Below, piece by piece: positions 1 through 64,000 of a stretch of DNA of 64,000 nt. The notes under the pieces were generated by a model, which saw only the letters and a program-made list of their open reading frames with translations, did no database searches and was not told where the DNA came from. This DNA is from a virus: the IMG/VR virus record IMGVR_UViG_3300027749_000063, positions 35,220 to 99,219 of that record. One strand, given 5' to 3'. Both the position numbers and the translations under genes were made by a program. The number at the start of each line of letters is the position of its first letter. Within the stretch, counting starts at the first letter, position 1.

Positions 1-292
1 TGTTACTCAAGCTTCAAGTCGTTCTACTGCTGTTACTTTGAATGCACCTGCTGGAGTTATCACTACTGATACTACCAACATTGCAATTGCAGGTAATGCT
101 GTATTCACTGTAAACAACTCTTATGTAAAAGCAGATTCAGTTATCTTGTTGACTATCAACACTACTGGATTGGCTGCTTACTCTATCCACTTGGCTGTGG
201 AGAGTGTTGCTGCAGGCTCATTTGCTGTTCGCATCTACAATGCTACTGGTGCAACTTTGTCAGCAATTAAAATTAATTACGCAATCCTTTAA
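1..292 (+). CDS. C-terminal fragment of a phage surface/head-fibre type protein (5' end outside window)
   Basis: The reading frame is open from the first base of the window (codons start at base 2), so this is the end of a gene that starts upstream. A TTG at 38 is only an internal codon. The visible part begins VTQASSRSTAVTLNAPAGVI, a Thr/Ser-rich opening that recurs at the C-terminal domain of many phage head-fibre and decoration proteins. Alternating hydrophobic beta-strand residues follow, up to the end INYAIL. The stop lies directly before a strong terminator, so it closes a transcription unit. The family assignment rests on this recurring C-terminal motif alone; the exact virion role is inference. 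Confidence 0.6.
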   Translation, partial: VTQASSRSTAVTLNAPAGVITTDTTNIAIAGNAVFTVNNSYVKADSVILLTINTTGLAAYSIHLAVESVAAGSFAVRIYNATGATLSAIKINYAIL

Positions 293-299
293 TTAAATA

Positions 300-323
300 G
301 GGGAGGTAATACTCCCCTTTTTT
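300..323 (+). terminator. Rho-independent terminator after the first gene
   Basis: A GGGGAG / CTCCCC stem with a six-base loop is followed directly by six T residues. It lies 8 bases after the stop codon of the upstream gene and ends 6 bases before the next ATG, so it closes the unit that begins outside the window. Confidence 0.8.
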
Positions 324-328
324 AAACC

Positions 329-835
329 ATGAATGTACAACTAAACATAGAAGCATTAAAAGCCAAAGACTGCGCTTTCTTATCTATCTTGGATAACTCT
401 TTATATCCAGTAGCTCCAACTAGTGCAGAAATCAATATCACTCTACCAGGGTTTTCGGATCCATATAATTTTGACTTTATCTTAGGCGAAGTAAATACAT
501 TTACCGCTTATTCTTTTGGTCTTACAGTAGAGGGAACAGATAGCTTTACTCCACTTCCTGATGGTGTGTACAGATTAGAATTTGCTCCCTGCCCTAACGT
601 AGGAGTAGCTAACAGGTACCATTTGCGTACTTGTAAAATTGATTGTCGTCTTGGAGTTCAGTGGGCTAAATATGTAGACTGCTGTGATGATGAGAAGATG
701 TTATATTACTTAGACAAAATTGAGTTTTTGCTAAAGGGAGCTGAGGCACATGCTGATCTTTGCAACCCTGCAAAAGCTACTGAATTATATATAAAAGCCG
801 ATGACCTACTCAGAAGAATTGAGCTTGACTGTTAA
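329..835 (+). CDS. Hypothetical virion-region protein, 168 aa
   Basis: I do not recognise the family with certainty. The N-terminal two thirds is rich in beta-strand-type sequence (LNIEALKAKDCAFLSILDNS, ITLPGF, FGLTVEG). The C-terminal part from about residue 90 has a Cys cluster (a CPN motif, RTCKIDC, VDCCDDEK) followed by helical, charged sequence. It lies between a head-fibre type gene and Cys-rich structural genes, so a virion accessory role is likely but inferred. The ATG at 329 lies 6 bases after the T-run of a terminator, so transcription must read through that terminator or start close by. The 3' end overlaps the next small gene by 35 bases. Confidence 0.6.
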   Translation: MNVQLNIEALKAKDCAFLSILDNSLYPVAPTSAEINITLPGFSDPYNFDFILGEVNTFTAYSFGLTVEGTDSFTPLPDGVYRLEFAPCPNVGVANRYHLRTCKIDCRLGVQWAKYVDCCDDEKMLYYLDKIEFLLKGAEAHADLCNPAKATELYIKADDLLRRIELDC

Positions 836-989
836 GAAGAAACTAGCTATGGCTGCCTACAAGGAACTACAGCATATCAAGTACTTAACAAAACCCTATT
901 ACAAAAAGTCTAGAGCATTAGCACGCTTTCTTAAGTATGCTGATTGTTTAGACTGCGATACACGTGCAACCCTAAAAATTAAATTGTAA
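801..989 (+). CDS. Small basic hypothetical protein, 62 aa
   Basis: This Lys/Arg/Tyr-rich protein (MTYSEELSLTVKKKLAMAAY...) overlaps the preceding gene by 35 bases in another frame and fills the space up to the next gene. It is helical in appearance and has a CLDC motif near the C-terminus, echoing the Cys content of its neighbours. The overlap suggests translational coupling. I know no family for it. Its reality rests on the coding continuity: without it a 180-base hole would be left in an otherwise gapless block. The stop codon lies inside the first copy of an 11-base tandem repeat that runs up to the next gene. Confidence 0.55.
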   Translation: MTYSEELSLTVKKKLAMAAYKELQHIKYLTKPYYKKSRALARFLKYADCLDCDTRATLKIKL

Positions 990-1012
990 TTAAATTGTAA
1001 TTAAATTGTAAG
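980..1012 (+). repeat. Three tandem copies of an 11-base AT-rich unit before a start codon
   Basis: The unit TAAATTGTAAT occurs three times head to tail (980-990, 991-1001, and 1002-1012 with a changed end). The first copy contains the stop codon of the 62-aa gene, and the last ends four bases before the ATG at 1016. It is the leader of the next gene and has no Shine-Dalgarno sequence. Confidence 0.75.
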
Positions 1013-1015
1013 AAA

Positions 1016-1540
1016 ATGACTAAATGCTGCCCTACCAATAATTGTGTTGAGATCGTTCCTTCTGGGTGCGTCAAATACACTGGTACTCCTACAGTAGGAG
1101 GACTTATAGATTCTTTTGATTCTTGTGATCCTTACCTAAATGACTTGCTTAAGTTATTAGATGATAAGGTAGTTAACTTAGATGCTCGTGTAGGATTAAA
1201 TAAAACTGCATTTGACAATGCTAATACAGCATGTGGACTTACTTCGGTAATCTCTACAACAGGTCTTACAGTTACAGATGATAAATATTACTCTTCTGAG
1301 GTTGTACTTAAACTTGTAGGAGTTATCTGCGAATTGCGTTCTCGCATGAACTACTTGTCTTCTGGAAATATTAACTCCAATCTTGGAAATGTTTATTGGG
1401 AAGACTTAGCATTAAGTCCTGATTTTATACTTTACCTTAAAACTAAATGTTTAGGTGATGATCCTTGTGGTGGTGGATTACCTACTACACTTGGAGGATT
1501 GCTTAGAACTATTATTAACAAACTTTGTACTTGCTGCTAA
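1016..1540 (+). CDS. Cys-rich virion-region protein, 174 aa
   Basis: The protein starts MTKCCPTNNCVEIVPSGC and ends NKLCTCC, so Cys clusters mark both ends. The middle (about residues 30-150) is mixed helix and strand, with motifs such as LDARVGLNKTAFDNA that look like a trimeric coiled segment. The end of this gene and the start of the next are 3 bases apart, and the next protein opens in the same Cys-rich way (MSTCIDCYGTTSIDPCG), suggesting related fibre or fibre-adaptor parts. No catalytic motif is visible. A structural role is inferred from position between head and tail genes. Confidence 0.6.
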   Translation: MTKCCPTNNCVEIVPSGCVKYTGTPTVGGLIDSFDSCDPYLNDLLKLLDDKVVNLDARVGLNKTAFDNANTACGLTSVISTTGLTVTDDKYYSSEVVLKLVGVICELRSRMNYLSSGNINSNLGNVYWEDLALSPDFILYLKTKCLGDDPCGGGLPTTLGGLLRTIINKLCTCC

Positions 1541-1543
1541 CCT

Positions 1544-3430
1544 ATGTCTACTTGTATTGATTGCTACGGAACTACTTCTATTGACCCTTGTGGAACTACA
1601 GGGTGTATCTCTACCAACTATGGTAAGTGTATAACCTATTCAGGTGCAGATCTTTTTTGTGCTACAGGTGCTGTTAAAACTTTTAGTGTAACTGGAGTAG
1701 CAGTAAACCCTACTGTACTTACTGAGTACACTGTATCTCCAACAGGAGGAGCAGGAAGTTCTTTAAGTGTTAAGGTAACTCGTACTCCAGGTTCTACTAC
1801 CTACACAGTGACTTTGGTTTCTGCAGGTTCAGGCTATGCTATTAATGACGTAGTAACTGTTGCAGGAGCTAGCTTAGGGGGAACTACTCCAGCTAATAAC
1901 TTATCTTTAGTTATTACCGCATTGGTTCCTTTAATCTCTTCAGTAAATACTATTGACGAAGTTATTGCTAATATTAACTCTAGACTATGTACTTTAACTT
2001 CTGTAGGATTAAACTACTCAGGATTTAACTATGCTTGTCTACGTGTAGGCGGTAACTTAAATAGTATAGGAACTTCTATTACAACTGCTCAACAGTTTGC
2101 TGAATCTACTTCTGCTGCTTTGTGTTCTTTGAATACTAGAACTCTTGCATTAGAAACTCCTACGTTTGTTGCTGCTTGTGTATCTGGGATTACTTCAGGT
2201 ACTTCTACTCTAAGTCAAATCTTGACTGCTTATGGAACTAAAATATGTTCTATTAACACAAGTGTAGATATGACTGGGGTTACAAACAATCCTTGTATCT
2301 CGTACTCATTTACTACTAAGCCTTCTACCACTGTAGTTTCAGATTATATTAACTGGGTCACAACTAACATGTGTGGCATGTTCCAGACTTTAAATACAAG
2401 TATTGTTACTGTAACTACTGCAGCAGCTGCTCTTAAGACTTATATCTCAGGGGGGTCTGCTGTTCCTGCATCTATTAATACTTCTTGTATTTCAGGAGGA
2501 TCTGCTACAAGCACTTTGAGTGCAGCAGCTATCTTGTTTACTAGTCAGATTTGTGCAATCAACACTACTTTAGCTTCTATCCCTGCTTCTAGTTATGCTC
2601 TAACTTGGGCTACAAACTTTGGATCAACTCCTTACTATGGTTATACTTTTGGTTTTACTAACAGTTCAGATACTTTAGCTAACCAGTTAGGTAAGATTGT
2701 TTCTACCTTAGGTAGATTAAAACTTAAGTTAAACTCTGGTGACTTTGTTGCTACTAGTGATTCAGATGGATTAAATGTAGCTTTGGCTTCAGGAGTAAGA
2801 TTTGCTTGTTCTCAATTGAGTACTTGTTCTATCTCTGCTTTATCTGATGTAACTACAAGTTCTCCTGCAACCTACCACACTTTGTTCTGGAATGGTTCTG
2901 AGTTTGTAAACAAAGAACTTATCTTTACTTCAACAGGAGGAACAGTAACAGTTACTCGTACTGATAACGTAGGTAATGTAACTATTAATTTAGAGTCTTC
3001 TGGATCAAGTGGAACAGCTACAGCTGCTACTTTGGTTGCAGGAACTTTGACCAATGCAGTAGTTGCTGCTTCGTTAAGATTCCCAAGTGGATCTTTACCT
3101 AGAGTATCTAAGTTTGGTAAAACAATAACAATTGTAGGAAGTTTGGCTGTTAATGCTACAGGTTCTTTTGCTTGGGCACATGGTCAATCTTTAATATTTG
3201 CAACAGTTCCTGCAGGATATCTTCCTTTATACCTTCCAGTATTTAACGTATTGATTCTTAAGTATACAACAACTTCAGGTACTAACTCGACTGTTGTATA
3301 TCAAGGAGTAGCATACATAAATAGTAGTGACTTAAGTATAGAGTTGAATAACCCAGCAAGTCCAATATCTTTATCTGTTGGAGAATCTCTTGAGATATTT
3401 ATCGGAGGAAATTCTTACGCAGCAATTTAA
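1544..3430 (+). CDS. Fibre-like structural protein, 628 aa
   Basis: This is a low-complexity Ser/Thr/Gly-rich protein of the phage fibre type. Residues about 1-35 are Cys-rich. Residues about 45-125 form a module with GSGYAINDVVTVAGASLGG, a Gly-rich beta motif seen in many phage fibre proteins. Repeated Cys-centred segments follow (SINTSC, CSLNTR, ICAINTT). Residues about 425-480 hold the fibre module SALSDVTTSSPA...LFWNGSEFV, which recurs in the minus-strand fibres near 48700 and 50550. The C-terminal region (about 490-628) looks like a compact beta domain. It is the last gene before a terminator and promoter. The precise location on the virion cannot be told from sequence. Confidence 0.7.
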   Translation: MSTCIDCYGTTSIDPCGTTGCISTNYGKCITYSGADLFCATGAVKTFSVTGVAVNPTVLTEYTVSPTGGAGSSLSVKVTRTPGSTTYTVTLVSAGSGYAINDVVTVAGASLGGTTPANNLSLVITALVPLISSVNTIDEVIANINSRLCTLTSVGLNYSGFNYACLRVGGNLNSIGTSITTAQQFAESTSAALCSLNTRTLALETPTFVAACVSGITSGTSTLSQILTAYGTKICSINTSVDMTGVTNNPCISYSFTTKPSTTVVSDYINWVTTNMCGMFQTLNTSIVTVTTAAAALKTYISGGSAVPASINTSCISGGSATSTLSAAAILFTSQICAINTTLASIPASSYALTWATNFGSTPYYGYTFGFTNSSDTLANQLGKIVSTLGRLKLKLNSGDFVATSDSDGLNVALASGVRFACSQLSTCSISALSDVTTSSPATYHTLFWNGSEFVNKELIFTSTGGTVTVTRTDNVGNVTINLESSGSSGTATAATLVAGTLTNAVVAASLRFPSGSLPRVSKFGKTITIVGSLAVNATGSFAWAHGQSLIFATVPAGYLPLYLPVFNVLILKYTTTSGTNSTVVYQGVAYINSSDLSIELNNPASPISLSVGESLEIFIGGNSYAAI

Positions 3431-3439
3431 TAAAAATCT

Positions 3440-3469
3440 TGGCAGGATTTTTTGGTTGGTTTTCCTGTC
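3440..3469 (+). other. Stem-loop in the 159-base noncoding island 3431-3589
   Basis: The arms TGGCAGGA and TCCTGTCA pair around a T/G-rich loop of about 14 bases. It lies just after the fibre gene stop and just before a second, stronger hairpin. It may be the first half of a double terminator or a transcript-end stabiliser. Confidence 0.4.
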
Positions 3470-3475
3470 ATCTTG

Positions 3476-3512
3476 CTAGTAGGAGCCTGCGAAAGTGGGC
3501 TCTTCTAGTTTT
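3476..3512 (+). terminator. Terminator with GAAA tetraloop
   Basis: A stem built on GAGCC / GGCTC, extended by G-T pairs and closed by a C-GAAA-G loop, is flanked by CTAG arms that extend the pairing. Four T residues and AT-rich sequence follow. It separates the fibre gene from the ring-muzzle unit, whose promoter follows within 11 bases. Confidence 0.65.
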
Positions 3513-3522
3513 AAAATAACCC

Positions 3523-3553
3523 TTGACTTAAACTTAAAATTAAATTATATTTG
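3523..3553 (+). promoter_or_regulatory. Bacteroidota-type promoter for the ring-muzzle unit
   Basis: TTG (3523-3525) and TATATTTG (3546-3553) are separated by 20 bases. This matches the Bacteroidota consensus of a -33 TTG and a -7 TAnnTTTG. It lies 36 bases before the ATG at 3590 and right after a terminator. Confidence 0.7.
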
Positions 3554-3589
3554 TAATGAACCTTAAATTAACCCAAACTATATCCTGAG

Positions 3590-4231
3590 ATGTACACAAA
3601 TTCAGAATTAATCGGTAGAGTTAAGAGTGCTAACAAGTTTGTTAGTGACGATGACTTAATAACTGATCGTTATATTTATGGTTTATTAAAAACAAAAGCA
3701 GCTACTTTACTACGTAGAGAGATCAATTTGAGAAGGTTGCTTACTTCAGATAATGTTTATCAATCGTATGAGTGTGTACACTTGATTGAAGCTAAGGGAT
3801 CGGAGTGTGATTTGAATTGTCCTATTCGTAGAACCAAATACAAACTACCAAACATAGATGAAGGTTTATATTCATATTTCATTCAGGGGGTATTCAATAC
3901 TTCGAACTCAGAAGAACTTTTCCCCACGACTATTAGAGATTACATCAATCATACCCGCTTACGTTTTAAGACCCCTAAAAAGTACTACACCATTCGTAAT
4001 GGATATTTGTATGTTTTAGACCCTGACGTAGAATGTGTTAATATGTACGCTTACTTCACCGAGTCTATAGAAGACTTAGATGGTACAGAATGCATGAGTA
4101 TGTATGATAAACAATTTAAGTTTCCAGGTTATCTAACAGACGCATTAATTGAAATATGTACTCAGTCATTGATGAACTATCAAAGAATCCCTCAAGATTT
4201 GGAAGATAACAACAGAGACGAACCCAACTAA
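3590..4231 (+). CDS. Tail ring/connector-type protein, 213 aa
   Basis: This protein stands first in the block ring protein, IHF-like, ring protein, muzzle, which is the conserved tail-assembly order of crAss-like phages. It begins with a helical head-to-tail-connector style segment (MYTNSELIGRVKSANKFVSD, residues 1-20) and then mixed strand and helix. Conserved-looking features are a CDLNCPIRRTKYKLP motif (about 73-87) and YYTIRNGYLYVLDPD (about 131-145), where genome-end and portal-ring proteins of this class carry a beta domain. The stop is 2 bases from the next ATG. The assignment comes mainly from gene order and general character; I cannot distinguish which ring of the tail it forms. Confidence 0.6.
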   Translation: MYTNSELIGRVKSANKFVSDDDLITDRYIYGLLKTKAATLLRREINLRRLLTSDNVYQSYECVHLIEAKGSECDLNCPIRRTKYKLPNIDEGLYSYFIQGVFNTSNSEELFPTTIRDYINHTRLRFKTPKKYYTIRNGYLYVLDPDVECVNMYAYFTESIEDLDGTECMSMYDKQFKFPGYLTDALIEICTQSLMNYQRIPQDLEDNNRDEPN

Positions 4232-4233
4232 TT

Positions 4234-4725
4234 ATGTCGAAAGACTTCATAAGAAAAAACCAGCAACCCAAAGTAAGACAAAAAGAGAAAGACACAGCTT
4301 CAGATACGAACTATGTCTGTCTTGGTGCTTACGAAATGTTCTTAAGAGAAACCAAACGTAAAGATATCACCTACAGAGAATTCTGTGGCATTCCTAAAAG
4401 GATACACTTAAAACTTATGGAGAGATTGTTACGTGGTAGATATGCAATTAGATTTCCAAACTTAGGTTCCATTAAAGTTGTAAAGACAGAAAATGCAATT
4501 CCAAAAGGTAAACATACGATTATTAACTGGAAACTCTACCACGAAACTGGTGTCAAAGTGCCTTATAGAAACACACATACCAATGGTGCCGTCTATAAGT
4601 TTCACTTGTATCCTTACTATAAAAGGGTAGTACAGTTTGGCTTCTACGATTTAAGAGTGTCTAACAAACACAAAGCAGTACTAGCACAAGCTATAAGAGA
4701 AAACAAAATAGACATACAGTCTTAA
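4234..4725 (+). CDS. IHF/HU-like DNA-binding protein, 163 aa
   Basis: An HU/IHF-like stretch is visible at about residues 48-84: a helical YREFCGIPKRIHLKLMERLL segment followed by GRYAIRFPNLGSIKVVK (68-84). This mirrors the HU pattern in which helix 2 leads into a strand with a conserved GxxLPxFGxFxV-type turn. The N-terminus is very basic. crAss-like phages keep an IHF-subunit homologue exactly here, between tail-ring genes, and its role there is not settled. It may bend DNA for packaging or act as a structural protein. The C-terminal half (about 90-163) is outside the HU fold and is rich in Tyr, Lys and His. Confidence 0.65.
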   Translation: MSKDFIRKNQQPKVRQKEKDTASDTNYVCLGAYEMFLRETKRKDITYREFCGIPKRIHLKLMERLLRGRYAIRFPNLGSIKVVKTENAIPKGKHTIINWKLYHETGVKVPYRNTHTNGAVYKFHLYPYYKRVVQFGFYDLRVSNKHKAVLAQAIRENKIDIQS

Positions 4726-4736
4726 AATATAAAAAC

Positions 4737-5573
4737 ATGAATTACGATAACACTAACTTTATTTCATCTGAGCCCTTAATTGCGGAAGTAAAGCAAGAGT
4801 TAAAGTCGTACTTTGAGGCAGGTGCAATAAGTGAAGTGATGATTCCTACTTACATAGATCAATCACTTCGTAAGCTTAGAGTAATGGTCTTAAAACCAGA
4901 AGAATTGGTTTTGTCTTTTCACGATTACAAGTCAGAACTTCCTTGCGACTTTGGGCTACTAGACTACGCTATATACTATGACTCCGAGATTTTCTGGTCT
5001 CAAGGAGTTAACTCTGTTAGAGGTAGTTGGTATAAGTCTATTCAATGTACTAATGGTTGTACAGATTGCGGACTTAAAGAAGAGATGTATGAAACAGTAT
5101 CTGTTGCTACTCCTGGCTTTAAGATTACAATGAAACAACCTACTTGGATTAAGGTTTACTATGGATCTAAGGCTCTCTGTGTAGAGGACTGTCCTAACCT
5201 TAGTACTTCTTCAAATGATGTTATTCAAATTCATCCTAATAAGACTGTCACATCTACGTTTGAAACTGGTTGCATATACGTTAGATATTTCTCACGTCCA
5301 ATGGACGATGATAACCTACCTATGGTTCCAGAAATTCTTGAAGTTGAAGAGTATATCAAGTCTTATCTTAAGTTTAAGTTTTTTGAACAACTTTGGCATT
5401 CAGTAGTAGACGAGAGTCAACGTCAGGTAGAAGCTAAGTTTCAGTACTACAGACAAGATCAATTAAACAAGTTGCAAGCAGCTAACGGTTACTTGTTGAC
5501 TTATACCAAACAACAGATGGCAGATAACGTAGCTAAGATGCGTAATCGCTTTATTAGATTCCATATTCAATAA
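4737..5573 (+). CDS. Tail ring / stabilization-type protein, 278 aa
   Basis: The N-terminus (SSEPLIAEVKQELKSYFEAGAISEVMIPTYIDQSLRKL) is a helical pair typical of the adaptor or ring proteins that sit under a podovirus portal. The middle holds beta-rich sequence with a Cys pattern (CTNGCTDCG about 103-111, CVEDC about 145-149). The C-terminus (about 200-278) is a long helix rich in Gln, Lys and Tyr. It sits between the IHF-like protein and the muzzle, the place of the P22 gp4-like or tubular ring proteins in crAss-like phages. The start at 4737 follows an A-rich leader (AATATAAAAAC) without a Shine-Dalgarno site. Confidence 0.65.
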   Translation: MNYDNTNFISSEPLIAEVKQELKSYFEAGAISEVMIPTYIDQSLRKLRVMVLKPEELVLSFHDYKSELPCDFGLLDYAIYYDSEIFWSQGVNSVRGSWYKSIQCTNGCTDCGLKEEMYETVSVATPGFKITMKQPTWIKVYYGSKALCVEDCPNLSTSSNDVIQIHPNKTVTSTFETGCIYVRYFSRPMDDDNLPMVPEILEVEEYIKSYLKFKFFEQLWHSVVDESQRQVEAKFQYYRQDQLNKLQAANGYLLTYTKQQMADNVAKMRNRFIRFHIQ

Positions 5574-5578
5574 ACTTA

Positions 5579-8500
5579 ATGGAGAATAAAATTAATCAGA
5601 ACATTGCTGGGTTAAATTTAGATTCAGTTAACTACCAGATAAAGGAGAACATGATTACGTTTGCTTTAAACGCAAATGTTCAATCTCATGATGGTAACTC
5701 AACTACCTATACTAATGAGCCTTCCAATCAGATCTGTTATAATTTTATCAATTTATATCCTGGATTTAAAATTACAGGAACCTTAAGTATTACTGAGCAA
5801 TCTAAGTTAGTTGTTTTTTTAGCACACCCTGATGGACGTTCTCTTATTGGAGTAGTTACAGATTTAAGAAAAGACTGTACTAGTTTGGTAGAAAGTGAAA
5901 CAGACTGTGGTTGTGTATCAGGTACTGCACTATCTAGTACGGTAGACTTAGCTGAGGGTTGTTGTACTTTTACTCCTTTAGTTGTAGACAACTGTTGTGA
6001 TTGTTCTGACTGTTACGAATACTCAGTAGAAAGCATTTCTAAATCTCCTTACATAGTAAATTATATAGACTGTTCTGGATTAGAAACTAATATTACTTTT
6101 CCTGCAGGACAGGTAGGAGTATTTAGAGCTAGAAAAGATAAGTACACATTAACTTCAGATACAAGTATTGTTTCAGAACGTTTTATATCTCAGGGAATCT
6201 GCGTACCTAAGTCTAGTAAGTGTTGTTTAGGTTTGAGTCCGGACTATCCTGTATACTCTGAATATCGTATAGATAATTGTAATACTAAAATATATTTTAT
6301 TGCTAAGAACATTACTCCTAGATTCTTCTCTTTAGAGGAACCTTATGGTAAAGATCAATGTGGAATATTGTCTGATTGTCTTTCTGATTCTTGTGAGAGA
6401 CTAAAATTGTTTCCTGACTTCTGTCAAGCAGACATATATCCTACCTCAATTAACTCAGGTGGATCATTAAAGGGAGGAGTTTATTCCTTCTCTATTGCTT
6501 ATGCAGATGAGAAAGGAAAAGAACTTACTGACTATGTAGATTTTTGTAATCCTATTCCAATTTTTGAGAGGTACATTACAGAACAAACTGAGTATGTAAC
6601 TTCTAAATCTATTAGAGTTGCTATAGAACACAGTACTGCTATCTTTAATTACTTTAACTTAGTAGTAGCTGAAAACATAAATGAAGTAACTACATACCAA
6701 CTAGTAGGTACTTACAGAGTTAATCAGACTACTAACAAAGATTCTTTAATCTATACAGGAGAATACACTTCTACATTCTCTTCTATTGTTCCTCTTATTC
6801 GTACTCCTCATTATACTAGTGCAGGAATTATTGATAAGCAAACTGACATGTTAATGTTAGCGGATTTAACAGAAACGCCTAAGTATAACTTTCAGTTACT
6901 TGCAAACAATATTAAGTTACGTTGGGAAACAGTGGAGATGCCTGCTGATCAAAAGTTTGATTACTCTAATCCAGAGATTGCTTATTTCTTCCGTACATAT
7001 CAAAGAGATGAAGTTTATCCATTTGGAATTAAGTTTAGATTAAAGAACGGAAAGTATACAGATGTATTCCATATTCCAGGAAGAGTTGCTTCTGGTTCTG
7101 ATACAGCTACCTTATCAAAAGGATCTAGTTTAGATGTATTTACTGTTGCAAACGATTGTACTGTAGAGAAAGATCTTCCTACTTGGAAAGTATATAACAC
7201 AGCTACTGCAGGTCTCACACCTCCTAGTAATGAACCTTCTATACAAGAAGCTCAGTACAGTTGTAAGATTACTGTAAAAGACTCAGGAGAGTTTGCTTAT
7301 TGGGAATCTACTGAGACTTATCCTTGTTACACAGAAGTATGGGGAGCATTAGCTGAACAACCTATAAGATTTCATAAGTTTCCTGAGAATGCAATTTCTC
7401 ACATACATGCAGACAGTAAAGATTTAATTTACCCTATTGGAGTACGTATCCTTGAGAGTTTGTTTGAAGCAGACTTAAATACATTTACAGTATACGATCC
7501 TTTAAACACTTATGGTAATAATCAGATTCCTGTTAAGGAACTTATCTGTGGCTACGAGTTAGTAAGAGGTAATCGTGTAAACAATAAATCAGTTATTGCT
7601 AAAGGTCTTATTTACGATGTCGGAACTTTTGAAGATGTTAAATCAGGTAAGAAGTTTTACTACCCTAACTATCCTTACAACGATATTAGGGAAGATGGTT
7701 ATATTAAATCTAACCCAGATTGGTACAATGCAGCAGATAGAGGAGAAAAGAATAATAGCATTCCAGGAATGAGTCTCCACAAAGGATTCAATACTATTGG
7801 ATCTCGTTATACATTCCACTCTCCTGATACACATTTCCAACTTCCTAAAATTGGTACAGAACTTAAAATAGAAACTTTAGAGTTTGGTAAAGTACAGGGA
7901 AAGTTTGTTCCTGTATTAGATCATCCTCAATATAAGTTTTTAACTAAAGCTGACTATGCTTTGTCTGCTGTTTTATCAAATGCACTTTCTTTAGCTTTTG
8001 AAAGCAAAGCTACGGTTGCTGACGCAGGAAGTATTATTAAGACAGATGCACTTTCAATTCTAACTAACAATCAAATATTTATAGATCTGATTGAGAGACT
8101 AATTCCTAATACAAACTTTGCTTATCAGTTTAACTCCGTAGGAAAGTATACAAGTTTTAGACCTATAACTACTAGAGGAAACAGAAGACGTTTCTTGGAT
8201 ATTGGACTTTATGCTAATGATAAGATAGTAGAGTTAAATGATGACAAACCTTTACATAATCGTCTAAGAGAAACTTCAGTTTATCTCAAGACTAGTGCTG
8301 GATTCTCTCAAGAGTTTACGTCTATCCAAGATAACACTCGTTACACAATAGGAGAAAAAGGATTAGAAGATAATCCAGAAAAAGTAACAGAAAGCGATAC
8401 AAGAGCTTACTACGCTTCTATTAAAAGAGAATTCCCAAATCAGTATGGACAGATAGAAAACATTAGATATATTTCTACAGGTTATATCTGTGATGTAACT

Positions 8501-10585
8501 CTTAGTCTAGGAGGTACTGCAAAGATTCTTAAGAAGTATTATCCTGCTTTTGGTGGAGATACTTATATTAATAAGTTTGCTCTTAAACGTAAACACTCTT
8601 TTTTTACTCGTAATTTAGCTAATCTTCCTGCTAAAGTAAATAACGTTCCTTTTGATTATTGGTTGTTTCCTAACTTAGGATATCCTACTTACTACATAGG
8701 AGAGTCTCCAGAAGAACTGGATGCTGCTATTATCTCAAGTGCAGTAACAGGAATTGGAGCAGCAGCAGCTACCGCAATAGCTGCCGCACTTACAGGAGCA
8801 GCTAGTGGAATTGCTCTTAATGCTATTATTTCTGGAGCACTTGGTACTATTTATAGCTTGTTTGTAAAGAAAAATAACTTAGATGCAGATCCTCAAGAGT
8901 TCTTCTATCAGAAAGGATTCTTCTACACAGCATCTTATGGTATTCCAGTATTCTACGTAGAGTCTGACATTAACGTAGACTTACGTCATGGAAGAAATGA
9001 CCTAGAAGAAAACTTCTACCCTAATGTAGGAGATGGTATTCCTGACGATTGGTTGCATGAAGTAAACGTACCTATTAAGTTTGATAACTTCTACAGCTAC
9101 AACGCTACTTACTCTGCACAGAACTTAAGTCCTAACTTCCCTTATAGATTAAAGTATCCTTCTTTAGAGTGTCTTACTTATCATCAGAATAGAGTTATCT
9201 ATTCTGATCCTGCAAATGCTTCTAACTATCTTTCAGATGCTTGGAGAGTATTCCGTTCTGGTAATTTTTATGATTTTCCTAAGCAAGGAGGTCGCTTAAT
9301 AGATTTGAATGCAGGAGAGAACGAAAGAGTATATGCTAGGTTTGAAAATACAACTAAAGTATACAACTCTCGTATTACACTAAGCACTACTTCGCCTTAT
9401 CAGTTAGAGATTGGTAATGCAGAAATGTTTAAACAAAAACCTGTAGAACTTTCTAAGACAGACTTAGGTTATATAGGAACTCAACACAAAGCTTATGTTA
9501 AGTGTGAGTATGGAACATTCTGGGTAGATGCTAAGCGTGGTCACATCTATCAAATTACAGGAGATGGATTTAACGAGATTAAAACAGAGAATAACTTTAA
9601 CTGGTTTAAAAATAATTTACCTTTTAATATCCTTAAGAACTTTCCTGATGCAGACATAGATAATCCACAGTCAGGATTAGGTATTGTAATGGGATGGGAT
9701 GAAAGATACGAAAGAGTATTTATTACTAAGTTAGATTATTTAGTACGGAAAGATCTAGTAGGTATTATAACTTACGAAGATAGAAAGTTTTACTACCAAG
9801 AAATAAACTTAAGGATAGAAGTCCAGTTAACAGATCCTACTTACTTTGAGAATAAGTCTTGGACAGTTGCCTACTCTCCTAAACTTAAAAACTTTATTTC
9901 ATTCTATTCTTTCCTTCCTAACTTCTTTGTTCCTTTGTTAGGTCATTTCCAAACTATTATCAACACAGGAACAGGTTCAAGTCTTTGGAACCATAACCTT
10001 TCTGTTTATACTTATCAGACTTATTACGGAATCTTGTACCCTTATATTCTAGAGTATTGTGTAAACTCTTTTCCAGTAGCTTCATCTATTAACTCAGTAA
10101 CTATCTTAGAAGATATCCAAGAGTACTATTCAGACTATGAGTACTATTCTTTAGGAACCACAAATAATACTAACTTAGCAAACTTTACTAAGGCTATTAT
10201 TTATAATAAAGAACAGTCTTCTGGAGTTATTAAGTTGATTCCTGAGATCTTTGGTAACACAAGACAAAAGATAACCTATCCTAGAATGACAGCAACAGGC
10301 ATAGAAGCGCTTATCTCTCGTAGAGAACACGTGAGTACCTTCAATGGATTTTGGAACGTTGCAGCGCAAGGAAATGGACAACCTTTATGGTCTACTCAGT
10401 GGAGTGACTTAGTAACTCAATATCCAATTGATAAAGTTCCTAATACAAAGAGTGTAAGACCTGTGTCTGTATCTTACCAGAAGAGTAAAATTAAATCAGA
10501 CTTTGCTAGAATTAGACTAATACAAGATGCTTACTCTAGATTTAAGTTTATCAATACAATCCAAATAACACAAACCAATCCATAA
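5579..10585 (+). CDS. Giant tail muzzle/stabilization protein, 1668 aa
   Basis: The length, position after the ring genes and sequence style fit the crAss-like muzzle protein, also annotated as stabilization protein, which forms the distal tail tube. The N-terminus (MENKINQNIAGLNLDSVNYQ ... ITFALNANVQ ... TNEPSNQI) is the usual opening. Residues about 104-150 form a Cys-rich insert with CGC, CC and CCDCSDC, leading into a CYEYSVESISKSPYIVNYID module that is common in Bacteroidota and their phages. A hydrophobic Ala/Gly-rich stretch lies at about 1050-1090 (SSAVTGIGAAAATAIAAAL). Residues about 1290-1330 hold the conserved YGTFWVDAKRGHIYQITGDG segment. Membrane interaction during ejection is inferred from the hydrophobic stretch. 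Confidence 0.75.
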   Translation: MENKINQNIAGLNLDSVNYQIKENMITFALNANVQSHDGNSTTYTNEPSNQICYNFINLYPGFKITGTLSITEQSKLVVFLAHPDGRSLIGVVTDLRKDCTSLVESETDCGCVSGTALSSTVDLAEGCCTFTPLVVDNCCDCSDCYEYSVESISKSPYIVNYIDCSGLETNITFPAGQVGVFRARKDKYTLTSDTSIVSERFISQGICVPKSSKCCLGLSPDYPVYSEYRIDNCNTKIYFIAKNITPRFFSLEEPYGKDQCGILSDCLSDSCERLKLFPDFCQADIYPTSINSGGSLKGGVYSFSIAYADEKGKELTDYVDFCNPIPIFERYITEQTEYVTSKSIRVAIEHSTAIFNYFNLVVAENINEVTTYQLVGTYRVNQTTNKDSLIYTGEYTSTFSSIVPLIRTPHYTSAGIIDKQTDMLMLADLTETPKYNFQLLANNIKLRWETVEMPADQKFDYSNPEIAYFFRTYQRDEVYPFGIKFRLKNGKYTDVFHIPGRVASGSDTATLSKGSSLDVFTVANDCTVEKDLPTWKVYNTATAGLTPPSNEPSIQEAQYSCKITVKDSGEFAYWESTETYPCYTEVWGALAEQPIRFHKFPENAISHIHADSKDLIYPIGVRILESLFEADLNTFTVYDPLNTYGNNQIPVKELICGYELVRGNRVNNKSVIAKGLIYDVGTFEDVKSGKKFYYPNYPYNDIREDGYIKSNPDWYNAADRGEKNNSIPGMSLHKGFNTIGSRYTFHSPDTHFQLPKIGTELKIETLEFGKVQGKFVPVLDHPQYKFLTKADYALSAVLSNALSLAFESKATVADAGSIIKTDALSILTNNQIFIDLIERLIPNTNFAYQFNSVGKYTSFRPITTRGNRRRFLDIGLYANDKIVELNDDKPLHNRLRETSVYLKTSAGFSQEFTSIQDNTRYTIGEKGLEDNPEKVTESDTRAYYASIKREFPNQYGQIENIRYISTGYICDVTLSLGGTAKILKKYYPAFGGDTYINKFALKRKHSFFTRNLANLPAKVNNVPFDYWLFPNLGYPTYYIGESPEELDAAIISSAVTGIGAAAATAIAAALTGAASGIALNAIISGALGTIYSLFVKKNNLDADPQEFFYQKGFFYTASYGIPVFYVESDINVDLRHGRNDLEENFYPNVGDGIPDDWLHEVNVPIKFDNFYSYNATYSAQNLSPNFPYRLKYPSLECLTYHQNRVIYSDPANASNYLSDAWRVFRSGNFYDFPKQGGRLIDLNAGENERVYARFENTTKVYNSRITLSTTSPYQLEIGNAEMFKQKPVELSKTDLGYIGTQHKAYVKCEYGTFWVDAKRGHIYQITGDGFNEIKTENNFNWFKNNLPFNILKNFPDADIDNPQSGLGIVMGWDERYERVFITKLDYLVRKDLVGIITYEDRKFYYQEINLRIEVQLTDPTYFENKSWTVAYSPKLKNFISFYSFLPNFFVPLLGHFQTIINTGTGSSLWNHNLSVYTYQTYYGILYPYILEYCVNSFPVASSINSVTILEDIQEYYSDYEYYSLGTTNNTNLANFTKAIIYNKEQSSGVIKLIPEIFGNTRQKITYPRMTATGIEALISRREHVSTFNGFWNVAAQGNGQPLWSTQWSDLVTQYPIDKVPNTKSVRPVSVSYQKSKIKSDFARIRLIQDAYSRFKFINTIQITQTNP

Positions 10586-10588
10586 CCT

Positions 10589-10984
10589 ATGAGCTCCTTT
10601 AACATGAAAGAAAAAGAATTATTCACAACAATTAAGCCTGAGATCTTTATCGGCCAATTGTTCCAGTCACGTGATATGATGCACTTGACTCACCTTCAAA
10701 CTGTAAACTATGCAGAACACAAAGCATTAAACGCTTACTATGATGGTATCCTTGATCTTACTGACTCTCTTACCGAAACTTACTTTGGTACAATCGGAAA
10801 ACGTCTTAACATCAAGATCCCTGCATCAGAGTACATGAACTCTAGAACCCACTTAACTTACTTGAAAGATTATATTTTCAAGCACAGAGGAGTATTGGGT
10901 ATGGAGAACACTCACATTCAAAACATTATTGATGAGATCCTTGGTCTTATTACTGAGACTCTTTACTTGTTGACACTATCTTAA
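10589..10984 (+). CDS. DUF5856-type helical protein, 131 aa
   Basis: The sequence is almost entirely helical. It has LTHLQTVNYAEHKALNAYYD (about residues 30-49) and a second half ending in a long amphipathic helix, giving the look of a four-helix, ferritin-like bundle. The pattern HLQTxxYAxHKALxxYYDxI is the signature I associate with the DUF5856 family of phage proteins of unknown function. It sits directly behind the muzzle gene (3-base gap) and before basic virion proteins, so expression with late genes is likely. Possible roles include a virion or assembly factor; none is proven. Confidence 0.6.
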   Translation: MSSFNMKEKELFTTIKPEIFIGQLFQSRDMMHLTHLQTVNYAEHKALNAYYDGILDLTDSLTETYFGTIGKRLNIKIPASEYMNSRTHLTYLKDYIFKHRGVLGMENTHIQNIIDEILGLITETLYLLTLS

Positions 10985-10995
10985 AATAAAAATAT

Positions 10996-11379
10996 ATGAA
11001 TCGTTTAAAAGAAGCTTACGCTGGCTGCATGAATTGCGGAGGTAAGGTAAAAATGAAATCTGGAGGTAAATGGATCCAGTCTGCAATTAAAAATCCAGGA
11101 TCTTTTACAAAGCAAGCACAAGCTGCAGGTATGTCTGTTACAGGATTCCGTAATAAAGTACTTAGCAATAAAGGTGCTTACTCTTCTACTACTGTTAAGA
11201 GAGCTAACTTAGCTAAGACTCTTTCTAAGATGCGTAAAGGAGCAGCAGGTATGTCTGTATCTGAGTATGGAGGCATGGAAAAATATGCTTCTAAAAGTGC
11301 TATGAAAAAACACGAGTCAAAGGAAAGTAAAAAAACGGAGGCTAAAGAAGAATCTAAATTTATTAAAAGAAGAAAGTAA
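10996..11379 (+). CDS. Small basic virion-type protein, 127 aa
   Basis: The protein is Lys/Ser/Ala-rich. The N-terminus has two GGK motifs (NCGGKVKMKSGGKW). The core has NPGSFTKQAQAAGMSVTGFRNKVL followed by SSTTVKRANLAKTLSKM (about residues 30-75). The tail is highly charged and of low complexity. The core motif recurs in Bacteroidota phage virion proteins of unknown function. It belongs to a cluster of four consecutive very basic genes, and internal DNA-binding or packaging is the natural inference. The stop and the next ATG overlap by one base (TAATG). Confidence 0.55.
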   Translation: MNRLKEAYAGCMNCGGKVKMKSGGKWIQSAIKNPGSFTKQAQAAGMSVTGFRNKVLSNKGAYSSTTVKRANLAKTLSKMRKGAAGMSVSEYGGMEKYASKSAMKKHESKESKKTEAKEESKFIKRRK

Positions 11380-11657
11380 TGTTTGTCCCAGGGGTTAACG
11401 GTTCTATAATTGCAAATTCTAATGCACTTACAGGTTCAAGACTTAAGGGTGCGTACAAGAATTCTAAGAAATTTGCTAAAGGAGGTAAAGCCTCTGACGA
11501 TAAACAAATGGTTAATGGAGTAGCAAGTATTCTACGTAGAGTAAAAGATCCTAAGAACAGATTGCAATTAGCTAATCAACTTTCAAAGCAATTCAATAGA
11601 GAAAAAGTAAAGTATGACTTAGCTTCTTTTTTAAATAAATCTAAAGTAAAGAAATGA
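11379..11657 (+). CDS. Small basic protein with GGK motif, 92 aa
   Basis: Translation is coupled to the previous gene by a TAATG overlap. The protein has an N-terminal FAKGGKASDD segment (about residues 30-39). A helical domain follows (QMVNGVASILRRVKDPKNRL, then LANQLSKQFNREKVKYDLASFL, about 42-85), and the end is basic. The family name is unknown to me. It shares composition and the GGK motif with its three neighbours, which points to a common virion role. The 3' end overlaps the next gene by 4 bases (ATGA). Confidence 0.55.
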   Translation: MFVPGVNGSIIANSNALTGSRLKGAYKNSKKFAKGGKASDDKQMVNGVASILRRVKDPKNRLQLANQLSKQFNREKVKYDLASFLNKSKVKK

Positions 11658-12226
11658 AACAGATGATAAAACGCAAAGATGGATCTTATTCACAACGAGG
11701 TTTGTATGATAACATCCGTGCAAAGAGAGGTTCTGGAAAGAAGCCTACTCCAGAGATGCTTAAGCAAGAACGTAAGATTAAACGTGAAATGGCTGATGGT
11801 GGTAAGATGCCTACAGCTGTTGCTAAAGCAAGATTCGTAGCAGCTAATAAAGGAAATGTATCTGAAGCTAGACAAGATGCTTCTAAGTACGGATACAAGT
11901 TTATGTCAGGAGGAAGACTTAAGATGGCTTACATGGCTAAAGGAGGAAACATTTCTCACACAACTAAAGGAGCAGGTGCTAACTACCGTCCTACTAAGTC
12001 AGGAGCAGGTATGACTCAAAAAGGAGTTATGGCTTATCGTAGAGCTAACCCTGGATCTAAATTAAGTACAGCAGTAACAGGTAAAGTTAAAGCAGGTAGC
12101 AAAGCAGCTGGTCGTAGAAAATCTTATTGTGCTCGTTCATTAGGACAGTTACGTGGATCTAAACAATCTACACAGAATGATCCTAACAGCAGAATACGTC
12201 AAGCACGTAGACGCTGGAAATGTTAA
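11654..12226 (+). CDS. DUF6321-like basic protein, 190 aa
   Basis: The C-terminal half (about residues 118-190) contains GVMAYRRANPGSKLSTAV, KAGSKAAGRRKSYCARS and an ending RIRQARRRWKC. This matches the DUF6321 pattern found in many phages, with its conserved YRRxNPGSKLxTAV and RRKSFCAR blocks and a final Trp-x-Cys. The N-terminal half is basic and holds further GG motifs (MADGGKMPT, FMSGGRLKMAYMAKGGN). The function of DUF6321 is not known. The very high Arg/Lys content and the place in the virion block suggest contact with DNA inside the capsid, which is inference. Confidence 0.65.
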   Translation: MKQMIKRKDGSYSQRGLYDNIRAKRGSGKKPTPEMLKQERKIKREMADGGKMPTAVAKARFVAANKGNVSEARQDASKYGYKFMSGGRLKMAYMAKGGNISHTTKGAGANYRPTKSGAGMTQKGVMAYRRANPGSKLSTAVTGKVKAGSKAAGRRKSYCARSLGQLRGSKQSTQNDPNSRIRQARRRWKC

Positions 12227-12251
12227 ACTAAAATAAACTAAAACTAAATAC

Positions 12252-12404
12252 ATGGCAGCTAAAGCATCTAAATCAAATACATCTTCATCTTCAAAGTTTA
12301 CAGTTAAACCTAAAGTAAAAAGAAAGGGAGTTGTAGCAAAGACTAAGGCATCTAGGTCAAAGTCTAGCAAAAATTACATCAAGCGAAGTAAGGGTCAGGG
12401 TTAA
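12252..12404 (+). CDS. Tiny very basic protein, 50 aa
   Basis: An ATG at 12252 follows an A-rich leader (ACTAAAACTAAATAC) and opens a 50-residue frame, MAAKASKSNTSSSSKFTVKP..., made almost wholly of Lys, Arg, Ser, Thr and Ala. It continues the run of basic small genes with the same codon habits, and its stop overlaps the stem of a terminator. I found no family. It resembles protamine or histone-tail peptides, so it may coat DNA or be an injected peptide, but that is only a composition argument. Confidence 0.55.
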   Translation: MAAKASKSNTSSSSKFTVKPKVKRKGVVAKTKASRSKSSKNYIKRSKGQG

Positions 12405-12425
12405 GAAATCAACCCTTGCTTTTTT
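12396..12425 (+). terminator. Terminator after the basic-protein cluster
   Basis: CAGGGTT (12396-12402) pairs with AACCCTTG (12411-12418, one bulged T), followed by a run of six T residues (12420-12425). It overlaps the stop codon of the 50-aa gene. Confidence 0.6.
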
Positions 12426-12445
12426 ATATTAATCTTGTATATTTG
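12416..12445 (+). promoter_or_regulatory. Bacteroidota-type promoter before the cargo genes
   Basis: TTG (12416-12418) and TATATTTG (12438-12445) are 19 bases apart. The TTG lies in the 3' arm of the terminator, so stop and restart signals are fused. The next ATG is 63 bases downstream at 12509, leaving room for an AT-rich leader. Confidence 0.65.
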
Positions 12446-12508
12446 TATAACTAGCTTAAACTCAAGCAGTTATTAACCTTCTATGTTAATAACATAAATA
12501 ATTAAAAC

Positions 12509-14923
12509 ATGTTAAGAAATCGTTTATTCAAGAAATTTGGCAATGGTGGGGTAGACGATATCCCTAAAAAAGGTATTAGTACTTCTACTGCTACTCCTAC
12601 TTCTCCTCAACCTGAAAAGATTACTAATGAAGGAGGACTTAACATTCCTACAGCAGAAGAACTTAATTCGATATTACAAAAGAATATTGCTCAACCTAAC
12701 TCTGATGTATTTGGAAAGCCCTTTGCTCCTAAGGGCAGTTATAGGAGTTCTTTAATGCCTGAGGGTACAATTACCTCAGAAGGAACTACTTATGAGCCTG
12801 GAACATTTAACGATGCTTCTAAGACTCTTAATTTTCTTTATAGTAATACAGGTACTAAAGCAAATGAAGGTCAACCTAAGCCTGAAGACAATCAAGACAA
12901 CCAAACAAGAGATGCAGTTTCTTTAGGACTTCTAGGATTAGATGCAGGACTTGCATACAATCAAGACCTAAAGAATGAACGTACTCTTAACGAATCAATT
13001 CAACAACGAAAGTCAAAGCCTCTTTATGATTATAACTATATGTATGGTCGTACATCAAGTGGAGGTACAGAATATCAACCTACAATTAAAGCAGAAATGG
13101 GTGCACAAATAAAAAAACGTTATGCTTCTAATGGAGCAAATGATGTAGAAATTGAAGGTGGAGAATTTATCCAACTTCCAAACTTTGAAACAGAAATGGC
13201 TACAGGCCCTTCTCACTCTAATGGGGGGATACCTACAAACCTTCCTGACCAAACTAAAGTATACTCTAACAATCTAAAGCCAGAAGGTTCTAAAAAGACC
13301 TTTGCTCAGATTGCTAAGAAGTACGATACTACTTCTTACAAGAAGACAATAGATAATCCTTTTGCTAAGCAGGTAGACAAAGACACTGCTAGCATTATGA
13401 TGCAACGTAATCAAAAAATCCTTGATGATTTATTTAATGATCAACAGGCTCTTAATGGAAATTCTAACGGAGAGGTGGAAGCAAAGAATGGAGCAAGCAT
13501 TAACAATGCAGGCTTCAGAGCACTTCCCCAAAATGTGCAAGATAAAATACTTGCAGAAATGCAGTATGGAGGATATGCTAAAAGAGAAGCTGCATCATTA
13601 GAGATGCAAGATGGAGGTACTGATATAAATGATATAACTAATCCTTACGAAAAAGGAAACTTTCCTCCTAAGTCAACATATCCTTATGACCCAAAGAAGG
13701 CTGGTATGCCTGCATACACAGCAGACGAAACTACATTTTTAACAGGTATGGATTCTAGGTTGGCTCCTAGTCAAGAGATGGTTCCTGGAATACAACCAGG
13801 ATCTGCTAGTGGTGTTTATGGAGATCAAGATAATATGGCTACGTTTAATAAGAACTATGATTGGTATCTTAAAGATCTAGCTGCTAAAGGAGAGACTTAC
13901 GATCCTAAAAGAAAAGGAGATTCTTACAAAGCACAGGTTGCTTTTAATGAGGAGGCTTACAATAGATTTAGAAAACAAGGCTTAGGAGAAGAAGATGCAC
14001 GTAAAAGAGTAAACGAGATTGGCTTTGATGTTAAGACAGGATTACAAAACTCGTTAGATGACAAGTTAGGAAAGTATACAGCAACACGTATACTACCTGA
14101 TGGAACTCCTGTTACTCCTGTTACTCCAATAGGTACTTCAGGTATACCTCCAGGTACAACTCCAGAGAAAGGTAAAAGTACGACTCCTAATACAGAACCT
14201 AATAAAGAACCTATAAAAGATCCTGTTACAGGTAGAACTTTTACAGGAGTAGGAGAACCTAATAAAGGAAAGTATATTCCAGGACAGTTTCCTTTGTATC
14301 AAGCTATTCCAGAAGCTATGGGACTTGCTCAATCACAAGAAATTTATCCTTATGCTATTCCTGAGATAGATGCGCCTTATCTTCGCCCTCAGACTTTAAA
14401 CATTCAAAGTCAGTTACAAGATATAGATAGTATGGCAACAGCAAGTCAAAGAGCAGGAGGAGATCCCCTAACTACTTACATAGCAGGACTAGATGCTAAG
14501 CAAAGAGCATTTGGAGCTAAGCAAAACTATGATGCAAATGCACGTGCTGCTGCAGATCAAGCTAATGCTTCTATGCAGTTTAATGCTGACCGAGTTAACA
14601 TGAATGCTTTTGATCAAGTTTATAATACTCAAATAGCTAATGCAAGAGATGCTCAGTCTTACGAAAAGAATAAACAAGTCAATAGTTTAGTTAATAAGAA
14701 AGCTCAGTTTACTCAAGAAGAAAATAAAAAATCTGCTTACATTAACAACTTAATTGAGAACTATGATGTTGATTCTAAAGGTAACTTTACTTTGAAGCCA
14801 GGTAAGAATCCAATTATAAACAATACACCTAGTAAAAACGTAGATGCTTCTACTACAGCTATTCCTCCAACCAAAGCTAAGACTAAAGGTAAGAACGGAA
14901 TGTATAAAAAATCTAAATATTAA
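12509..14923 (+). CDS. Cargo/internal virion protein, 804 aa
   Basis: The N-terminus has a FGNGGVDDIPKK motif. Residues about 215-315 hold EGGEFIQLPNFETEMATGPS, SNGGIPTNLPDQTKVYS and a helical KQVDKDTASIMMQRNQ segment. This combination of a GPSH-x-x-GGI block and a LPxxTxVxS block occurs in large virion proteins of Bacteroidota podoviruses. Pro/Thr-rich linkers fill about 530-600, and the C-terminal part (about 610-770) is Gln/Ala/Asn-rich and coiled-coil-like. It follows the basic cluster and precedes a second helical protein, the place of the cargo proteins ejected through the tail in crAss-like phages. That role is inferred from order and composition. Confidence 0.6.
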   Translation: MLRNRLFKKFGNGGVDDIPKKGISTSTATPTSPQPEKITNEGGLNIPTAEELNSILQKNIAQPNSDVFGKPFAPKGSYRSSLMPEGTITSEGTTYEPGTFNDASKTLNFLYSNTGTKANEGQPKPEDNQDNQTRDAVSLGLLGLDAGLAYNQDLKNERTLNESIQQRKSKPLYDYNYMYGRTSSGGTEYQPTIKAEMGAQIKKRYASNGANDVEIEGGEFIQLPNFETEMATGPSHSNGGIPTNLPDQTKVYSNNLKPEGSKKTFAQIAKKYDTTSYKKTIDNPFAKQVDKDTASIMMQRNQKILDDLFNDQQALNGNSNGEVEAKNGASINNAGFRALPQNVQDKILAEMQYGGYAKREAASLEMQDGGTDINDITNPYEKGNFPPKSTYPYDPKKAGMPAYTADETTFLTGMDSRLAPSQEMVPGIQPGSASGVYGDQDNMATFNKNYDWYLKDLAAKGETYDPKRKGDSYKAQVAFNEEAYNRFRKQGLGEEDARKRVNEIGFDVKTGLQNSLDDKLGKYTATRILPDGTPVTPVTPIGTSGIPPGTTPEKGKSTTPNTEPNKEPIKDPVTGRTFTGVGEPNKGKYIPGQFPLYQAIPEAMGLAQSQEIYPYAIPEIDAPYLRPQTLNIQSQLQDIDSMATASQRAGGDPLTTYIAGLDAKQRAFGAKQNYDANARAAADQANASMQFNADRVNMNAFDQVYNTQIANARDAQSYEKNKQVNSLVNKKAQFTQEENKKSAYINNLIENYDVDSKGNFTLKPGKNPIINNTPSKNVDASTTAIPPTKAKTKGKNGMYKKSKY

Positions 14924-14926
14924 ACC

Positions 14927-16663
14927 ATGCCAATTTCAGCTAACCATAATAGATTTGCAGACTCCCAGTACATATCTGCTTTACCTGCAGATGATCTTAT
15001 TAACCTAGCAGTTAAGAAGCAAGAAATGTACACTGAGGGACTTACTAAAGTTCAACAGAGTGTAGACGCTTACGGACAACTTAGAAACAATATCAAGACT
15101 GATGTAGAACGTGAGTACTTTGATAAGACAATGGACAATCTAGTAAAGACTATTAACAGTAGTGCTGGATTAGACTTTTCTATGAAGGGTAATGTACAAG
15201 CAGTCCTAAACATAGGTAAGCCTTTAGAAAGAGATCAGTACATTACTACTGCTATTTCTAACGGGAATGAAATTACTCGTAGACAGGAAACTTTAGGTAA
15301 ACTTAAATCCGATGAAAGAAGTGCTGCTAATGATGCTGATTACTTTGAGGATGTACAAGACTACATGAAGAGTGGTAAACTAGGATACAAACTAGGAAGT
15401 AAAGAATATACTCCTTACATTGATATCTCAAAAGAAATCAATGAGCGTATGAAGGGGGCTAAAGAAAATGGTACAGTAGATATTATGATGGATGGCAAGT
15501 ACATCAAAACAGAATCTACAAAAGGTTTAACTGATCTTCAAGTTGGTGCTAAAATTAGAGCAGGACTAGGAGCTAAGGAAAATAATCAACTTCGTATAGA
15601 TGCAATGTATGACCTCAAACAAAGGGGAGTAGAACAGGGCCATGCTGAAGTAGTTGGTTATTATACTAATCTTAAACAAACAAGTGAGGCTATCCTACTT
15701 CAAAGTCAAAATCAGTTAAAAGCAGCACAAGACGCTTACGCTAAAACTCCTACAGAAAGTGCAAGACTAGACCTTGAAGCTGTTAGAGGACCGTTAGAAG
15801 AAGCAAGAGTTCAAGTAGAAGTTGCTAATAAGAATTTAACTACAGTATCTGATCCAGCTAACTTTAACCCTAATCAATATGTTAGTTTGTTTACTGATAA
15901 ATTTATTGCTAATCAAGCTAATGCCTATGCTTATAAACAAGTAGAAACAAAGATTCAAGCAGATCCTTATGGAGTACAAGCATCAGCTTCTAACAATGCA
16001 ATGAAGTTGGCTTCATACAATAGTCAATTACGTAGAGAAGAGTTTCAAGTAAAGTCAGATATCGTAGGAACTAAGTTACCTACTGATGCTCGTGTGCTTT
16101 CTGGAAATGATAATCTTCAGTTAAACTTTAAACCTACTCAAGGTTTAAATGATTTAGCAAACTATTACAAAGAGACTGGTATTACTATTGACGGAAAAGA
16201 TAATGCAAGTACAGTAGGAAAAGAAGTTAGAGAAGCTAACTCTGCTTTTACTAGTGCGGATATAAAAACTCCTGAAGGACAAAAAGCAATACAAGATGCA
16301 GTTAATAAACTTAATACTTCTTATAAGATTACTGGTGATACAAACTTAAGAGACGTAGCTGCTAAGGCTGCTTCTGTATTACAGGCTTATAAAACATATC
16401 AAACTAAAACAACAGGAGAAAAAAGTGTAACTAAGGATGGAGAGTTTGTAGAAGTCAACACAGGAAAACGTTCTATGCCTGCAGATGAATTCTTTAATCA
16501 ACCATTTAATAGTCTGTTAGAAACATCTCAGACACAAGTGTATAGTCGCCCAAGGAGAAGTATGAATCAATTAGAACAGATGATGCAAATGAAAATGTTA
16601 GATTCTGATAATAGTTCTACTACTACTACTACTCCAACTGATAACACTGATAATCCTGGTTAA
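14927..16663 (+). CDS. Helical cargo/internal virion protein, 578 aa
   Basis: Nearly the whole sequence is predicted-helix-like and rich in Gln, Asn, Lys and Ala. Long heptad-like stretches are visible at about residues 20-80 and 230-300 (LLQSQNQLKAAQDAYAKT). The opening MPISANHNRFADSQYISALP with a DDLINLAVKKQEMY helix is of a type found next to the large virion proteins of Bacteroidota phages. The C-terminus is a low-complexity Met/Ser/Thr tail (NSSTTTTTPTDNTDN). It starts 3 bases after the preceding stop and ends 2 bases before the next start. It is probably co-packaged with its neighbours; there are no enzymatic motifs. Confidence 0.55.
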   Translation: MPISANHNRFADSQYISALPADDLINLAVKKQEMYTEGLTKVQQSVDAYGQLRNNIKTDVEREYFDKTMDNLVKTINSSAGLDFSMKGNVQAVLNIGKPLERDQYITTAISNGNEITRRQETLGKLKSDERSAANDADYFEDVQDYMKSGKLGYKLGSKEYTPYIDISKEINERMKGAKENGTVDIMMDGKYIKTESTKGLTDLQVGAKIRAGLGAKENNQLRIDAMYDLKQRGVEQGHAEVVGYYTNLKQTSEAILLQSQNQLKAAQDAYAKTPTESARLDLEAVRGPLEEARVQVEVANKNLTTVSDPANFNPNQYVSLFTDKFIANQANAYAYKQVETKIQADPYGVQASASNNAMKLASYNSQLRREEFQVKSDIVGTKLPTDARVLSGNDNLQLNFKPTQGLNDLANYYKETGITIDGKDNASTVGKEVREANSAFTSADIKTPEGQKAIQDAVNKLNTSYKITGDTNLRDVAAKAASVLQAYKTYQTKTTGEKSVTKDGEFVEVNTGKRSMPADEFFNQPFNSLLETSQTQVYSRPRRSMNQLEQMMQMKMLDSDNSSTTTTTPTDNTDNPG

Positions 16664-16665
16664 TA

Positions 16666-19600
16666 ATGCCAAACGATCCTAAATACCCTACACTTGCTCC
16701 TAACGTAGGAAGATTTTCTTCCAAAACAGTAAAGTTAGGAAATACTGCCCAGTCTCAAGCTTTGGCAAACGAAGGAATTATTGCTCAAAATAATTCTATC
16801 TTTCTTGCTCAACAAAAACAACAACAGGAAGCACTTAGAAGTAAAGCAGCTAACGATGCTAAGATTGATGGAGCATTGACAACTGCAGCACAAATTAATT
16901 TAGAAAGCGTAGGATCACTTAGACCAGGAATGTTCTTTTCTCCTCCGTCTACTAAAGGAACAATGGGTCCTCAGTTGACTACAGAGTATCAGTTAGTTAA
17001 CCAAGAGAAAAATAGATCTAAACAAATTCTTACAGAAAGCTTTGGAGAGAAAGATCCTATCTCAGAAGAGTTAGATAAAAAACTAGGTCAAGCAGAAGAT
17101 GAATTAAATACTTTTACTTCTAGAAAACAACAAGGTTCTGCTATTACCAGTGTAGGAGCAGAAGCAGGAGGAGGAGCAGGAGGATTTTTACAAGACTTTA
17201 TTGCAGAGAAGGCTTTAGGACAAGACACTAGTTTAAATAAAGAACAAGAATTAAAGAATACTATTGCTAATCTTAAACAGAGTCAAGCAACTATAAACTC
17301 TTTTAAATCCGATCTACAACTAAAGAAATTTACTACAGATTATCTTACTGAGTTAAAAGGACAAGGTAAGAAGTTTGGAGAACAAGAAGCAGCAACTCTA
17401 ATGCAGAAAGCAAAAGAGATTACAGCAAACCAAAGACATCTTACCAGAGGAGACGATTTGTATGATGACAACACATACAATACTTATATAAAAGACTTTC
17501 AGGGAAAGAATGATTTCTTTGACTGGAGACATACAGACATAAGTTTAGGTAATGCAATAAACTCTGTTTACAATCAAGTAAAATCTGCACAAGGTCCTGA
17601 GAGAGAAGAGTTGGTAGGAGTTCTTAACCAATTACAAGGTTATAGTAAAAGACATGAGGGTTCTAACAAAGACGCTTACGATCATTACTACGGGGGATCA
17701 AAACAATACTACAAAGAAAATACTCCTTGGAAAACTTATTTAGGTAACCAAATTGGAGGGGGAGTTGGAGAAGGATTATACAATGCTTTAGGTACAATAG
17801 TTAGTACTTCTCAAGATCTACTAGGATACCACTCTGCTGCATTTGCTTCTAGACAAGCTAAGGATAAATACTTTTCAGCTGATATGCTTCAAGCGGACTT
17901 AGATGGAGATGGTAGGATTACAGAAAGAGATCAAGACATTAATGGTCAATATCAGTACATTGGAAAGAATGTTACTTATATAAAAGCAGGAGATGGACCA
18001 GATAAAAAAGGAAAGGGTGATGTAGGTTTTATTGGGCAATCTGTTTTAGGAGCTTCTGTAAGAACTCTTGCAGAAATGGCACCTACTTTATTACTTACTA
18101 GGGGTATGATGGCAGCAGGTGCTGGCATGCGAATAGCAACCTTTGCTCCAGTTGCTTTAACTTCTACTATTCGTTCTTATGAAGAGAATCGTAAGTGGTT
18201 CAAAGATAAAGGCACTGCAGCTTTAGTAAGTGGTATTCAAGGAATTATTGAAGGAGCAACTGAATCTATTGTTCCAGACATTAGTTACTTTATGGGTAAC
18301 AAGTCTTTAGGAACAAAAGCTTTAAACAATAGTAGTAGAAAATATTTTACAGCTCAAACTTTAGTTCCTGAGTTTACAACACTTTCTAATGCGGGTAAAA
18401 ACTTTCTTTTAGGAACAGTCTATGCAGGAAAAGCTTTAGGTAAACAAACTTTACAAGAAGGTGCTGAAGAAGAACTTTCGATGTTTGCTAACTATATCTT
18501 AGATAAACAACTTGAAACAAAAGATGATCTTTATGGAAAGAGAGAACAGGAGTTAGATGATAGCAGTGTAGAAGGATTCTTTAAGTCAGTAGCAAAAACA
18601 TTTGTTGAGTCTGCAGCTGCAGGATTACTTATGTCTGGTACTGCTATAGGAAGTTCTCGTACAGAAGATAGGAACTATATGCGATTTAACATTGCAAATA
18701 ATCCTGACCAATTTAAAACAGAACTAAAAAGCCAACTAGAAGCAAAGAAGATTACACAAGATCAGTATAATAAAGGAATTTTGGAGACAGGTCGCTTAAG
18801 TCAATTACAAGAACAAGCGACAAGTACTATGATGAATCTAGTAGACTCAGAAAATCTATTAGAAGATCATGACAAACAATACGAATACTTTTCTAAATTA
18901 CTTACTAGAGATGATCTATTAACTAAAGTAGATTACAATGCTTTGTCTGAAACAGAAAAAGCAGAATACGTTAAGAAAGTAGAGACTGTAGAAAAAGAGA
19001 TAGATAGCTTTGAAAATTCAGCAAGACAGTATGCAAACATGCCTAAAGAAGAGAAAGAAGGCATACTGGCTAAAATGTTTCAGAAGAATCTTGAAACTGT
19101 AAAGAACACAAACAATCCTGCAGTACTTGCAAAAAACTTAAAAGCCATTACAGATGCAATTGAAATAGGAGAGAAAACAGGTAAAGGTTCTCAAGTAGCA
19201 ATCTCAGGAAGACAGCAAGTAAGAGAAGCTTTAGTAGGACAGATAGAAAGACTTCAAACTGTAGAGGATAATGGGAACACTGTATATGAGAATCAATTAT
19301 TAAATACTCCTATAGAATCTGCTGGAGAGTCTATGCAGATAAGTAATGCTGTTAAGTTAGAAAACCTATTGACTGAGAATAAAAACTTAGTCAGCCCTGC
19401 AGTAAGACAACAGTTACTTGGTAAGATTGCTCAGGCTTCTAGTGTTGCAAGAGAAAGACTTAATAGCCTTTCTAAGAAAGAACAGAAGAAAGTTATTGCT
19501 AGAGAATTAGCAAGAGTAGAATTAATATACCCTGGTACTGCTTTTAATAAAGAAAGATTAAAGACATTATTTGGTCAAGACTTAACTCAAGAAGAACACT

Positions 19601-21378
19601 CAGAAGTAATACAGCAAGCTTCAGTTATAACTGCTAGAGAGAAGGAAACTCTTAAGGACGAAGACATATTACAACCTCAAGACGAGGATATAACATTAAA
19701 CTCTTTACTTAAATCTATTGAAGCTACTCCTGCAGAGATTCAAGTAGAGAATGAGATGGGTAATGTAGAAACAAAAAGAAATGAAGAAAGAGTTACTAGG
19801 GAGCGTAGAGCTGTTATGTCTATTCCTAGAGCTAAATCTAAAGAACAAGCAAGAGGTAGAGTTAAAGCTATCTTTAAGGTACTAGGTTATGATACTGAAC
19901 AAATAAATAAAGCTTTAGAAGATCTTAACAAAGTATTTGATAATCAAGAAGTTACAAGTCCAGGTGAAATCTATGAAGGATTTCTTCGCTTCCTTGACTC
20001 AAACTTATTACGTTCTTTACCTGATAGAGCTATTACAACTTCAGAAGATATATTAGCTGAAGAACCTATAGTAACAGAAACAGTAACTCCTCCTATAGTA
20101 ACTGAAACACAGACTTCTGTTGTATCTGAAGAGGATGCTTTATTTGGAACTAATGAAGAGATTGATGCTCGTAGAGGAGCAGCAGAAGTTGTTGTAGAAG
20201 GTCCTACAATAGATGCAGCAGACGAAGTGATAACTGAAACTCCTATTCCTGTAGTGGATCCATTAGATGGTTTAGAAGTAGTTGCTGCAAAGAGTATAGA
20301 TTCCCCTAATCTAGTGGCAACTGTTCCTACAGTATTTACAAATAGTAATGCAGTAGTACAAAGTTCTATTATGAGAACGATCAGTCAATCCTTAGAGTCT
20401 TTTAATCTAAAAGTAGTAGATATGTTCTCTTTTATAAGAGAGACTTTAGGAGAGTCAGCTATGCCTACCTTAGAGAACATCTATAATAATCTAACAGAGG
20501 CGCTTAAAACAAACGACACAGAAGCTATTGCTAGACTTAAAGAAGAGTACTTAGCTGTATTTAGTGGTAGTACATTTGCTAATGAGCAGTTAGAATATAT
20601 CTGGAAAGCACAATACGTAAACGGAAAACCTGATGCTTCCATTCCTTTCCAAGACTTAGCTTATGTTACCAATGGACAGTTTGCTACAGCATACCAAGGA
20701 GACGAAGTAATTGTTACTGCAGTAAAAAAAGAGACAGGAGAAGTGTTTACTTATAATGCAACTGTAACAGGCAAAGTAAATGAATCAAACCAAATCGAAG
20801 TAAAGACTCGTAAGGGTAATATAGTTTATATTAAGAAGAGCAACCTCCAAACTATTGCTCCTAGAACAATAAGTGTAAGAGCAAACTTTAATCAAACTAA
20901 CTCTATTATGATGACTGCAGTAGATAGAACTACTGGAGAGATTGCTAAGTTTAATTCTAACGGAAAAAGAGATGCTCAAGGAGATACACAGTTAAATACA
21001 TTTGTTCCTAGAGAGAATGACGCTATGAAAGAAGTAAGAAAAAGTCTTGCTTCAGGTCAACCTGTTGCTCACACTCTTCCTATACATGCAGGAGCAAGAA
21101 TCAATAGTGCTTTTGCTTATGAAAAGGGAAAGACTTCTGTTTACTTAACAGCTTCAGTTACAGGAATTAACACTGACATACAAACAGTAGCACCTGTAGA
21201 ATTAGATGTAGTATCTGAAGAAATAGTAGAACCACAAGTAACTTCTACCTTAAGTAAAGACGAATTAGACATTCTTTCTTTTGATACTAGTCAGATAGAC
21301 AACCTAGAGATTTCTGAAAATCCTATAAATCAAAGTGATGCGAAAGAGATAGAGGATGCAGCAAGCTGTAAACTATAA
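16666..21378 (+). CDS. Large ejection/virion protein with hydrophobic segment and EF-hand-like loop, 1570 aa
   Basis: The gene lies directly before the virion RNA polymerase. Residues about 170-180 are a Gly/Ala run. An EF-hand-type loop, DLDGDGRITERDQD, starts at D411. A hydrophobic Ala/Met/Leu-rich stretch covers about 468-502 (LAEMAPTLLLTRGMMAAGAG), and a second lies near 650. Long Gln/Glu/Lys helices fill about 690-1080, and an acidic Pro/Thr/Val linker follows (about 1115-1215). The C-terminus is AASCKL. Hydrophobic segments plus coiled coils fit an internal ejection protein that could line a membrane channel. I see no enzyme motif. The homologous position in crAss-like genomes is also a giant virion protein. 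Confidence 0.6.
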   Translation: MPNDPKYPTLAPNVGRFSSKTVKLGNTAQSQALANEGIIAQNNSIFLAQQKQQQEALRSKAANDAKIDGALTTAAQINLESVGSLRPGMFFSPPSTKGTMGPQLTTEYQLVNQEKNRSKQILTESFGEKDPISEELDKKLGQAEDELNTFTSRKQQGSAITSVGAEAGGGAGGFLQDFIAEKALGQDTSLNKEQELKNTIANLKQSQATINSFKSDLQLKKFTTDYLTELKGQGKKFGEQEAATLMQKAKEITANQRHLTRGDDLYDDNTYNTYIKDFQGKNDFFDWRHTDISLGNAINSVYNQVKSAQGPEREELVGVLNQLQGYSKRHEGSNKDAYDHYYGGSKQYYKENTPWKTYLGNQIGGGVGEGLYNALGTIVSTSQDLLGYHSAAFASRQAKDKYFSADMLQADLDGDGRITERDQDINGQYQYIGKNVTYIKAGDGPDKKGKGDVGFIGQSVLGASVRTLAEMAPTLLLTRGMMAAGAGMRIATFAPVALTSTIRSYEENRKWFKDKGTAALVSGIQGIIEGATESIVPDISYFMGNKSLGTKALNNSSRKYFTAQTLVPEFTTLSNAGKNFLLGTVYAGKALGKQTLQEGAEEELSMFANYILDKQLETKDDLYGKREQELDDSSVEGFFKSVAKTFVESAAAGLLMSGTAIGSSRTEDRNYMRFNIANNPDQFKTELKSQLEAKKITQDQYNKGILETGRLSQLQEQATSTMMNLVDSENLLEDHDKQYEYFSKLLTRDDLLTKVDYNALSETEKAEYVKKVETVEKEIDSFENSARQYANMPKEEKEGILAKMFQKNLETVKNTNNPAVLAKNLKAITDAIEIGEKTGKGSQVAISGRQQVREALVGQIERLQTVEDNGNTVYENQLLNTPIESAGESMQISNAVKLENLLTENKNLVSPAVRQQLLGKIAQASSVARERLNSLSKKEQKKVIARELARVELIYPGTAFNKERLKTLFGQDLTQEEHSEVIQQASVITAREKETLKDEDILQPQDEDITLNSLLKSIEATPAEIQVENEMGNVETKRNEERVTRERRAVMSIPRAKSKEQARGRVKAIFKVLGYDTEQINKALEDLNKVFDNQEVTSPGEIYEGFLRFLDSNLLRSLPDRAITTSEDILAEEPIVTETVTPPIVTETQTSVVSEEDALFGTNEEIDARRGAAEVVVEGPTIDAADEVITETPIPVVDPLDGLEVVAAKSIDSPNLVATVPTVFTNSNAVVQSSIMRTISQSLESFNLKVVDMFSFIRETLGESAMPTLENIYNNLTEALKTNDTEAIARLKEEYLAVFSGSTFANEQLEYIWKAQYVNGKPDASIPFQDLAYVTNGQFATAYQGDEVIVTAVKKETGEVFTYNATVTGKVNESNQIEVKTRKGNIVYIKKSNLQTIAPRTISVRANFNQTNSIMMTAVDRTTGEIAKFNSNGKRDAQGDTQLNTFVPRENDAMKEVRKSLASGQPVAHTLPIHAGARINSAFAYEKGKTSVYLTASVTGINTDIQTVAPVELDVVSEEIVEPQVTSTLSKDELDILSFDTSQIDNLEISENPINQSDAKEIEDAASCKL

Positions 21379-21408
21379 TAATTAAGTTTTAAAAGTATCA
21401 AACTAAAG

Positions 21409-21416
21409 TATATTTG
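21409..21416 (+). promoter_or_regulatory. TATATTTG -7 element right before the RNA polymerase gene
   Basis: TATATTTG ends 5 bases before the ATG at 21422. At N19 upstream the sequence is TTT rather than TTG (within AGTTTTAA). If this is the promoter, the mRNA would start at or next to the ATG, making it leaderless or nearly so. Confidence 0.55.
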
Positions 21417-21421
21417 TAAAG

Positions 21422-24400
21422 ATGGCAAAAATAAACTGTCCTGATAGGGGTAATAAAGATTTCTTAGATTTAAGTAATGCACTAGGCAGTGATGCTTTAG
21501 CTAAATTTATATGGTATAAGAATAGCAACCTTCCTTTGAATCAAACAGAGGACGCAGAAGGAAACATTGTACCTAGTGAAGTATATGATCGTATATTAAA
21601 TGAAGTTGCAGAAGGTAATGAGGCACAAGCTTTAGCTATGGTCTCTACTATGTATCTTCCTAGTTTCCAAGAAAAGTACAGAGAAGAAGATCCAGCCTTT
21701 ACAGTTGACTACATAAAACAAGAAGTACAAGATCATCAAGACAAAGCAGCTAAGAGACAAGGACAACTTATAGAGGAAAAGATAATTCCAGGTACAAAAA
21801 CTCTTTACATTCAAACACCTGAAGGAGACATTGTATACACTCAAGAAGAGGGTAAGGAAATCTTTGACAGCTTAGAGTATTTATTGGCTACAAAGAAAAG
21901 TTGGAAAAGTACTATTGATGCTTTGAAAGAAAGATTCGAAGACATTAGAACTAAAGTAAAAAACTCTACTGTAGATCCTAATGTTATAGTTACACCCCAA
22001 GATACTCTAGTAGGAAAAAACCTTGTTAACATTTTAAAGAACTGGCCTCAAGTAAAAGCTTGGTATCTAAGTCAAGAATCTGTATTTGGATTAGAAGCAA
22101 TAGATGATGAGGTTAATCAAGAGATAGGTAACAGTCCTTACAATAAGAATGCGCATGACTCAAGTCAGATGGATTTGGCTTCATCCCAAGTTATCAAACT
22201 AGTACAAGCTTTACCTAAGTACAATAAACTAACTACACAAGATAGAAAAGATATTAAGTCAGGTAAGAAAAGTATATCTGACTTTCAAGTAATAAGTAAC
22301 ATTACTGGATTTCCTGTAGTAGGGAACTTCTCTACTAACTGGAATGTACTTACTTCAAGTCTATCAGGAATAACTGAATACCCTAAAATTCTTGCAGAGT
22401 TAGCGGTAGTAGCACAAGAGTATCCACAGTTTAATGATATGGTTTCTTTGCTTCCTGAAGAGGATGTGCAAGACGTAGATCTAAACACAGCAAACTTTGT
22501 AGCTTCTTTTGTACAGACAGTCTCTATGCCAGAGATTCTTGCATACCAACTATCTGTTAAAAAACTTACAGGTTCTACTGAATCAAGTAACTTGGTTAGT
22601 AAAGTATTCCAACTAGGTACTAGAACAACTGATAACCTAGTTAGATACTTTGATGAGGATTACTTTAAGTCTAATCCTAAATACGGAACTGTAAATGACA
22701 AAGGTGAGACAGTTTTAAATGTACCTAAGTTATTAGAAGATTTTAGTTACATAAAGAACATCAAACAATTCTTTGCAGGACGTAATAAACTTACAAATGA
22801 GAAGGGAGATTATACTCCAGAAGGCAAAGAGTTATTACAAGGGATACATAAGTTCTACAATGCCTTAGGTATTATTCCTACTAATGCACTTTACCAAAAA
22901 GATAAGAAAGCGCTTTATGACTTTTTATCTGATACTACTTTTACTGTAAGAGAACTGTATGACAAATTAGAAGAGAGTATAGATAACACTTCTATTACTC
23001 AACCTTTACAATTTTTAGGTAAGTCACAAGGATCAGGTAAAGCACTAGGACCTAAGTTTGATGCTATTAATGCAGTTGTAGGATACTATGGTAAATTTGA
23101 AAGAGAGTTTGCTTCAGGTTCTTACTTTAACTCTGAAGATAAACTTCAGTACAATAAAGTACAGTACTTCTACCTTACTCAAGTAACTAATGCTTTAAAC
23201 TCTGTAAAGAGTTATAACGAACTTATAGCTAAGCCAGAGTTTGCTCACCTTGATGTTAGATTGAATCCTAATATTATAGGATCTCTTTGGTTAGAAAAAA
23301 TGTTTGGTATTACTGTTAAGGATAAAACCTTACCTCAGTTATACAAAGAACTTAATTCAGGTAAACAGTTTCCTAGACTTAAAACACAGTTTAGTAAACA
23401 AGACTTTAAGATTAACATTGTAAACTTCTCAGGAGTTAAGGTTGAAGCAGATTTAAAAGACGGTGTAACTACTACCGAACTTACTTCTGAAGATAAAATT
23501 ATACAGGATTTTGCTTCTTTCTTCCAAGAAGGTATGACAGAGAACATCCGCTTTGGAGACAAAGGAACTTCTTATGCTACCATGACCTCAGGTAAAGTAG
23601 AAGAAAGAATGTACGTACCTTTAGATCCTGCAGTATTAGGTAGTAGTGAAAAGTCTACTGTAGTAGAAAAAGTACTAGCAGACCAATTCAAGGCTTACCT
23701 AACTTCAGAGGTAGCAAGAGTACTCAACATTCTAAATAGCGATAAGAAGCACGTATACAATACAAAAGGAAAAGAGTTGTTTATATTCAAAGACATCCTT
23801 CCTAAAGAAGATTATGCTGACTTAACTAGTAACGACAAAGCAACTGTTATAGCAGCCTTTACTCGTGTTAGTGATCAATTACCTACTCACTTGAGTAAGT
23901 ACTTTGAAACACAAACTGCTCTCTACAAACAACGTCTAATAGAATCTACACTAGGAGACAAGAGTGCTATTACTGATAACTCTACTGAACAACAGAAGGA
24001 TCAAGACTTAGCAAATATGTTAAATGCTTTAAACTTTGCTAATCCTGCCTTGTTTAAAAAGAATAAGATTACTCCACAAAACTTAGACTACGTTATAGCT
24101 AACTACTTAAAGAATGATTTCATTCATAAGGTAGAGTTTATGAAAGTCTTTGTAGGAGACATTGCTAACTTCCAAGTTAAGGGAGACTTTCGTGAGGTAT
24201 TTAAACGTATTCCTTTTACTTCTTCTCCTGGATTTGTATTCCAAGACAATGCTGCTGTAATGGCTTATTTAAATAATAGTGGGAACACTAATGGTTTATA
24301 CAAAGCATTAAGAGGAGCAACTCAGAAGTTTCGTAAGACAGTTAGAACAGTTGTCTTTAATGATGTAAATACATTTAGTAAAGAAGACTGGCCTACTTAC

Positions 24401-27400
24401 AGAGCAGCTTTAGGACTTCCTGATACATTAGAGTACCAAGAGTATGTCAACTCTCCTAAAGAAGCAGATGCTCAGGGTTTAGTTAGTTTAGATTTTTATC
24501 GTAACTACATACTAGGATTAGGTCAATGGTCTCAAGAACAAGAAAACGCTTACTTAAATGAGATTGAAATATTTAAAATCTTAAACAAGAAAGATAAAAC
24601 TGAAGAGGACTATGCAAAGATGCAAGAACTCAAGGACAGTACAAACTATGTAGGATTTCCTCCACTTAAGTTAGGTCACTACGGAGCTATTGTAGAGGAT
24701 CCCAAGTTAACTGCCTTACATAAGTATTCTTTGGCTCCAATGATTCCTTCTATGATTGCAGGAACTCAATTAGAGGAGTTGAATAAGCAAATGATTGCTA
24801 AGCAAATTGACTATGCAACATTTAACTCAGGTTCTAAAGCTTCTAACTATGGAGATGCCTTAGACTTTTATGTACCAGATGCAGACAATGCAGGTACACT
24901 TAAAGTAAACCCTAGTATTAAAGGAAACAACATTACGTCTTTACACTTAAAGAATCTTAAACAACAGCAATACATTGCTCCTAAATTTAAGAATGAGGCT
25001 ACACTTTCTACACAGATGGTTAAGCTTATCTTTGGTGACTTTTTTACTGCAGGAAACCTAAGCAACTTGAATGCAGGTACAGCTAAGACAGTCCAAGATT
25101 TATACAAAGAGTACGATCAAGTGCTTGGTAATATCATTGGAATAGAAGAAGCAAACTTATTTAATAAGATAGGTTTGACAAGAGATTCTAGTGGAGCTAT
25201 ATTAGGATTTGATAATAAGAAGTTCTATAACTTCCTAAAGAGTGAGATGGAAAAAAGAGACACTAGTCAGTCTCTTAGGCGTTACATCCAATTAGATGCA
25301 GCAGGAAACTTAAAATATCCCTTAGACGCTACTAAGAATAGAGCAGAGATAGAAAACATCTTATTGTCTATTATTAATAACAAGATTATCTCACAGAAAC
25401 TTCACGGAGAGTCTTACATCCAGATGGCTTCTACAGCTCAGGGAAGTACTAGATTTACTAAACCTACTGAAGAACAGATTAAGAAGTTTGGAATTAATGG
25501 CTTAAGATTCTATCGCAAAGGGGTAAATGGTACAGAGCCTGCAGATGTTAAGATTGCGTTTAATCCTAAGAAGCATGCTCCTCTATTAAACTTAACCTTT
25601 AAAGGACAAAAGATTGGTACAGTAGAAAGACTTAATAAAATTCTAAAGTCTAATAACAAAGAAGCAACTGATTGGGTAGATCAACATACAAAACAACTTA
25701 CTTTAGTAGGAGTACGTATTCCTGTACAGGGTTTAAATTCTATGGAGTATTTTAGAGTAAGAGAGTTCTTATCTACTAGTGCAGGTCCTGTAATTGTAGT
25801 TCCTCCTCAAATTATTGTTAAGGCTGGTTCTGACTTTGATATAGATAAGTTAACTATGTTTGAACCTAAATTGGATCAAAATGGTCAATTAATTAATGAT
25901 GCAGGTTTTACATTAGAAAATTATAATAAAGCATTACCAACTAAAGCTGAGTCTGTACGAATATTAAAAACTTTAAGAGCAGCTAAACAATCTCTAGTTG
26001 AGACCTTAGAAACTATTCCTTCTTATTTAAACAAGAAAGAATTAGAGAAAGAGATAAAAGAACTTAACGAATCTATGTCTTCTACCGAGGAGAACATAGG
26101 CAAGTTTGCTAATACAAAAATGAACTTAGAAGAACTTCAGGCTTTAATGTCAGAAGGATCTACTGAGAAAGAAGACTTGATTAAACAAAAGATAGAAGAA
26201 GTTAAAGCGTTAAGTAAGTCTGGAGAATTAGCGGGTGCATTATCTGCATTGAAAGCACTCAAAAATGAAATTGGAGATTACTCATCTGCTGTGTCTAACG
26301 TAAACAACTTTAAGGACGGTAACGTTAACAGACTTATAGATGTGTTTACTTCAGTTATCTCAATGCCTGAGAACTATAACAAGTTAGTTCTTCCTAATAC
26401 AAACACAATCTTAACAGAGATCTCTGACAAGTTAAATCAGAATCCAATTACTTCTACTGGTTTGTTTAGTCCTCTTACATCTAATCGTGTATATGGAGAC
26501 AATATCGAGTCTAAGAAAGCTTTGGGTATTGACGCTAAACTTAACACTATGCAGAAGGAGTTCCAAATTGCAGGCTTAGTTTACAATAACGAACTCTCTG
26601 GATTTTATCCTTTTGATGCAAACAGAGTAAACGGAGGTATTAGCTTAGGAGAACAAACTCTTACAGATGGAACTGTTATCTCTAGGGTAATCAGTGAAAC
26701 AATTAACGGGCACGTAGATATTGCAAAAGAAGATTGGATTATTCTTTTAGGTTTAGATAAAGCTAAGACTCCTCTTTTTCATGCTATGATTCTTGCAGGT
26801 ACTCCTGTAAGAACTGCTTTAGATTTTTTGAACAAGCCTTTAGTTAAGTATGTACTTAAAGAATCTAACAGAGGTCTGTTGTTTAAACAAATTGGAATGA
26901 GAAGAGGAAGACCAGTTAGTATGACATTTAAGAATGTAATGGTGCAAACATTAAAAGACTTAAATGTATCCGACAACACTAAGTCTTACATTAATATTGC
27001 AATAGATACTTTTAGTAATAAAGATGTAGTTAAGTTTAAACCTTTGATGATGGATTTAAATCGTTTCATCACTGAAGGTGGAGTTAACAATGAATCAGAT
27101 AAACAACAACTAGAAGATTTGTTTAACTTGTATATAATTAAAGAGTTACAAGGATCAGTTCAACAGTTAACTAGTTTAGTAGATTACAACACTAAGAGAT
27201 TCCAAAACTCCTATCAAGTAAAAGCAGATGCAATTACTTACGGCAGAGTAGTAGAAAGTTTTAATAGAGACGGTTTAAATAAACTTACTCAACAGTCTGC
27301 TTTATCTAACTTTAACCAAGCAGGAACAGTTCTTTCCCTCATGCCACAAGTATTTGATGTATCTAATCATCCTTCAGTATTAGATGCTATTTCTCAATAC

Positions 27401-28537
27401 ACTAATAGAGCAGGAAAATATACTGACGATGACTTAGTAAAAGCATCTAAAAAGATTAAAGACAATTATCTAGTAGCAATGGTTCAACTTTTTGGTGTAG
27501 ATCAAACAGGTACTAAGTTACAAGACAAGTTTTTCTCTGCTGCTGGATTGTTTAATAAAACCAATCCTAATAACATAGCAAAGAAACTTGCTGACCTTAC
27601 AGAAAAGTATAGTGATCTATCTAAGAATCAGATAATTGCTAACCTTTACACTGCTGAGAATTCGTCAAAGAATATTATATTTAAGCTTAGAAATGCTAAT
27701 CTAGATGCTTATCTAGTAGGTGAGTATGAGAAAGCATTTATAGAAGGACTTAATGATGTGAGAGAAGATGTAAGCGAGTTATTTAAGAACATTGGTCTGG
27801 GTACATTCTTACAGTTTGGCTTTAGCAATAACTCTTATGGCTTATCTCAAGTAATTCCTTACGAGACTTACGTAGACCAAACGACTAAAGCAGTAAACAA
27901 ACTTAAGTTAATGCAGGGGAACAAAATAGTATCTGAACAACTCGCTGGATATATTTCTCAGATGACTTATTTTAATGACAGCAAAGATGTTCCTACTTTA
28001 GTCTTAGATAAGAACGTAGCTAAGAGAGAGCATGAGCCAGACTTTAATGTTAGATTACTTTTGATAGAAGAAAAAATAGATAGTGCTCTTAGAGGAATTC
28101 TAACTTTCCAAACTAAAAACTATACAAATCTTGAAAATCTTAAGTCTACAAATAGATTCAGAGGACTTCGTATAGAGTTTGTAGACAAATTATCTACTAG
28201 TAAAAATACTCCAGTTGCTATGCGAAACTCTAACGGAGTTATACAAATAGCAGAGAAAGACTTACTTAATAAGTTTAACGATAAAGCATGGACTAAGTCA
28301 GCTAAACAAAAAGATGACAGTTATTCTACTCCTTTAGCTTCAGATGAGTTTAAATCCTTTGAAGAGTTTTTAACTTTTGCTTTGATACATGAAGTAAAAC
28401 ATGAGACTATAAAGAAGTCAGAAGACCAAACAATAGGTCAGTACGAAGATCAGATCAATGAAGCAGCTTTAGTTGATCTTAGAAACAACTACAAGCAAGA
28501 AAAGTTTGATGATGTAGTAGATCCATTTAAATGTTAA
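21422..28537 (+). CDS. Virion single-subunit RNA polymerase of the crAss type, 2371 aa
   Basis: Residues about 1430-1480 carry the polymerase core signature: VRIPVQGLNSMEYFRVREF, then PPQIIVKAGSDFDIDKL. The triad D1471, D1473, D1475 (DFDID) is the counterpart of the metal-binding DFDGD loop of two-barrel RNA polymerases. Single-chain enzymes of about 2200 residues with this loop are known from crAss-like phages (phi14:2 gp66), where they are packaged and transcribe early genes. Near the C-terminus an HEXXH motif (H2323-E-V-K-H2327) followed by a QINEAALVD segment suggests a zincin domain. The N-terminus is MAKINCPDRG and the C-terminus DPFKC. The chain is unbroken, and the start is set by the adjacent TATATTTG element. 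Confidence 0.78.
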   Translation: MAKINCPDRGNKDFLDLSNALGSDALAKFIWYKNSNLPLNQTEDAEGNIVPSEVYDRILNEVAEGNEAQALAMVSTMYLPSFQEKYREEDPAFTVDYIKQEVQDHQDKAAKRQGQLIEEKIIPGTKTLYIQTPEGDIVYTQEEGKEIFDSLEYLLATKKSWKSTIDALKERFEDIRTKVKNSTVDPNVIVTPQDTLVGKNLVNILKNWPQVKAWYLSQESVFGLEAIDDEVNQEIGNSPYNKNAHDSSQMDLASSQVIKLVQALPKYNKLTTQDRKDIKSGKKSISDFQVISNITGFPVVGNFSTNWNVLTSSLSGITEYPKILAELAVVAQEYPQFNDMVSLLPEEDVQDVDLNTANFVASFVQTVSMPEILAYQLSVKKLTGSTESSNLVSKVFQLGTRTTDNLVRYFDEDYFKSNPKYGTVNDKGETVLNVPKLLEDFSYIKNIKQFFAGRNKLTNEKGDYTPEGKELLQGIHKFYNALGIIPTNALYQKDKKALYDFLSDTTFTVRELYDKLEESIDNTSITQPLQFLGKSQGSGKALGPKFDAINAVVGYYGKFEREFASGSYFNSEDKLQYNKVQYFYLTQVTNALNSVKSYNELIAKPEFAHLDVRLNPNIIGSLWLEKMFGITVKDKTLPQLYKELNSGKQFPRLKTQFSKQDFKINIVNFSGVKVEADLKDGVTTTELTSEDKIIQDFASFFQEGMTENIRFGDKGTSYATMTSGKVEERMYVPLDPAVLGSSEKSTVVEKVLADQFKAYLTSEVARVLNILNSDKKHVYNTKGKELFIFKDILPKEDYADLTSNDKATVIAAFTRVSDQLPTHLSKYFETQTALYKQRLIESTLGDKSAITDNSTEQQKDQDLANMLNALNFANPALFKKNKITPQNLDYVIANYLKNDFIHKVEFMKVFVGDIANFQVKGDFREVFKRIPFTSSPGFVFQDNAAVMAYLNNSGNTNGLYKALRGATQKFRKTVRTVVFNDVNTFSKEDWPTYRAALGLPDTLEYQEYVNSPKEADAQGLVSLDFYRNYILGLGQWSQEQENAYLNEIEIFKILNKKDKTEEDYAKMQELKDSTNYVGFPPLKLGHYGAIVEDPKLTALHKYSLAPMIPSMIAGTQLEELNKQMIAKQIDYATFNSGSKASNYGDALDFYVPDADNAGTLKVNPSIKGNNITSLHLKNLKQQQYIAPKFKNEATLSTQMVKLIFGDFFTAGNLSNLNAGTAKTVQDLYKEYDQVLGNIIGIEEANLFNKIGLTRDSSGAILGFDNKKFYNFLKSEMEKRDTSQSLRRYIQLDAAGNLKYPLDATKNRAEIENILLSIINNKIISQKLHGESYIQMASTAQGSTRFTKPTEEQIKKFGINGLRFYRKGVNGTEPADVKIAFNPKKHAPLLNLTFKGQKIGTVERLNKILKSNNKEATDWVDQHTKQLTLVGVRIPVQGLNSMEYFRVREFLSTSAGPVIVVPPQIIVKAGSDFDIDKLTMFEPKLDQNGQLINDAGFTLENYNKALPTKAESVRILKTLRAAKQSLVETLETIPSYLNKKELEKEIKELNESMSSTEENIGKFANTKMNLEELQALMSEGSTEKEDLIKQKIEEVKALSKSGELAGALSALKALKNEIGDYSSAVSNVNNFKDGNVNRLIDVFTSVISMPENYNKLVLPNTNTILTEISDKLNQNPITSTGLFSPLTSNRVYGDNIESKKALGIDAKLNTMQKEFQIAGLVYNNELSGFYPFDANRVNGGISLGEQTLTDGTVISRVISETINGHVDIAKEDWIILLGLDKAKTPLFHAMILAGTPVRTALDFLNKPLVKYVLKESNRGLLFKQIGMRRGRPVSMTFKNVMVQTLKDLNVSDNTKSYINIAIDTFSNKDVVKFKPLMMDLNRFITEGGVNNESDKQQLEDLFNLYIIKELQGSVQQLTSLVDYNTKRFQNSYQVKADAITYGRVVESFNRDGLNKLTQQSALSNFNQAGTVLSLMPQVFDVSNHPSVLDAISQYTNRAGKYTDDDLVKASKKIKDNYLVAMVQLFGVDQTGTKLQDKFFSAAGLFNKTNPNNIAKKLADLTEKYSDLSKNQIIANLYTAENSSKNIIFKLRNANLDAYLVGEYEKAFIEGLNDVREDVSELFKNIGLGTFLQFGFSNNSYGLSQVIPYETYVDQTTKAVNKLKLMQGNKIVSEQLAGYISQMTYFNDSKDVPTLVLDKNVAKREHEPDFNVRLLLIEEKIDSALRGILTFQTKNYTNLENLKSTNRFRGLRIEFVDKLSTSKNTPVAMRNSNGVIQIAEKDLLNKFNDKAWTKSAKQKDDSYSTPLASDEFKSFEEFLTFALIHEVKHETIKKSEDQTIGQYEDQINEAALVDLRNNYKQEKFDDVVDPFKC

Positions 28538-28548
28538 AATAAGAAGAC

Positions 28549-29058
28549 ATGGCAACTTGTAACGTAAGAACAACAAACAAAGAGTATATGGTTAGTAAGG
28601 GAGCCCTAGAGAATGGGTCTGCTAAAGTAAAAAATGAACGTCTATTTGATGTGCATAATGCAGAGATAAGAGATGCAGCAAACCAACGCTATAACCTAAA
28701 GACTGAAGAACTTCCTTTCTCTAAGGCAGTAAGAGATATTCCTAGAAGTGGTAGAACAGCTTCTAATTATTTCATAGAGTGGCAGTTTAATGACAAGTTC
28801 TTTGATGAAGTAACTCCTATAGTAGAGATGTATAAATCTATGGAGGATATATCTGAAGAAGAAAATATGACTCAACCTTCTTATACTCAGACTCAACTAG
28901 ACTTTAATGATTTAGTAAACGATGATATAATTATAAATGAGTCACCTATTAGATTTACTTATCCTTACGAGGCAGAAGACTACATGGCAGACATGAGTCC
29001 TGAAATAAAGAAAGAACTTAGTAAAGTAGAATTTAAAGAACTAAACTGTAATCTTTAA
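28549..29058 (+). CDS. Hypothetical protein between the giant virion genes, 169 aa
   Basis: I do not recognise the family. The N-terminus MATCNVRTTNKEY resembles the Cys-containing openings of its giant neighbours, and the end FKELNCNL again places a Cys next to the C-terminus. The middle is charged, with an acidic segment (MEDISEEENMTQPSYTQTQ, about 105-123) and a helical C-terminal part. It starts 11 bases after the RNA polymerase stop and is followed by a TATATTTG element 1 base after its own stop. Co-packaging with the polymerase is plausible but unproven. Confidence 0.5.
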   Translation: MATCNVRTTNKEYMVSKGALENGSAKVKNERLFDVHNAEIRDAANQRYNLKTEELPFSKAVRDIPRSGRTASNYFIEWQFNDKFFDEVTPIVEMYKSMEDISEEENMTQPSYTQTQLDFNDLVNDDIIINESPIRFTYPYEAEDYMADMSPEIKKELSKVEFKELNCNL

Positions 29059-29059
29059 C

Positions 29060-29067
29060 TATATTTG
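29060..29067 (+). promoter_or_regulatory. TATATTTG -7 element before the 2009-aa gene
   Basis: TATATTTG begins 1 base after the previous stop codon and ends 25 bases before the ATG at 29093. No TTG is visible at the expected upstream distance, so this is a half-match. The AT-rich leader behind it (TTAACTTAAGATAAACTTAAATA) resembles those after other promoters here. Confidence 0.45.
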
Positions 29068-29092
29068 TATTAACTTAAGATAAACTTAAATA

Positions 29093-32000
29093 ATGTCTTG
29101 TAAAGCATCAATAAAATCTCCCATTACTGGTAACACAGTATCCTCAACAGCATACTTTCAGTTAACTAATCTTTTTGACAAACAAAAAGCAGTAGACGTT
29201 TATAACAGTATGTATACTCCAGGGTTTAAAGACCTATTAGGATTTGATTGGACTACTAACACAGCACACAGGGAGGAGTTAAACCTAAACGGAGAACCTA
29301 AGATTGAATATCTAAACAAGATATTAGGTTTAGATTTAAGTCAGTATGAGATTGATGCAGTAAACTCAGAAGAAGATATCCTTAGTCAGTTAGATCCTAC
29401 ACAAGAATTTGATTCTTTTGAGGAAGCAAGTGTAGCAGCTGCTGGGTTTAACATGAATCCAAGATACAAGAACATATCTACAGATGTTGTTAGAACAGAT
29501 AACGGATTTAGATTAACTGTAGGTATCAACCAATCTCCTCAAAGTATAACTAAGGAAACTTTGTCTGCTTTAGGATTTGGAACACTTGTTACTCAGTTCT
29601 TTCCTTCTACTAATTCTAGTTGGAGTGATGTAGTTAATAGTTTGCTTACTGGTGATCAGTTACCTGAGTTCCAAAAGAATATTTTATCTAAGTTAGTAGA
29701 ACTACAGAATAAGAATGCTCGTGTAAAGCTTGTAGTGTTTGATGACACACAAGACTCAGATCCTGGACAAGTTGCTTTCTATGATAACAACACAGGAACA
29801 ATTTACATAGGCAAGACTGTAAGTGAGAGTATGAACAATTCTAAGCTTGTTAGAGACCTTATCCATGAGTCTTTGCATGCTTATACCATTAAAGCGTTAA
29901 ACGAGCCTGTAACAGAGCAGGAGAAAGCGTTTAAGGCAGAGATGGAGAAGATATTTAATTCTTACTTAAAGAAGTTCCCTAACCTAGCTGTTAACTATGG
30001 CTTTAAGAACGTAGAAGAGTTTGTAAGTGAGGTTATGTCTAACCCACACTTCAGAGCTGCTTTAACTACCCAGCAGGAATCTTTAAAGAATGATAAGAAT
30101 TTCTTAGGTAATCTTTTAGAGAAAATAGGTAACTTCTTTAAAGGACTATACACAGACCTTCCTAATGTTAATGAGATTGCAGAAACTATTAACGAATACC
30201 TAGATAACTTGATTGAGACAGGTGACATGCCTTTAACTCAGGGAGAGTATGATCTTCGTTTTAGAAATGAGAAGTATAATGCACAAGGTCAAACAGATCT
30301 AGAAAGATTTCCTGAGTTAGAGAAGTTTGTTGAATTTATTAACAAAAACTCTTCCACAAGTATGTGGAGTCAGATTACTCAATCTCTAAAAGAAATAGAT
30401 GCTACTCTTAGAAATACTGGAAGACTGCAGGAACGTTTTAGTGACATTAATGCTGTAGATGCTAAGACTATCTTAGCTAATACAATAAGTTATCTTAACT
30501 CAGCGTTTTCTACGCTTAAGACTGTACAAGATCAATTAGAATTATATAGAGATAACATATCAGAGTTTGAAGACTTTGCTATCATTAAAACCTTCAACTA
30601 CGCAAAGAACTTAAGTGGAGTAATCAAACAACAGATAGATGTGTTTGAATCTGAGCTTAATCAACTCTTTGATGTATCAGAGATAGCTGACTTACAGGAG
30701 AGAGCTACTACTACAGAAGCTTTAGAAAAAGCTATTCCTGATTTCCAAACAGTAATAAGCGAACTAAGAGATTCATTGACTAAGTCACGTAGTTTAGCAA
30801 ACTCTATTGAAAGCGACTACAACAACTATGTGTTAGCACCTATTGCAAGAGAGCTAGCTAGTTCTTTTGGAGAATCTGCTACAGCAGAAGGTAAGAAGCA
30901 AACACAACAGATGATCAATGCTTTAACTGTTGCCAGAGATAAAGCAAGAACACAAGGTAAAACTAAACTAGCAGAAGCTTTAACTCAGGAGATAAAAGAC
31001 TTACAACAACTACAATCTTTTATACCTACTGCAAAGAACATTGAAGCTTTACTAAAGAACGATAGGAAGTTAGGAAAAGAAACAAGTGTCTTAGGGATGT
31101 GGATTAATAATGCTGTACAAGGAAAGAATCCTACAGTACAGATTATTAAACAGTTCATAGATAAAGCTACTGCAGAAGCTTCTAATAACTCAGGTAAGTT
31201 TAGTAAGCGTGCTCAGGATATCTTTGACAGACTACGTAACCTAAGAGGTAAGCTAGCTACTGAGATTTCAACCTTTCAATCTTTGTATAAAGGTTACACA
31301 CGAGAGGTAGAGGTTTTACATAAGCAGCCAGATGGTTCTCTTAAGAAAGTTAAACAAGCTGTTCTAAATACTAAATTAAAAGAAGAGGAATTCCAAAACG
31401 ATCTTAAACTTCTATTACAAAGAGAAGAGGATGCTGTTAAGACAGGTGATCAAGCTAAGATAGACCAAGCTAAGGAAGCTACTAATAAATTTTTAGAAGA
31501 CTACGCTTTAGCTCCTTACACAGAGGAGTACTATAAGATTCAAAACCTATTAACTGAAGAAGCAAAAGAAGCAAGAGAAGAATATCTAAAAGAAATAAAC
31601 TACTTATCAGAAGACTCTGATCCAGACGAGGGTACTAAGGCGGAGATTAAAAGACTGTTAACAGAGTTTGCTAGACTAGGTTCTATATACTATGCTAATG
31701 GAGATGAGAAAGTAGAAGGCAGTAAAGAAAGAAGAATAGCTGAGTCTATTATAGCCTGGAAGAAGGAAAGAAATAACCAAGACGTATTAACCTACGATAA
31801 CACAGTTAAGCGTAAGCAGTGGCAGATTAAAAAGAATCAGATAGATGAACAGTATTCTAAAATCCTAAAGAGGAAGAACGCTGCAGATATTTCATTATCT
31901 ATGGCAGCCTTTACAGGACAGTCAGAAGAGACTTTAGGAGAAGCAAACCAAAAGATAACAGCAGAGTTTGAAGAAGCAAAGAAAGTAAGAGACGAATGGT

Positions 32001-35000
32001 ATGCAGAAAATACCAGAATAGAACTCACTCCACAGTTTTTTGAAGAACAGACTGCAATTACAGAAGCTATTAATACTATTTATTCTAAGTACGCTAGTAC
32101 AGAGAGTACGGACTTAAGTGATCTTTATACTAAACTCTTTAATGCTGTATTAGGATTCAGAGATACGGATGGAGTTATTCAAGCTAACGATGTAACTAAT
32201 GCAGGTAATCTATTTGAAACTATTAAAAACTTAGAAAAGCAAATAGATGAAGCCAAGAAAGAAGTAGATGCTAGCAGAGAGATAAGTCAAGATGATAAGA
32301 AAGAGTTAGGAAGATTGTTTAAGATGCTAGGAGGACTCCAAAGCAGAAAAGAGACTTCTTACTACACAGAGAAGGTAGCAGAGGTTAAAGGTTCTATCAG
32401 AGCTAAACTAATGCAAGATACTGCTTATATGGATGAGGTAGAAGAAGCAGCAGTAGAAAGAAGAAATACTTACTTAGCAGCAAAATTAATAACTCCCTTT
32501 ACTACAGTACAGGAAATCAAGCAAGCAATGCTTGAAGAACAGGTAGAAGACTTGTATAGACAGAGTGAGTGGTTTAAAAACAATCACATTACTACACAAG
32601 AAACAAAAACTGTTGACGGAGACCAAGTTACTGCAACAAAACAAAGACCTTCTTATATCTGGACTCAGACAGTTCCAAATGATCCAAGATACATAAACCA
32701 AGACAATCCCTCTTTCCAATGGTCAGTTCCTGTAATTGACGAGAAGTTTAAGAATAGAGATTATAAATTTACCTCAGAACCTAGACCTAGAGTAACTGAA
32801 GATGGTAAATACTCTAACCCAGAGTATACTAGACTACCTTTAGAGGAGAGAGCTATCTTAGATGACATTATTACTTTACATGAAGACGTACAGAAAGAAC
32901 TTCCAAAGAGTCAACGTGTAGGGTATGCATTAGTGAATGAAGCTAAAGGAACTCTTGAGGCTACTTCTACAGTACTTAGAAGACCTTTGAATACTTTCTC
33001 AGGAATCCTAGAGTTACTTAAACTTACATTTGTTCCTAACATTGGATCTAATGAGTACGAACAGTTAGATGATTCACAAGTTGCTACTATTCAAGGAAGA
33101 AAGGTACAGTTAATTCGTAATAGGTATAAGACTCCTTTAAATTCTAGTCAAGTATCTTATAACATCTTAGGTAATATAGCTAAGTTTGGAGTTTACTCTT
33201 CACACTTTGCAGCTATGCAAAAGATTATGCCTACAGTATTTAGTGCAAGAGAAGCTCTTCAAAGAGGAGATGCAGCTGATAGTACTTTGTCAACTGTAGA
33301 CTTTGAAATCTCTAAAAACTTCTACGGAGAAGAAATTGCTTCTATTGGAAACAATAAATACGTTAAGTTGTTTAGTCGTCCTGCAAATAAATTCTTATCA
33401 GTAGGTCAACGTAAAGCTCTACAGTTTAACGTAATTGCTTCTGTAAAGAACTTTGCAGTCAACTTGTGGAACGCAGGCATAAATAAAAACTTAGCAGGAG
33501 TATCTCGTACAGAATTCTTACAAGGTATGGTAAGAGCTATGAGACAGTCAGATAAGTTCTTTGATATCTACAGAGGTGGGGGAAATGTTTCTTACTATGC
33601 AGATCTATTAATGCATTTTCAGGCTTTCTCTAAAGCTCAGTCTACTAACAAAGCAGATAACATACATCAAACTATGTTAAATAGATATGTATCTAGTGAG
33701 ACTGCTGGTTTTATTCTAAGAGGATACTTAGAGAATATTTCTACAGGAGCTGTATTCGAGTCTATTATGAATCAATACAACGTAACTATTGATGAGGGGG
33801 GAGTAAAAAGAACTATAAAGTTAGCAGAAGCCTACGAACAGAGAGATGGTAAACTTCAGTTAAAGCCTGGAGTAGAGGCAAATAACATAGAAAGACTAGA
33901 ACAAGAAATCAGAGATAGGATATACAACTTCCAAACTTCAAGCCAAGGTAACTACTATAAGAGAGGCTCAGCAAAGTATGAGCGTTACTTAATAATGAGA
34001 ATGATCATGAGTATGAAGCGTTGGGTAGCTACTACTTTTAATAACAAATATGGTTCTAGAAGAATTCAGTTGAATACAGGAAACATAGAAAAAGGATTCA
34101 ATAGAGAAGTATTAGCTTATACTAAGTTACTTGTTATGGGAGGAACTTCTATGGCTAACGATACTACCACTGATCAACAGAAGTCTAGAATGAAGACAGC
34201 AGCTGTCAACTTAGTTGCTATGCTTGCAGTACAACAAGCTTTAATTACTACTATGGGTATCATTGCACAGTCTTTAGATGGAGATGACGATGATGAAACA
34301 AGTCCTGTACTAGCATTTGTTGCTAACCTTCTACAAGGTATTCATGATGAGTTAAGTACATTTAGTCCTATTGGAGTAGCAAACTGGGCTTACAGAGCCT
34401 TTGTCCAGACACCTACTAAGTCTCCTGGAGAAAGCGATGCAGTTGCAAGAGGCAAGCAGTTGGCTTATAGTTTTATTGGAGGTACAACTAAATCTTCTCT
34501 AGATGCTATTACTCCTTTCCTAGACGGAGATACTTGGAGTGATCCTACGGGTTCTTACTCTTATAAGTATAGTAATGGTCTTCCAAATGAGTTTAGTACT
34601 CCTGAAGCACTATATGGTAAGCCTAAATTACTAGCAGCATTCATGATATACTCAGGGGTAGAGACAGGTATGACTCAGTTCCTACAACCAGAGAAAAAGC
34701 TTTTCAATGTACTTAAGTATAATCCAAGGTTAGACATAACAGAAGAAAGAAGAATCAAACTAGATCCTTTGGGAAGTTACAATCAATTGGGTGAGAGAAT
34801 TTCTGAGATTAAGAAAGAGTTAAAACAAGTAGGTAACGACAGAATCACTAACATGGTAGAACGTCAAGCTAAAATAACAGAGATTATGGAAGCAGAAAGA
34901 ACAATGGAGAATATTGGAAAACAATACCCATATGTAGGTGCTTACTATAAAAATAGAAAGTTTGCTTCTTCTGTAGGAACTAGACAAGGATCAGAACTAG

Positions 35001-35122
35001 AAAGAGAAATGAAGATGTACGAACTTCAAAACAATCCTAATGACTACATCAAAAAGAAGATGGAATCTAAGATAGAAGGTATGAAGAATAAGATGGAATA
35101 CCAGAGACTTAAGAGAAAGTAG
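29093..35122 (+). CDS. Giant ejection protein with zincin-like metallopeptidase domain, 2009 aa
   Basis: An HEXXH motif (H258-E-S-L-H262) lies in VRDLIHESLHAYTIKAL and is followed by YGFKNVEEFVSEVMSNPHF (about 300-318), a pairing seen in zincin-like domains of large phage proteins. The N-terminus MSCKASIKSPITG leads into YTPGFKDLLGFDWTTN and NGEPKIEYL (about 40-80), a module shared by many large polyvalent phage proteins. Long Lys/Glu-rich helices fill about 330-1200. A hydrophobic stretch near 1700-1728 (AVNLVAMLAVQQALITTMGI) is followed by an acidic DGDDDDE. A cargo protein that is ejected and may process partners or cell wall is inferred. crAss-like relatives carry zincins in this block. 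Confidence 0.65.
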   Translation: MSCKASIKSPITGNTVSSTAYFQLTNLFDKQKAVDVYNSMYTPGFKDLLGFDWTTNTAHREELNLNGEPKIEYLNKILGLDLSQYEIDAVNSEEDILSQLDPTQEFDSFEEASVAAAGFNMNPRYKNISTDVVRTDNGFRLTVGINQSPQSITKETLSALGFGTLVTQFFPSTNSSWSDVVNSLLTGDQLPEFQKNILSKLVELQNKNARVKLVVFDDTQDSDPGQVAFYDNNTGTIYIGKTVSESMNNSKLVRDLIHESLHAYTIKALNEPVTEQEKAFKAEMEKIFNSYLKKFPNLAVNYGFKNVEEFVSEVMSNPHFRAALTTQQESLKNDKNFLGNLLEKIGNFFKGLYTDLPNVNEIAETINEYLDNLIETGDMPLTQGEYDLRFRNEKYNAQGQTDLERFPELEKFVEFINKNSSTSMWSQITQSLKEIDATLRNTGRLQERFSDINAVDAKTILANTISYLNSAFSTLKTVQDQLELYRDNISEFEDFAIIKTFNYAKNLSGVIKQQIDVFESELNQLFDVSEIADLQERATTTEALEKAIPDFQTVISELRDSLTKSRSLANSIESDYNNYVLAPIARELASSFGESATAEGKKQTQQMINALTVARDKARTQGKTKLAEALTQEIKDLQQLQSFIPTAKNIEALLKNDRKLGKETSVLGMWINNAVQGKNPTVQIIKQFIDKATAEASNNSGKFSKRAQDIFDRLRNLRGKLATEISTFQSLYKGYTREVEVLHKQPDGSLKKVKQAVLNTKLKEEEFQNDLKLLLQREEDAVKTGDQAKIDQAKEATNKFLEDYALAPYTEEYYKIQNLLTEEAKEAREEYLKEINYLSEDSDPDEGTKAEIKRLLTEFARLGSIYYANGDEKVEGSKERRIAESIIAWKKERNNQDVLTYDNTVKRKQWQIKKNQIDEQYSKILKRKNAADISLSMAAFTGQSEETLGEANQKITAEFEEAKKVRDEWYAENTRIELTPQFFEEQTAITEAINTIYSKYASTESTDLSDLYTKLFNAVLGFRDTDGVIQANDVTNAGNLFETIKNLEKQIDEAKKEVDASREISQDDKKELGRLFKMLGGLQSRKETSYYTEKVAEVKGSIRAKLMQDTAYMDEVEEAAVERRNTYLAAKLITPFTTVQEIKQAMLEEQVEDLYRQSEWFKNNHITTQETKTVDGDQVTATKQRPSYIWTQTVPNDPRYINQDNPSFQWSVPVIDEKFKNRDYKFTSEPRPRVTEDGKYSNPEYTRLPLEERAILDDIITLHEDVQKELPKSQRVGYALVNEAKGTLEATSTVLRRPLNTFSGILELLKLTFVPNIGSNEYEQLDDSQVATIQGRKVQLIRNRYKTPLNSSQVSYNILGNIAKFGVYSSHFAAMQKIMPTVFSAREALQRGDAADSTLSTVDFEISKNFYGEEIASIGNNKYVKLFSRPANKFLSVGQRKALQFNVIASVKNFAVNLWNAGINKNLAGVSRTEFLQGMVRAMRQSDKFFDIYRGGGNVSYYADLLMHFQAFSKAQSTNKADNIHQTMLNRYVSSETAGFILRGYLENISTGAVFESIMNQYNVTIDEGGVKRTIKLAEAYEQRDGKLQLKPGVEANNIERLEQEIRDRIYNFQTSSQGNYYKRGSAKYERYLIMRMIMSMKRWVATTFNNKYGSRRIQLNTGNIEKGFNREVLAYTKLLVMGGTSMANDTTTDQQKSRMKTAAVNLVAMLAVQQALITTMGIIAQSLDGDDDDETSPVLAFVANLLQGIHDELSTFSPIGVANWAYRAFVQTPTKSPGESDAVARGKQLAYSFIGGTTKSSLDAITPFLDGDTWSDPTGSYSYKYSNGLPNEFSTPEALYGKPKLLAAFMIYSGVETGMTQFLQPEKKLFNVLKYNPRLDITEERRIKLDPLGSYNQLGERISEIKKELKQVGNDRITNMVERQAKITEIMEAERTMENIGKQYPYVGAYYKNRKFASSVGTRQGSELEREMKMYELQNNPNDYIKKKMESKIEGMKNKMEYQRLKRK

Positions 35123-35127
35123 ATCTC

Positions 35128-35157
35128 TTGACTTTATTTTTAATTAAACTAAATTTG
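35128..35157 (+). promoter_or_regulatory. Bacteroidota-type promoter for the tail-fibre unit
   Basis: TTGAC starts at 35128 and TAAATTTG lies at 35150-35157, with 19 bases between the TTG and the -7 element. It starts 5 bases after the previous stop codon and precedes a 71-base leader before the ATG at 35229. Confidence 0.7.
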
Positions 35158-35162
35158 TAATA

Positions 35163-35196
35163 CGGGCTTAACAGCCGAGTACTCAAGTACTGTACC
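35163..35196 (+). other. Paired elements in the leader of the fibre unit
   Basis: Two small stems can be drawn: GGCT / AGCC around TAAC, and AGTAC (35178-35182) / GTACT (35187-35191) around a TCAA loop. The stretch is more GC-rich than the surrounding sequence and lies in the expected 5' untranslated region. It might stabilise the mRNA or slow translation; no known riboswitch class is recognised. Confidence 0.3.
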
Positions 35197-35228
35197 GATA
35201 ATTAAACTTAAAATAAGACTATACAATT

Positions 35229-35564
35229 ATGGAAAATAATGATTTGCTTAAAGAACAAGCTAAAAGAATTCGTCAAGTAAAAGATGAATTAGTTTTAGTT
35301 AACAATGCTACTTCTAGAAGCGCAGGTATGGGAGGTTCAATAGGAGTCTCTACTACATACACAGGAAGCTTTGAATCACTTGTAATAAACGAAGATGCAG
35401 TTATCTCTGTATTGGAGTATGTAAGTGAGCCAGGAGTAAATAAAGTAACTGCATTAGGCTTAAATGCTTTCACAGTTACTAAGGGTATGCTTCTTACCCC
35501 TCCTTACGGAAAACTTTTCGGAAAAATTACTTTAGCCTCAGGCACAGTTCTAGTTTACGCTTAA
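35229..35564 (+). CDS. Small tail/fibre accessory protein, 111 aa
   Basis: A short helix (ENNDLLKEQAKRIRQVKDEL, about 2-21) and a Gly-rich linker precede a compact beta domain (about 45-111) with FESLVINEDAVISVLEY, GMLLTPPYGKLFGKITLAS and the ending GTVLVYA. This FxSLxxxEDAVxS ... GkItlaSGtvlxY pattern recurs in small phage fibre and decoration proteins. It is first in the fibre unit and lies 11 bases before the next gene. It probably caps or trimerises with fibres. I know the pattern rather than a named family. Confidence 0.55.
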   Translation: MENNDLLKEQAKRIRQVKDELVLVNNATSRSAGMGGSIGVSTTYTGSFESLVINEDAVISVLEYVSEPGVNKVTALGLNAFTVTKGMLLTPPYGKLFGKITLASGTVLVYA

Positions 35565-35575
35565 TTTAATTCTCT

Positions 35576-36859
35576 ATGCGGGATTTAAAACTTGATACTA
35601 GGCGCCTAGCTGATGGCTTTTCTACGTCTGTTCTATGGGATAGACCAAATGTTCTATGGAATAAGGCAGATGATTGGTGGAATGATAACTACGTTACTGA
35701 CTCTAATACAGCAGCTTTCCTAAGTGCTACAGGTATCATTGATCCCAACAAACAAAACTATGTAAACAATCTTGTAATAGCTCTTAAGAATCAAGGGTTA
35801 TGGAATAAGATGAAAGCAATCTATCCGTTTGTAAGCGAACAGAGAAACTTGCTTAATAACACAGACACCTTCTCAGGATGGTCATTAGAAGGAGGAACTC
35901 TAACAGGAGGCTTTACAGATCCTTTGGGAGGAACAACTGCATATAAATATGTAAACAATTCGTCTCAAGGATTATGGGCGAATCAAACCTTTACAGAAAC
36001 CTCAACAACTTACACCCAGTCTATCTGGGTTAAATCTGTTTCAGGAGCGAACGTAAACTTTATTTTAAGTAGTGGTAATGGTTCTACAGGTCAAGTGAAT
36101 TTGACAGCTACAGGAACTTGGCAGAGAGTTACCAATACAACATTTCTTGATGTAGGAGGTTCCTTTTACATTCGTAGCGTATTCGATGCTGCAGGTATTT
36201 ATGTTTGGCATCCTCAAGTAGAGTTAGGAAACCTAACAGACTATCAAGTAACTATCAACGCTCAAGAACAGTTTGCAGCAGCTTATAAGTATAACTTAAA
36301 AGATCCTCAAGATACTGACGCAGCATTTAGACTTAAGATATTTGGAACATGGACATTCACTCCTACAGGAGCTAAGCCTAATGGTACAAATGCTTATATG
36401 GATACATGTTTAAATCCTTCTACTAACTATGGAGGTATTTTAGATTCCCACTTATCCTACTATTCTAGAACTGACAATAATAGCGGATTTGATATGGGGG
36501 GAGAGACTCCAACATTTGATTTAATAGTAAGACTTAGTAATGTATTTTGGTCAAGATTTGGGAATGATGTTACAGCTACTAATACAAATGGATTAGGTTA
36601 TTACATTTCAAGCAGTAACTCAACATTTGGAATTAAAGGATACAAGAATGGTGTAAATATTTCAAGCGGTAGTTACTCGAATAGTTTATTTAATGGAAAT
36701 ATTTATTTAGGAGCTGTTAATGCTGCAGGTACAGCCTCTTCTTTTGGATCAAAACAATCTGCATTTTCTTCTATTGGTACAGGACTATCTGATACAGAAG
36801 CAGCAGCGCTTTATACTATCGTACAGCAATTCCAAACTTCAATGGCTCGCCAAGTTTAA
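35576..36859 (+). CDS. Tail protein with carbohydrate-binding-like beta-sandwich domains, 427 aa
   Basis: Residues about 1-85 form a helical N-terminal adaptor. Residues about 90-225 contain NLLNNTDTFSGWSLEGG, YTQSIWVKSVSG and VWHPQVELGNLTDYQV, the hallmark of a jelly-roll carbohydrate-binding-like module in phage tail proteins. Residues about 230-427 resemble a LamG/concanavalin-type domain ending in LSDTEAAALYTIVQQFQTSMARQV. Binding of a host surface glycan is the likely job, placed at the tail or baseplate. It sits 11 bases after the small accessory gene and begins the run of fibre genes. Confidence 0.65.
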   Translation: MRDLKLDTRRLADGFSTSVLWDRPNVLWNKADDWWNDNYVTDSNTAAFLSATGIIDPNKQNYVNNLVIALKNQGLWNKMKAIYPFVSEQRNLLNNTDTFSGWSLEGGTLTGGFTDPLGGTTAYKYVNNSSQGLWANQTFTETSTTYTQSIWVKSVSGANVNFILSSGNGSTGQVNLTATGTWQRVTNTTFLDVGGSFYIRSVFDAAGIYVWHPQVELGNLTDYQVTINAQEQFAAAYKYNLKDPQDTDAAFRLKIFGTWTFTPTGAKPNGTNAYMDTCLNPSTNYGGILDSHLSYYSRTDNNSGFDMGGETPTFDLIVRLSNVFWSRFGNDVTATNTNGLGYYISSSNSTFGIKGYKNGVNISSGSYSNSLFNGNIYLGAVNAAGTASSFGSKQSAFSSIGTGLSDTEAAALYTIVQQFQTSMARQV

Positions 36860-36876
36860 TTTAAAATAAAATAATT

Positions 36877-37125
36877 ATGTCAGATATAACCTTAAACCTA
36901 ATTCCTTTTGATTCTGCTTTCTTTCTAACAGAAGAAGAAGCAAATACTTTAAAAGGAAAAGAGTACAGACCTAACTGTTACTTTAATCCTGTACAAGACA
37001 GTGAGGACAGGTGGTGTATCTTCTATCAGGAATCACAAGACTGCTTAAGCGAAGAATTCGCTTGGGTAAAAGATCTCCCTTACGGAGAATTTATAGCTAA
37101 ACCTACGCTTAATCCCTTTATCTAA
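36877..37125 (+). CDS. Hypothetical small protein, 82 aa
   Basis: It begins MSDITLNLIPFDSAFFLTEE and has mixed helix and strand with several Cys (PNCYFNP, DRWCIFY, DCLSEEF), ending in TLNPFI. It lies between two fibre genes with gaps of 17 and 6 bases, so it is co-transcribed with them. I do not recognise a family. A fibre chaperone or tail accessory role would fit the place, but nothing in the sequence proves it. Confidence 0.5.
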   Translation: MSDITLNLIPFDSAFFLTEEEANTLKGKEYRPNCYFNPVQDSEDRWCIFYQESQDCLSEEFAWVKDLPYGEFIAKPTLNPFI

Positions 37126-37131
37126 AACACA

Positions 37132-39228
37132 ATGGCAACACTCTTTAATACTAAGATAAAAGACACCTACCAATCCTTACTAAAGTTGGAGGATAACACT
37201 ATCTTAACTACAACCACTAAGAACATAACAGACGGATTAGGTAATGCCTCTCCCTTGTATATGAGCACTACCCAAGTAAGAATAGGTAGTACATCTGCTA
37301 GTGCCATGTATTGGGATAACACTAATAGTAAGATGGGGATTGGTACTAATGCACCAAGTGCATCTTTGCAGGTTATTGGTATAACAGATATTGCACGTTT
37401 TGGTACTCTTACAAATTATTGGAGATTTAATTCTAACTATGCAGCAGATCAATCCTTAGAAATGGTCAATCAAGGAGGTAGTGGAAGTCAAACCTATTAT
37501 AATACGAAATTATTAAACGAAACATATCAAACTAAATTGCTATTTGGAGAGTATCAAAACTACTTAAGTTTTGGAAAGTACGATAATCATCGTATGGTTT
37601 CACTTTTTAATAATGGAAATTTTGTTATTGGTAGTAGTACAGACCTTAATGCACGTCTGGGAGTACGTGGTGCTGGATCAACTTCAGCAACCACATCTTT
37701 ATTAGTTCAGAATAGTTCGGCTAATACATTACTTCAAGTTTTAGATAATGGATTAGTTTATGTAGGTACAGGATTTACAGGTTTAAATTTTTCAGGAAGT
37801 AATACTCAAATATTTAATGACGGAGGTAGTGGAGGAACTATAACCTTTGCTATGGCTGGTAGTACTTATTTCAGAGTTTATCAACCTAAAAATGCAGGCT
37901 CAGGAATTACATCGGGAGAAATAAATACTATTACAACACCTGTTGATTACGGATGGAGTTCAGGTAGTGCTTCTCCTAATCTGCTTTCGTTAAACCCTTC
38001 AATTAATAATACAGGTACTTATTCAGGTGGAACCTTTAGAGGTATCTACTATAACCCAACTTTAACAAGTTTAACAGGAACTAATCATATTGCTATTCAA
38101 ACAGTAACAGGAGATGTATTGTTTGGTACTACAAGTGGTAAAGCAACCTTTGGATCTGGTGTAGCAGGAACGTCTTTCATCGAAGTTAAACCTGGTAATG
38201 GTAATGGAAACAATAGAATTTCATTTAATGATTTTGATGGGGGTACAACTACTAGAGGTGGATTTTTAGAATTAGGTACATATGGAGCAAGATTACAATT
38301 TGGTCAATATAATCAGTTTGGACTTGGTTGTAATGTATACCCTTATACTTTAAGTGCTATATCAAATACAGGCGAACAAAGCGTTATCATATCTAGTGGT
38401 TCTACTGCTCTAGTAGGTAATGCTTCTAGGTTGCAAGTGTACGGAAATACTTTTATTAAAGGAAACGGATCTACTTCTGCCACATCTTCTTTACTAGTAC
38501 AGAATAGTTCTGCTACTCAATTATTGCAAGTTCGTGATGATGGAGCTTTAGTTGTTGGAACAAAAGCATCAGGATTAGGTTTAATTCAAATTACAACGCA
38601 TCCTACAAATGGTTCAAAGGTTGTGATGGCAAATGAATATGGAGGTAGCATTATAACGCAATTAAGTACAGATAGTCTGTATTTTGGAGGTCAATACATT
38701 GGTGGGTTAACTGCAACTGGATATTTGCTATTATCTGCACCATATATAGCAGGTAATACCATTTCTGCTGCTTCAACAGGTGCATCTTTTAATTTTCAAG
38801 TAGCATCAAATCTTTATGGAGGTTCAGCTTCTACACCTGCAAGAGGATTTTTGATTAATGGGGGTTTAACTCTACAAAGTGCTGGATTTGTAAACGCTTT
38901 TGAACTGTCTCCAAATTTTAATTTTGACTCATCAAACAATCGTATAGTAAAAGGAATTTATTATAATCCAACGATTACAACTCCAAATACAAACGATAAA
39001 CATTATGGAATTCAGACAACCTCAGGAGGTGTTTATATAAACACTACAACTCCTAATGATGCTGCAGCTTTACAAGTAGACTCAACTACACAAGGAGTAC
39101 TCTTCCCTCGTATGACTACAACTCAGAAAAACGCTATCGCTTCTCCTGTAGGAGGACTTGTTGTCTATGATACTACTACTAATAAACTATGCTGTTACAA
39201 CGGCACAACTTGGAATGACTTATTTTAA
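37132..39228 (+). CDS. Tail fibre A of a paralogous pair, 698 aa
   Basis: The first 52 residues (MATLFNTKIKDTYQSLLKLE...) are almost identical to those of the next gene and form the shared anchor. The middle is a mosaic: two copies of the GSTSATTSLLVQNSS type module and two of the IYYNPT module, joined by unrelated beta-rich stretches. The C-terminus GVLFPRMTTTQKNAIASPVG, then LVVYDTTTNKLCCYNGTTWN is the standard tip of fibres in Bacteroidota phages. Receptor binding by the variable middle is inferred. Codon use in parts of the middle (for instance 37500-38900) looks richer in TTT and ATT than in the ends, consistent with imported segments. Confidence 0.7.
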   Translation: MATLFNTKIKDTYQSLLKLEDNTILTTTTKNITDGLGNASPLYMSTTQVRIGSTSASAMYWDNTNSKMGIGTNAPSASLQVIGITDIARFGTLTNYWRFNSNYAADQSLEMVNQGGSGSQTYYNTKLLNETYQTKLLFGEYQNYLSFGKYDNHRMVSLFNNGNFVIGSSTDLNARLGVRGAGSTSATTSLLVQNSSANTLLQVLDNGLVYVGTGFTGLNFSGSNTQIFNDGGSGGTITFAMAGSTYFRVYQPKNAGSGITSGEINTITTPVDYGWSSGSASPNLLSLNPSINNTGTYSGGTFRGIYYNPTLTSLTGTNHIAIQTVTGDVLFGTTSGKATFGSGVAGTSFIEVKPGNGNGNNRISFNDFDGGTTTRGGFLELGTYGARLQFGQYNQFGLGCNVYPYTLSAISNTGEQSVIISSGSTALVGNASRLQVYGNTFIKGNGSTSATSSLLVQNSSATQLLQVRDDGALVVGTKASGLGLIQITTHPTNGSKVVMANEYGGSIITQLSTDSLYFGGQYIGGLTATGYLLLSAPYIAGNTISAASTGASFNFQVASNLYGGSASTPARGFLINGGLTLQSAGFVNAFELSPNFNFDSSNNRIVKGIYYNPTITTPNTNDKHYGIQTTSGGVYINTTTPNDAAALQVDSTTQGVLFPRMTTTQKNAIASPVGGLVVYDTTTNKLCCYNGTTWNDLF

Positions 39229-39236
39229 TAAATAAC

Positions 39237-40856
39237 ATGGCAACCTTATTCAATACAAAAATAAAAGATACCTACCAGTCACTCTTAAAACTGGAAGACA
39301 ATACTATCCTAACCACTACTACTAAAAACGTAACAGATGGCTTAGGCAATGCTTCTCCTCTATACATGAGTACTACTAGGGTAGGTATAGGTACTAATGC
39401 TCCTACAAGTACATTACAAATTAAAAGTAGTGGTACAACAGCAGCTACTACTTCATTATTAACTCAAAGTAGTACAGGAACTACAACATTTTCAGTTGGG
39501 GATGACGGTAATATTTTAGTGGGTGCAACCACAATAAGTTTTAATAATAATCCAAATTTTAATAGAATAACTTCAAATTTTGGTGGAGTAACGTATGATA
39601 ATGATGGTCTAGGTTCTCTTCGTGCTTCCTATACTAATGGTCGTTATTCAACAAATGATAGAGTAGGTTTTGGTGGAGTTAATAATGCTTTATCTCGTGT
39701 ATATATTGTAGGAACAGGATCTACCTCTGCTACTACTTCATTACTTGTTCAGAATAGTTCGTCAGTTGCTGCTTTAACTATTACTGATGATGCGAATGTT
39801 ACATTTGGAGGAAGCGTAATAAATAGTAGTACGAGTCAATTAAATTTTACAAATCCAGTTCCTATTCATCGCTTAGGTAATTTTACTTTCAACGCCAACA
39901 CAATAGCAAGTTTTTTTGGAACTTTACAAATTCAAGGTGCAAGTTCCGTTGCTTTTGGCAATGCCGCAATTTCATATTTAAGAGATACACTGGTATCCAT
40001 TCAAGCATTTCTGCCAAGTAACGATACACGAAATGGACTGATATTTAATGATAATTATACAAACGCTGGTGCAGGTGCAAGTAGTACGGGTAACTTAATC
40101 ATTTTCAATAATGCTTTAAATACTTCGATAGGTAATGTTACGTTAAACCTTTTATCGGTAACAAATACAATCAATACAACTGCAGGAACTACCCTACAAC
40201 GTGGATTTTATTACAACCCTACGTTAACAGGAACTGTTGGTTTTACTCATCGTGCAATCGAAACAGTAACTGGTAACGTTCTATTAGGAACAACTAGTGG
40301 TAACGTAGGAGTAGGAGAAGCTTCACCTACAGCTAGACTACAAGTAAAAGGAAGTGGTAGTACTAGTGCAACTACATCGCTTTTGGTGCAGAATAGTGGG
40401 GGTAATTCTGCGGTAACTATTTCAGATGATTTAACAACTACTTTTAGGGATAGAATAAAGATTGATTCTGATACAATTTCGTTTTTAGCTAGTCCATCAA
40501 ATACATACATACAACAATCATTAGGTACTGGTTATGGTTATTATTCTGCTGCTATATCTAATCAGATAATGATTAATGCACAACCTAAAATAATTGTAAA
40601 AGATACAGGAGCATCACGAGCAAGTACATTAATTGTAGGTCATAGCGTAGCCACATCTGCTGCTGCAGACGCAAGTGCTTTATTAGAAGTTAGGTCTGAT
40701 GCTACGTATCTTAAAGGATTCTTACCACCTCGTATGACAACGGCACAAAAAAACGCAATAGTAACCCCCGCTGAAGGATTAATTGTTATGGACATTACAT
40801 TGCATAAACTTTGTGTTTACAGTGGTACTGCGTGGGAGACTATAACTAGTGTATAA
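39237..40856 (+). CDS. Tail fibre B of a paralogous pair, 539 aa
   Basis: This paralogue of the preceding fibre has the same N-terminal anchor: 49 of the first 52 residues are identical, while 29 codons differ synonymously. It carries three variants of the G(S)TSATTSLLVQNSS module, one RGFYYNPTLTGTV module with VTGNVLLGTTSG, and a C-terminal tip FLPPRMTTAQKNAIVTPAEG, then LIVMDITLHKLCVYSGTAWE. The two fibres could form alternative or mixed trimers with different receptor ranges. It starts 8 bases after fibre A and is the last gene before a promoter that serves the holin. Confidence 0.7.
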   Translation: MATLFNTKIKDTYQSLLKLEDNTILTTTTKNVTDGLGNASPLYMSTTRVGIGTNAPTSTLQIKSSGTTAATTSLLTQSSTGTTTFSVGDDGNILVGATTISFNNNPNFNRITSNFGGVTYDNDGLGSLRASYTNGRYSTNDRVGFGGVNNALSRVYIVGTGSTSATTSLLVQNSSSVAALTITDDANVTFGGSVINSSTSQLNFTNPVPIHRLGNFTFNANTIASFFGTLQIQGASSVAFGNAAISYLRDTLVSIQAFLPSNDTRNGLIFNDNYTNAGAGASSTGNLIIFNNALNTSIGNVTLNLLSVTNTINTTAGTTLQRGFYYNPTLTGTVGFTHRAIETVTGNVLLGTTSGNVGVGEASPTARLQVKGSGSTSATTSLLVQNSGGNSAVTISDDLTTTFRDRIKIDSDTISFLASPSNTYIQQSLGTGYGYYSAAISNQIMINAQPKIIVKDTGASRASTLIVGHSVATSAAADASALLEVRSDATYLKGFLPPRMTTAQKNAIVTPAEGLIVMDITLHKLCVYSGTAWETITSV

Positions 40857-40877
40857 TACTTACGCCTAACTATTTCC

Positions 40878-40907
40878 TTGATTTAAATTTAAAATAAACT
40901 ATTTTTG
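40878..40907 (+). promoter_or_regulatory. Bacteroidota-type promoter before the holin
   Basis: TTG (40878-40880) and TATTTTTG (40900-40907) are 19 bases apart and match TTG-N19-TAnnTTTG. The downstream gene starts with GTG at 40918, only 10 bases after the -7 element, so the leader would be very short. Confidence 0.65.
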
Positions 40908-40917
40908 TAAACATATC

Positions 40918-41340
40918 GTGAAAACTTCTTTCTTACTATACTCGACAACTACTGTCCTAGCTTTCTTAGGAACTTACTTCCTTAATCTAGGAGCAGCAAA
41001 TGCTGAACAGTACTTAGCGGTAGTTGCTGTTGTGTTTATAGATGGCTTCTTTGGTGTTTGGGCAGGAACTAAGAAGATTGGTTTTCAGACTAGAAAAGCA
41101 CTTAAGGTACTTCAGACTTTGTTTGCTTGGCTACTTATACTTACGGGTGTCTTGATGATTGAGAAGGGGTTTGAAGGCACTTTTTGGCTAAGCGAAACTT
41201 TATGTGCTCCCTTTATTGTTTTTCAGCTGATAAGTGCGCTTAAGAATGCTCACACAGTAGGAATCATAGACAACAGTGTACTCTCTCAGATCTTAGAGAA
41301 GATAGATAAACACAAGTTCAACCACAACAACGAAAAATAA
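40918..41340 (+). CDS. Holin of the phage_holin_4/toxin-secretion type, 140 aa
   Basis: Three to four hydrophobic segments are visible: about residues 5-24, 30-50 (VAVVFIDGFFGVWAGTK), 62-82 (TLFAWLLILTGVLMIEK) and 92-108. The pattern IDGFFGVWAGTKKIGFQTRK, with an Asp in the second segment followed by a basic loop and then a helix, is that of phage holins of the holin_4 family. The tail is short and charged. It would form the inner-membrane lesion at lysis. The start is a GTG close behind a promoter. Tail fibre genes surround it, as often in Bacteroidota phages. No endolysin neighbour is recognised. Confidence 0.7.
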   Translation: MKTSFLLYSTTTVLAFLGTYFLNLGAANAEQYLAVVAVVFIDGFFGVWAGTKKIGFQTRKALKVLQTLFAWLLILTGVLMIEKGFEGTFWLSETLCAPFIVFQLISALKNAHTVGIIDNSVLSQILEKIDKHKFNHNNEK

Positions 41341-41375
41341 ATTAACTTAAATTAACTTAAATTAACTTAAATTAA
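41341..41375 (+). repeat. Tandem AT-rich leader repeat before the repeat-fibre gene
   Basis: The unit ATTAACTTAA occurs in three head-to-tail copies, followed by a partial fourth that changes into ATTAAACC, just before the ATG at 41382. It resembles the repeat at 980-1012 in size, composition and position. Confidence 0.7.
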
Positions 41376-41381
41376 ACCTAA

Positions 41382-44300
41382 ATGAAAAATACAGATCTAT
41401 ACCTTAAGTCAGGAACATACATAAAAGCCTCTACTACAACAGGAGATGTTAGTGGAATCTCTTTAGAGAACTTTGTAGTAAGTGTTTTAAACAATCCTAC
41501 ATGTTGTCCTAAGTTATTTTTAGCAACAGGAGTCTTACAACTTCAGAATGGAATTGCACTAAGTTCTACACCTGCTTTAGTAACTGACCAAAATAATACA
41601 ACTTCTCCCTTACGTCTATCCACAACAGATGTAAGTAATAGAGGAGGAGGTTCTCTTGCATCTAATACAGCTTTTGGTTCTAATGCTCTAGGTCTTAATA
41701 CTACAGGAGCTAATAATACAGCCTTTGGTCTTTCTGCTAGTTATAATAATTCAACTGGTAGTAATAATACTGCTCTTGGTTATTTAGCCTTAGCATTAAA
41801 TGCTGCCTCAAACAATACAGCCATTGGGTATCGTGCTCTAACAGCTAATACAACAGGTGCGGACAATTCGTCATTTGGAACACAATCATTATTTTCCAAT
41901 ACAACAGGTTCAAATAATACAGGAATAGGAACGTATGCTTTATATTCTAATTTGACTGGAACTGGGAATACAGCATTAGGTAAAAGTGCTTTAGAAACTA
42001 ATACATCAGGCTCAAATAATACTGCTGTAGGACAACAATCTTTGTACTTAAACACAATAGGTTCTCAAAATGTAGCAATTGGTTTATTTGCTTTACGAGC
42101 AAACACAGCAGACAACAATACAGCAGTCGGCTATCAGGCAGGGTATACTAATACGAGTGGGGCAAATAACGTTGCTATGGGTTATCAAGCATTACTATTG
42201 AATAACATAGGGAATTCTCAAGTCGCTATTGGTGCTTATGCGTTAAATGCAAATACATCAGGTGGAGAAAATACAGCAATAGGTTATCAGTCGTTGTATA
42301 AAAATACAACAGGTGCTGGAAATGTTGCTATTGGTATTTATACATTATATGAAAATTTAATAGGAATACAAAACGTAGCAATTGGCAAAAGAGCATTACA
42401 AAATAATATAACAGATAATAATACTGCTATTGGCTACCAAGCGGCTTATTGGAATTCAACAGGTAGTATAACTGCTGTTGGATATAGGGCAGGTTATAAT
42501 AATACAACAGGTATTAACAATACCGTTCTTGGTGGTGATGCTTTTTATTTCAATACAACAGGTTCTGCAAACGTAGCAGTAGGTTTTGGTAGTTTACAAT
42601 TAAACTCAACGGGTAGTAATAATACCGCTATTGGGGGCGGTGGTGTATTATACTCCAACACCGCCTCCAACAATACAGCCGTAGGTTATCAAGCAGGGTA
42701 TACAAACACAACGGGAACATTCAACGCATTTTTTGGTAGAGAAGCGGGTTATGAAAATTTAGATGGTTCTAATAACGCATTCTTTGGAAATCAAGCAGGT
42801 CGTAGAAATACATCTGGTTATCAAAACGTTGCTGTTGGAGATAACGCACTTTATAGTAACAACACAGGTGTGTTAAATGTAGCATTGGGATTTTACTCAA
42901 TGAGAAGTGTCACAACAGGTCAACAAAACGTTGGTATTGGTGGATATGCTTTACAATCTGTTGGAACAGGTAATTACAACGTAGGTATCGGTTTGGGTGC
43001 TGTCGGTGGTGTCAATGTAAGCAACAACACAGGCGTTGGATTTTATTCGTTAACTAATACCACATCAAACGATAATACTGCTTTAGGATTTCGTTCAGGA
43101 AATGCTAACACAACAGGTGGAGGTCAAGTATTCATCGGTAGTACAGCAGGATATAATAACACATCAGGTACTGCAAATACCATCATTGGGTTTCAAGCAT
43201 CCTATCAAAATATCGTAGGAAGTAATATCACCGCAATTGGTTATCAAGCATTAACAAACAACACCGCTTCCAACAATACTGCAATAGGATACCAAGCAGG
43301 GTTGAGTAATACGAGTGGTAGCGTAACCGCTTTTGGTTATAACGCATTGCTTTCAAATACCACAGGAACTGACAATACCTCAATAGGTTTACAATCACTA
43401 CGTAATAATACAACAGGTACTTCAAATGTTGCAATGGGTGTAAATTCTTTGTATAATAATAGTGCAGGTATTAAAAATGTAGCGATTGGGGTACAAGCGT
43501 TATTTCAAAATCAAGGGTCAAATAATACAGCAGTTGGTCACGAATCATTGTATGGTAATTCAAGTACGTCTGCTAATTCGGCAATGGGCTATCAAGCATT
43601 GTATAACAACCTTGCAAATAACAACACCGCAGTAGGATATCAAGCAGGTTATAGTAATACGAGTGGGGATATAACAGCAGTAGGTTTAACGGCAGGTTAC
43701 AAAAACACAACAGGTACAAACAATACAGCAATGGGAATTACATCGTTGTATTCAAATACAACAGGTAGTGGAAATTCTGCTTTTGGTTACGAAAGTTTAA
43801 TACAAAATATAACAGGTTCAAATAATTCCGCATTTGGATATAAAGCATCTTACTCAAATACAACAGGAAATCAAAACGCTGCCTTTGGTCGTTGGTCATT
43901 ACTAAATACTACAACAGGTAGTCAAAACATTGCAATTGGTAACGTAGCATTATTTAATAACGTAAGTGGTGATAACAACGTATCGGTTGGTAATGCTTCA
44001 CTATTCTCCAACACCGCCTCCAACAACACCGCAGTAGGGTATCAAGCAGGGTATAGTAATACGAGTGGGTCATTGAACGCATATCATGGTTATTTGGCAG
44101 GTTATACCAATACAACAGGAGTTAACAATACCGCTTTTGGTGCTTACGCTTTACAACTTAACGCATCTTCAAATTATAATACTGCTTTTGGAACTTACGC
44201 TTTACAAAACAATACCGCTACAAGCAATACCGCATTTGGATATGGTGCGGCAAGTGTAAATAGTACAGGTGGAAATATAACTGCAATCGGTTATTTAGCG

Positions 44301-44687
44301 TTAAACTCAAATACAACAGGTGCTGCAAATACTTCCTTAGGTTTTCAATCAATGCAAAAGACAACAACAGGTTCAGAAAATACTGCTATTGGCTATTTGT
44401 CTTTACGTGATAATTTAACAGGTGGACAAAACACAATTCTTGGTATTGCTTCTTTTACCACAACAACAGGTAGTAATAACGTTGTTGCTGGTTATCAAGC
44501 ATCTCACGCTAATTTTAGTGGAACTGTGGTTTTAGGTCGTGATGCAGCGGCAACAGCAAACAATCAATTTGTAGTAGGTAGTGCAGGAACAAACGCAGGT
44601 GCAGTAACTACCGAAGTAGTAATATCAGATACTACTTGGGCTGTTCGTATAAACGGAACGGCTTATAAAATTTTAATGAGAGCATAA
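41382..44687 (+). CDS. Repeat fibre with YadA-head-type repeats, 1101 aa
   Basis: Residues about 1-90 form an anchor that contains SPLRLSTTDVS, related to the SPLYMSTT block of the twin fibres. From about 90 to 1020 the chain consists of roughly forty units of 22-24 residues of the type NTTGSNNTAIGYQAL and NTAVGYQAGYTNTSG. These are the left-handed beta-roll repeats of the YadA-like head domain of trimeric adhesins. The C-terminus (TVVLGRDAAATANNQFVVGS, then WAVRINGTAYKILMRA) is a typical fibre tip. A long trimeric fibre that binds the host surface is likely. Codon choice changes along the gene, pointing to growth by repeated duplication and import. Confidence 0.75.
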   Translation: MKNTDLYLKSGTYIKASTTTGDVSGISLENFVVSVLNNPTCCPKLFLATGVLQLQNGIALSSTPALVTDQNNTTSPLRLSTTDVSNRGGGSLASNTAFGSNALGLNTTGANNTAFGLSASYNNSTGSNNTALGYLALALNAASNNTAIGYRALTANTTGADNSSFGTQSLFSNTTGSNNTGIGTYALYSNLTGTGNTALGKSALETNTSGSNNTAVGQQSLYLNTIGSQNVAIGLFALRANTADNNTAVGYQAGYTNTSGANNVAMGYQALLLNNIGNSQVAIGAYALNANTSGGENTAIGYQSLYKNTTGAGNVAIGIYTLYENLIGIQNVAIGKRALQNNITDNNTAIGYQAAYWNSTGSITAVGYRAGYNNTTGINNTVLGGDAFYFNTTGSANVAVGFGSLQLNSTGSNNTAIGGGGVLYSNTASNNTAVGYQAGYTNTTGTFNAFFGREAGYENLDGSNNAFFGNQAGRRNTSGYQNVAVGDNALYSNNTGVLNVALGFYSMRSVTTGQQNVGIGGYALQSVGTGNYNVGIGLGAVGGVNVSNNTGVGFYSLTNTTSNDNTALGFRSGNANTTGGGQVFIGSTAGYNNTSGTANTIIGFQASYQNIVGSNITAIGYQALTNNTASNNTAIGYQAGLSNTSGSVTAFGYNALLSNTTGTDNTSIGLQSLRNNTTGTSNVAMGVNSLYNNSAGIKNVAIGVQALFQNQGSNNTAVGHESLYGNSSTSANSAMGYQALYNNLANNNTAVGYQAGYSNTSGDITAVGLTAGYKNTTGTNNTAMGITSLYSNTTGSGNSAFGYESLIQNITGSNNSAFGYKASYSNTTGNQNAAFGRWSLLNTTTGSQNIAIGNVALFNNVSGDNNVSVGNASLFSNTASNNTAVGYQAGYSNTSGSLNAYHGYLAGYTNTTGVNNTAFGAYALQLNASSNYNTAFGTYALQNNTATSNTAFGYGAASVNSTGGNITAIGYLALNSNTTGAANTSLGFQSMQKTTTGSENTAIGYLSLRDNLTGGQNTILGIASFTTTTGSNNVVAGYQASHANFSGTVVLGRDAAATANNQFVVGSAGTNAGAVTTEVVISDTTWAVRINGTAYKILMRA

Positions 44688-44694
44688 AATTAAT

Positions 44695-44702
44695 TAACTT
44701 TG
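44695..44702 (+). promoter_or_regulatory. Possible -7 element TAACTTTG
   Basis: TAACTTTG fits TAnnTTTG and lies 27 bases before the ATG at 44730, just after the repeat-fibre stop. The expected -33 position reads TTA, so the match is weak. Confidence 0.35.
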
Positions 44703-44729
44703 CAATACAAAATAAAATAAAATATAATT

Positions 44730-45056
44730 ATGACAACTTACAATTGGACAATCACTAACCTCTACACCAAGACTGTAGAAGGTTTGGAAGACTACGTAGT
44801 AACTGCTATGTTTGAAGTAGAAGGCGTAGATGGAGAATTTACTAACACCGTAAACGGAAGTCAAATGTTTACCGTAAAAGAAGGAGCTGATTTTATTCCT
44901 TATGCTAACTTGACTGAAGAGGTTGTAGTAGAGTGGATTAAAGAAGAGTTGGGTGAGAATGGTTTGCTTTCTATTACTGCTTGCATTGATGGACAGATCG
45001 AAAGCCAGAAAAACCCTCCTGTAGTTCCAGTAATCACAGCTTTACCATGGAGTTAA
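44730..45056 (+). CDS. DUF7936-like small tail protein, 108 aa
   Basis: The sequence opens TYNWTITNLYTKTVEGLEDY and has PYANLTEEVVVEWIKEELGE (about 68-87) and the ending ITALPWS. This combination of a YxWxIxNLY start, a LTEExVxxWIxxxLG helix and a final LPW is the pattern of the DUF7936 family, which I know from tail regions of marine and Bacteroidota phages. Its exact function is unknown. The last 10 bases overlap the next small gene, whose ATG lies within the TGG of the LPW end. Confidence 0.55.
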   Translation: MTTYNWTITNLYTKTVEGLEDYVVTAMFEVEGVDGEFTNTVNGSQMFTVKEGADFIPYANLTEEVVVEWIKEELGENGLLSITACIDGQIESQKNPPVVPVITALPWS

Positions 45057-45205
45057 GTCTAGCTAAACAGATCGTATCTGAGGCTTTAAACATTGCTATC
45101 TCTAAGGGATGCTTTGGCTTAGTAGAAGTTTCTAATATCGTTAAGGCTTTGGAAAAGCTTGAGGAAACTCAAGACATCCAGTTTGGCGAAATTACACAAG
45201 AGTAA
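45047..45205 (+). CDS. Small helical protein overlapping its upstream neighbour, 52 aa
   Basis: An ATG at 45047, within the last codons of the preceding gene, opens MELSLAKQIVSEALNIAISK..., a short amphipathic helical protein ending EITQE. It has clean codon usage, ends 5 bases before a strong terminator, and fills the space between the preceding gene and that terminator. The 10-base overlap points to translational coupling. There is no known family. Its pairing with the LPW-ended protein is a common arrangement in phages. Confidence 0.6.
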   Translation: MELSLAKQIVSEALNIAISKGCFGLVEVSNIVKALEKLEETQDIQFGEITQE

Positions 45206-45210
45206 ACTAA

Positions 45211-45235
45211 GGGGGTGAAAGCCCCCTTTTATTTT
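45211..45235 (+). terminator. Rho-independent terminator after the fibre unit
   Basis: GGGGG and CCCCC (45211-45226) pair around TGAAAG with A/T flanks adding pairs, followed by TTTTATTTTA. It separates the fibre unit from the lysis and accessory genes that start at 45241. Confidence 0.8.
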
Positions 45236-45240
45236 ATACT

Positions 45241-45558
45241 ATGAAAAACCTATCCATTAAACTTAACTTTATCTTCTTCTTTGCTATTGTCTACCTTTTA
45301 TACAGGTATGAGTACGTACAAGAACAAGACACCAATCAAGTAATCTCTTTTATAGATTCTATTGATAAAGCAAACGATAACTACTTTGAAAAGATAGACT
45401 CCTTAGAGCATATCAAACACGAAGAGTATAGAACTTACGAAAAAATCACTTTAAAGTATGACACCATTCAAATCGCTATTGACACTATGCCTGACATTGA
45501 TGGCACAAAGTATCTACTCACAATCTCTAGACAGCTTACCGCTAAAGGAGTTGAATAA
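45241..45558 (+). CDS. Putative inner-membrane spanin-like protein, 105 aa
   Basis: A short basic start (MKNLSIKLN) is followed by a hydrophobic segment (FIFFFAIVYLLYRY, about residues 10-23). The rest is a charged, largely helical periplasmic part with heptad-like spacing (FIDSIDKANDNYFEKIDSLE). This N-terminal anchor plus coiled coil is the layout of inner-membrane spanins such as Rz. The next gene overlaps its last 101 bases in another frame and starts with a signal peptide, again as in Rz/Rz1 pairs. The identification rests on architecture and overlap, not on sequence similarity. Confidence 0.45.
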   Translation: MKNLSIKLNFIFFFAIVYLLYRYEYVQEQDTNQVISFIDSIDKANDNYFEKIDSLEHIKHEEYRTYEKITLKYDTIQIAIDTMPDIDGTKYLLTISRQLTAKGVE

Positions 45559-45817
45559 CGAGTTCCTTAAGGGAATTCAAGCACGTGAGAGAGTAGTAAG
45601 TCTTAAAAAGATAGTTAAGACTGACAGTGTACAGTTATCTTTATATAAAGATTCTATTATTCCTAACTTTAGATTAGCTCTAGATACCGCTAAAGTAGAG
45701 ATAGTTCGCTTAGATACTAAAGTTAGATCTCAAGCACAAACTATTAAAACACTTAAAAATGTTTTGAAAGGTGGATTAATTGCTATAGCTTTGTTAACCA
45801 TAGGGTTAATACTTTAA
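45458..45817 (+). CDS. Putative outer spanin-like protein with signal peptide and C-terminal membrane segment, 119 aa
   Basis: The N-terminus MTPFKSLLTLCLTLMAQSIYS is a good signal peptide, likely cut before QSLDSLP. It is encoded wholly inside the 3' part of the preceding gene, which supports the early ATG. The middle (about 35-95) is a coiled-coil-type helix, and the C-terminus LKGGLIAIALLTIGLIL is a membrane segment. An export signal plus coiled coil plus C-terminal anchor is the layout of a unimolecular spanin. The only Cys is at position 11 in LTLC, which is a poor lipobox. A link between the two membranes at lysis is inferred. Confidence 0.45.
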   Translation: MTPFKSLLTLCLTLMAQSIYSQSLDSLPLKELNNEFLKGIQARERVVSLKKIVKTDSVQLSLYKDSIIPNFRLALDTAKVEIVRLDTKVRSQAQTIKTLKNVLKGGLIAIALLTIGLIL

Positions 45818-45827
45818 CTCTCTGCCT

Positions 45828-47162
45828 ATGATGCCAATCTCTAAACAGATTGTTCAATATTACATTGACAATCCAAATACAACCGAGACAGCTGTTGAAG
45901 TTGCTATACGCTTCAACTATCAGCCAGAAATAAACAATCTACTAAGAGGAAAAAGAGTTCGTGACTTAAAGAGAACAGCAATGGCTCATCTACTTAGAGA
46001 AGATTCTTTGTATCAGCCAAGTGCTACTTCTCCTGTGTTGTCTAACCATACTCTAGGAACTTACGATGAGAACTTAGATAAAGGCACTCTAGAAGTATCT
46101 AAACTAGTTTCTGAACAACCTAGGTCTGCTGAAGAGATTATTAAGATCCACAAAATAGATACTACTAAGTGGAGATTAGTACAGTATTGGAGTAAAGAAA
46201 AACAATCAGGTTGGCTAGTGTCAGCCTTATTTGCTTCTATAAAGCCTGAGGATAGTTTACCTGAAGACATTGAAGCCGTTCTAAGAGAGGTTTTCTTAGA
46301 ATCTAACATAAGTCCTTGCCCTACTCCTAAGAAGGTCCCTGTGGCCTCTAAAAGAGCTTTATTTGTTTATATGAGTGACAAGCATGTAGGAGCACTTACT
46401 CACCCTAACTCTATCTTTAACAACGACTACAACGAAGACATCTTCGAAGTAAGAATGATGAGAGTATTAGAAGAGATAGAGAAGCAAGTAAAGATCTATG
46501 GAAGACTAGAAGATCTTTTTATCTGTGACTTAGGAGATTCATTAGATGGTTGGAGTGGATTAACTACTAGAGGAGGACACCCACTACCTCAAAACATGAA
46601 CAACAAGGAGTCTTTTATGACTTACCTTTATGCTCACAAAAGATTCTTTGATGAATTGCAAGAAAAGAATCTTGCAAATAACATCCATGCAATTATGCAG
46701 ACAGAGGACAACCACTCAGGTTCCTTTGGTTATATTACAAATCAAGCACTCACTCTTTATTTAAATACAGCTTATCCTTTTATCAAAGTAACGATAATGG
46801 AAAAGTTTTTAGAACATTTTGATTATGGCAAACACACGTTTATCTTTACTCATGGCAAAGATTCTGAGGATCTTAAACATGGTCTTCCCCTTTTCTTAAC
46901 AGAAAAAGCAGAAAATTTCCTTAATAAATACATAGATCATCATGGTCTAGGAGAGAATAAAAATATTTCGATAGTAAAAGGAGACTTACATACAGAGAGT
47001 ATGCAACAAGTCTATAAGTTTAGATACCGTAATGTTCTCTCTATGTATGGCTCTTCTAAGTGGGTAATGAACAACTTTGGTCCAGGATATCCAGGAGTTT
47101 CATTTGATTTAGTAGAAAAAGATACGGATTTAATATATTCGTTTTATATTCGCTTTAAATAA
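45828..47162 (+). CDS. Calcineurin-like metallophosphoesterase with N-terminal HTH-like region, 444 aa
   Basis: The C-terminal two thirds holds the metal-binding blocks of the calcineurin-like fold: SDKHVG (D184, H186), GDSLDG (D237, D240), a TEDNHSG block in the place of GNHD, FTHGKD and GDLH. Residues about 5-60 look like a helix-turn-helix (TETAVEVAIRFNYQPEINNL). A second small helical domain (about 88-130) contains SAEEIIKIHKIDTTKWRLVQ. Such fused proteins are frequent in Bacteroidota phages, but their substrate is unknown. The gene starts 10 bases after the spanin-like gene. It could act on nucleic acid ends or nucleotides. Confidence 0.7.
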   Translation: MMPISKQIVQYYIDNPNTTETAVEVAIRFNYQPEINNLLRGKRVRDLKRTAMAHLLREDSLYQPSATSPVLSNHTLGTYDENLDKGTLEVSKLVSEQPRSAEEIIKIHKIDTTKWRLVQYWSKEKQSGWLVSALFASIKPEDSLPEDIEAVLREVFLESNISPCPTPKKVPVASKRALFVYMSDKHVGALTHPNSIFNNDYNEDIFEVRMMRVLEEIEKQVKIYGRLEDLFICDLGDSLDGWSGLTTRGGHPLPQNMNNKESFMTYLYAHKRFFDELQEKNLANNIHAIMQTEDNHSGSFGYITNQALTLYLNTAYPFIKVTIMEKFLEHFDYGKHTFIFTHGKDSEDLKHGLPLFLTEKAENFLNKYIDHHGLGENKNISIVKGDLHTESMQQVYKFRYRNVLSMYGSSKWVMNNFGPGYPGVSFDLVEKDTDLIYSFYIRFK

Positions 47163-47178
47163 AATTAAATAAACAGTT

Positions 47179-47409
47179 ATGATTACCCTAGCAGATATAG
47201 ATAAATTAAAAAATAAGTTTTACTTAGACTCAGAAAAAGATGGGCCAGGAGTAAGACCTAACGTAATACTAATCACAGAGGATCAGTTTGAAGAGATACT
47301 AAAAGAAATGGGTGTAGAAGATGAAGAAGATGTTACAATAGAAAGCATACTAGGAATGGATGTGGTTATAGCAAATGGATTAGAATACCCAAGACTGCTA
47401 AGACTTTAA
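47179..47409 (+). CDS. Hypothetical acidic protein, 76 aa
   Basis: This Asp/Glu-rich small protein begins MITLADIDKLKNKFYLDSEK and ends NGLEYPRLLRL, with an ESILGMDVVIANGLE segment typical of small phage proteins of unknown function. It is the last plus-strand gene. Its TAA stop shares the TTTAAA palindrome at 47405-47410 with the stop of the convergent fibre gene. No terminator follows. Confidence 0.5.
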   Translation: MITLADIDKLKNKFYLDSEKDGPGVRPNVILITEDQFEEILKEMGVEDEEDVTIESILGMDVVIANGLEYPRLLRL

Positions 47410-48203
47410 ATCTGAGTAACTTTAAATACTACAGAGTAAGCATCCGTATTATTGTTGTCTACATAGACAGTAGGAACACTTCCTCCTACAAATCCTGAAG
47501 TAAAATTAAGAATCATTCCCCCTCCTATTGTTGTTACACCTGCCTGACCTATACTAGATTGAGGAGTAGCTGCATTATTAAAAGTCGCTACATATACCCC
47601 TGCTTCTTGTTTGTCTTGAGTTACGTTATTAACAGCGTAGTACTCTATTTTAAGTAAACCTACAAAGAATTGAGTAGCAGATTGATACAGAACGGTGTTA
47701 TTAGACATTCCATTTACTACTACAGTAGTTGAGCTACCTCCACCTCCACCACTTCCATTAGAAGCAGCAGTAATTCTACCTTGAGCATCTACTGTAATGT
47801 TAGAATTTGTGTAAGAGCCTGCAGTTACTGCAGTATTGGCTAGAGAGATGGTTCCACTTGCTGTTATTGTTCCTCCGCTTAATCCTGTTCCTGCTGTGAT
47901 AGAAGTAACAGTACCTAAGTACTGATCTCCACTTACAGGAGTATAACCAAGAGCATTAGTAACATCAGTACCTGTTAAGGTAATAGCACCTGTTCTTGTG
48001 TTAAAGCTTGTAACAAAGTTTGCTGAGCTAAAGCCTATAGTCACATCTCCAGTACCAGAGTTAGTACCTGTGCTACTAATGGTCAAAGGAGAACTAACTA
48101 TAAGTTTAGTAATCAAAGCCTCTCCAGAGGTAGAAACGTTTATGTCGCTTCTACCTACAGAGAAATTATCAATAAGGGAACCACCAATCTGAGTTCTAGC
48201 CAT
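47406..48203 (-). CDS. Fibre protein C, 265 aa
   Basis: The N-terminus MARTQIGGSLIDNFSVGRSD is a fibre anchor. Residues about 60-100 carry FNTRTGAITLTGTDVTNALGY, a module also present in the 228-aa fibre encoded upstream. A TVTSITAGTGLSGGTITASG repeat block follows, then a Gly-rich hinge (GSGGGGGSS, about 149-157). A C-terminal beta domain of about 100 residues ends VVFKVTQI. It is the most distal gene of the minus-strand unit and converges with the plus-strand arm. A receptor-binding or decoration role is inferred from composition. Confidence 0.65.
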   Translation of the reverse strand: MARTQIGGSLIDNFSVGRSDINVSTSGEALITKLIVSSPLTISSTGTNSGTGDVTIGFSSANFVTSFNTRTGAITLTGTDVTNALGYTPVSGDQYLGTVTSITAGTGLSGGTITASGTISLANTAVTAGSYTNSNITVDAQGRITAASNGSGGGGGSSTTVVVNGMSNNTVLYQSATQFFVGLLKIEYYAVNNVTQDKQEAGVYVATFNNAATPQSSIGQAGVTTIGGGMILNFTSGFVGGSVPTVYVDNNNTDAYSVVFKVTQI

Positions 48204-48222
48204 ATTTACAATTTAAAATATA

Positions 48223-50223
48223 TTAAGGTTTAATATAAGAAATACGGATTTTATCAGTAGAAGTAGGAGTGAATAAGAAAGTAACAGTCAAGGTAGGAGT
48301 ATAAACAATAGTATAATCATTACCTGTACCTGGTTCCATCAATACACCGTTAAAATAAACATGTTCGCTTCCTGATACTCCTGTTGTATTCAATGGAGCA
48401 CTAAATACTGTAGTAGATCCATTAGGTAAAGGAGAAGGAGTTTCTCTTGTTACAATATTAGAGATGTTTAAAGTTCCTGAAGGAAGATCACCTACGCTTA
48501 AAGTAGTACCACTAGTAACTCTACCTTTTGCATCTGTAGTAACCTTGGTATAAGTACCTGCAGTTCCAACACTTGTTAAAGTTAAAGCAATTGAAGTACT
48601 TCCTGAACCTGTAGCATCTCCACTTACGGTAATAGTTTGGTTACCTGTAATGTAGTTAGGAGTCCAGTTTACCCACTTGTTAGTTCCACCACCTGTGTAA
48701 CGAAGCAATTGTCCGTCAGCAGGAGTTGTAATAGTTACATCACTAAGTCCGCTTAGAGCACTGATCAAGTTAATAGCTGTATTAGTTACACCTGTTACAC
48801 GACCTTTAGCATCTACTGTAAATACAGGAACCTGAGTTGCACTACCATAAGTACCTAAAGTTACACCTGAGTTAGCAAGAGTAACTGCAATACCTGTAGC
48901 TCCTGTACCTGTAACGTCACCAGACAATGTGATTGTTTGGTTACCTGTTAAGTAAGTACTAGTATCAAGTGCCCAAGTGTTAGCTGCAGTCTTCTTCAAG
49001 AATCCTGTTGTTCCACTTAAGGTTGCAATTGCACCTAAATCCGCATCATACGCTTGAACATCAGTACCAATAGCAAGACCTAAAGAAGTACGAGCAGCAC
49101 TAGAGTCAGCAGAAGCAATTAGAGTACGACCAAAAGAAGTCAAACTAGTAACAGAAGCTGTATCTAATGCAGTAAAATAAATCATTGTATCAGGAGCAGT
49201 AACAGCTCCAGCCAATGCAGTTAAAGTAGCATCTAAAGTTTGCTTAGCATTTAGTTGAGTTTGGATAGCTGAACTAACACCACTCAAGTAACTCATTTCA
49301 GTTGAAGTTACTGAACTTACGCTTACTTTACCTCCTCCATCAGAAACTAAGGCTCTGCTTACAGTTAAGTTAGAAGTAACAATAGAAGAAGCACCACCTG
49401 TAACAGCTGCTTGTGCTCTAGCATCTAAGTAGTAAAGGTTAGAACCTTCAGCAATATCAGAAGTAGTAGCGTTAGTAGCAGCAGTAGCTCTACCGTAAGT
49501 ATCAAGAGTAACTTTAGTAAAGGTACCTGCACTTACACCAGTAGTTGCTAAGTCAATGTTATCTGCGTTAACAACAATACGGGCAGAAGAAGCTGTACCT
49601 ACGTCAAAAGTAAGACCTGTTTTAGTTAAACCTGCTCCTGCAGTATAATCGGCAGCTCCTGAGAACTGAGAAAATACAATACTAGTAGTACCTAAAGTAA
49701 TAGGTCCAGGAGTACTTTGTACCCAACCTGTTGCTTGAAGAGTAGTTCCACTCTGTACAAAGTAGAAAGCGTTTACTAACTCTGTACCTGTGTCTGAGTC
49801 TGTAGAACGAGCCCAAGCACCTGCAGCTACATCATAAACACCGTTCTGTGTAGTTGTAGTTTGGTTCTTTACAAGAACACGGTCACCTGCAATAACAGAA
49901 ACACCATCAATAGTCTGTGTTCCACTTAAGGTAATGTTTGCAGTTGTTGCTACTCTTACTGCAGTTTTAGTACTCAAACCTTGAGCAACTGAATCTACAT
50001 AAGCTTTGGTAGCTACATCTGAGTTAGAAGTAGGAGTTCCTACGTTAGTTACTTTGAATCCTCCTAAAGACTGATCTGCTGTAAAAGCTACTGATCCATC
50101 TTTTTTGACAAAGTTAGCTCCATCTGCAAGTTTCGAACTTGCTATGGCTGCGGATGCATCAATATCACTGTTTATGATAGTTAACGCATCCAGTTGCGAC
50201 TTTTTAATTTTAGTTAATGCCAT
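48223..50223 (-). CDS. Long fibre protein D, 666 aa
   Basis: The N-terminus MALTKIKKSQLDALTIINSD is followed by IASSKLADGANFVKKDGSV and SDVATKAYVDS (about 75-85), the classic opening of phage tail fibres with a helical neck. TIDGVSVIAGDRVLVKNQTT and ARSTDSDTG are further stock fibre modules. Repeats of GNQTITLSGDVTGTGATGIA and TVDAKGRVTG give a periodic beta shaft (about 415-600). Residues about 495-530 have the ALSGLSDVTITTPADGQLLR module, and the C-terminus (YFNGVLMEPGTGNDYT, then IRISYIKP) matches the tip of fibre E. A long side or tail fibre is likely. Confidence 0.7.
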   Translation of the reverse strand: MALTKIKKSQLDALTIINSDIDASAAIASSKLADGANFVKKDGSVAFTADQSLGGFKVTNVGTPTSNSDVATKAYVDSVAQGLSTKTAVRVATTANITLSGTQTIDGVSVIAGDRVLVKNQTTTTQNGVYDVAAGAWARSTDSDTGTELVNAFYFVQSGTTLQATGWVQSTPGPITLGTTSIVFSQFSGAADYTAGAGLTKTGLTFDVGTASSARIVVNADNIDLATTGVSAGTFTKVTLDTYGRATAATNATTSDIAEGSNLYYLDARAQAAVTGGASSIVTSNLTVSRALVSDGGGKVSVSSVTSTEMSYLSGVSSAIQTQLNAKQTLDATLTALAGAVTAPDTMIYFTALDTASVTSLTSFGRTLIASADSSAARTSLGLAIGTDVQAYDADLGAIATLSGTTGFLKKTAANTWALDTSTYLTGNQTITLSGDVTGTGATGIAVTLANSGVTLGTYGSATQVPVFTVDAKGRVTGVTNTAINLISALSGLSDVTITTPADGQLLRYTGGGTNKWVNWTPNYITGNQTITVSGDATGSGSTSIALTLTSVGTAGTYTKVTTDAKGRVTSGTTLSVGDLPSGTLNISNIVTRETPSPLPNGSTTVFSAPLNTTGVSGSEHVYFNGVLMEPGTGNDYTIVYTPTLTVTFLFTPTSTDKIRISYIKP

Positions 50224-50256
50224 TGTATTTAGTTATTTAGTTATTTAGTTTTTCTA

Positions 50257-50943
50257 TTAGATTATTTGATACTCTACTATGAGTTGATCTGAGGGAACAG
50301 GAGCGTAAATAAGGCTTACTTGACTTACCCCTGCTTCTACGTAATCATAACCTGCCCCTCTAGTTAACCTTTGTCCGTTTAAGAATACTCTTGTAGTACC
50401 AGAGACAAAGTTAGAACTAGTATTAAAGTTAGTATTACTTCCGTTCTTGGCTCCTGATAGATTGTAATCATAGTCTATCTTAAAAGCGTTAAAACTAGGA
50501 CTCCAATTCTCCCACTGACTAGTAGCTGAGTTAAACCTAAGCAACTGTCCATTAGAAGGAGTAGGTGTGGTTACATCTGTTAACTGATCTAAGTTTGTAG
50601 GTGGGGTAAAACCTAAAGCTGTAGTTACATCTGAAGAGTTAAGAACAACAACTCCTGTCCTTGTGTTAAAGGAAGTAACTCCTCCCCCTCCTCCGCTTAC
50701 TGTTTTCCAAGTACTATCATCTGCTAAGAACTTAGTTCCTGTTCCTGAAGAACCTGAACCTAATCTATTGACGTTAATCGTACCAATAGTAATGTACCTT
50801 GCATCGAATAAACGATAAGCTAAAGGACCATTACCACTTACAGGTGTAGCAAAAACATAGCCAGAAGGTAACAATACTATTCCACCTACTGAAGTCTGTG
50901 CATATGCCTGTAATTCTGCTTGGGATAAGGGATTATTAGCCAT
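50257..50943 (-). CDS. Fibre protein E, 228 aa
   Basis: After MANNPLSQAELQAYAQTSVG there is a short stem. A Gly-rich hinge leads into SFNTRTGVVVLNSSDVTTALG (shared with fibre C), then LDQLTDVTTPTPSNGQLLRF (shared with fibre D). The C-terminal tip is RVFLNGQRLTRGAGYDYV, ending LIVEYQII, also shared with fibre D. It is thus a shortened recombination of modules from its two neighbours. A TATATTTG element lies 42 bases upstream of its ATG, so the three fibre genes can form their own transcript. Confidence 0.65.
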   Translation of the reverse strand: MANNPLSQAELQAYAQTSVGGIVLLPSGYVFATPVSGNGPLAYRLFDARYITIGTINVNRLGSGSSGTGTKFLADDSTWKTVSGGGGGVTSFNTRTGVVVLNSSDVTTALGFTPPTNLDQLTDVTTPTPSNGQLLRFNSATSQWENWSPSFNAFKIDYDYNLSGAKNGSNTNFNTSSNFVSGTTRVFLNGQRLTRGAGYDYVEAGVSQVSLIYAPVPSDQLIVEYQII

Positions 50944-50985
50944 TAGATATGGAAGGTACAGATTACTGCACAGTAATTGTTATTA

Positions 50986-50993
50986 CAAATATA
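50986..50993 (-). promoter_or_regulatory. TATATTTG -7 element for the minus-strand fibre unit
   Basis: Read on the minus strand, TATATTTG ends 42 bases before the ATG at 50943 and directly follows the T-run of a terminator. No clear TTG is found at N19; the position reads TTT inside the terminator tail. Confidence 0.5.
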
Positions 50994-51000
50994 ATAGATT

Positions 51001-51034
51001 AAAAAAATAAAGAAAGGGGAACTTTTGATTCCCC
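51001..51034 (-). terminator. Terminator between the GroES-like unit and the fibre unit
   Basis: On the minus strand GGGGAA / TTCCCC pair around a short TCAAAAG loop (51016-51034), followed by TTTCTTTATTTTTTT. The -7 element of the next promoter lies 8 bases further on. Confidence 0.75.
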
Positions 51035-51045
51035 CTCCTGGTTGG

Positions 51046-51100
51046 TTAAAAAACTAAATAAACTAAAAACTAAAAACTAAAATTACTAAAATTACTAAAA
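51046..51100 (-). repeat. AT-rich short tandem repeats after the 108-aa gene
   Basis: On the plus strand, ACTAAAA and ACTAAAATT units recur in tandem (AAACTAAATAAACTAAAAACTAAAAACT and onwards). The array lies between the stop codon at 51101 and the terminator. It has the same composition as the leader repeats before several start codons, but here it is behind a gene. Confidence 0.6.
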
Positions 51101-51427
51101 CTACTTAACCTCCTGTGGTCCTCCTGTTAGGCTAAAGAAAGCAAGAATTTCTTCTTTTACTTTCAACTCTAACACTATAGGCTCACTGGTGGTTTCAAAT
51201 TTAGTGATTTTTACTGGAACTTTTTGCTTAGTAGCAGGATCAATTTTATATTGATAGTCTACAGGGTTAAGTTTGTCAGCACTTCCTTCTAGAACAATAG
51301 CTAAGCCATCATCTGTAGGGTAGGTCATTAAGACCTTACTGAGTTCGAAGGAGTAACCTTTCTTAATGATAAGTTCCATCTCTTCTCCACTCTCGATTTT
51401 TTCTCTTTCTGTGTAATAGAATAACAT
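51101..51427 (-). CDS. Hypothetical protein, 108 aa
   Basis: It starts MLFYYTEREKIESGEEMELI and continues with beta-rich sequence (YSFELSKVLMTYPTDDGLAI, KVPVKITKFETTSEPIVLEL), ending in FFSLTGGPQEVK. I do not recognise a family. It is the last gene before a terminator in the early/accessory unit and lies 18 bases behind the GroES-like gene. A small beta-fold protein is likely; the function is unknown. Confidence 0.5.
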   Translation of the reverse strand: MLFYYTEREKIESGEEMELIIKKGYSFELSKVLMTYPTDDGLAIVLEGSADKLNPVDYQYKIDPATKQKVPVKITKFETTSEPIVLELKVKEEILAFFSLTGGPQEVK

Positions 51428-51445
51428 ATTTTTATTTTTAATTGA

Positions 51446-51727
51446 TTACCAAGTGAAAGCAATGTCGCTATCTCTTACCATGATTCTTTCTGCACCATCT
51501 ACTTCTACTAGTTCAGCAGACTGAAGATACATTAAGTTTACATACACTTCATCGCCTACTTTTACGTTGGTTACTTCTTCTCCAACAGTATGGACTTCTA
51601 AGTGCTTTAAACCTATTAGTTCTTTCATGTTCATTTCTTCTTCCATCTCTGGTGTAAGTTGGATAAGTCTTTCTTCTCTATTAGGACGATTGAGTAACAC
51701 TCTGTGTCCAAATAATTTTATGCTCAT
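51446..51727 (-). CDS. GroES-like co-chaperonin, 93 aa
   Basis: The fold pattern of GroES is visible through the whole length: HRVLLNRPN at the N-terminus, a mobile-loop region (about 18-42), then LEVHTVGEEVTNVKVGDEVY (about 43-62) and ELVEVDGAERIMVRDSDIAF (about 71-90). This parallels the bacterial VxxVGxG..xxVKxGDxV ... xxGxexxxxxExDIxA layout, and the length of 93 agrees with GroES. The central mobile loop is shorter and acidic. Phage co-chaperonins replace GroES so that the host GroEL can fold the capsid protein; that role is inferred here. Confidence 0.65.
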   Translation of the reverse strand: MSIKLFGHRVLLNRPNREERLIQLTPEMEEEMNMKELIGLKHLEVHTVGEEVTNVKVGDEVYVNLMYLQSAELVEVDGAERIMVRDSDIAFTW

Positions 51728-51738
51728 TTTTTATTTAA

Positions 51739-52200
51739 TTAAGTCAAGTATTCTTCAAATCTATAGATTTCTTTTCTTATATCCATATCTATGTCATTAA
51801 ATTTTATATTTCTATGAAATAAAATCTTATAATCATCTGACATGTCATGGAATCTGTTTTGTTTAAACATCTCAATGTCTCTTCTGTAGATAGAATTAAC
51901 TCTAAAGACAAACATTATCTTATCTTCTACCTCATAGTAGTCATAGAAAGAGTCAAAGCTGGTAATCTTCTTTTGGAATTCCTGAAAGGCAGCTTTGTCT
52001 GTAGGCTTAAACAAATAAAAAAGACAGTATAGATACTTAGATTTGTATCCGTAGTCATCTACATAAACATTAATTAAACCAAAGTTTAACAATACCCTTA
52101 AAGATTCTTCACCCCTTGCTGTAAATATCAAGGGGCTTAGAAATCTTGTAGTATTATTTAAACTCGTATCCAATATTTTTTTATACAATTCTGATTCCAT
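51739..52200 (-). CDS. Hypothetical protein, 153 aa
   Basis: I place the start at the ATG at 52200 (MESELYKKILDTSLNN...). An earlier ATG at 52245 would overlap the preceding gene by 65 bases rather than 20. The protein is rich in Tyr, Phe, Asp and Lys (YLYCLFYLFKP, DSFYDYYEVEDKIMFVFRVN) and looks like a compact alpha/beta domain. No family is recognised. It follows the PD-(D/E)XK nuclease and precedes the GroES-like gene in the same unit. Confidence 0.5.
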   Translation of the reverse strand: MESELYKKILDTSLNNTTRFLSPLIFTARGEESLRVLLNFGLINVYVDDYGYKSKYLYCLFYLFKPTDKAAFQEFQKKITSFDSFYDYYEVEDKIMFVFRVNSIYRRDIEMFKQNRFHDMSDDYKILFHRNIKFNDIDMDIRKEIYRFEEYLT

Positions 52201-53149
52201 CGTTCTGGTAGTCTTCTCTAGTATAGTTCCACAAATCACTGTCAATATGCCAACGTAAACGTTCTAGTGCTTGATGAAAGCCTTCGTAAGTCTTACCTTG
52301 ATATACTCCTCCTTTTTTACCTAGAGTCATTGCTTCATCTGATAACTCATAGATAAGCGGACTACCTGGGAATTTTTGGCTTTCTACCAAGAACCTGAAG
52401 TTCTTAACAGTTAACCCTTCTCCATAGATACTTGTATCTGTTTGCTTTAAAGCTTCTGTATAGAATGCTCCTTGAAGATCATAACGATACTTCATAAGAG
52501 TGTCTGTCCAATAGTTTAAAGAAGTAGTAGTAGTCTTTAAGTCAATAGGATATAAAAACTTATTATCTACGTCTACAACTACTAAGTCTAAAAGAGCCTT
52601 ACACTCAAATCCCAAGTACTCAAAAGTAAGGGCCTGTTGTGTAAAGATTTTATACTGATCGTTGCCTAAGATAAACTTAGAACTAAAGGGATGATTCTTA
52701 AGAGATTCTACCAGATTATAGATTGTAGCTAATTGTGCTGGAGAAATCACTTTTCTTCCATCTGCTTCAATTAGGTGATCATAATAGGCTTTACCTTCTT
52801 TCTCAAATCTTTCTCTTACCTTAGGGAGAGTATCTCTTTTAAACCCTACAGTCTCATATGCAATTTGTTCTGCATTGGAATCATGTCTATTGATGAATAG
52901 ATTCCATACAAAGTCTCCCATCTGAGCTGTTGGTCTTTCTACTGTACTGATTAAGAATTCTTCTTGGAAGATTTCTTCTCCTTGTGTAATAATTAAGTCT
53001 ACTCCATCTCCTATCAATGTTACATCTGCTGGTTCTTCTGTGTCAGACTTAGGATCGTAATTATAGTATAGGTTAGGATGTTGAAGAATCTTTTTAAGCC
53101 TGCTTTGGCTTATTGCTCTACTGCTTAGGTAATCTTGATTTAAAATCAT
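52181..53149 (-). CDS. PD-(D/E)XK nuclease of the RecE/exonuclease VIII-like type, 322 aa
   Basis: The catalytic pattern is present: FECKALLDLVVVD (D188) followed by LYPIDLKTTTTS (D203, K205), i.e. D-x14-D-x-K. A conserved helix with a Gln and Tyr follows (YDLQGAFYTEAL). The N-terminal part (AISQSRLKKILQHPNLYYN) is the usual opening of phage proteins in this group, which degrade one strand of duplex DNA in recombination. The NinG- and NinB-like genes lie upstream in the same direction. The start ATG overlaps the previous stop as ATGA. An alternative is a general Cas4/RecB-like nuclease. Confidence 0.7.
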   Translation of the reverse strand: MILNQDYLSSRAISQSRLKKILQHPNLYYNYDPKSDTEEPADVTLIGDGVDLIITQGEEIFQEEFLISTVERPTAQMGDFVWNLFINRHDSNAEQIAYETVGFKRDTLPKVRERFEKEGKAYYDHLIEADGRKVISPAQLATIYNLVESLKNHPFSSKFILGNDQYKIFTQQALTFEYLGFECKALLDLVVVDVDNKFLYPIDLKTTTTSLNYWTDTLMKYRYDLQGAFYTEALKQTDTSIYGEGLTVKNFRFLVESQKFPGSPLIYELSDEAMTLGKKGGVYQGKTYEGFHQALERLRWHIDSDLWNYTREDYQNDGIRIV

Positions 53150-53340
53150 TTTATTTTTTCAATTGATACGGTTAAAACAAACCAAAGAAAAGCAAAGTGT
53201 ATATTAAAGTTATATAACGAAGATGTACGACTTATGCTTATCGTTGGTATTAAATAAAAAAACCAATAAGGATAACCTCGTTGTCCTCTGGTTCCATAAA
53301 AAAAGTTACTTATCTGAAATTTCACGGCTTCTATCATCAT
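53146..53340 (-). CDS. Possible small membrane protein, 64 aa
   Basis: The frame ends in an ATGA overlap with the nuclease start and overlaps the upstream gene by 35 bases. Two hydrophobic aromatic stretches are visible (YPYWFFYLIPTISIS about 23-37 and FNIHFAFLWFVLTVSI about 44-59) with basic residues around them. This is compatible with a two-pass membrane peptide. Without it, 156 bases between two genes would be noncoding. The sequence is AT-rich, so a chance frame is possible. No family is known. Confidence 0.35.
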   Translation of the reverse strand: MMIEAVKFQISNFFYGTRGQRGYPYWFFYLIPTISISRTSSLYNFNIHFAFLWFVLTVSIEKIK

Positions 53341-53629
53341 ATTGAGACTTTTCTCTCATTATGTACGAGAGAAACATAGCATTAGACATTATATGTCCTA
53401 GGTGATCTATTCCTGACTCAGGGTCTTTGTCTTCCCCTGAAAGAAAGGCAAACATATGTCTAAGTAAACTTTCGCTTACTGCAGAAACTGGCATACCTTT
53501 CATCCAATTCCATTTATCATATTTGTTTTCTCCATACTCAAGGACTTCAACCATAGACTCTAGAGACTTAAAGTCTACTAAAGACCATTGTCTCTTTCCT
53601 GTGTTGTAACGTAAAGCTTGTTCAGTCAT
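53306..53629 (-). CDS. dATP/dGTP diphosphohydrolase-like protein (DUF5664/MazZ-like), 107 aa
   Basis: The sequence RYNTGKRQWSLVDFKSLESM (about 7-26), then EVLEYGENKYDKWNWMKG (about 28-45) and ESLLRHMFAFLSGEDKDPES, then GIDHLGHIMSNAMFLSYI, gives the all-helical MazG-type pattern of the family annotated DUF5664 or dATP/dGTP diphosphohydrolase. Members act on purine deoxynucleotides; the characterised MazZ supports 2-aminoadenine DNA synthesis. No PurZ-like or DatZ-like gene is visible in this window, so simple pool control is as likely. It sits between a small hypothetical protein and the nuclease in the replication unit. Confidence 0.6.
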   Translation of the reverse strand: MTEQALRYNTGKRQWSLVDFKSLESMVEVLEYGENKYDKWNWMKGMPVSAVSESLLRHMFAFLSGEDKDPESGIDHLGHIMSNAMFLSYIMREKSQYDDRSREISDK

Positions 53630-53631
53630 AA

Positions 53632-53898
53632 TTAACGCATTAACGCACCCGTAGTTATTTTAGGAATAGAATCTACTGGCTTTACAGTTAAGATAACTCT
53701 TCCAAACTTCATTGAATTTAATTCAGTAACTACACAATTTACTCCGTTGCAGTCAACAATAGTTCCTAATTGGATACTTTCTGCTGATTCGTTGTCATTG
53801 TAAGTAACAATGTTTTCTCCGTAATGATAGTTGACATCAGGTAAGCCCACGGCTTCCACTCTGTCTGTTTCTGTTCTTGGTTCTATTATATATAACAT
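53632..53898 (-). CDS. Hypothetical beta-rich protein, 88 aa
   Basis: The sequence (MLYIIEPRTETDRVEAVGLP, then YGENIVTYNDN, SIQLGTIVDCNGVNCVVTEL and FGRVILTVKPVD) suggests a small beta-barrel or SH3-like domain with a Cys pair around residues 49-54. No family is recognised. It lies between the NinB-like and MazZ-like genes with gaps of 4 and 2 bases, so it belongs to the same transcript. Confidence 0.5.
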   Translation of the reverse strand: MLYIIEPRTETDRVEAVGLPDVNYHYGENIVTYNDNESAESIQLGTIVDCNGVNCVVTELNSMKFGRVILTVKPVDSIPKITTGALMR

Positions 53899-53902
53899 AA
53901 GT

Positions 53903-54340
53903 TTAGTTTAATTCTGGTACAGGTACTCCTAGGGTATCTGTTGCAAAGTTAATTACTTGTTTAATAAATTCATTAACTTCTTCTTTTTTTCCTTTAGAAA
54001 GTGAGAGTGGTGTCTTAATAAATTGACCTTGGAACATAATCTCCTCATAGAAGAACTTGTCCTTGAGATAAGTGACTACCTCTTCTTTGGTGTATACTTC
54101 GCCTGTAAGGGCTTCAAATCCTCCTCGGATGATAGGTACTAGGGTGCTGTAGAAATAAGCCAACTGAGGGTTTGTTTTTTTAGAATCTAATCTAGTTATA
54201 CAAACTTCTACATCCACCGCAGGATCTCCTTTTGTCAATTCTCTAAAGTACGACTGCATCAACTCTCTATCTCCCTTAAGATGAATAGTTCCATCTATGT
54301 TAAGGGAGAGAGTAGCTGGCATATAAATACGGTTAATCAT
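53903..54340 (-). CDS. NinB-like recombination protein, 145 aa
   Basis: The central part TRLDSKKTNPQLAYFYSTLV matches the usual NinB-type opening of phage proteins in which RS/xxQNxxYW is followed by helices. ALTGEVYTKEEVVTYLKDKF and the C-terminal FIKQVINFATDTLGVPVPEL complete the helical layout. In lambda-like phages NinB (Orf) helps recombination mediators load on single-stranded DNA. The family link is from pattern memory, not full-length similarity. The gene is 3 bases from the next upstream one in the recombination/replication unit. Confidence 0.45.
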   Translation of the reverse strand: MINRIYMPATLSLNIDGTIHLKGDRELMQSYFRELTKGDPAVDVEVCITRLDSKKTNPQLAYFYSTLVPIIRGGFEALTGEVYTKEEVVTYLKDKFFYEEIMFQGQFIKTPLSLSKGKKEEVNEFIKQVINFATDTLGVPVPELN

Positions 54341-54343
54341 TGT

Positions 54344-54889
54344 TTAGTCTGCTGCCCAACCAAAGAACACATACTCTCCATGACGTTCATCTTTACTAGG
54401 TTTATAAGTAATAGAACCTACATTTTTATTGCCTTCTTTTAATACTTTAACTCTAGTAATAGAACTACTAATCTTTGTACGTTCTGTGTAATCTCTGGCT
54501 ATCTTAATTGCTCCTGCTTGTAGTATGTGACTTCCGATAAGTGTTCCTTGTCCATGTACTTCGTATCTACTTTCCCAAACACACGTACCTACTTGAGGAA
54601 TTATTTCTACTTGGCTTTTAATCTTGTTGGTGTTTAATCTAGGTTCTTCTGTACAGATACCCCAACAATCTCTTTTGTCCATAACATCTTCTGCTGATTC
54701 AATAAAGTCATTTAGTTTCTTTTTTGAATTTTTAAATTTCTCAGTAACGTCAACAAAACCATTGGTTGTGCTAATAGTTCCATTGTAAGCATCGTTACCG
54801 TACTCATCAATAGCATCTTCTACTAATTGATTATAAGCTTCTTTCATATTAGGAGCTACTGTTCTGTTATAAAATGTGGTTGATCCCAT
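54344..54889 (-). CDS. Hypothetical phage protein, 181 aa
   Basis: It starts MGSTTFYNRTVAPNMKEAYN and contains NDAYNGTISTTNGFVDVTEK (about 32-51), a CWGICTEE block near 75, and a C-terminal beta part (WESRYEVHGQGTLIGSHILQ, ... GEYVFFGWAAD). I have seen the AYNGTIxTTxGFVD motif in Bacteroidota phage proteins without a known function. It lies behind a leader made of A-rich repeats (AACAAAAACTAAAAC) and downstream of the polymerase gene. No catalytic motif is visible. Confidence 0.5.
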   Translation of the reverse strand: MGSTTFYNRTVAPNMKEAYNQLVEDAIDEYGNDAYNGTISTTNGFVDVTEKFKNSKKKLNDFIESAEDVMDKRDCWGICTEEPRLNTNKIKSQVEIIPQVGTCVWESRYEVHGQGTLIGSHILQAGAIKIARDYTERTKISSSITRVKVLKEGNKNVGSITYKPSKDERHGEYVFFGWAAD

Positions 54890-54912
54890 AATTTTTAATT
54901 TTAGTTTTTGTT

Positions 54913-55167
54913 TTAGTTTTGTTTTTGTTTTTCTAATTCTTCTAATAGTAAAAATGCCAGTTCTTCGTCCTCTGCAATTTGATTTAAATCTTTCTTTTCT
55001 AGATAACCGTCTAGAATCTTAATAAAGTGGGCATTCTTTGCCTTAGCTTCATTAATCGCTTTCTTTAAATCAGGATTAACAAACTCACGAATGAACTGGT
55101 ACTGTGTGTTTAATGCTCTCGCTAGGAGATAAGTTCTTCTTACCTCCTTAATTTCTTCATCTTTCAT
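54913..55167 (-). CDS. Small helical protein coupled to the DNA polymerase, 84 aa
   Basis: It is strongly helical and charged (MKDEEIKEVRRTYLLARALN, LKKAINEAKAKNAHFIKILD, ending LLEELEKQKQN). Its ATG overlaps the stop of the DNA polymerase by one base (TAATG), so its translation is probably coupled to the polymerase. A polymerase accessory factor is possible, but the family is unknown to me. Confidence 0.5.
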   Translation of the reverse strand: MKDEEIKEVRRTYLLARALNTQYQFIREFVNPDLKKAINEAKAKNAHFIKILDGYLEKKDLNQIAEDEELAFLLLEELEKQKQN

Positions 55168-57137
55168 TATTTACTCCAATAAGGCGATATACAAGGATCT
55201 GCTTTAAGTAATACTCTTGTACAAAACTTAGCTCCTGAATCTACCATTGATTTTTCTAATTGTGCAGCAACCTGTTGCGCAATTGTTTCTGGTGTTTCTA
55301 CCAGAATCTCGTCATGAATTACGTTAACAATCTTAACTTTAAATAAAAGATCATTAGGTACTAGATACCTTGACCAAAAGTAAACACATGCTAGTTTAGT
55401 TATCTCTGCAGATTCTCCTTGTATTCCATAGTTAAGGGACATTCTTTCTATGTCTCCCCTTTTGCTAAAGAATTTAGAAACTTTCTCTTTCATAGCAACT
55501 GCTGTAGGAGTGTTTGAATTCTTGATCTTTTTATATCTTTCCCAGAAGTCTTTATCTAGTTCGTTTTTAACTTGTAAAAACTCATCGTAATAATCTACGT
55601 AGGATCTCTTGCCTGTAACAGGAGAAATTAATACATAACCATTCTCAATTCCGAACTTCTTAGTTTCGTCAAAGTATGCTTTAAGCCCAGGAAATGCTAG
55701 AAAATAGGATTCATAAATTTTATTGCCTTGTTCTACGCTTAGTCCTAATTGTTCTGCTATACCTATTCCTGACCCTCCATAGTTAATTGCAAAGCCAGCT
55801 ACCTTAGCAGCCTGTCTTTTCTCTTTGTGTTTCTTTTTAATCTCGTTTAAATCCATTCCATCCAACTCTTCATACATCTTAGAGGCAATAAAAGCGTGCA
55901 TGTCACCCAAATCTTTATCATAGAACTCAAGTAAGTTATCATCCAAACATTTATTTACTAGTACAATCTGTTCTTGACCTGTATAGTCACAGCCTACTAG
56001 GATGTTTCCTTCTTCTGCTACAAAACAACTACGTGTTTCTTCATCTGAGGGAATGTTTTGGAAGTTAAAGTTCTTGGTTGTTCCTGACTTACCTCCACTA
56101 GATAAGCGACCTGTGTTCATTAACTGTTTGAATTGAGTGTGTATTCTACCGCTTATAGGGTTGATTTGCTCAATCCAGTTATAACCATAGGTGCCTATGT
56201 CTTTTTGGGCTTCTTTAAACGAAAGATAAATCTTAATGATAGGGTATTTGTCTTGAAACTTTACTAAATGGTTTGCTTCTATTGTATGCTTCTTAACTCC
56301 TTTGTCAATTACAGTAGTATTTACTCCTATAGTCTCAAAGAACTGCACTACCTGAGAAGGTGAGTTCCAATTAATCTTGACTTTGTTTCCTCCAGAGAAT
56401 AAATCTAACTGATAGTTAATAAACTTATTCATCTCGTTAGTAAAGATAAACTCATTTAATCTTCTAGTAGCTTCATCTGCTTGAGTTTGTACTTTGTGAA
56501 TCTTGTTAGTCCACTTATCTACGTCTAGCTTCATACCACAATACTCTATGTAAGCTAAAACTAAAACAAAGCGATTATCTAACTCGATTGATACTTTGGA
56601 TCCTGCAGCAAATAGAATTACTTCTTGAGCATCTTTAATAGCATGTAGGTATTTTACGTCATAAGCAGAATACTTTACAAAGCCTTCTGTTAGGTTGCCT
56701 GTAATGTGTTTCCTTTCTTCCTTGTCTAATATAACTCCACAATGTAGTTTTACACAAGCAGCTAAAGAACACCTATGACTTTCTATACCCAAACGAGATG
56801 TTTTTTCGCCTAAAAAGGTATCGTATACCTTAGTTGGTACAATTCTCTGATGATATAAGAACTTTAAATCAAACTTTAAGTTATGACCTATGACTCCTTG
56901 AGTCTCTAAGAGCTGTTTGTAGTCATTGATATCAATCGTAGTCAAGTCAACTACAAACTGATTGTCATTGTCACCTAGCTGAAGCGTGTATAGTTTACAG
57001 GTATATGCATCAAACCCTGAGGTTTCTGTATCTATAGCAACCCATTCTAGGTCTTTAAGGTAATCTAAAGATTCTTGTACTGTGCAGAGAGTTATATCAG
57101 GTAGGGAAATGTTTTGTTTTGTTACTAGATAAATCAT
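55167..57137 (-). CDS. Family A DNA polymerase with 3'-5' exonuclease, 656 aa
   Basis: The exonuclease domain shows all three motifs: D36-T-E38 in AIDTETSG, GHNLKFD90, and Y156-SAY-D160. The polymerase domain has motif A GCDYTGQEQ (D384), motif B RQAAKVAGFAINYGGSG, and motif C NVIHDEI (H608, D609, E610). There is no 5' nuclease domain, as usual for phage enzymes. It copies the phage genome together with the primase, the SSB-like protein and the UDG encoded upstream. The start overlaps the NinG-like stop as ATGA, and the end overlaps the next gene by one base. Many crAss-like phages carry family A here while others carry family B. Confidence 0.9.
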   Translation of the reverse strand: MIYLVTKQNISLPDITLCTVQESLDYLKDLEWVAIDTETSGFDAYTCKLYTLQLGDNDNQFVVDLTTIDINDYKQLLETQGVIGHNLKFDLKFLYHQRIVPTKVYDTFLGEKTSRLGIESHRCSLAACVKLHCGVILDKEERKHITGNLTEGFVKYSAYDVKYLHAIKDAQEVILFAAGSKVSIELDNRFVLVLAYIEYCGMKLDVDKWTNKIHKVQTQADEATRRLNEFIFTNEMNKFINYQLDLFSGGNKVKINWNSPSQVVQFFETIGVNTTVIDKGVKKHTIEANHLVKFQDKYPIIKIYLSFKEAQKDIGTYGYNWIEQINPISGRIHTQFKQLMNTGRLSSGGKSGTTKNFNFQNIPSDEETRSCFVAEEGNILVGCDYTGQEQIVLVNKCLDDNLLEFYDKDLGDMHAFIASKMYEELDGMDLNEIKKKHKEKRQAAKVAGFAINYGGSGIGIAEQLGLSVEQGNKIYESYFLAFPGLKAYFDETKKFGIENGYVLISPVTGKRSYVDYYDEFLQVKNELDKDFWERYKKIKNSNTPTAVAMKEKVSKFFSKRGDIERMSLNYGIQGESAEITKLACVYFWSRYLVPNDLLFKVKIVNVIHDEILVETPETIAQQVAAQLEKSMVDSGAKFCTRVLLKADPCISPYWSK

Positions 57138-57781
57138 TTTAATAAGGGTTCCACTATCTTGTTATAATCCTTCAGTGCTTGGTGTAACTTTTGATACTTC
57201 TGATCTTGGCTATAGTTTCCTTGTTCGATATCTGTAAGGCAAGTTCTATAAACGTCATAGATAAGTTTTCTATCGTAGTTACTTAATTTTAATATTTTGT
57301 TAGAAAGCTGTAGCATGTCTTCAGTAGTATCAGTTCCCCATATCTTGTTTAAAGACTTACCTAAGTTCCACACGTGGTGAGGAGTATACATATTACATTT
57401 TAAACATAATGGGGCTAAATTACTTAAGTGGTAACGAGTAGCAACCTTAGTTCTGCCTACAAAGTGTCCACACTGTAAACCTTTAGGATCTAGTGTGATT
57501 TCACAAGCATGGCATTTATTAATATTTGCTCCTCTAACTAACCAAGAAGTTATCTGGTCTAGTTTACTTTGACTGATAGTTTCTTTCTCTAACTTACGTT
57601 TAATCTCTTTACGAACTTTCTGCTTTTCTTTCTTCTCCTTCATTACACACGTAGCACATAACCTCTTTGTTTTGTTGGCTATGGCTTTTACCTTCCCACA
57701 GTCTGAACAAGGCTTTTGAATTTCCTTAGGTTCAGGTATTCCTTTAACTGGAATCTTTTTTGTTGCTGTTCTCTTTAACAT
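57134..57781 (-). CDS. NinG-like recombination endonuclease, 215 aa
   Basis: I set the start at the ATG at 57781 (MLKRTATKKIPVKG). An in-frame TTG at 57790 lies inside the promoter element. Residues C25, C28, C42 and C45 form a zinc knuckle, followed by a very basic helix (about 48-68). A second site is CHACE (C90, C93), LQCGHFVGRTKVATRYHLSN (from about 102) and CLKC (C126, C129), the HNH-like core of lambda NinG/Rap. This Holliday-junction-type enzyme would act with the NinB- and RecE-like proteins downstream. The end overlaps the DNA polymerase start by 4 bases. Confidence 0.65.
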   Translation of the reverse strand: MLKRTATKKIPVKGIPEPKEIQKPCSDCGKVKAIANKTKRLCATCVMKEKKEKQKVRKEIKRKLEKETISQSKLDQITSWLVRGANINKCHACEITLDPKGLQCGHFVGRTKVATRYHLSNLAPLCLKCNMYTPHHVWNLGKSLNKIWGTDTTEDMLQLSNKILKLSNYDRKLIYDVYRTCLTDIEQGNYSQDQKYQKLHQALKDYNKIVEPLLK

Positions 57782-57787
57782 ATTATA

Positions 57788-57795
57788 CAAATATA
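57788..57795 (-). promoter_or_regulatory. TATATTTG -7 element right before the NinG-like gene
   Basis: On the minus strand, TATATTTG ends 6 bases before the ATG at 57781 and follows directly on a terminator. At N19 upstream the sequence is not TTG. It would start an almost leaderless transcript for the ninG-polymerase unit. Confidence 0.5.
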
Positions 57796-57796
57796 A

Positions 57797-57823
57797 TAAA
57801 GAAAAGGGGATCTTGTGACCCCC
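57797..57823 (-). terminator. Terminator after the DUF932 gene
   Basis: On the minus strand GGGG(G) / CCCC pair around a TCACAAGAT loop (57806-57823), followed by TTTTCTTTATT. The tail runs straight into the TATATTTG element of the next unit. Confidence 0.65.
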
Positions 57824-57850
57824 TAATCTTATTTGGCATGCAAGAGACAG

Positions 57851-58699
57851 TTACAAAGATAACTCAGGTGTGTAGAGAGGGGTGTAGGTTTCAGAAATTA
57901 ATTCTAAGCCTCTGTTGTTAATGTTGTAGGCAGTTCCGTGAATTAGAGACTCACGCTTAGCTTCAATACTCTTGTGTCCCATCATATAGTTAGTGAAACG
58001 AGTAGTAGCGTTAAACAAAGCGTAAGCTGTGTTTTCGTGTGTTTCATATTCGGTAGTTAAAGCTGTTCTAAAGTCGTTAATACGATTTTTACCCCTAGAT
58101 GCTTCACCGTCTCCTCCTATAATGTTAATGATAAATTCATCTGTAACTGCTTCAGGGATGTAAATCTTACTAAGTTCTACTAGCTTTTCGATAAACTGTT
58201 CTTCTTGTGTAAGAGAGTTTTGCAACTGAGAGATAATAAGACCTAAACGCTCATGAGAATTCTTAGTATGTCTTACACGTTGAGAGTCTCTAAGAGCCAT
58301 ATAAAAAGTATTAGAGCATACTACAGTTACGTTAGTTGTTCCAAAGCCCATAGGAGCACTACCATCATGTGAAGTAAGAGCTGTTAGGAATCTTTTGTTA
58401 AAGGATCCTCCAATCTGTACATCTGTTAAAGGAAACTGATAATAGACCTTTTGTCCATTCCCCAGAAACCCACCTCTTTCCCCAGAAATATTAACTCTGG
58501 CAGCAGCTTCTAAAAGCATATCAAGGATTTCTTCATTCTGAGTAGGAACATATTTCGATCCTACTACACCAAGACAATTATTGTTGTCTTCACGGAATAC
58601 CCCGTAAGCAGGAGTAATTTCTCCATCAGGACCAAACAAAGGTTTCTTTGTTACAGTCCAATTCGTTCTAGATGATTCTAGCAATTGTTGTTTATTCAT
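57851..58699 (-). CDS. DUF932 family protein, 282 aa
   Basis: The sequence has the opening typical of the phage/plasmid-like DUF932 family: NWTVTKKPLFGPDGEITPAY, then REDNNNCLGVVGSKYVPTQN and NEEILDMLLEAAARVN (about 60). ALTSHDGSAPMGFGTTNVTV (about 126-145) and a CSNTFYMALRD helix follow. The length fits the family. Its function is unknown; members are common in phage early regions and have been linked to counter-defence only speculatively. The start overlaps the preceding gene as ATGA, and a terminator follows its stop. Confidence 0.75.
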   Translation of the reverse strand: MNKQQLLESSRTNWTVTKKPLFGPDGEITPAYGVFREDNNNCLGVVGSKYVPTQNEEILDMLLEAAARVNISGERGGFLGNGQKVYYQFPLTDVQIGGSFNKRFLTALTSHDGSAPMGFGTTNVTVVCSNTFYMALRDSQRVRHTKNSHERLGLIISQLQNSLTQEEQFIEKLVELSKIYIPEAVTDEFIINIIGGDGEASRGKNRINDFRTALTTEYETHENTAYALFNATTRFTNYMMGHKSIEAKRESLIHGTAYNINNRGLELISETYTPLYTPELSL

Positions 58700-58893
58700 G
58701 GTTTTATTTTTTTAATGTTTTCGATAAAGTCTATTAATTCGTCTAATTCTTTAATTCTTCCTTGGATCTCACAGTACTCATACTCACTGCTTTGCTCCAT
58801 TTCTTTTATTATTTTAGTTCTATTAGATAGATACTCTACTAATTTTCCTTTTAATTCTAAATGTCCTAAGGACTCATAGTCTTGCCAATTCAT
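58696..58893 (-). CDS. Small coiled-coil protein, 65 aa
   Basis: The sequence MNWQDYESLGHLELKGKLVE ... ELDELIDFIENIKKIKP is a charged helical hairpin. The ATGA overlap with the DUF932 start and the 9-base distance to the UDG stop support it as a real gene of the unit. A bridging or regulatory role is possible; no family is recognised. Confidence 0.55.
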   Translation of the reverse strand: MNWQDYESLGHLELKGKLVEYLSNRTKIIKEMEQSSEYEYCEIQGRIKELDELIDFIENIKKIKP

Positions 58894-58902
58894 TTCTTTG
58901 TT

Positions 58903-59403
58903 TTATTTTAAGTTTTCTAGCCAGTCTATATCGTCTGGATTACTGGCCATTAGTATTTGGTTAATTCTTTTAAAGTGATCACACTCCCAAACTCCACCTT
59001 TGTATACAGCAGAAACAGGATGTGATGCTACTAGTACGTGGTGTACATCATCGTTGATAAGGGGAGCAAACTTTAAAGCGTCCTTTCCCCAAAAACAGAA
59101 TATAAGTCCTGTAGTACTCTCGTTTAGTGTTTTGAATACAGCTTCTGTAAACTGTTTCCAAGGCTCTAGATGAGAACCTGACTTACCTTCTTCGATAGTC
59201 AAAGCAGCATTTAGCATAAGAACTCCTTGCTTAGCCCATGATTCTATATTCATATCAGTGGGGAAGCTTAGTTCATCAGGATAAATGTCTTCTTTGATTC
59301 GTTTGTAGATCATTCTTAAAGACGGAGTCACATAAGTTTTTTTTCTAGGAGAGAAAGCTAATCCATGAGCAATAGGTTCCCCTACATTTCTACCTGGATA
59401 AGG
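58903..59403 (-). CDS. ung: Uracil-DNA glycosylase, exon 2 (166 codons plus stop)
   Basis: Exon 2 begins at 59403 with PYPGRNVGEPIAHGLAFSP, the continuation of the UDG water-activating motif, directly after the intron's terminal G. It carries GVLMLNAALTIEEGKSGSH (the VLLLN block), LIFCFWGKDA and the late motif VASHPVSAVYKGGVWECDHF with its catalytic His. Joined to exon 1 the protein is 233 aa, normal for family 1 UDG. An apparent ATG at 59439 lies in the intron and would add 12 foreign residues, so it is not a true start. The enzyme removes uracil from DNA and is common in crAss-like replication blocks. Confidence 0.8.
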   Translation of the reverse strand, partial: PYPGRNVGEPIAHGLAFSPRKKTYVTPSLRMIYKRIKEDIYPDELSFPTDMNIESWAKQGVLMLNAALTIEEGKSGSHLEPWKQFTEAVFKTLNESTTGLIFCFWGKDALKFAPLINDDVHHVLVASHPVSAVYKGGVWECDHFKRINQILMASNPDDIDWLENLK

Positions 59404-59458
59404 CATATTGTTATCGTATAGGCTCTTTATCCTATACATCTATACATTACTGCATAGT

Positions 59459-60454
59459 TCAGACTATATCATCAACAGACTTAAGTCCTCCAGAAACTAT
59501 ACCACCAGGATAGATGGTAAGTCCTCTAGACTTAATATTTATTGTCTGTTGCAGGGTGCTCGTGTCAACATTACTGTCCTCAGCATTATCTGTTTGGACT
59601 CGGTTGTTAGTCGTTGAACCTTCAAAGACATTTCTATCTAAGCTCGGCTGCTGATTGTCCTTGTTAGGATGTTCCAGCAATTCTCCCTGTTTTACATGGA
59701 CCCTATTTGCATAAGGAATTAATTTGTACTTTAAACTTGGAATAACATATGGAGTTACTAGGGAAAGGAATCTTTCTCTAGACTCTGCTACTATATAGAT
59801 TTCATTCATTGCATTCTTGTTTGTATTAATATCAAAGTTTTCCTTTAATATTATTTGCAATATTGCAATTTCTTCATCTAAAAAACTACAACTACTAATT
59901 TGGAAAGAGTTTTTAGTTGCAAACCCATCATCCATAAACCATACAGCAAGGCCAAATGCATCTAAATCCTTTAGAAAATCATAGTTGATACTTTTTTTAG
60001 GAGTATACTGACTACAATAACTGTTGAATATAGTATTTGCCTCTGTACTTAATATGTTGTTAGTATAAAATCCTTTTTTAACTCTTACATCTTTTGAAGT
60101 ACAGTTTCGTATACTTGTAATTATGTCTTTTGAGTGTAAGAAATTTAACTTCCACATATTGTAGTCTGTTTGTTTTTCTCCGTGACCAATTACTAATCTA
60201 GCGTTTTTACTTTGTTTCGCACTCATAGCAAAACAACCATCTCCTAAAAAACTGCCTAACAAAAACTGTCGTAACTCAAAGTCAACCTTTATATATCTAG
60301 TCTTATTTGCCTTGATTTTATAACGACTTGATAGTTTTTGTATGTGTTGTGGGGTAGTACTTAGGATTTTTGATATTTCTAGGTTAGTAAGTCCTTTTGA
60401 GTTTAGTTCTGTTATTTTTTGTTTCCAAGTAGTGTTTGTTGGTAGAGTTCCCAT
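59459..60454 (-). CDS. LAGLIDADG homing endonuclease inside the group I intron, 331 aa
   Basis: A helix-turn-helix-like start (LTNLEISKILSTTPQHIQKL, about 22-41) is followed by two dodecapeptide motifs, FLLGSFLGDG (64-73, D72) and AFGLAVWFMDDG (166-177, D175/D176). It is thus a two-motif monomer. From about residue 250 the frame is written over the ribozyme core, and the stop TGA falls next to element S. The last 80 residues (for example NKDNQQPSLDRNVFEGSTTN) are probably a by-product of RNA structure. It would cut intron-less UDG alleles at the motif GMDPYP. Its own promoter lies 5 bases upstream. Confidence 0.85.
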   Translation of the reverse strand: MGTLPTNTTWKQKITELNSKGLTNLEISKILSTTPQHIQKLSSRYKIKANKTRYIKVDFELRQFLLGSFLGDGCFAMSAKQSKNARLVIGHGEKQTDYNMWKLNFLHSKDIITSIRNCTSKDVRVKKGFYTNNILSTEANTIFNSYCSQYTPKKSINYDFLKDLDAFGLAVWFMDDGFATKNSFQISSCSFLDEEIAILQIILKENFDINTNKNAMNEIYIVAESRERFLSLVTPYVIPSLKYKLIPYANRVHVKQGELLEHPNKDNQQPSLDRNVFEGSTTNNRVQTDNAEDSNVDTSTLQQTINIKSRGLTIYPGGIVSGGLKSVDDIV

Positions 60455-60459
60455 ACCTA

Positions 60460-60489
60460 CAAATATAACACAAATTAATTTTTATGCAA
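60460..60489 (-). promoter_or_regulatory. Promoter inside the intron for the homing endonuclease
   Basis: On the minus strand, TTG (60489-60487) and TATATTTG (60467-60460) are 19 bases apart, an exact fit to the Bacteroidota consensus. The ATG at 60454 follows after 5 bases, so the transcript could be leaderless and separate from the UDG pre-mRNA. Confidence 0.65.
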
Positions 60490-60498
60490 GTTTTATCA

Positions 60499-60699
60499 AT
60501 CCATTCCTAAGATAACAACCCTTACTTTCTGAAAAGGAGTTAAGTTAAAAGCCTTAAAGACTTCATCCTTGTAAGGAAAGATAGTTTTAGTCTTTCTCTC
60601 ATTAGCAATGAATCTTCCTAAGGTATTAAAGTAAGGACTTTCTATTGTGTCTTTTAAGTGATGATACCAATCGTCTGGAATATCAATTAATTTTTGCAT
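60499..60699 (-). CDS. ung: Uracil-DNA glycosylase, exon 1 (67 codons)
   Basis: Exon 1 encodes MQKLIDIPDDWYHHLKDTIE ... KVRVVILGMD, the N-terminal UDG region up to the catalytic Asp67 of the motif that reads GMDPYP after splicing (GQDPYH in the E. coli enzyme). Without splicing the frame runs into TGA TAA immediately after the Asp codon and the product is dead, so activity depends on intron removal. Many phage UDGs have M and P at these variable positions. The start overlaps the end of the DnaA-like gene by 17 bases. Confidence 0.8.
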
Positions 60700-61297
60700 C
60701 TTTATTGATTAGCTTACTTCTTTTGAGCGGAGTCCTTCTAACAATAATATTAGGATTAAGAGTAGTACTCATAAGTCCTGGATACGTTTCTTCCATCATG
60801 TTTATGATTTGATTGTATCTTGTTTTGTAACTTTTAATAGAACTAGAAAAGTTTAAATGTTGTTTCATAGAATGTATAATCGTAGAGTGATCTCTTCCTA
60901 ACAAAGTACCTACCTTCTTGTAAGTATAGTTAAAGTGTATTAAGAGTACAGCTGCAAAATGAAACCTTGCTTCTGTTAGCTCACGTTTACGGCTATTTAT
61001 TGTAAAATCCTTTACAGTCATTGCATTTATATCACAAACAATATGCATTACTCCCAACTCAAACTCTGAAAACTTATCTAAATTTACTTTAAGTTCGTGT
61101 GCTTTTATCATTGCCAACTTGCGTTTTAATCTTAGCTCTTCTGGATTAATGTTATTTATTACTTTACTATAATACTGTTTGTTTTTAGTTTTCTTTAAAA
61201 CTAATAACATAATATTATATCGTACTAGTGCTTCTACTTCTAACTTGTCAAAAGCAATTTCTAAAGCTTCGTTTATAATATCTTTAATTCTTGGCAT
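60683..61297 (-). CDS. Protein with a DnaA domain IV-like helix-turn-helix, 204 aa
   Basis: The sequence ARFHFAAVLLIHFNYTYKKV, then GTLLGRDHSTIIHSMKQHLN (about 110-149) carries the DnaA signature of domain IV, in which a short helix is followed by GRDHSTxxHA (G134-T139 here). No AAA+ domain is present, so this is a stand-alone DNA-binding domain with a helical N-terminus (about 1-100). It could bind DnaA boxes in phage or host origins. The gene lies between the primase (25-base overlap) and the UDG (17-base overlap), in the replication unit. Its role is inferred. Confidence 0.65.
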   Translation of the reverse strand: MPRIKDIINEALEIAFDKLEVEALVRYNIMLLVLKKTKNKQYYSKVINNINPEELRLKRKLAMIKAHELKVNLDKFSEFELGVMHIVCDINAMTVKDFTINSRKRELTEARFHFAAVLLIHFNYTYKKVGTLLGRDHSTIIHSMKQHLNFSSSIKSYKTRYNQIINMMEETYPGLMSTTLNPNIIVRRTPLKRSKLINKDAKIN

Positions 61298-62262
61298 ATC
61301 TTTATTAATTTTTCTCTTCCGTGGTTCTTGTAAATGTCACTTATGTCTTTTCCTAAACTCCCGTGGTGGTATAGTACAGGAATGCCATACGTTTCTGAAA
61401 TCTTCTTTGCTCCTTCTTCTCCTGTTCTATCAGCGTCAAACCATACATACATATTATCAAATCTTGCTTTAAGTAACTCGTAAGCATTCTCTGATATAGG
61501 TGTAGTTTCGCTTCTAACAGCAACAGCATTCACTCCAATAGAGTGTAAGGTCATAACATCTTTAGTTCCCTTAGTAATGATTAGAATAGTTCCCTTGTGT
61601 GGTAGCTGAGTATAACCCTCTAGCATACCTCCAAAGAAATTAGTTCTGAATTTAACTTTCTTCTCTGCATAGGGACGATATAGTTTAAACTTATCTTTTT
61701 CCTTATACCGATAACAGGGGTCAAATGTATTACTAATGTACCAGATGTTATCTGCTATCCAAGCTTTGTCTACTTTTCTTACGTCATAGAACTTAAGAAT
61801 CTTTTCTGTTACTCCAAATTGAAGCCAGTACTCTAAGTCTTTCTGTGTAAATTTTGTAACTGTAACTTTGATGGATGCAGGCTTTACCTCTGCTGGCTTA
61901 GCACTTTTAAGAGTGGATACTTCCATCTCTAGTCTAAGTCTATCTTCTAAACTAAAGTTCTTAAGTTGGAAATCTGATTCTATTTTATATAAAATGTCTG
62001 GATACTCGTAGTTAGTACGCATTTGAGCTATGTCAATTGCATTGTAGTGTACTTTCTCCGTAGCATAATCTACAAAATACAGATTACCTCCTTGACTCCA
62101 CCTAAAGAAACAGGTAGCATGCTTGTCAGATCTGAATGGATTCTTATATTTATTTCTCAAGTCTATTTTCTCACCGAAGTAAAAAGACATTAGGTTTTCT
62201 TGCCCTAGTAAAGCGTATAACGTCTTTACATTAGGTCTTATTTCAATGCTTGAGAGATCCAT
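61273..62262 (-). CDS. DnaG-type TOPRIM primase without visible zinc ligands, 329 aa
   Basis: The N-terminal domain has NPFRSDKHATCFFRWSQGG (about 41-59) and LYFVDYATEKVHYNAIDIAQ (61-80), the layout of the DnaG zinc-binding domain but with only one Cys, so zinc is probably not bound. The TOPRIM part has IITKGTKDVMTL (K231 to D235), SETTPISENAYELL and WFDADRTGEEGA (D276, D278). The usual acidic residue of motif I appears as Lys, as in some phage TOPRIM proteins. It synthesises primers or at least belongs to the primase fold. It precedes the DnaA-like gene in the same unit. Confidence 0.7.
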   Translation of the reverse strand: MDLSSIEIRPNVKTLYALLGQENLMSFYFGEKIDLRNKYKNPFRSDKHATCFFRWSQGGNLYFVDYATEKVHYNAIDIAQMRTNYEYPDILYKIESDFQLKNFSLEDRLRLEMEVSTLKSAKPAEVKPASIKVTVTKFTQKDLEYWLQFGVTEKILKFYDVRKVDKAWIADNIWYISNTFDPCYRYKEKDKFKLYRPYAEKKVKFRTNFFGGMLEGYTQLPHKGTILIITKGTKDVMTLHSIGVNAVAVRSETTPISENAYELLKARFDNMYVWFDADRTGEEGAKKISETYGIPVLYHHGSLGKDISDIYKNHGREKLIKICQELKIL

Positions 62263-62289
62263 AAGTGTTGTTTTTAACCCTCCTTCAAT

Positions 62290-62320
62290 AAAAAAGGGGT
62301 CACAAAAGTAACCCCTTTTC
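62290..62320 (-). terminator. Terminator between the SSB-like gene and the primase
   Basis: AAAAGGGGT and ACCCCTTTT pair around a ten-base loop, with T-runs on both sides, so it can work in both directions. On the minus strand it follows the SSB-like gene and precedes the primase by about 30 bases. The primase unit therefore needs read-through or its own start. Confidence 0.75.
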
Positions 62321-62348
62321 TAAAAAAGAGAACAGATTACTTTTAATT

Positions 62349-63194
62349 TTAGAAGATATCGTTGATATCTGTGCTAACAGGACTAGTTGCTACTTCACTA
62401 TTATCCCAACTCATCATAGGTTCTGACTCTTTGAAAGGAGTTTCAGTTTCGTTTGCGTCAGGAGCATTATTCTCAGTGTATTCTTTGAAAGTAAAACTTC
62501 CGTAGAAACTCTTAAAGCCATACTCACCAGTAATTTGCTTAGATACATACTCGGTAATTTTACCTTGTACGTTAACAAATATCTTAGTGCATACGTCTTG
62601 ATATTTTTCGTCTTTAATTCCTAGAAGAACTTTAACACCCATGTTGGCTTTATTGAAGTGAGCAAAGAAGTCTACTAACTCATTGCCTTTACCTTTAGCA
62701 ATAGAAGCCCAGTTGTCAAGAACAAAAGGCTTTTCCTTTGGAGAGATGTTACCATAAGCCTTAAGTAAAGAATAAACTGTTTCTTCACCGCCCTTAGCTT
62801 CACGAACACTCTTCATATCTAAACTACGAGAAGGGTCAATAGATGCTTGATACTCACTTAAAGTAGCAAGATTCTCAGCCCACGCAGTCTTAGTGTAGTT
62901 GTCAATGAATTGTTTCTTGCCTGCTTGAGACATACGGGTGTCATTGTTTACCCACAAAGTAAACTTACCACGCAAATCTGTTTTAAAGTCTGGGTGATTT
63001 ACATACCAGAAGTCTAAACGCATTCCGTTCTCTGACTCATAAGTAGGTTCTTTAACTTTGTCCTCTTCAATACCTAGGATTTTTGCAAGTTCTTTAGCTG
63101 TAGGGTTAACACTTACAACTTGGATAGGAGCAAATCCTGTGTACATTTTCTTGCCTGATGAAGGCTCTCTGGTTTCTAATTGATCGAATTTCAT
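62349..63194 (-). CDS. Putative single-stranded-DNA-binding protein, 281 aa
   Basis: The protein has a mixed alpha/beta body (GFAPIQVVSVNPTAKELAKI, FWYVNHPDFKTDLRGKFTLW, KIFVNVQGKITEYVSKQITG). It ends in a long acidic, Ser/Asn-rich tail terminating STDINDIF. An acidic tail with a last Phe is the interaction tip of phage and bacterial SSBs. It sits between a P-loop ATPase and the primase. This type is frequent in Bacteroidota phage replication blocks. The SSB call rests on the tail and the neighbours, and the body has no motif I can name. Confidence 0.5.
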   Translation of the reverse strand: MKFDQLETREPSSGKKMYTGFAPIQVVSVNPTAKELAKILGIEEDKVKEPTYESENGMRLDFWYVNHPDFKTDLRGKFTLWVNNDTRMSQAGKKQFIDNYTKTAWAENLATLSEYQASIDPSRSLDMKSVREAKGGEETVYSLLKAYGNISPKEKPFVLDNWASIAKGKGNELVDFFAHFNKANMGVKVLLGIKDEKYQDVCTKIFVNVQGKITEYVSKQITGEYGFKSFYGSFTFKEYTENNAPDANETETPFKESEPMMSWDNSEVATSPVSTDINDIF

Positions 63195-63223
63195 AATTTT
63201 CTAATTTGATTTTGTTTTATTTT

Positions 63224-63928
63224 TTATCTTTTGCTTTTTACTGGTACTGGTACTTCTTCTGCATAATAACTATCTATTGTATCACATACTGTTTGTAGGT
63301 CGTTAGGGATAAGAGTTTCTGCAAACATATCCATAGGACTTTTAGCAGGGTAATTCTTAAAACGATTGGTTACAAAGTGATAAGTTGCTTTCTCATCTTT
63401 ATCTTCACCTACGTGAGTATAAAGACAGATAGTAAACAATCCTTCTAGTACGATTTGGTTATCCAATGCTTTGCCTATTGTCTTAATCTTTTGACCTACG
63501 ATATGTCCATCATCTTCAATGTTCTCTGAGTGAGTGATGTAGAATACTTTAAGGTCATTACGAAGCTTACGAGCACTAGTAAGCATATTAGTTACATCTT
63601 TTGCAAGGGTAACAAACTTACCAAAACCGATCTCATTGGCTTTCTTCATCATAAGAAAAGACATAGAGTAGATAGCATCATCCATGATGATGTTTTTGAT
63701 GTGAGGAGCTTTCTCGCTAATCTGTTGTAACAATGCGGTGATTTGATTGATGTCATCTACCTCCATGTAATTTTTAGATTCGAGATTGTAAAGCTTTTCT
63801 GCTCCTTTGAAAGGCAATTCTTTCCTTGCTACATTAATAATAAATGTTTCTTTTGGGTCTAGAGTCCTTACAGATGTGGATTTACCAGTACCTGAGGGAC
63901 CTACGATAGCGATTAGTTTGCTTGACAT
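63224..63928 (-). CDS. P-loop ATPase of the Sak4/RecA-like type, 234 aa
   Basis: Walker A is GPSGTGKS (10-17), and Walker B is NIIMDDA (D83, D84), with a conserved His in YITHSENIEDDG (about 155-166). The compact layout agrees with the phage nucleotide-binding protein group (AAA_24, Sak4-like), single-domain RecA relatives that promote annealing or strand exchange with SSB. It is directly followed by the SSB-like gene, a pairing known for Sak4-type recombinases. Membership is inferred from motif spacing; a general AAA ATPase remains possible. Confidence 0.65.
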   Translation of the reverse strand: MSSKLIAIVGPSGTGKSTSVRTLDPKETFIINVARKELPFKGAEKLYNLESKNYMEVDDINQITALLQQISEKAPHIKNIIMDDAIYSMSFLMMKKANEIGFGKFVTLAKDVTNMLTSARKLRNDLKVFYITHSENIEDDGHIVGQKIKTIGKALDNQIVLEGLFTICLYTHVGEDKDEKATYHFVTNRFKNYPAKSPMDMFAETLIPNDLQTVCDTIDSYYAEEVPVPVKSKR

Positions 63929-63959
63929 ATAGTTAGTTTATTTTGTTTATTTTGTTTAT
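63929..63959 (-). repeat. Tandem leader repeat before the P-loop ATPase gene
   Basis: On the minus strand the unit AAAATAAAC is repeated three times, followed by TAACTAT, directly before the ATG at 63928. The stop of the previous gene lies in the first copy, as in the repeat at 980-1012. Confidence 0.65.
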
Positions 63960-64000
63960 TTTGTCTCTAGTAATTTATCTAAATCTTCTGTTATTATTTT
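63956..64000 (-). CDS. C-terminal end of a gene running in from outside the window (14 codons)
   Basis: On the minus strand the frame KIITEDLDKLLETK and TAA is open from the window end. The charged helical end and the position of its stop just before a leader repeat fit the gene spacing here. Only 14 residues are seen, so nothing can be said on function, and a chance frame is possible. Confidence 0.45.
   Translation of the reverse strand, partial: KIITEDLDKLLETK

Follow-up and report, generated by a model that had tools for sequence, protein, structure and literature searches.

A group I intron encoding a LAGLIDADG endonuclease splits the uracil-DNA glycosylase gene of a distant crAss-like phage at its catalytic aspartate codon

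The stretch of viral DNA analysed here (64,000 nucleotides, referred to as the window; positions 35,220 to 99,219 of IMG/VR record IMGVR_UViG_3300027749_000063) was found to carry a group I intron which interrupts the uracil-DNA glycosylase (UDG, ung) gene directly after the codon for the catalytic aspartate. The element is almost certainly a mobile, self-splicing intron of a crAss-like phage, possibly IA-like, with a LAGLIDADG homing endonuclease encoded in loop L1. The coordinates of its parts are given in Table 1; related loci are referred to by L numbers.

Table 1. Features of the interrupted UDG gene, in positions of the window
Feature	Position	Strand	Remarks
UDG exon 1	60499..60699	-	67 codons, MQKL...VVILGMD; ends GGAATGGAT
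Group I intron	59404..60498	-	1095 nt, phase 0; first codons in-frame TGA TAA, last base G; empty-site alleles L003-L007, L052
UDG exon 2	58903..59403	-	PYPGRNVGE..., 166 codons plus stop; starts CCTTATCCA
Bacteroidetes-type promoter motif (putative), TTG-N19-TATATTTG	60460..60489	-	-7 box 60467..60460
L1-closing helix, 5' strand TTGCATAA (P1 extension)	60482..60489	-	partner 59714..59707
L1-closing helix, 3' strand TTATGCAA	59707..59714	-	
LAGLIDADG homing endonuclease ORF, 331 aa	59459..60454	-	LAGLIDADG_2 (PF03161, Pfam), 78 bits; starts in loop L1
Internal guide sequence GTCCAT	59696..59701	-	P1 with exon ATGGAT; adjoining 5' AGG forms P10 with exon CCT
P, Q, R elements (P4, P5, P6, 5' strand of P7)	59607..59683	-	
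P8, 79-nt stem-loop	59473..59551	-	inside the exact match with the L102 DnaB-gene intron; nearly shared with L103
S element (3' strand of P7)	59459..59470	-	last three bases are the endonuclease stop TGA
P9 and P9.1 hairpins	59416..59457	-	P9.1: 6/7 pairs changed on both sides

Read separately, the first UDG ORF (60699..60496, minus strand) terminates ...VVILGMD-stop, while PYPGRNVGEPIAHGLAFSP lies within a second ORF (59439..58903, minus strand). When the two exons were joined they gave a single frame of 233 amino acids encoding an intact UDG, which in profile searches matched the UDG equivalog NF003592 with 211.9 bits over residues 7-229 and exceeded the cut-off of TIGR00628 (189.6 against 185.75 bits); the best match among solved structures was the uracil-DNA glycosylase 2ssp (6e-47). 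Both family-1 UDG motifs are present as variants, namely GMDPYP (GQDPYH-like) and HPVSAV (HPSPLS-like). In the alignment with solved UDGs the D of GMD coincides with the catalytic D of GQDPYH, which confirmed the claim of a preliminary description, made from the sequence alone, that the gene is split between GMD and PYP at the catalytic residue. The intron boundaries given there proved exact to the base, with an exon junction of GGAATGGAT-CCTTATCCA.

A covariance search, which the same description had suggested as a check, upheld its P, Q, R and S elements: RF00028 was matched over the full model (1-253) at 59766..59440 (minus strand) with 74.7 bits (gathering score 50 bits; E 4e-17 for the 64-kb window searched), and this was the sole RF00028 match in the whole 99,219-base record. 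Pairing of the guide GUCCAU with exon AUGGAU places a U.G pair at the splice site, and a terminal G and a 3-bp P10 (CCU/AGG) are present, all as first described. That reading was thus accurate for boundaries, P1, P10 and position, and incomplete in that it missed the endonuclease, the internal promoter motif and the overlap of the ORF with the ribozyme core.

The proposed fold was examined in a structure alignment of ten related introns and 49 core pairs (P3-P7, P7.1, P7.2, P9 and P9.1), in which 97.3% of cells were paired. Seventeen pairs had changed on both sides (shuffled mean 8.7; none of 500 shuffles as high), covariation across the core pairs was 0.307 compared to 0.139 when shuffled, and pairing fell to 28-40% when partners were slid by 1-3 columns. 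P7 is invariant in the alignment, so covariation neither supports nor opposes it. Two extra helices between P7 and P3, P7.1 and P7.2, were placed by eye, with all cells paired and little variation, and on these the intron may be IA-like (IA2-like). The helix formed by TTGCATAA and TTATGCAA encloses the ORF-bearing loop, and its pairing is kept where the sequence varies (TTGCGTA/TACGCAA in L075).

Relatives were collected by scanning viral contigs with the joined UDG protein, which gave 74 relatives. The comparison with intron-less relatives proposed in the preliminary description could be made, and six alleles (L003-L007 and L052), 97.3-97.6% identical in DNA, carry ATCTTAGGAATGGATCCTTATCCAGGT unbroken across the junction; the window exons are 99% identical to them in protein. 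One further UDG allele nearly identical to that of the window (L008, 3001-3699) has LAFDPYS in place of LGMDPYP at the homing site and may represent a resistant homing target. The identical insertion base is filled in four other phage lineages. L073 and L075 each carry an ORF-less group I intron of 277 nt (RF00028, 74.4 and 70.3 bits), L077, which was found through the endonuclease, a 1043-nt intron whose endonuclease is 63% identical to that of the window, and L128, L132 and L134, which came from a final scan that used the 3' junction, a 934-nt intron each with a LAGLIDADG ORF 33% identical to the window's. The L128 intron scored 82.2 bits against RF00028, and the UDGs of this last group are only about 32% identical to that of the window. 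The record is metagenomic (IMG/VR), which is what would make an assembly chimera or mis-join conceivable; this is nevertheless exceedingly improbable, and was rejected for the arrangement as such, as contigs assembled independently from different samples (L073, L075, L077 and L128/L132/L134), with different exons and lengths, show an identical arrangement at this very base.

Guide and exon were found to vary together among these introns: AUGGAU/GUCCAU in the window, L073 and L075, UCAGGAU/GUCCUGA in L077 and ACAGGAU/GUCCUGU in L128. Each exon forms 6-7 pairs with its own guide, the one at the splice site being U.G, but only 4 when the window- and L077-type guides are swapped. All UDG introns end in G, and P10, as read from the sequences, has 3 bp in the window and 2 bp in L077 and L075. 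It could be supposed that splicing has been lost and that UDG is broken, a pseudogene on its way out, given that the host genome is metagenomic and that splicing of the window intron is deduced from its structure. This is very unlikely: the exons are intact and almost unchanged in protein from the intron-less alleles, the exon changes closest to the junction are spaced from it by multiples of three, the pattern expected of silent third-position changes, the catalytic helices pair, and the guide both matches its exon and co-varies with it in relatives.

Every UDG intron opens with an in-frame stop directly 3' of the GxD codon. The case which the preliminary description had named as contrary to its reading, a relative encoding the same insertion as one uninterrupted protein, was sought and is contradicted by these stops and by the frame of the window's endonuclease ORF, which differs from that of both exons. 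The same two observations bear on whether the insertion could be an intein or other in-frame protein insertion, removed or kept at the protein level. Endonucleases of this family also occur in inteins, as in the intein-like insertion of L079 described below; against this, a Pfam search of the window insertion gave no splicing-domain match and a complete ribozyme is present. The probability of an intein is thus negligible, and this reading was rejected on the in-frame stop codons, unless these are recoded.

In a UDG tree which took in the window, L073, L075 and L077 (the L128 group, found later, was left out), intron presence requires at least four changes. The nearest rows to the window (L003 and L008) and the sister of L075 (L070) all lack an intron. 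An intron inherited rather than mobile, gained once in an old UDG gene and lost many times with a passive endonuclease, would also account for some of this, since every known copy of the intron in UDG occupies the homologous site, which common descent would equally produce, and since the tree counts changes and not directions, so that repeated loss could leave a patchy presence. We consider this unlikely, however, because the proteins of the window and L003 are about 1% apart and yet differ in the intron, as do those of L075 and L070, because the endonuclease ORF is intact, and because an exact 146-nt block is shared with the intron of a different gene in another phage, which shows recent exchange between introns. 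No co-conversion tract was visible beside the insertion against close relatives, a weak test because all of these are equally near.

The 146-nt match, which includes the 79-nt P8, is to the intron of a DnaB-gene (L102), and 69 nt are exact between the window intron and that of a RIIA/HSP90-like ATPase gene (L103). Three unrelated genes thus have introns with a nearly identical P8 stem-loop (minus strand), while the UDG introns L073, L075 and L077 have a short P8; a search for the shared block as a possible separate element gave only L102 and L103 among viral contigs, and none of the phage records. Parts are therefore exchanged between introns of this lineage that lie in different host genes. 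L109, L110 and L121 likewise carry introns of the lineage in which a LAGLIDADG endonuclease is preceded by TTG-N-TATATTTG 4 nt before the ATG, as in L102 (DnaB helicase gene). In L105 (about 1.2-2.5 kb, reverse strand) a MoxR-like AAA-ATPase gene is split and a GIY-YIG endonuclease is fused in frame to the ribozyme-encoded tail. Host genes for L100, L102, L103 and L105 were read from flanking translations, not from profile matches. A close relative among known introns is that in the dUTPase gene of crAssphage (L001; BK010471.1, 24167-25851; KP06_gp34/gp35), the core of which is 85% identical to that of the window over 142 nt. Both introns have an L1 ORF in the identical frame through the core, and the motif in crAssphage is TTTG-N18-TATATTTG; they differ in that the latter has a dUTPase host gene, an HNH endonuclease and a minimal P8. 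With cmscan at the gathering score the dUTPase introns in L001/L002 and the L134 copy were not listed, although their cores are plain by sequence, which indicates that Rfam thresholds or filters miss members. A core pattern scan of genome contigs gave no bacterial copy at that stringency.

The endonuclease ORF is intact and retains both LAGLIDADG motifs with their Asp (LLGSFLGDG and LAVWFMDDG). An AlphaFold2 model was mostly confident to about residue 250, and in Foldseek resembled I-SceI (E 2.5e-12) and I-WcaI (E 3.7e-12), with TM-scores of 0.70-0.73 by target length and shared LAGLIDADG motifs. Identity to these enzymes is 22-24%, and the window protein adds an N-terminal helical part and a disordered, ribozyme-encoded tail. 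Residues 253-331, which are those read from the ribozyme core, had pLDDT below 50 (mean about 28), and the protein is accordingly predicted to consist of a folded part of about residues 1-252 and a disordered tail. The only close relative found by alignment was the endonuclease of L077. Between these two introns the core is about 91% identical and the endonuclease domain 68% (the ends of the L077 slice compared are shifted by a few bases, so that the terminal bins alone are affected), as constraint on the RNA predicts. A distant relative of the window endonuclease forms a LAGLIDADG intein-like insertion in a terminase gene (L079, 2023-4992). The DNA polymerase gene of Leptolyngbya phage Lbo-JY46 (L108; PP438436.1, 36976-39930), whose product is 49% identical to the window PolA, is likewise split, with a LAGLIDADG ORF between the halves.

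About 240 nt of the endonuclease ORF lie over the core, between the guide (59701) and the stop codon in the S element (59461..59459). More extensive overlaps of ORF and core exist in organellar introns. The identical core frame is used in the crAssphage dUTPase intron for its HNH endonuclease (gp35), in the AAA-ATPase gene (L105) for the GIY-YIG enzyme, and for further LAGLIDADG enzymes, that of L102 lying in DnaB; in UDG introns of the L128 type the frame ends sooner, within P6. Loop L5 measures 21, 24, 27, 30 or 36 nt in members which keep the frame, always whole codons, and in two members with an L5 of 20 and 25 nt the core is not read in that frame. The frame is mostly preserved in the ORF-less members as well, and the whole-codon lengths of L5 may therefore reflect descent and not selection. 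Overlap of this kind was described in 2011 as 'core creep' (PMC3073962), where the largest value tabulated is 81 nt. The window intron is an extreme and shared form of it. The extensions varying from case to case that were predicted are mostly not seen in this lineage, and the predicted dispensability of the tail is consistent with the disordered model. A tentative and on balance doubtful extension of these observations is that the lineage keeps one ribozyme frame open as a common C-terminal 'dock', to which LAGLIDADG (two lineages), HNH and GIY-YIG enzymes have been joined upstream in frame.

The motif TTG-N19-TATATTTG ends 5 nt upstream of the endonuclease ATG and fits the consensus of the Bacteroidetes primary sigma factor (TTTG / TAnnTTTG; PMC7366714). 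Similar motifs (TTG-N19-TAnnTTTGTA-like) precede other phage genes at window positions 3523, 12416, 35128 and 40878 (plus strand); these are apparently the promoters of the phage, and their recurrence points to a Bacteroidetes host. A strict scan of the window for TAnnTTTG-N4-ATG gave no match at the endonuclease start because the gap there is 5 nt. L077 retains the motif before the endonuclease, and the ORF-less L073 and L075 lack it. In four of the seven endonuclease lineages of the intron family a motif of this kind lies within 75 nt of the start; none of 5000 shuffle sets reached three. If the motif is used as a promoter, as its sequence suggests, it is so close to the ATG that the transcript would be nearly leaderless. 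Such an RNA would lack the exon strand of P1 and be unspliceable, so that translation of the endonuclease need not compete with splicing.

From this anatomy a life cycle of the intron may be proposed. Translation of exon 1 would halt at UGA, the first intron codon, leaving the RNA free to fold, and P1 would form between the guide and the exon end. Guanosine would attack directly behind GAU, the catalytic Asp codon, and exon 1 would then attack after the terminal G, with P10 assisting, to give the message for the 233-aa UDG. The I-SceI-type endonuclease, expressed behind its phage-type promoter motif, would cut the intron-less UDG site, a target which is constant because it encodes the UDG active site, and repair of the cut would insert a copy of the intron. 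The 277-nt ORF-less forms would arise where the endonuclease is lost.

The label of a crAss-like phage, given in the preliminary description, held at the level of a distant relative. The TerL, portal, PolA, primase, PD-(D/E)XK nuclease and UDG of crAss001 match the genome at 23-41% identity and its RNAP weakly, while BLAST gave no match between the capsid protein and crAss001; a distant crAss-like phage is therefore a fitting description.

Compared to the td, nrdB and sunY introns of T4, with I-TevI-type endonucleases, the window intron likewise lies in a phage gene of nucleotide or DNA metabolism, has a stop at the 5' splice site and carries its endonuclease ORF in a peripheral loop; the overlap of ORF and core in td is 20 nt (PMC3073962). 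Unlike the T4 introns, its ORF is in L1, encodes a LAGLIDADG enzyme, covers almost the whole core and follows a Bacteroidetes-type promoter motif, and its host gene is UDG. Group I introns with endonucleases have been reported in conserved genes of Delta and Zeta crAss-like phages (PMC7886860) and of Jug phages (PMC12363816), which are phages of Bacteroidetes, as this one probably is, and metatranscriptomes support the splicing of many introns in the latter (PMC12363816). The hosts named in the quoted passages of these two papers are MCP, PolB, primase, ATP_43b, TerL, nrdD and DNA polymerase, and UDG is unnamed there. UDG as an intron host was not found in the open-licence literature searched, and the remark in the preliminary description that host gene and site were unfamiliar stands as far as it could be checked.

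The observation is real and well supported: a mobile intron of a known kind occupies a host gene, UDG, that is new for such elements, and the overlap of its ORF with the core is unusual. UDG is added to the phage genes that homing introns invade, the site being one which fixes the active-site codon, and the empty site, full intron, ORF-less intron and re-targeted guide found at that one base form a natural series for the study of intron life cycles. For annotation, split UDGs in crAss-like phages are to be read as spliced and not as broken. The unusual core overlap merits a larger survey, and its sharing by three endonuclease families with one core makes the 2011 predictions directly testable. 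If the 'dock' proposal is true, selection would act on the core at the protein level in addition to the RNA level, and recombination at one fixed junction would exchange one endonuclease family for another, in contrast to the independent and variable 'core creep' proposed in 2011.
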